The notes under the pieces were generated by a model, which was not told the DNA's origin, did not search any database, and saw only the letters and a program-made list of their open reading frames with translations. Positions 1 to 15,328 of a DNA stretch of 15,328 nucleotides are shown here, in pieces. The position numbers and the translations under genes are program-made. Position 1 is the stretch's first letter. Each line of letters opens with the position of its first letter. Source of the DNA: Candidatus Aminicenantota bacterium (GTDB lineage: Bacteria; Acidobacteriota; Aminicenantia; Aminicenantales; Aminicenantaceae); contig JAUWTR010000005.1 in the NCBI GenBank assembly GCA_030614645.1, positions 1-15,328 on the forward strand, read 5' to 3'.

Positions 1-3000
1 AACCTATTCTTGATACAGCGAAAAACGGCCGGATCGACGCTCTCATGAAAAAACCGGTGGCCCCTGAGAACTTAAAAAACAAGATTGCTTACCTACTCGC
101 CAGACAATCGAAGGAAAAACGGGCAGGGATGCGAGTCAGTATTGAAAAGGCGACCCTGATTCAGATCGATGGAGAGTCAAACACGGAAATGGAGCTCGTC
201 AATATCAGCGAGAGCGGCATGTTCCTGCGAACTCATTCTCTTTATCCCCATGGCGTGATTCTTCCCTTCAAAATCGCTCTCCCTGATGGGAAGGAATACC
301 CCCTTTCGGGCCGAATTGTCCGCACCGATACCGATCAGGGCGGAGTTGGCCTAGCGTTCCTTACACTTGATGATAAGAGCCGGGTGGCCCTTATACAATC
401 CTTTTCCGATCATGTCACTATGCGTGACCTAAACAAGCTCAAGGAGCGGTATCCTTTCCTGAAGACGGATGAAATGATCCTTTTCAACGACACCCTAAAG
501 ATCGAATCCTTACTCCAGAAAGCCCTGAAGTCCAAGGTAGAGATTGCGACCATAAGGGCTCAGACGCAAACGGCTGAGAATCTTTCCTTTGCCGGAATTA
601 TGCCTTCTTTCTGCTGTGTACTCAAAGGAGATGGGCTAAACATCAAGTTTAAAACTTCCGACCTCATTTTTGTTTCATTTCAACTTGGCTATGCCACTTA
701 CAATTTCGAAACCATGGTCTATCGACTCTCCGCGGATGGGAAGCTGATGGACTGTCTTTTTCCGCGGGTCATGTTCTACTCAGAAAAACGAAACGAGAAA
801 AGAATTAACCACTTAGGGGACGTCTGTATAGAGATCCCTCTCCCAGCACCCTTTAACAAAAGTATCAAAGGCAGAATTACTGATATAACCCCCAGCGGGG
901 CAAGCTTTATTACTGATCGGGAAACCCCTGTGATGCTAAAAGGCACACCTCTCGAGAAGATTTGTATTCTTGAGGGTGACAATATCCTCTGGGAAGAGAA
1001 GGGAGAGGTCCGTTATGTATTATGGAATGGAGATAAACCATCTAGGCAGGTGAAATACGGTATCCAGTTCGGTATTGGCCGGATGGGCATCCAAGCTGTA
1101 CAGGCTCCGGAAATCGACCCTAGTCATTCTGTTGAAGAGCATTCGGACGAAGAGAAAACCAAGCCTGTGATGAGGCGAACCGTAGGCCTGAACAAATTGT
1201 CCAGCAGAGCTCCCGAGATCATCCGGCTGGAAAACCAGCGTGGAGAAGAGATTGTCGGCCTTTTGAACTCCTCATTACCATTGGATGGAAAACCGGTTCC
1301 GGTTGTTCTTATCCCTCCAGCTTTCGGAAAGACCAAGGAAACGCTATTTTGCCTGGCCTTGACGCTCATTGAGAATTTTTTCCTCTTGGGAAAACCCATA
1401 GCTGTCATCCGTTATGACGGCATCCGGAGAAAAGGAGAAAGCTACAAAGATCCGGGAGCCAGCGAGCCACCCTTTGAGATGCTTAATGCCAGCACTAGCC
1501 AGGGTGCCGATGATATCAAAGCTGTGCTGGATTGGTTGTATCTCAATCCGAAACTCAAGGCAAGCTCTGTCATCCTCATCAGTTTTTCTTTGTCCGCTTT
1601 GGAAGCACGCGTGGTATTGCGGGATGAAACTTATCGCCGAAGGATAAACTACTGGATTTCCTGCATGGGAACATTGGAATTTCGGGATCTGATGAGCCGA
1701 ATCAACTGCGGTCTGGACTTGCTCGAGCAATACCAGCTTGGCATCAATCTAGGGGTAAGACCGATTTTGGGCAATCTCATCAGTTGTGAATCATATGCGT
1801 CTGATGTCGTCGCCAATGCTGTAGCGACCATCGATCAAGCTAGGGAGGACATTCGCCATTATGATATCCCAATCACTTGGATTTATGGCGAGCACGACAA
1901 ATGGATAAGGCCGGAATTCATTCGGGACATCATGAGCGTTCATGCCAGCGCCCCTCGCGAGGTCATTTCCGTATCGATCGGGCACAACGCCAGGACTTCT
2001 GATGAGGCTCTCCGCTTGTTCGGCACAGTCACCTCCCTAGTCCACCGGCACCTTTACCAGGGAATGATTCAACCATCCCTCCCCAATAAAAAGAATATGG
2101 AAATCATGCGCCGAGCTGAACAGGACAGGCTCCCATCCCGAAATCTCAGAAATCGGAGGGACTACTGGCAGCGTTATTTGGTGGGTGAAAAAGACTTCAT
2201 GGGTTTTGATATCATGGGCATGTCAGATGATTACCAAAAATTTATGCATGACCAGTTGCAGGCCTTAGAACTTAGGCCCGAAGACCGGCTGCTTGACTTA
2301 GGCGGCGGAACGGGAATTTTCGCTGAGCATTTTTTAGAGAATGGACAGTCACTCCCAGCTCACATCACTATTGCTGACCTGATTCCCGAGGCCCTGAAAA
2401 AGGCCTCCGAGAAGCTCGCTTCCCGTTCCAGAATCATGCAGAAACACATGCAGTTTGATCTTATGTGCCTTGATTTTGAGCTGAGCCGATTCCTTCCTGT
2501 GGAGCGTTTTCTGAATGGAGAGACCGCAAGCTTCAGAGAGCTGGCCGATAAGATTGAAAATTTGAACCTTGAGAGTGCCATTAAGATCCAGGATTCCTAT
2601 TCCCCTCGACTCCATCGTATTCTCAGAGGGCAGGCCATCAATCCAGCCCTTGACGACTGGTTGAAGGATCAGTTTGACCTGTACGAATACCAAACCATTG
2701 TTGACTTCAACCAGGTTGTCAGGTATATAAGGGGACTTGTAGAAGAGAAACCCTCTTTTCGAAAGCTCGCCTTTCCAGGAGAGCTGGAAGCAAATCTCCA
2801 TCTTCCGGTCAAGCCGGGTTTTTATAATAAAATACTGATGAGTCTTGTTCTCTCCTATATCTTCAATCCCGTCGAAACCCTTTTTGAGGTCAAACGGATC
2901 CTCAAGCCTGGAGGCCTACTTGTACTTTCAAGTATGCGTCCTGACACGGACTCCTCGGGCCTGTTCACAAAGCTCTTAGACAAAATCGAGGTTATGCCAG

Positions 3001-3242
3001 CTGAAGAGTTTTCTACGAAGTGGCCCAAGCCGCGGATCCTCGAATCCATGCGGTCCTTTCTTAACGACGCCCAAGCTCTGGTGGACCTCGAGGAGGCAGG
3101 GACTTTTGATTTCTTCGATCCGGAAAAGCTCAGCGGTTTGCTGGAAGAGTCGGGATGGGAAAGCATCCGGACCATTCCAACCTTCGGGGATCCTCCGCAA
3201 GGCTATATTATCGTAGCAAAGGTGAGGAAAACAAATGGCTAG
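1..3242 (+). CDS. REC-PilZ-PilZ-LuxD-like hydrolase-methyltransferase fusion protein (5' partial)
   Basis: Residues are numbered from the first ATG at 45. The frame is open to the window edge with no Shine-Dalgarno before that ATG. The upstream codons plus residues 1-20 read like the end of a receiver domain (the K-P pair after beta-5, then a final helix), so the true start is probably upstream. PilZ 1 (about 26-120) has R26xxxR30 and N53xSxxG58. Residues 140-245 resemble a YcgR-N-type domain. PilZ 2 has R249xxxR253 and D280xTxxG285. Both should bind c-di-GMP. Residues 395-672 form an alpha/beta hydrolase whose order of motifs matches bacterial luciferase acyltransferase LuxD: VIRYDG, a SFSLSA elbow (Ser515), Asp618 and His647. 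Residues 690-1062 are a class I SAM methyltransferase (DLGGGTG at 751-757, RILKPGG near 951) with an insert of about 120 residues. No signal peptide or TM segment is seen, so it is likely cytoplasmic. It overlaps the next gene by 8 nt. The substrate is unknown. Confidence 0.87.
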   Translation, partial: PILDTAKNGRIDALMKKPVAPENLKNKIAYLLARQSKEKRAGMRVSIEKATLIQIDGESNTEMELVNISESGMFLRTHSLYPHGVILPFKIALPDGKEYPLSGRIVRTDTDQGGVGLAFLTLDDKSRVALIQSFSDHVTMRDLNKLKERYPFLKTDEMILFNDTLKIESLLQKALKSKVEIATIRAQTQTAENLSFAGIMPSFCCVLKGDGLNIKFKTSDLIFVSFQLGYATYNFETMVYRLSADGKLMDCLFPRVMFYSEKRNEKRINHLGDVCIEIPLPAPFNKSIKGRITDITPSGASFITDRETPVMLKGTPLEKICILEGDNILWEEKGEVRYVLWNGDKPSRQVKYGIQFGIGRMGIQAVQAPEIDPSHSVEEHSDEEKTKPVMRRTVGLNKLSSRAPEIIRLENQRGEEIVGLLNSSLPLDGKPVPVVLIPPAFGKTKETLFCLALTLIENFFLLGKPIAVIRYDGIRRKGESYKDPGASEPPFEMLNASTSQGADDIKAVLDWLYLNPKLKASSVILISFSLSALEARVVLRDETYRRRINYWISCMGTLEFRDLMSRINCGLDLLEQYQLGINLGVRPILGNLISCESYASDVVANAVATIDQAREDIRHYDIPITWIYGEHDKWIRPEFIRDIMSVHASAPREVISVSIGHNARTSDEALRLFGTVTSLVHRHLYQGMIQPSLPNKKNMEIMRRAEQDRLPSRNLRNRRDYWQRYLVGEKDFMGFDIMGMSDDYQKFMHDQLQALELRPEDRLLDLGGGTGIFAEHFLENGQSLPAHITIADLIPEALKKASEKLASRSRIMQKHMQFDLMCLDFELSRFLPVERFLNGETASFRELADKIENLNLESAIKIQDSYSPRLHRILRGQAINPALDDWLKDQFDLYEYQTIVDFNQVVRYIRGLVEEKPSFRKLAFPGELEANLHLPVKPGFYNKILMSLVLSYIFNPVETLFEVKRILKPGGLLVLSSMRPDTDSSGLFTKLLDKIEVMPAEEFSTKWPKPRILESMRSFLNDAQALVDLEEAGTFDFFDPEKLSGLLEESGWESIRTIPTFGDPPQGYIIVAKVRKTNG

Positions 3243-5796
3243 AAAAGACCTTGCATTTGAAGAACGGCTTTATGACGAATATGATCTAAAAAGAAGAACG
3301 AGGATCATCATCATTCTAAGTGCAATCCTCTATCTCAGCTTCCTGGTTTTGGATGCAATCTACGCTGCCAAGTTTTTCCAGTTACTTCTTATTATTCGAC
3401 TGATAGTTTTATTCGCCCATGTCGTTCTTTTCTTCCTGATAAGCCGTGTCCATACGAATCACGGTTATGTAAAGCTTGCAATTGCCTTGACCATATTTGA
3501 TGTAGCAGGTATTGCTATCATGATCCAGATCCTGGGTGGATTTGTGACGATGTATGTTCAAGGGTTGTACCTCATCATCATGGGAATGGTCGTTGTTGTC
3601 CCTCTCGTTTTCCGGATAACCACAATCCTTTATATCATGATCTGGGCGAGCTATACCATTCCAGGCTTAATCAATATGCAAAGCGGAAACTTAGGATGGC
3701 GCGATATTTTCACCAACTTCTTTTTTCTATCTTCTATTGTAATCATTGGCATTTTTGGCTCATACATAATGGACAGCATCCGTCGTCGTGAGCTTAACAG
3801 CCGCACTCAGCTCGAAGAAACATCAGCTCGGCTCCAGGAGTCGAACGCCAAGCTAAAAACTTTGGATGAACTAAAAACTCAGTTTTTTGCCAATGTCAAT
3901 CATGAGTTGAGAACTCCTCTTACTCTTATGATGGCCCCTCTGGACCCTTTGATAGCTGGCCAGATGGGGAAAATTTCAGTTAAAAACAAAAAAACACTAT
4001 CAACAATAAAACGGAATGGTTTTAAGCTGTTAAAACTAATAAACAATTTACTGGACCTGAGTAAGTTAGAAGAAGGGAAAATGCGGCTTAAAATTAAAAC
4101 AATAGATTTTGTTGAATACATCAATTCTTTGCTTGCGTCGGTCAAACCTCTGGCAGATAACAAAGATATCAAGCTTTATTTTCAGCATCCTTCCCAAAAG
4201 CTGAAGATGTCGGTCGATCCTGATCAGTTTGAAAAAGTCGTTTTAAACCTGCTTTCAAATGCAATAAAATTTACACCGGAAAACGGGAGGATAACGGTTT
4301 TTATTGAAGAGGATAAAAGCAAAATAGCCCTGATTGTTGAAGATACAGGCAGGGGAATCCCTAAAGATATGCTCAAGACCATATTCGACCGTTTTTCCCA
4401 GGTCGATGGTTCTTTATCACGATCCCATGAGGGAACCGGTATCGGCCTTTCTCTCGTCAATGAGATCGTTAAGGTTCATGGGGGCAAAGTCCATGCTGAG
4501 AGCAGACAAGGAAAAGGCGCAAAATTCATTGTTGATCTGAAAAAAGGAGACAAGCATTACCCGGCTTCAATTCTTGACCGCAGGATCAAAGACCGCCCTG
4601 GCACATTTAAGAAACGAGCAACTGATGAGGAGGATTTAAAGGTGCAGGATGTTGTTTCAGACTTTCGCAACCTGCAGTTAGTTGACGTGGAAAGAGTAGA
4701 TGTTGACGAAAGTACTGTTGAGGTGGATAAAAGCCATGAGCATCTCATTTTGGCTATTGATGATAATCCTGAAGTGCTAAAACTGATGAAAATATTGCTC
4801 CAGGATGAATATGCTCTTGAGCTTAAATTGTCTGCTGAAGAAGGGATAAAGGTTATGCGGGAAAAGAAACCGGATCTTGTCTTGTGTGATGTAATGATGC
4901 CTGGTATGGATGGCCATGCTTTTTGCAGGAAAGTCAAAAGCGATGAGTGGATGAAGCATATTCCAGTGCTCCTGGTGACAGCTCGGGCAGGTTCGGAGAT
5001 GATGGCCCAGGGTATTGAGTCTGGAGCTGATGATTATATCGCCAAACCATTTGATTCTACCGAATTAAAAGCCAGGATTCGATCGCTTTTGCGGATAAGA
5101 CAGGCTGAGTCTGAGTTAAGCCTGGCCAACCAGAATTTAAAGATGTATAAAAAGGACCTGATCGAAAGGCAGCAGTCTCTTTTTGTGTCAATGATAAAAT
5201 CTTTGGTCTCAGCAATTGATGCGAAGGATGAATATACCCGTCATCATTCGGCCCGGGTTACAGATCTATCACTTAAAATAGCTGAAAAAATGGATTTTAA
5301 TAAGAAAGAATTAAAAAACCTCGAACTTGCTTCGCTGCTGCATGATGTTGGTAAGATCGCGATTCCGGAAAGCATTTTGAACAAGGGCAACAGTCTGACG
5401 GATGAGGAATATACCGTAATAAAAGAGCATCCTGCTAGAGGTGAGAGTATCTTAAAGCCAGTAGTAGAATTAATAGAAGTCTCTAGAATCGTCCGTGCTC
5501 ATCATGAACGTTATGATGGGACAGGGTATCCTGATGGATTAAAGAGCCATGAGATTCCTGTGAGTGCTCGGATCATGGCACTTGCTGATACTTATGACTC
5601 TATGACTTCAGACCGGCCTTACCGGAAGGGAATGTCGCATAATTTTTCTGTTAAAGAAATTGTAAGCTTATCCGGCAAGCAGTTTGATCCAGAAGTAGTC
5701 GAGCATTTTATTGAAGTATCTAACGAATTACCCAGCGAAGAAGCAGAAAAAACAGGAACACTAGGATATATAGGAAAAGCAGAAAAAACAGAGTAA
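3235..5796 (+). CDS. Six-TM hybrid sensor histidine kinase / response regulator / HD-GYP phosphodiesterase
   Basis: Membrane signalling protein. Six hydrophobic segments (about 23-42, 48-70, 79-101, 108-126, 127-146, 159-180) form a sensor with little periplasmic sequence, then a short coiled coil (about 185-212). The HisKA H-box carries His223 (NHELRTP). The ATPase domain shows the N-box (Asn342), G1 (EDTGRGIP), F (FDRFSQ) and G2 (GTGIGLSLV) motifs. A receiver domain (about 503-620) has acidic D509/D510, phospho-acceptor Asp552 and Lys604. The C-terminal HD-GYP domain (about 645-830) has HD at 703-704, HHE at 756-758 and DGTGYP at 761-766, so it should hydrolyse c-di-GMP. All key residues look intact. 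The start overlaps the upstream stop (ATGGCTAG) and has AGGTGAGG about 9 nt ahead, so translation is probably coupled. The PilZ and receiver domains of the upstream partner make it a likely effector or phosphotransfer target. The ligand is unknown. Confidence 0.95.
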   Translation: MARKDLAFEERLYDEYDLKRRTRIIIILSAILYLSFLVLDAIYAAKFFQLLLIIRLIVLFAHVVLFFLISRVHTNHGYVKLAIALTIFDVAGIAIMIQILGGFVTMYVQGLYLIIMGMVVVVPLVFRITTILYIMIWASYTIPGLINMQSGNLGWRDIFTNFFFLSSIVIIGIFGSYIMDSIRRRELNSRTQLEETSARLQESNAKLKTLDELKTQFFANVNHELRTPLTLMMAPLDPLIAGQMGKISVKNKKTLSTIKRNGFKLLKLINNLLDLSKLEEGKMRLKIKTIDFVEYINSLLASVKPLADNKDIKLYFQHPSQKLKMSVDPDQFEKVVLNLLSNAIKFTPENGRITVFIEEDKSKIALIVEDTGRGIPKDMLKTIFDRFSQVDGSLSRSHEGTGIGLSLVNEIVKVHGGKVHAESRQGKGAKFIVDLKKGDKHYPASILDRRIKDRPGTFKKRATDEEDLKVQDVVSDFRNLQLVDVERVDVDESTVEVDKSHEHLILAIDDNPEVLKLMKILLQDEYALELKLSAEEGIKVMREKKPDLVLCDVMMPGMDGHAFCRKVKSDEWMKHIPVLLVTARAGSEMMAQGIESGADDYIAKPFDSTELKARIRSLLRIRQAESELSLANQNLKMYKKDLIERQQSLFVSMIKSLVSAIDAKDEYTRHHSARVTDLSLKIAEKMDFNKKELKNLELASLLHDVGKIAIPESILNKGNSLTDEEYTVIKEHPARGESILKPVVELIEVSRIVRAHHERYDGTGYPDGLKSHEIPVSARIMALADTYDSMTSDRPYRKGMSHNFSVKEIVSLSGKQFDPEVVEHFIEVSNELPSEEAEKTGTLGYIGKAEKTE

Positions 5797-5841
5797 TTAA
5801 TAGTAAGTAAAGTTATTCGTAGTTATTTTAATAATGCGGGC

Positions 5842-7200
5842 TCAGTTCTTTTTCCAGTATTTTGAGGGATTTTTTTCTTCCCCATATCCACAGGCATTGT
5901 CTAGTTCCAGAACAATTTTATTGAGCGAGCTTGATTTAAAGCCGATTAAGCTGCGTGCTGCATCGTGCAGCCAGGATTCCGGTTTGTTATATGGGCAGAC
6001 ATAAATACAGGTGTTGCAGTCTGTCCCGTTTTCCTGCCAGTACTGATAACATTTGAAGGGGTCGATGGGCCACTTATAAACTCCGGGGTTGTTAGAAAAA
6101 ATTCGTTGTTCATATGTGCGAGGGCCTTCCATGATAGAGCCGCTGGGGCAGTGTTTTGTGCATTTCCCACATATTTCACAGAATTCAGTAGCCCCGAAAC
6201 TGATTGGACTATCCGGGATGAGGGGCATATCCGTAAATACTTTGCATATGCGGACTCTAGAGCCGAATTTGGGTGTTATTAGGAGGCCGTTGCGTCCAAG
6301 TTCTCCCAGTCCTGCGTCTACAGCGATAGGTATGCTGAGTGATGTGTCGTTTCCCTGCGGTAAGGCCATGTATCCGAGGCCCCGTATAAATTGAGCTAGG
6401 GTTCCGGCTGTTACGGCCATGCGGGAATATCCGTTTCCGGTTGCAGCAGCGGCGATACATGTAGGAGCGGCATCAGATGCATCTATGTCCATTTCCAGTA
6501 CCATAGCGATCACGTATTTACAGGATTCCGGGATAATGACCTGGTTATTTTCACTCAGTTTAACCGGTTCATCTGCATCTTTAATAAAAATGTCGGCTTC
6601 GACCGGGCCTTGTTGGTCCTTCCGCTCCTGTCTTCGATAAAAAGCTTTTGAGTAAACCCAGCGTTCATCCAATTTGGCTACTCCCACCATAGAGGCGCCG
6701 TAGAAAAGAGCGGCTTTTTTTATGATATCCGTTACTTCCCTAGGGGGAAGATCGTCCGGCTTCCAGGCAGGTAGATCATAAAGTGCCTTTCCCGGCCAGC
6801 TTCTGCTTGAGGTCCACTTGTAGAAGCTGTTGTTGTCTCCAGTCCATGATGCATGATTAAAGGAATAATCAAGCAGGGAATAGCCCGGATCTTTGTTTTT
6901 AATCCGCTGAAGTTCGGTTCCCTGGTATTGCTTTTCCATGTCTATGGTTTTCTGGTCCCAGTGCGAACGGCTGAACATGGTATCTTTTTCCACAAAGCGT
7001 TTGTACCTGGATGTATCCACCCTGTAAACAGGATTACCTATGGAATTTCGTTTTACCAGGAAACTGCCATATTGTTCCCGGGATGATAAAAATTCTGTGT
7101 TATTTGCCCGGCTTACGATTTTTACAGCAGGAAGTGTTAGGCCAGCAAGACCTGTGGCCTTTAAAAATTCCCGTCTCCGCATTTTTTTCTTTTCTGTCAT
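5842..7200 (-). CDS. Tat-exported reductive dehalogenase-like (RdhA family) corrinoid/Fe-S protein
   Basis: The N-terminus has a twin-arginine signal (RRREFLKATG at residues 8-17, then a hydrophobic stretch), so the folded protein is probably exported. Residues about 155-330 resemble the corrinoid-binding core of the RdhA/QueG family, including GELGRNGLL at 299-307. Two ferredoxin-type clusters follow: C341x2C344x2C347x3C351-P and C384x10C395x2C398x3C402-P. The spaced first Cys of the second cluster is typical of RdhA. The length (452 aa) fits. Family members reductively remove halogens from organohalides using cobamide and two 4Fe-4S clusters, but many RdhA-like proteins have no proven substrate. 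The start has AAGGAG 8 nt upstream. It is the last gene of the minus-strand run and converges on the kinase gene. No classical RdhB anchor gene is obvious, though a small two-TM frame lies two positions upstream. Respiratory dehalogenation is therefore inference only. Confidence 0.88.
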   Translation of the reverse strand: MTEKKKMRRREFLKATGLAGLTLPAVKIVSRANNTEFLSSREQYGSFLVKRNSIGNPVYRVDTSRYKRFVEKDTMFSRSHWDQKTIDMEKQYQGTELQRIKNKDPGYSLLDYSFNHASWTGDNNSFYKWTSSRSWPGKALYDLPAWKPDDLPPREVTDIIKKAALFYGASMVGVAKLDERWVYSKAFYRRQERKDQQGPVEADIFIKDADEPVKLSENNQVIIPESCKYVIAMVLEMDIDASDAAPTCIAAAATGNGYSRMAVTAGTLAQFIRGLGYMALPQGNDTSLSIPIAVDAGLGELGRNGLLITPKFGSRVRICKVFTDMPLIPDSPISFGATEFCEICGKCTKHCPSGSIMEGPRTYEQRIFSNNPGVYKWPIDPFKCYQYWQENGTDCNTCIYVCPYNKPESWLHDAARSLIGFKSSSLNKIVLELDNACGYGEEKNPSKYWKKN

Positions 7201-7266
7201 GAGAAATACTCCTTATTAAAATCAGAAAAAGCAGGAAAAACCTGTTTTACTGGCTTACATCTGGTT

Positions 7267-8124
7267 TTACCTGATTGGCTCTCCTTCCTGATAAGCGGCA
7301 ATGATTTCCGCTGGTATTTCAAATACTTTGCTCCATCCCCCATAACGTTCCAGAACCCTTGGTGAAGTTATGCCGCGTTTTTTTCCTCTTTCAATAAGAT
7401 AAACCGAACGGTTAGGCCGGGTGCTGTTTTCAATAACAAGTAGTCCTTCAAAAGAACGGTCTATCATGGGGCCTTCTTCCATTTTGTTGAGTGTATCATA
7501 TGGGACTTCATCCAGGTATTTCCAGGGATCTTTTCCTCTGTTTAGGTCATAATTAAAGCGGAAAATGCTCTCCAGGTTTTTAAAAGCATGAAGTATGTAT
7601 TTGCCCGGCCCTTTTCTTTCTATCATATAGACGGATGCGTTTCTAGCTTTTACATATTTTTGATGCAGGTAAGCCAAGTTGTCAGGAGCAGGCCAGTATG
7701 AGAACTCATAATCCATGCGCTCAAGAGTTCTCTTTATATCTCTCATCTCATATGGCATGACCCCAGCCTTTTGCATTTCTTTGTTTAATTCGTCAAATGC
7801 ATTGGTCAAAAAAATAAAGGCATTAAAAAGACTGGTCCTTAAATAGCCTGACCTGAAATAGCCTGATTGTTCTGAAGTCAGTTTGAGAAAAAGCCGGCAG
7901 GAAGAGGCAAAAGCTTCAGATTCAAAAAGCACAGCCTGTTCCTGATCAGATATTGTCTGGTTCCATCCTTTGAAGTGTTCATAATTGCTTTGTGCCAGTC
8001 GGGTAGCTTGCTGTTCCAGCCCTTGGGCGAGATTGGATAGCTGTGCTCTTCTGTCAGCAGTTACAGTATAAGTAATAAAAAGAACCATTAGAGAAACCAA
8101 TAGTATTTTTTTTATTTGAGACAT
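7267..8124 (-). CDS. Exported protein of unknown function with paired SVY-IER motifs
   Basis: I do not recognise a family for the whole 285-aa protein. It begins with a short charged stretch and a hydrophobic segment (residues about 4-23) like a signal peptide or signal anchor. A mainly helical region rich in Gln, Glu, Phe and Leu follows (about 25-150). Two related motifs come later: SVYMIERKGPGKY near 160 and SVYLIERGKKRGITSP near 239. The second, ending in WSKVFEIPAEIIAAYQEG, looks like a short repeat seen at the ends of other exported bacterial proteins (recollection, not a search). ATG at 8124 is chosen over GTG at 8130 because AAAGGAGGTG at 8128-8137 gives proper spacing only to the ATG. 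It lies 66 nt upstream of the rdhA-like gene, probably in the same transcript, so a cell-envelope role alongside that protein is possible but unproven. Confidence 0.75.
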   Translation of the reverse strand: MSQIKKILLVSLMVLFITYTVTADRRAQLSNLAQGLEQQATRLAQSNYEHFKGWNQTISDQEQAVLFESEAFASSCRLFLKLTSEQSGYFRSGYLRTSLFNAFIFLTNAFDELNKEMQKAGVMPYEMRDIKRTLERMDYEFSYWPAPDNLAYLHQKYVKARNASVYMIERKGPGKYILHAFKNLESIFRFNYDLNRGKDPWKYLDEVPYDTLNKMEEGPMIDRSFEGLLVIENSTRPNRSVYLIERGKKRGITSPRVLERYGGWSKVFEIPAEIIAAYQEGEPIR

Positions 8125-8127
8125 ATG

Positions 8128-8137
8128 CACCTCCTTT
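8128..8137 (-). promoter_or_regulatory. Strong ribosome binding site that decides the start of the 285-aa exported protein
   Basis: On the minus strand AAAGGAGGTG ends 3 nt before the ATG at 8124, and its GGAGG core sits 5 nt from that ATG. The same bases contain a GTG (8130) in frame that would start inside the site itself. The stop codon of the preceding small open frame (8136-8138) overlaps the first bases of the site, a layout typical of translationally coupled genes. Confidence 0.75.
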
Positions 8138-8312
8138 ATCTGATAAATAATACAAATAAAATGGTAAATAGTAAATGGAAACTGATGATTTCTTCGTCTT
8201 TTGGTGTATCGCCAAAAGGGGTGTATTTAAATCCTGCTTTTTCCAGGGCATTGGCAAAAAAGCCCTGCCAGATGAATAGAAATATAAACTGAAAAAGAGA
8301 GATGTGGGGTAA
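8136..8312 (-). CDS. Possible small two-TM membrane protein, 58 codons, no canonical start
   Basis: This minus-strand frame is open for 58 sense codons between TAA at 8313-8315 and TAA at 8136-8138. It reads as a plausible membrane protein: a hydrophobic segment at residues about 4-22, a polar loop (LEKAGFKYTPFGDTPKDEE) and a second hydrophobic segment at about 43-57. The stop sits 11 nt before the next ATG and overlaps its Shine-Dalgarno, as in coupled genes. There is no ATG, GTG or TTG in frame and no obvious ribosome binding site, so it may be 5'-truncated, frameshifted, or begin at a rare codon (ATC/ATT/ATA). Its size and topology would suit a small anchor such as the RdhB partner of RdhA, but I see no diagnostic RdhB motif. 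It fills most of the otherwise empty gap between the two longer genes. Confidence 0.42.
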   Translation of the reverse strand, partial: LPHISLFQFIFLFIWQGFFANALEKAGFKYTPFGDTPKDEEIISFHLLFTILFVLFIR

Positions 8313-8323
8313 TTATAATCGTA

Positions 8324-9187
8324 TTACTTTGGCGGGTATTTTTCCACCTCAAAAGTTTTAGCGCTGTATTTTCCATCTGGAAGCACTGTGGGTAAGTTAT
8401 ACTGGGGATCGGTAAGCAGGGCATAGATATCCGGGTCTCCAGTCTGGACTTTTTCTCTAGTGGTGAATCGCCATTCTTGCTGAATTTCCTCAAGACGTCC
8501 AGGGAAATCCTGCCCTCCTAAGATGGAGGTAAGAGCCCAGTAGGTGTATTCTACCAGCTGGCATTCGTACCTGCAGGTCTTGTCATAATATGTGTACCAA
8601 GCGCCTCCCGGGTAAGTTTCTGGGACTTCCTCAAAATGACCGCCGCGCGCTTTATCCATTATTTTTGCCAGCTTACTTTCTGCTGTCAAACCGAAAACTT
8701 CAGGGTAAGCCTTTGCCCAGCCAATGCTAGTTATAGGATGAAGGATTTCTTCCAGAGAGGCATCGAATATTCCTTCGGAGGCTCCATTGGGATGGGTCTC
8801 ATCAGCATAAAGGTCCTGGGCAGAGCCCTCCGGAAGACTGTTTCTGTCCATGGATTCGAATTCAGCATATGTCCCTGTCATGACTACGGCCATTTTTTCC
8901 TCTAAGAGGACGTCCATGATCTTCTGATTGTCAGGCTTGCCGTCTTCGTCATTGTCCAAATACTCTGCCATTTTATTGGCGGCATGGAGCAGAATTTCAT
9001 CGGGAACTGAGTCGGTGGCATAGATATGAAGGCCGAAAATTTCTACTTGCTTGGTAATAGAGGGAGATGAAACCTCAGCTGAGGCAGAATCAGCTATCAA
9101 TTCTCCCTGGCTGTTCTGATTACCGGTGTTGCACCCGTAAAATATCAATCCCGTACAGATAAGACATAGAAGTAATAGTTTTTTCAT
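8324..9187 (-). CDS. Lipoprotein of unknown function with a DxDxDG calcium-loop-like motif
   Basis: This 287-aa protein starts MKKLLLLCLICTGLIFYGC, a lipoprotein signal with Cys19 as the likely lipidated residue. The charged start and AGGAG upstream support the chosen ATG. A low-complexity linker (about 20-45) precedes a globular part. DNDEDGKPD at 78-86 matches the DxDxDG pattern of EF-hand or dockerin-type calcium loops. Later motifs include EEILH at 146-150, an aromatic block (GGAWYTYYDKTCRYE, 194-208) with Cys205 and Cys209 spaced for a disulfide or metal site, and a helix with EYTYWALTSILGG. I have a vague impression of a conserved uncharacterised family here, but no function can be assigned. 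The EEILH and GGH (182-184) residues could hint at metal binding, but there is no proper HExxH. It is the first gene of the minus-strand operon, behind the promoter at 9231-9259. Confidence 0.8.
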   Translation of the reverse strand: MKKLLLLCLICTGLIFYGCNTGNQNSQGELIADSASAEVSSPSITKQVEIFGLHIYATDSVPDEILLHAANKMAEYLDNDEDGKPDNQKIMDVLLEEKMAVVMTGTYAEFESMDRNSLPEGSAQDLYADETHPNGASEGIFDASLEEILHPITSIGWAKAYPEVFGLTAESKLAKIMDKARGGHFEEVPETYPGGAWYTYYDKTCRYECQLVEYTYWALTSILGGQDFPGRLEEIQQEWRFTTREKVQTGDPDIYALLTDPQYNLPTVLPDGKYSAKTFEVEKYPPK

Positions 9188-9230
9188 TTTTTTCTCCTAA
9201 ATGAAAGATGAACGATATTCATTATTATTG

Positions 9231-9259
9231 TTTATATCACAGCTATACGTAAAGTTCAA
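9231..9259 (-). promoter_or_regulatory. Predicted sigma-70-type promoter for the lipoprotein-rdhA operon
   Basis: On the minus strand TTGAAC (9254-9259) and TATAAA (9231-9236) are separated by exactly 17 nt. The -10 lies 43 nt upstream of the ATG at 9187, leaving room for the AGGAG site. This is the only good promoter seen ahead of the four minus-strand frames. Confidence 0.6.
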
Positions 9260-9328
9260 AGCAAATTCAATTGACGTTTAAACACTAATCGAGGGGGATT
9301 GAACTAAAATGTAAAAAGTTATACCTGC

Positions 9329-9413
9329 GAGGGATCAAGTCTTCATATTCCACATTAGCTTCCAAGAAACTAATAAGAATATGCTAATGTGGAATATGAA
9401 GACTTGACCCCTC
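9329..9413. repeat. Long near-perfect palindrome, REP/MITE-like
   Basis: The left arm 9329-9359 and right arm 9383-9413 are each 31 nt and reverse complements at 30 of 31 positions (a single A/G difference at 9334). They are separated by a 23-nt loop (9360-9382). The arms begin GAGGGATCAAGTC and end in CACATTAGC. The terminal GGGGTCAAGTCTT pattern resembles palindromes I recall near Y1/REP-associated transposases (IS200/IS605-like) in several anaerobic lineages, but no transposase gene is here. There is no T-run after the arms, so a classical terminator is unlikely. It could be a non-autonomous mobile repeat or form a strong RNA hairpin if transcribed. Confidence 0.85.
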
Positions 9414-9440
9414 ACTGCTGTTTCTTCTTTCCTTCCTTTA

Positions 9441-9470
9441 TTGTCTTTCCTGCTTAATATATGATATAAA
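9441..9470 (+). promoter_or_regulatory. Predicted promoter for the exported protein-OmpA pair
   Basis: TTGTCT (9441-9446), an 18-nt spacer and TATAAA (9465-9470) lie 54 nt before the ATG at 9525. The AT-rich surroundings raise the chance of a coincidental match. The position just outside the palindrome and upstream of a strong AAAGGAGG supports it. Confidence 0.45.
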
Positions 9471-9524
9471 TTTAACAGGGTGGGGAAACAAAGTAAGTGA
9501 AAAGTTTGATTAAAGGAGGCTTTT

Positions 9525-9986
9525 ATGTTTAATCCATTAAAAAAAGCGTGTTTTGTTTCAGTGGTTGTTATTATCTTTGCTGCAGGTCTTATTTTTGCTG
9601 TAGAAGTCATTCAGACCCAGGAAAGCAGCCTCTGGGACGGAGTTGAGGTTGATTTATTAAGTGTTAAAGTAAGAAACAATATCCTAACAGTAAAACTTAA
9701 ATTTAGAAAGGAAGGGGAAGAGAGGCAGAAAGTAAGTGCTTACTTTGAAAGTTGTTATATCATGGATGAGACCAATCAGAAGAAGTACTTTGTACTTAAA
9801 GATTCTGACGGACAGTATATCGCAGGCCCAAAAGAGGGTGACCATAAGGGAGGATATTTTGAATTTAATGTAGAGCCCTCTAAGAGCAAAGGTATTTGGA
9901 TGAAGTTCCCAGCTCCAGAAAACAGCCCGGAGACAATTTCCCTATCTATACCAGGTGTATTCCCCTTTGAAGAGGTAGAGCTGTAA
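9525..9986 (+). CDS. Small exported protein of unknown function, partner of the OmpA-family protein
   Basis: This 153-aa protein has a clear signal peptide (MFNPLKKA, then a hydrophobic core, cleavage probable after IFA near residue 25). The start has a strong AAAGGAGG upstream. The mature part looks like one beta-rich domain: alternating strands with VEVDLLSVKVRNNILTVKLK near 40-60, a DETNQKKYFVLKDSDG block near 83-98, and an ending in SIPGVFPFEEVEL. I recall this pattern (a strand pair, then D-x-x-x-x-KKY-x-VLKDS-x-G) in periplasmic domains found next to, or fused with, OmpA-like domains, where it may mediate protein contacts. That is recollection, not a search. The OmpA-family gene starts 16 nt after its stop, so the two are surely co-transcribed and may form an envelope complex. 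Confidence 0.8.
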   Translation: MFNPLKKACFVSVVVIIFAAGLIFAVEVIQTQESSLWDGVEVDLLSVKVRNNILTVKLKFRKEGEERQKVSAYFESCYIMDETNQKKYFVLKDSDGQYIAGPKEGDHKGGYFEFNVEPSKSKGIWMKFPAPENSPETISLSIPGVFPFEEVEL

Positions 9987-10002
9987 AAATAGAGTATTCC
10001 AT

Positions 10003-10656
10003 ATGAAGAATTTAAAATTAATTTTCTTGTTTTTGTTTTTGATTAGCTTTGTTTTCCCTCTCCAGACAGAAGTGGATGAAATAATGATCCCTGCAGATGC
10101 GCATGAAAAGGCTATTGCAGCGCTTAAAAAGCTTGGGCCTGAAAGAGGCGCAAAGAAAATCAATTCTCACAAGGTTAAGATCGACTTTCGCATGATTGAA
10201 ATTTTAGGGGTCATTCGTGGAATAGAAGCAAAAATTGAAAAGATCGAATCTGCCTTAAAAGATCTGAGTGCAAAAGAGACTGAAACTGAATTTCAGATCG
10301 AGCTTTCTGGAGATGTCCTTTTTGATTTTGATAAATGGGATATCCGCCCTGAAGCAGAAGAAGCCCTCAAAAATGTTGCTGAGGTTATCAATGCCAGTGA
10401 AAGCCCTAAAGTAAAGATCTCAGGCCATACCGACTCTAAAGGAGCAGATGATTATAACCAGCAGTTGTCTGAAAAAAGGGCGGACTCAGTAAAAAATTGG
10501 TTGAGAGAGAATTCAGAAGTGGATCCGAAAATAATTGAGACTTCAGGTTATGGTGAGTCCAAACCTATAGAACCCAATACAAACCCTGACGGTTCTGACA
10601 ACCCGGAAGGACGACAGAAAAATAGAAGAGTAGAAATAGTAGTAAAAAAGAAATAA
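10003..10656 (+). CDS. OmpA/Pal-family peptidoglycan-binding envelope protein
   Basis: The 217-aa protein has an N-terminal signal peptide (hydrophobic core at residues about 5-20) without a lipobox cysteine. A short helical region (about 65-93) could form a coiled coil. The C-terminal OmpA/MotB/Pal domain (about 98-216) follows, with the DVLFDFDKWDIRPEA start, SGHTDSKG (Asp144), LSEKRADSV (Arg159) and a terminal NRRVEI. Asp144 and Arg159 match the residues that bind diaminopimelate in family structures, so it should bind cell-wall peptidoglycan in the periplasm. There is no N-terminal beta-barrel, so it is a periplasmic or loosely anchored member rather than a porin. The ribosome site (AGAG) is weak, which suits coupling to the gene 16 nt upstream. 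Confidence 0.93.
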   Translation: MKNLKLIFLFLFLISFVFPLQTEVDEIMIPADAHEKAIAALKKLGPERGAKKINSHKVKIDFRMIEILGVIRGIEAKIEKIESALKDLSAKETETEFQIELSGDVLFDFDKWDIRPEAEEALKNVAEVINASESPKVKISGHTDSKGADDYNQQLSEKRADSVKNWLRENSEVDPKIIETSGYGESKPIEPNTNPDGSDNPEGRQKNRRVEIVVKKK

Positions 10657-10682
10657 GTTGATATATAGAAATTAGAAAATAG

Positions 10683-10913
10683 TATTTAGCCTGCAAAAAG
10701 AATAACCTTTATGTTCTAAATACAACTTGGCCGCAGGCAGCTTTTAAGATTACTGGAGTAAAAGCACAGAAAGGGACCAGCGTTTCTCTACTTGGTTACA
10801 CAGGAGAGGTCAAATGGAAGCTCCTAAAGGATGGAATTTTGATCGAACCTCCGCCTGTTGACCCGGCAAAAACTCCCTGTCAATACGCCTGGGTATTTAA
10901 AATTAATAAATAA
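10683..10913 (+). pseudogene. C-terminal remnant of a GH29-type alpha-L-fucosidase
   Basis: A 76-codon open frame without a start ends at TAA 10911-10913. Its translation contains NNLYVLNTTWPQAAFKI, GTSVSLLGYTGEVKWK and a closing KTPCQYAWVFKINK. This matches what I know of the C-terminal beta-sandwich end of GH29 alpha-L-fucosidases: an LYV-x-x-x-WP strand, then a 'LLG-x-x-x-x-xKWK' strand and a final 'AWVFKI' strand. The catalytic barrel (about 350 residues) is missing. Just upstream, another frame reads VFSLQKE (10682-10702) and then stops, as if a base had been lost in the A-rich run joining it to NNLYV. This is a decayed gene, left over after deletion or insertion of the neighbouring DNA. 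It has no Shine-Dalgarno and is unlikely to be expressed. Confidence 0.72.
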
Positions 10914-10933
10914 TCCCCTTCTTGAATTTTTGA

Positions 10934-10964
10934 TTGAAATATAGCGGCTCTTATGGTATATAAT
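10934..10964 (+). promoter_or_regulatory. Predicted promoter of the pta-ackA operon
   Basis: TTGAAA (10934-10939) is followed after 17 nt by TATATA (10957-10962), which overlaps a perfect TATAAT (10959-10964, 19-nt spacing). It lies about 130 nt before the pta start, leaving a long AT-rich leader that holds a triple 9-bp repeat. From 10657 to 11095 the gap contains only the fucosidase remnant, this promoter and that repeat. Confidence 0.55.
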
Positions 10965-11041
10965 AGCATTAATAATATATCAAAATATTTCCATACATCG
11001 ACTTAATAATTACGATAAAATAAAAGAGAGTATAATCGGAT

Positions 11042-11068
11042 AAACATCTGAAACATCTGAAGCATCTG
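11042..11068 (+). repeat. Three tandem 9-bp repeats in the pta leader
   Basis: AAACATCTG occurs at 11042-11050 and 11051-11059, followed by AAGCATCTG at 11060-11068. The array ends 13 nt before the AAGGAG site of pta. It may be a regulator-binding or RNA-structure element, or simple slippage. The sequence does not decide which. Confidence 0.8.
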
Positions 11069-11095
11069 GGGATAATGAAATAAGGAGAAATCATT

Positions 11096-13201
11096 ATGGC
11101 AGAAAATCTCTATGTTACTGCTACGGAATCAAAAAGCGGAAAATCACTCATTTCTCTTGGGCTTATGGAAATGCTCCTTAGAAATCTGGATAAGGTGGCA
11201 TTTTTCCGACCACTTATCAATGTCGATTCAGCAGGTTTTATAAAAGACCATGACCTGAATCTGATCTCAGAGTACTACAAGTTGGATATTCCCTATGAAA
11301 AGATGTATGGCTATACTCGAGCGGAAGCCGGCAGTCTTATATCCCAGGGGAAATACCAAGAACTTTTAGAAGGAATCGTGGAAAAATATAATGAATTGGA
11401 ACAGAAATGCGATTTTGTCCTGTGCGAGGGCACTGATTTTTCCGGTTCTACTTCAGCTTTTGAATTCGATATCAATGCGGATATAGCCAATAACCTGGGC
11501 TGCCCTGTATTGCTGGTTGCCAACGGCTTTAACAGAACTGCTAAAGAGACCATTCAAGCAATTGAAATGTCTCTTGAATCCCTGGGTGAGAAGGGATGTA
11601 ATGTGGTCTGCACCATTGTCAATCGAACTGACCGGGGCGGCAGGATCGTCAAGGAGATGAAAGAGACAGGGTTGACTGCGGATCAGTTAGTCTATGCTTT
11701 TCCGGATGTGAAGATGCTGGCTAATCCTACTGTTGGTGAAATTGCCCGCAGCTTAAATGCCAAGGTCCTTTACGGTGAGAACCTGTTGAACCGTCATGTT
11801 GAAAACTTCGGGGTGGCAGCCATGCAGTTGCGGAATTGTCTGAGTAGAATTGAAAACGGCGACCTCGTCATCACTCCGGGAGACCGGGCCGATATAATTG
11901 TTGCCTGTCTTTCTGCGCTTTCTTCCACTTCCATGCCTACCATTGCCGGGCTAATACTAACCGGGGGATTGCTGCCGGAGGAACCCATCAGGAAATTGAT
12001 CGAGGGTTTTTCAAATATTGTCCCCATTCTTAGTGTAAAGGAAAATACTTTTGAAGCTGCCCGGGAAGTGGATAATGTGCATGCTGTTATTTCTCCAGAC
12101 AACACCAGGAAATTGACTCAGGCTTTAGAGGTCTTTGAGAAGAATACAAACAGGGATGAGTTGCGGGAAAAAATTGTGCAGACAAAAATCTCTGTGGTCA
12201 CACCAAAGATGTTTGAATACCAGCTTCTCCAACGTGCCCGTTTTCCCAAACAACATATTGTCCTTCCGGAAGGAGATGAAGAAAGGATTTTGCAGGCTGT
12301 TGAAATTCTAACCCGCCGTGAAGTTGTTGATTTGACCTTATTAGGCTCTGAAAATAAGATCAAGAACAAGATATGTCAATTAGGGCTGCAGATGAATGGA
12401 ATCAAAATAATTGAGGTGCAAAACTCCGACTTGTTTGATGAATATGCCAGGACTTATTATGAACTAAGGAAGCAAAAGGGAATCACATTGGAAAATGCCC
12501 GGGATATTATGGAAGATCCCAGCTATTTTGGCACCATGATGGTGTATAAGGGGCAGGCTGATGGTATGGTTTCAGGCTCAATCCACACCACCCGCAACAC
12601 TCTTAGGCCCTCATTTGAGTTTGTCAAAACCAAACCGGGTTTCAAAACCATTTCAAGTGTGTTTTTTATGTGCTTGGCTGACAGGGTGCTTGTCTATGGA
12701 GACTGTGCTGTAAATCCAGAGCCTGATGCGAGGCAGCTGGCAGAGATAGCTATTAGTTCAGCTCATACAGCAAAGACTTTTGGCATAGAACCGCGAGTGG
12801 CTATGCTGTCTTATTCGACCGGGGAGTCCGGTAAAGGCGAGATCGTAGAGAAAGTACGCGAAGCTACCCGGATCGCAAAGGAGATTGCAGAAAAATCCTA
12901 TCCAGACTTAAAGCTTGAAGGTCCGCTTCAATATGATGCTGCTTTTGATCCGGAAGTTGCTAAGACAATGCTGCCTGACAGTGAAGTTGCCGGTAGAGCT
13001 ACTGTCTATATTTTCCCTGATCTAAACACTGGGAATAATACTTATAAAGCTGTCCAGAGATCAGCTAATGCCGTAGCTATCGGACCTGTACTTCAGGGGC
13101 TTAACCGTCCTGTCAATGATTTAAGCCGTGGATGTACAGTCCCGGATATTGTAAATACTGTTGCTATAACTGCAATTCAGTGCCAGGTGGATAAAGGATA
13201 A
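11096..13201 (+). CDS. pta: Phosphate acetyltransferase (long form, with N-terminal P-loop-like and DRTGG domains)
   Basis: Converts acetyl-CoA and phosphate to acetyl phosphate and CoA, in the cytoplasm. The 701 residues match the long, E. coli-like Pta (about 714 aa). An N-terminal dethiobiotin-synthetase-like P-loop domain (about 1-200; TATESKSGKS at 8-17) comes first. A DRTGG-type regulatory domain (about 213-330) follows. The catalytic PTA/PTB domain (about 372-698) has SGSIHTTRNTLRPSFEFVKT, a YGDCAVNPEPDARQLAEIA block, SYSTGESGKGE and a closing GPVLQGLNRPVNDLSRGCT. AAGGAG sits 8 nt before the ATG. Only 6 nt separate it from ackA, so the two form an operon giving ATP from acetyl-CoA (or running in reverse to activate acetate). 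The N-terminal domains probably allow metabolite control, as in enteric Pta. Confidence 0.97.
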   Translation: MAENLYVTATESKSGKSLISLGLMEMLLRNLDKVAFFRPLINVDSAGFIKDHDLNLISEYYKLDIPYEKMYGYTRAEAGSLISQGKYQELLEGIVEKYNELEQKCDFVLCEGTDFSGSTSAFEFDINADIANNLGCPVLLVANGFNRTAKETIQAIEMSLESLGEKGCNVVCTIVNRTDRGGRIVKEMKETGLTADQLVYAFPDVKMLANPTVGEIARSLNAKVLYGENLLNRHVENFGVAAMQLRNCLSRIENGDLVITPGDRADIIVACLSALSSTSMPTIAGLILTGGLLPEEPIRKLIEGFSNIVPILSVKENTFEAAREVDNVHAVISPDNTRKLTQALEVFEKNTNRDELREKIVQTKISVVTPKMFEYQLLQRARFPKQHIVLPEGDEERILQAVEILTRREVVDLTLLGSENKIKNKICQLGLQMNGIKIIEVQNSDLFDEYARTYYELRKQKGITLENARDIMEDPSYFGTMMVYKGQADGMVSGSIHTTRNTLRPSFEFVKTKPGFKTISSVFFMCLADRVLVYGDCAVNPEPDARQLAEIAISSAHTAKTFGIEPRVAMLSYSTGESGKGEIVEKVREATRIAKEIAEKSYPDLKLEGPLQYDAAFDPEVAKTMLPDSEVAGRATVYIFPDLNTGNNTYKAVQRSANAVAIGPVLQGLNRPVNDLSRGCTVPDIVNTVAITAIQCQVDKG

Positions 13202-13207
13202 TCGCTT

Positions 13208-14419
13208 ATGAAGATTTTAGTCATAAATACAGGAAGTTCTTCTATTAAGTATCAGCTCTTTGATATGAACAGGAAAAAAGCTTTAGTCACCGGACTGGCT
13301 GAAAAAATCGCTGAGGATACCAGCGTTCTTACGCATAATATTGTTAATAATAATGGGGATGCCCGCAAAAAAGTTGAAAATAAAAAAATTCCTGACCACG
13401 CTGAAGGCCTGAAAAGGATAGTTGAGCTATTGGTTGACCCTGAGTGGGGAGTTATTAAGAATAAATCTGAGATCACAGCTGTCGGCCACCGGGTGGTTCA
13501 TGGGGGAGAGTCCTTCAAGTCCTCCACTGTGATCGATGAACTTGTGATAAGGGCGATAAAGGAGAACATCCCTCTGGCTCCGCTGCATAATCCTCCAAAC
13601 TTGAAAGGAATAGAAGTGGCGCAGTCGATCTTTCCCGATGCTCCCCAGGTTGCCGTCTTTGATACAGCTTTTCACCAGTCGATTCCACCTAAGGCATATC
13701 TTTATGCGCTTCCTTATAAGTTGTACACCAAAAACCGGGTGCGGCGTTATGGTTTTCACGGCACAAGCCATGCTTTTGTGGCAGAGACTGCTGCTGAGTA
13801 TCTGAAAAAAATGTATACTAAGCTTAACCTGATAACTGTCCATCTTGGCAATGGCGCCAGTATGGCGGCAGTCAAAAACGGCAAGTGTGTAGATACTACA
13901 ATGGGGCTTACTCCGCTTGAGGGTCTGGTAATGGGAACCAGGTCAGGTGATATCGACCCTGCGCTTCCTTTTTTTTTAGCAGACAATCTGAATATGTCGC
14001 TTAAAGACATAGACCGGCTTTTAAATAAGGAAAGCGGTATGAAGGGGCTGTGCGGTATTAATGACATGCGGGAGGTCGAAGAAAGGGCGGAAGCTGGTGA
14101 TAAAAGAAGCCAAACAGCTCTTGGAGTCTATGCTTATAGGATCAAAAAATATATCGGAGCTTATTATGCTGCCCTGGGAAGGTTGGATGCAATGATTTTT
14201 ACCGCAGGTGTCGGAGAAAACTCACCTTTTATCCGCAGTCTTTGTTGCTCAGACCTGGAAGAGCTGGGAATATCTATCGATAAAGAGAAGAATGAGCAGC
14301 AGTGCAGAGATATACGGGAGATAAATATTTCCGGGGGAAAAGTAAAGATCCTAGTAATACCTACAAATGAAGAAAAGAGGATCGCTCAGGAAACAGAGCG
14401 GATAATAAATAGAAAGTAG
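13208..14419 (+). CDS. ackA: Acetate kinase
   Basis: Interconverts acetyl phosphate + ADP and acetate + ATP in the cytoplasm, completing the pathway begun by pta 6 nt upstream. The 403-aa length is normal for the family. The start INTGSSSIKYQLFD (Asn7) is the acetokinase phosphate-binding signature. Arg95 in GHRVVHGGE, Asp152 in FDTAFHQ, His184 in YGFHGTSH, Arg245 in MGTRSGDIDP and Glu389 near NEEKRIA correspond to the catalytic and substrate residues known from Methanosarcina acetate kinase (R91, D148, H180, R241, E384). The nucleotide-site motif HLGNGAS (212-218) and FTAGVGENS (331-339) are also intact. AAAGGAT provides the ribosome site. No clear terminator follows. Confidence 0.98.
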   Translation: MKILVINTGSSSIKYQLFDMNRKKALVTGLAEKIAEDTSVLTHNIVNNNGDARKKVENKKIPDHAEGLKRIVELLVDPEWGVIKNKSEITAVGHRVVHGGESFKSSTVIDELVIRAIKENIPLAPLHNPPNLKGIEVAQSIFPDAPQVAVFDTAFHQSIPPKAYLYALPYKLYTKNRVRRYGFHGTSHAFVAETAAEYLKKMYTKLNLITVHLGNGASMAAVKNGKCVDTTMGLTPLEGLVMGTRSGDIDPALPFFLADNLNMSLKDIDRLLNKESGMKGLCGINDMREVEERAEAGDKRSQTALGVYAYRIKKYIGAYYAALGRLDAMIFTAGVGENSPFIRSLCCSDLEELGISIDKEKNEQQCRDIREINISGGKVKILVIPTNEEKRIAQETERIINRK

Positions 14420-14490
14420 GGTGAGAAAGTGGGGTTAGGGATTATTGCATTCCTACGGGAATCAGTGTAAGATACTGAATAATTTTGCTG

Positions 14491-15328
14491 ATGAAAAAGA
14501 TAAGCTTTAAATTATTCGAGGGCTTGATTTTTTTACTGGTACTTCTTATTTTTCCGCGATATGTACAGGCGCAGAGTTATATTACCTTTAGCCGGGAGCT
14601 ACAGGCGATTATAGAAAGCGAGCTGTTTAGAATCGGCCCTTTCAGGATCGACCCGGCTTTTATGCTGAGTGATGTGGGATATGATGGGAATGTCTATTAC
14701 CAGAGAGAAGGGGATGAACCGGTTACAGACTATACAGCTACTTTTTCGCTGCCTGTCAGGGTCAATGTCCTTGTACGGGATTATCTGATCCTTTCCTTAA
14801 GCGAAACCCCCTCATATGTATATTATATGGAACAGAGTAGGGAGCGGAGGTGGAACAATATTTTTTTACCGGAGTTTAAGCTTCTGCTTTTTCGCCGGTT
14901 TGTACTGTCCGGCAGATACAGCGGTAGCAATCTTAGGCGCAGGTCTCATAGTGAATTTGATGCCCGGGTTAATGTAGTGCGCAAAGAGTACAGCGGTAGT
15001 TTTTTTTATGAGACCCAGCGCGCGACCTCTTTGGGAGTTACTGCTTCGTCAGGAAATATGGTGTTTGAAGATTATACTTTACCGGGACAGGATATTCCTA
15101 TTTCCGAAATATTAAACCGGAGAGAGCAGATAATAAGCGGTGAGTTTTATTATCAGATTTTTCCAAACAGTTTCTTTTTTTTAAGAGGGGGGTATACTGA
15201 TTATAAGTTCGAAAACCTGGCTTCACAGGATAGAAACTCCTTCTCATACCAGGCATCTACAGGTTTACGTTTTCCGCTTTTAGGGCGAATAAGAGGCACG
15301 TTTGAGCTGGGTTATAAAAAACTTTTTC
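14491..15328 (+). CDS. Outer-membrane beta-barrel protein (3' partial)
   Basis: The frame is open from ATG 14491 to the window edge (279 codons), so the protein is cut off. A signal peptide (MKKISFKLFE, a hydrophobic core, probable cleavage after VQA near residue 30) starts it. The rest has alternating polar and aromatic strands, frequent Tyr/Phe at strand ends and charged turns, as in outer-membrane barrels. RIDPAFMLSDVGYDGNVYY near 50-68 resembles the start of BBP2-type and similar uncharacterised outer-membrane barrel proteins, where an 'x-P-x-x-x-L-x-x-x-GYD-x-N-V-Y' motif is common. Later strands include FFLRGGYTDYKFENLA and GTFELGYKK. No enzyme motif is visible. The Shine-Dalgarno is poor. 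It lies 71 nt after ackA and may be a separate transcript. Exact substrate or export role unknown. Confidence 0.75.
   Translation, partial: MKKISFKLFEGLIFLLVLLIFPRYVQAQSYITFSRELQAIIESELFRIGPFRIDPAFMLSDVGYDGNVYYQREGDEPVTDYTATFSLPVRVNVLVRDYLILSLSETPSYVYYMEQSRERRWNNIFLPEFKLLLFRRFVLSGRYSGSNLRRRSHSEFDARVNVVRKEYSGSFFYETQRATSLGVTASSGNMVFEDYTLPGQDIPISEILNRREQIISGEFYYQIFPNSFFFLRGGYTDYKFENLASQDRNSFSYQASTGLRFPLLGRIRGTFELGYKKLF

Follow-up and report, generated by a model that had tools for sequence, protein, structure and literature searches.

The window, that is, the whole stretch of 15,328 nucleotides analysed here, is the entire contig C279 of a Candidatus Aminicenantota bacterium. It begins in the middle of a gene. 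The open frame at positions 3-3242 of the forward strand encodes 1079 residues, has no start within the window and is open at the contig start, so the protein, hereafter called the effector, is truncated by the contig edge. Intact relatives are about 1181 residues long (P0001, 1181 aa) and reach about 100 residues further upstream, and about 100 residues are therefore missing from the protein in the window. For the same reason the ATG at position 45, from which the original prediction was numbered, is an unlikely start. Residues are counted here from nucleotide 3, which adds 14 to the earlier numbers (Ser515, Asp618 and His647 become 529, 632 and 661). The nearest relatives among the matches listed are 92-94% identical and come from Candidatus Aminicenantes records.

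The multidomain effector and its catalytic domains

A single chain carries, in order, a receiver (REC) domain (cut), a PilZ domain, a middle segment, a second PilZ domain, a LuxD-like hydrolase and a class I SAM methyltransferase. It is followed by a gene for a hybrid histidine kinase, which overlaps its end by 8 bases. The features are as follows, with conservation given over 130 aligned rows.

3..110, + strand: end of the N-terminal REC domain (residues 1-36), truncated at the contig edge; relatives of full length have a REC domain at this place
120..398, + strand: PilZ domain 1 (residues 40-132); PF07238 51 bits, cut-off 22.5; RxxxR at 40-44, NxSxxG at 67-72
408..788, + strand: middle segment (residues 136-262) lying between PilZ domains 1 and 2, a possible PilZN domain of the YcgR type; alignment A7, read by eye
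783..1070, + strand: PilZ domain 2 (residues 261-356); RxxxR at 263-267, DxTxxG at 294-299; PF07238 18.5 bits, under the cut-off
1203..2120, + strand: LuxD-like alpha/beta hydrolase domain (residues 401-706)
1587..1589, + strand: Ser529, nucleophile in the elbow SFSLSA; its counterpart in the 1tht alignment is the first of the two Ser in SLSA; Ser in 130/130 rows
1896..1898, + strand: Asp632, acid of the triad; aligns to 1tht residue 211 (our own count in the alignment); Asp in 130/130 rows
1983..1985, + strand: His661, base of the triad; His in 130/130 rows; outside the stretch aligned to 1tht
2118..3239, + strand: class I SAM methyltransferase domain (residues 706-1079)
2295..2315, + strand: SAM motif I, DLGGGTG (residues 765-771); Asp and the three tested Gly in 130/130 rows
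2472..2822, + strand: helical insertion between methyltransferase strands 3 and 4 (residues 824-940), from the secondary structure of the model; also in the divergent member described below
3235..5796, + strand: hybrid kinase with a membrane region at the N-terminus (by eye), HisKA, HATPase, REC and HD-GYP (PF00512, PF02518, PF00072 and PF13487, all over cut-off)

The original prediction had placed two PilZ domains, a hydrolase and a methyltransferase in one chain. That layout is real: the frame at 3-3242 is single, Pfam matches the domains (PilZ domain 2 under the cut-off), and each of the motifs it named (VIRYDG, SFSLSA, the Asp and His, DLGGGTG, RxxxR and (D/N)x(S/T)xxG) was located in the sequence. 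What it lacked were the REC domain, cut off here, and the adjoining HD-GYP gene. Homologues sharing the full domain order were sought and found, and the full-length ones have an N-terminal REC domain in addition. The aligned relatives were the best 120 of at least 268 matches (8000 candidates scored); five loci that duplicate named records (L034, L035, L036, L038 and L042) were excluded before a 139-row alignment was made, which was then reduced to 130 rows under 98% identity. Alignments A1-A3 cover 15 of the 19 loci. Because the triad and the tested SAM residues are identical in 130/130 of these rows, and each tested position of the PilZ motifs holds an allowed letter in at least 128/130, the motifs are not there by chance.

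The hydrolase domain resembles LuxD, the myristoyl-ACP thioesterase/acyl transferase of bioluminescent bacteria (PF02273, NF052253, structure 1tht). It scores 24.4 bits against Acyl_transf_2 (PF02273, the LuxD family), over the Pfam cut-off of 20.3. Among solved structures LuxD alone matches the hydrolase profile significantly (E 1.2e-6, the next being 0.28), and it is the top match to the predicted fold, 6.6 Z units above the next entry. The Ser and Asp align, the SLSA elbow is the same, and the domain combines the LuxD fold with a Ser-Asp-His triad. The LuxD-likeness originally proposed is thus upheld by sequence profile, by triad and by structure prediction, the test that had been suggested for it. 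The relation is nonetheless distant. Identity to 1tht is only 17-18%, the score against the LuxD equivalog NF052253 (25.1) is far under the cut-off of 420, and, in distinction from LuxD, the domain shares its chain with PilZ domains and a methyltransferase. For the divergent member, the Pfam model of LuxD falls under its cut-off (18.0 vs 20.3) and an FSH1 serine-hydrolase model lies just over (21.6 vs 21).

A Lux pathway is unlikely, because in the 29 carrier genomes searched, many of them incomplete, LuxE was not found in 28 and LuxC over the cut-off was not found in 25. Neither the one LuxE match nor the four LuxC matches lie on the contig of the effector gene, and since the LuxC model also matches 9 of 14 control genomes, E. 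coli included, the LuxC matches in carriers need not be LuxC. In G002 alone, LuxC and LuxE stand side by side, on a different contig (C48).

An alternative is that the catalytic pair acts on a substrate other than a fatty acyl group, such as an ester of an aromatic compound or a sugar, or some component of the membrane. We consider this unlikely, given that LuxD stands clearly above alternatives of the aromatic- or sugar-ester type in both the fold and the profile comparisons, and that the divergent member adjoins a gene resembling a fatty-acyl ligase.

The methyltransferase core with its SAM motifs, predicted from DLGGGTG, is confirmed. Methyltransf_23 matches at 46.2 bits (cut-off 27), and the domain has the Rossmann-like fold, the glycine motif I and the acidic residue after strand 2 (Asp792, in 130/130 rows) of class I SAM enzymes. 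Its substrate is not readable from similarity, since it resembles many class I enzymes about equally: the nearest NCBIfam models for the window include DVU_1556 (39.2 bits), BioC (35.7) and UbiE (35.5), the neighbours of the modelled fold are generic N-, O- and C-methyltransferases, and neither sequence nor fold comparisons prefer a class. For the divergent member the best NCBIfam model is BioC (42.3 bits); both BioC scores are far under the model's cut-off (TIGR02072, 184.95). The two catalytic domains go together. A methyltransferase match lies alongside in 28 of the 30 places in the order where the hydrolase was found, the exceptions being G443, at a contig end, and a fragment in G010, and no genome of the order had this methyltransferase (E 1e-40) without the hydrolase. 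In G043, G010 and G458 the methyltransferase match spans one TGA; the profile may overrun the end of a shorter protein there.

This co-occurrence, together with the presence of BioC, a carboxyl methyltransferase, among the nearest models, would fit a scheme in two steps: release of a fatty acid, or a 3-hydroxy fatty acid, by the hydrolase, then methylation of its carboxyl group by the methyltransferase. The resulting fatty acid methyl ester might serve as a signal. As DVU_1556 scores above BioC for the window, UbiE scores about as well and the fold neighbours are so general, we regard this specific scheme as decidedly unlikely; the methyl ester is one of several candidate products.

A further possibility is that the two domains work in opposite directions, the methyltransferase making a carboxyl methyl ester on a lipid, an ACP-bound acid or a protein and the hydrolase removing it, with c-di-GMP setting the balance. 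The analogy here is with biotin synthesis enzymes. According to the part of the report available to us, BioGC of Bacteroides fragilis is a single-chain hydrolase-methyltransferase that is active on the methyl ester of pimeloyl-ACP and can stand in for the E. coli enzymes BioH and BioC alike (PMC3494674). The likeness lies in the joining of an alpha/beta hydrolase with a SAM methyltransferase, in one chain in the BioG-BioC fusion and as a pair in BioH/BioC; the differences are that the same part of that report names no PilZ domain, and that the BioC and BioH models score far under their cut-offs here. The fusion shows that ACP-bound acids can be substrates of a hydrolase-methyltransferase chain, whose two domains need not act consecutively. 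The reading is quite improbable for the present protein, since the window hydrolase drew only LuxD-type models at E up to 0.1 (from libraries that may lack a BioG model), the BioH model appeared only in the divergent member (17 bits, cut-off 206.95), and no biotin gene was seen among the minority of neighbouring genes given to Pfam.

A conserved gene pair and the extent of the family

In the downstream gene the HD, HH and GYP residues of the phosphodiesterase are all present in the window, as they are in 21 of the 21 covering rows among 25, and the phospho-His, the N-box Asn, the receiver Asp and the HD/HH/GYP letters are found in every covering row (23 or 21 of 25). The kinase probably sits in the membrane. 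It shares HisKA, HATPase, REC and HD-GYP residues with hybrid histidine kinases that carry REC and HD-GYP domains, and differs from them in forming a conserved gene pair with a PilZ enzyme.

By tblastn the kinase gene lies directly 3' of the effector gene, on the same strand, at 25 of 30 loci, with a gap between the two alignment ends of -4 to +26 bases. At three of the five remaining loci the contig ends no more than 5 bases from the effector match, at G238 it ends within 17 bases, and the fifth is the divergent G008. Four of the five exceptions thus lie at contig ends and the fifth is divergent, so that the pairing holds at 25/25 main-clade loci with downstream sequence. These 25 loci represent 24 genomes, G021 having two copies. 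The kinase was located by tblastn in L042, L036, L076, L075 and L083, which correspond to L024, L029, L030, L032 and L033; L042 and L036 duplicate two of the latter. The sensor region of the kinase was found in 26 of the 94 genomes of the order, namely 24 carriers of the main clade together with G055 and with G008, where it lies on a different contig. Put differently, 24 of 27 main-clade carriers have it, the other three ending at a contig edge, against 1 of 66 non-carriers. The latter is G055, which keeps the kinase and in which the effector was not found.

The relative in G008 is 1182 residues long, is 28% identical over the longer matched part, and has a PilZ domain at its N-terminus with no REC match. 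The next gene overlaps it by one base and encodes an enzyme of the AMP-binding family (PF00501, 175.5 bits); of the NCBIfam models, long-chain-fatty-acid--CoA ligase fits it best (183.8, under the cut-off of 476). This ligase had no match at E 1e-30 in any other of the 94 genomes. The divergent member is the only one beside which an acyl-ligase-like gene was seen. A B12-binding radical SAM gene, which runs off the contig, begins 288 bases further on. Contig C19 of the same genome holds the remainder of a gene beginning with the same 16 residues, HKIQSMGIGIFGAFMI, followed directly by a relative of the kinase (35% identity over 825 aligned positions). The order effector, acyl ligase, radical SAM enzyme, kinase/HD-GYP is likely in G008, by way of a putative, inexact join: of 55 bases at the contig ends 47 agree, and a further short stretch is common to both contigs at another place.

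At E 1e-10 the hydrolase domain was found in 28 of the 94 genomes of the order and in 13 of 396 drawn from the phylum, the latter comprising, besides members of the order, G238, which belongs to a different family. With the divergent protein as query, the 396 phylum genomes gave 12 matches at E 1e-30, all in previously known carriers. Two fragments labelled by their sources as Desulfobacteraceae and Elusimicrobia (P0150 and P0151) have PilZ domains and the start of the hydrolase, so the family seems to be wider. Searches for stand-alone relatives gave 32 proteins for the hydrolase only and 76 for the methyltransferase only, most of which look like parts of cut or split fusions, as judged from protein length and short contigs rather than one by one. 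P0205 (409 aa, 30% identical, the methyltransferase part only, with 8 contigs of up to 35,566 bases) may genuinely be a split form. No plasmid matched when the divergent protein was the query, and no match in viral contigs was confirmed, so nothing in these searches pointed to a mobile element.

A candidate link from c-di-GMP to acyl chemistry

PilZ domain 1 exceeds the Pfam cut-off for PF07238, and both motifs are present in both domains. In the region of domain 2, PF07238 matched all 15 of the sequences given, the window included, at a lax limit (E up to 5), the best at 1.3e-8. The one family match in keeping with the possible assignment of the middle segment is to PilZN (PF12945, 17.6 bits, under the cut-off of 23), at residues 371-422 of the distant relative P0151. 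The best match of that segment to a solved structure is a designed protein (E 0.0027), which we take as chance.

The REC domain is recognised in P0053 (PF00072, 35.3 bits, cut-off 30.2), and a precomputed PF00072 assignment exists for many listed relatives, though not for P0001. Its phospho-acceptor Asp is usually lost: in the 130 rows the position is occupied by N (99 rows), S (11), D (11), T (3), K (1) or other letters (3), with a gap in 2. The site is cut off in the window; L021 and L022, the two congeneric loci inspected, each have N. Since the acceptor is mostly N or S, c-di-GMP rather than phosphate looks like the input in most members. That phosphorylation of REC by the downstream kinase is the main control, the PilZ domains being dimer or docking parts, is highly improbable, even with the kinase gene adjoining and the Asp kept in 11 rows (four of them the loci L031, L039, L040 and L041), when 113 of the 130 rows have N, S or T at the acceptor position, the divergent member starts with PilZ and has no REC match, and the PilZ motifs are near-invariant.

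The reading that we favour, at a probability of roughly 0.5, is that the protein is an acyl-thioester hydrolase/transferase gated by c-di-GMP, to which a methyltransferase is tethered, and that it is paired with a c-di-GMP phosphodiesterase of its own. The PilZ domains would bind c-di-GMP and thereby alter the activity of the attached catalytic pair. The receiver of the kinase itself would control its HD-GYP phosphodiesterase, so that a signal to the kinase would lower c-di-GMP locally and switch the effector, in whichever direction. The two catalytic domains may cooperate. It is possible, if well short of likely, that c-di-GMP controls in this way the making of a methylated acyl molecule, either a methyl ester signal or a methyl-branched lipid, PilZ gating both the LuxD-like release of the acyl group from a carrier protein and its methylation while the kinase/HD-GYP protein erases c-di-GMP.

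Known PilZ effectors such as YcgR, BcsA and MapZ share the RxxxR and (D/N)x(S/T)xxG motifs, and their PilZ input is likewise attached to, or acts on, an output. The target of MapZ is the methyltransferase CheR1, as two reviews describe (PMC12564702, PMC7288161). In contrast to the present protein, which holds PilZ, hydrolase and methyltransferase in one chain, MapZ is a separate adaptor on a chemotaxis methyltransferase. All parts of the effector are of known kinds; their combination is without a description in the literature searched, where the top-ranked results held no account of the architecture, no paper combining PilZ and LuxD, and none mentioning both Aminicenantes and c-di-GMP. To our knowledge, no PilZ-LuxD-type fusion is known.

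Known c-di-GMP effectors mainly affect motility, polysaccharide, secretion and gene expression. A direct link, within a single chain, from c-di-GMP to the hydrolysis of acyl thioesters and to methylation would add a new output, in a lineage that is uncultured, and its conserved pairing with a phosphodiesterase-bearing sensor kinase would form a compact, testable signal-to-lipid circuit. If this is true, second-messenger signalling would be joined to acyl chemistry without a transcription step.

Effector and kinase homologues in other genomes

The pair formed by the PilZ enzyme (the effector) and the hybrid kinase/HD-GYP gene downstream of it occurs in two copies in one of the genomes searched, G021, on contigs C94 and C195 (loci L023 and L027); the kinase of the second copy is truncated by the contig end. 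A homologue of the hybrid kinase/HD-GYP, matching at 58.5% over 740 residues, was also observed in genome G055 (L091:8883-11294), where it occurs without the PilZ enzyme and the upstream neighbour is an M3 peptidase gene. A relative of the effector from another family of the phylum (G238, L085:3-2666, minus strand) carries the nucleophile elbow SFSLGA, as opposed to SFSLSA in the window, and is cut by the contig end inside the methyltransferase.

LuxE- and LuxC-family genes

Adjoining LuxE- and LuxC-family genes were found in the congeneric genome G002 (contig C48, 41183-43620), the only one of the 29 carriers of the hydrolase domain searched to have them side by side.

Other genes of the window

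Further genes of the window
5842-7200, minus strand: reductive-dehalogenase-like protein (TIGR02486, PF13486)
10003-10656, plus strand: protein with an OmpA-family C-terminal domain (Pfam PF00691, 85.5 bits)
11096-14419, plus strand: two adjoining genes, by the look of their sequences presumably a long-form phosphate acetyltransferase and an acetate kinase

The reductive-dehalogenase-like product scored 249.4 bits against TIGR02486 in the family model search (cut-off 160.35) and exceeded the cut-off for PF13486 in the Pfam search. By eye, its MRRREFLKATG-type start looks like a Tat signal.
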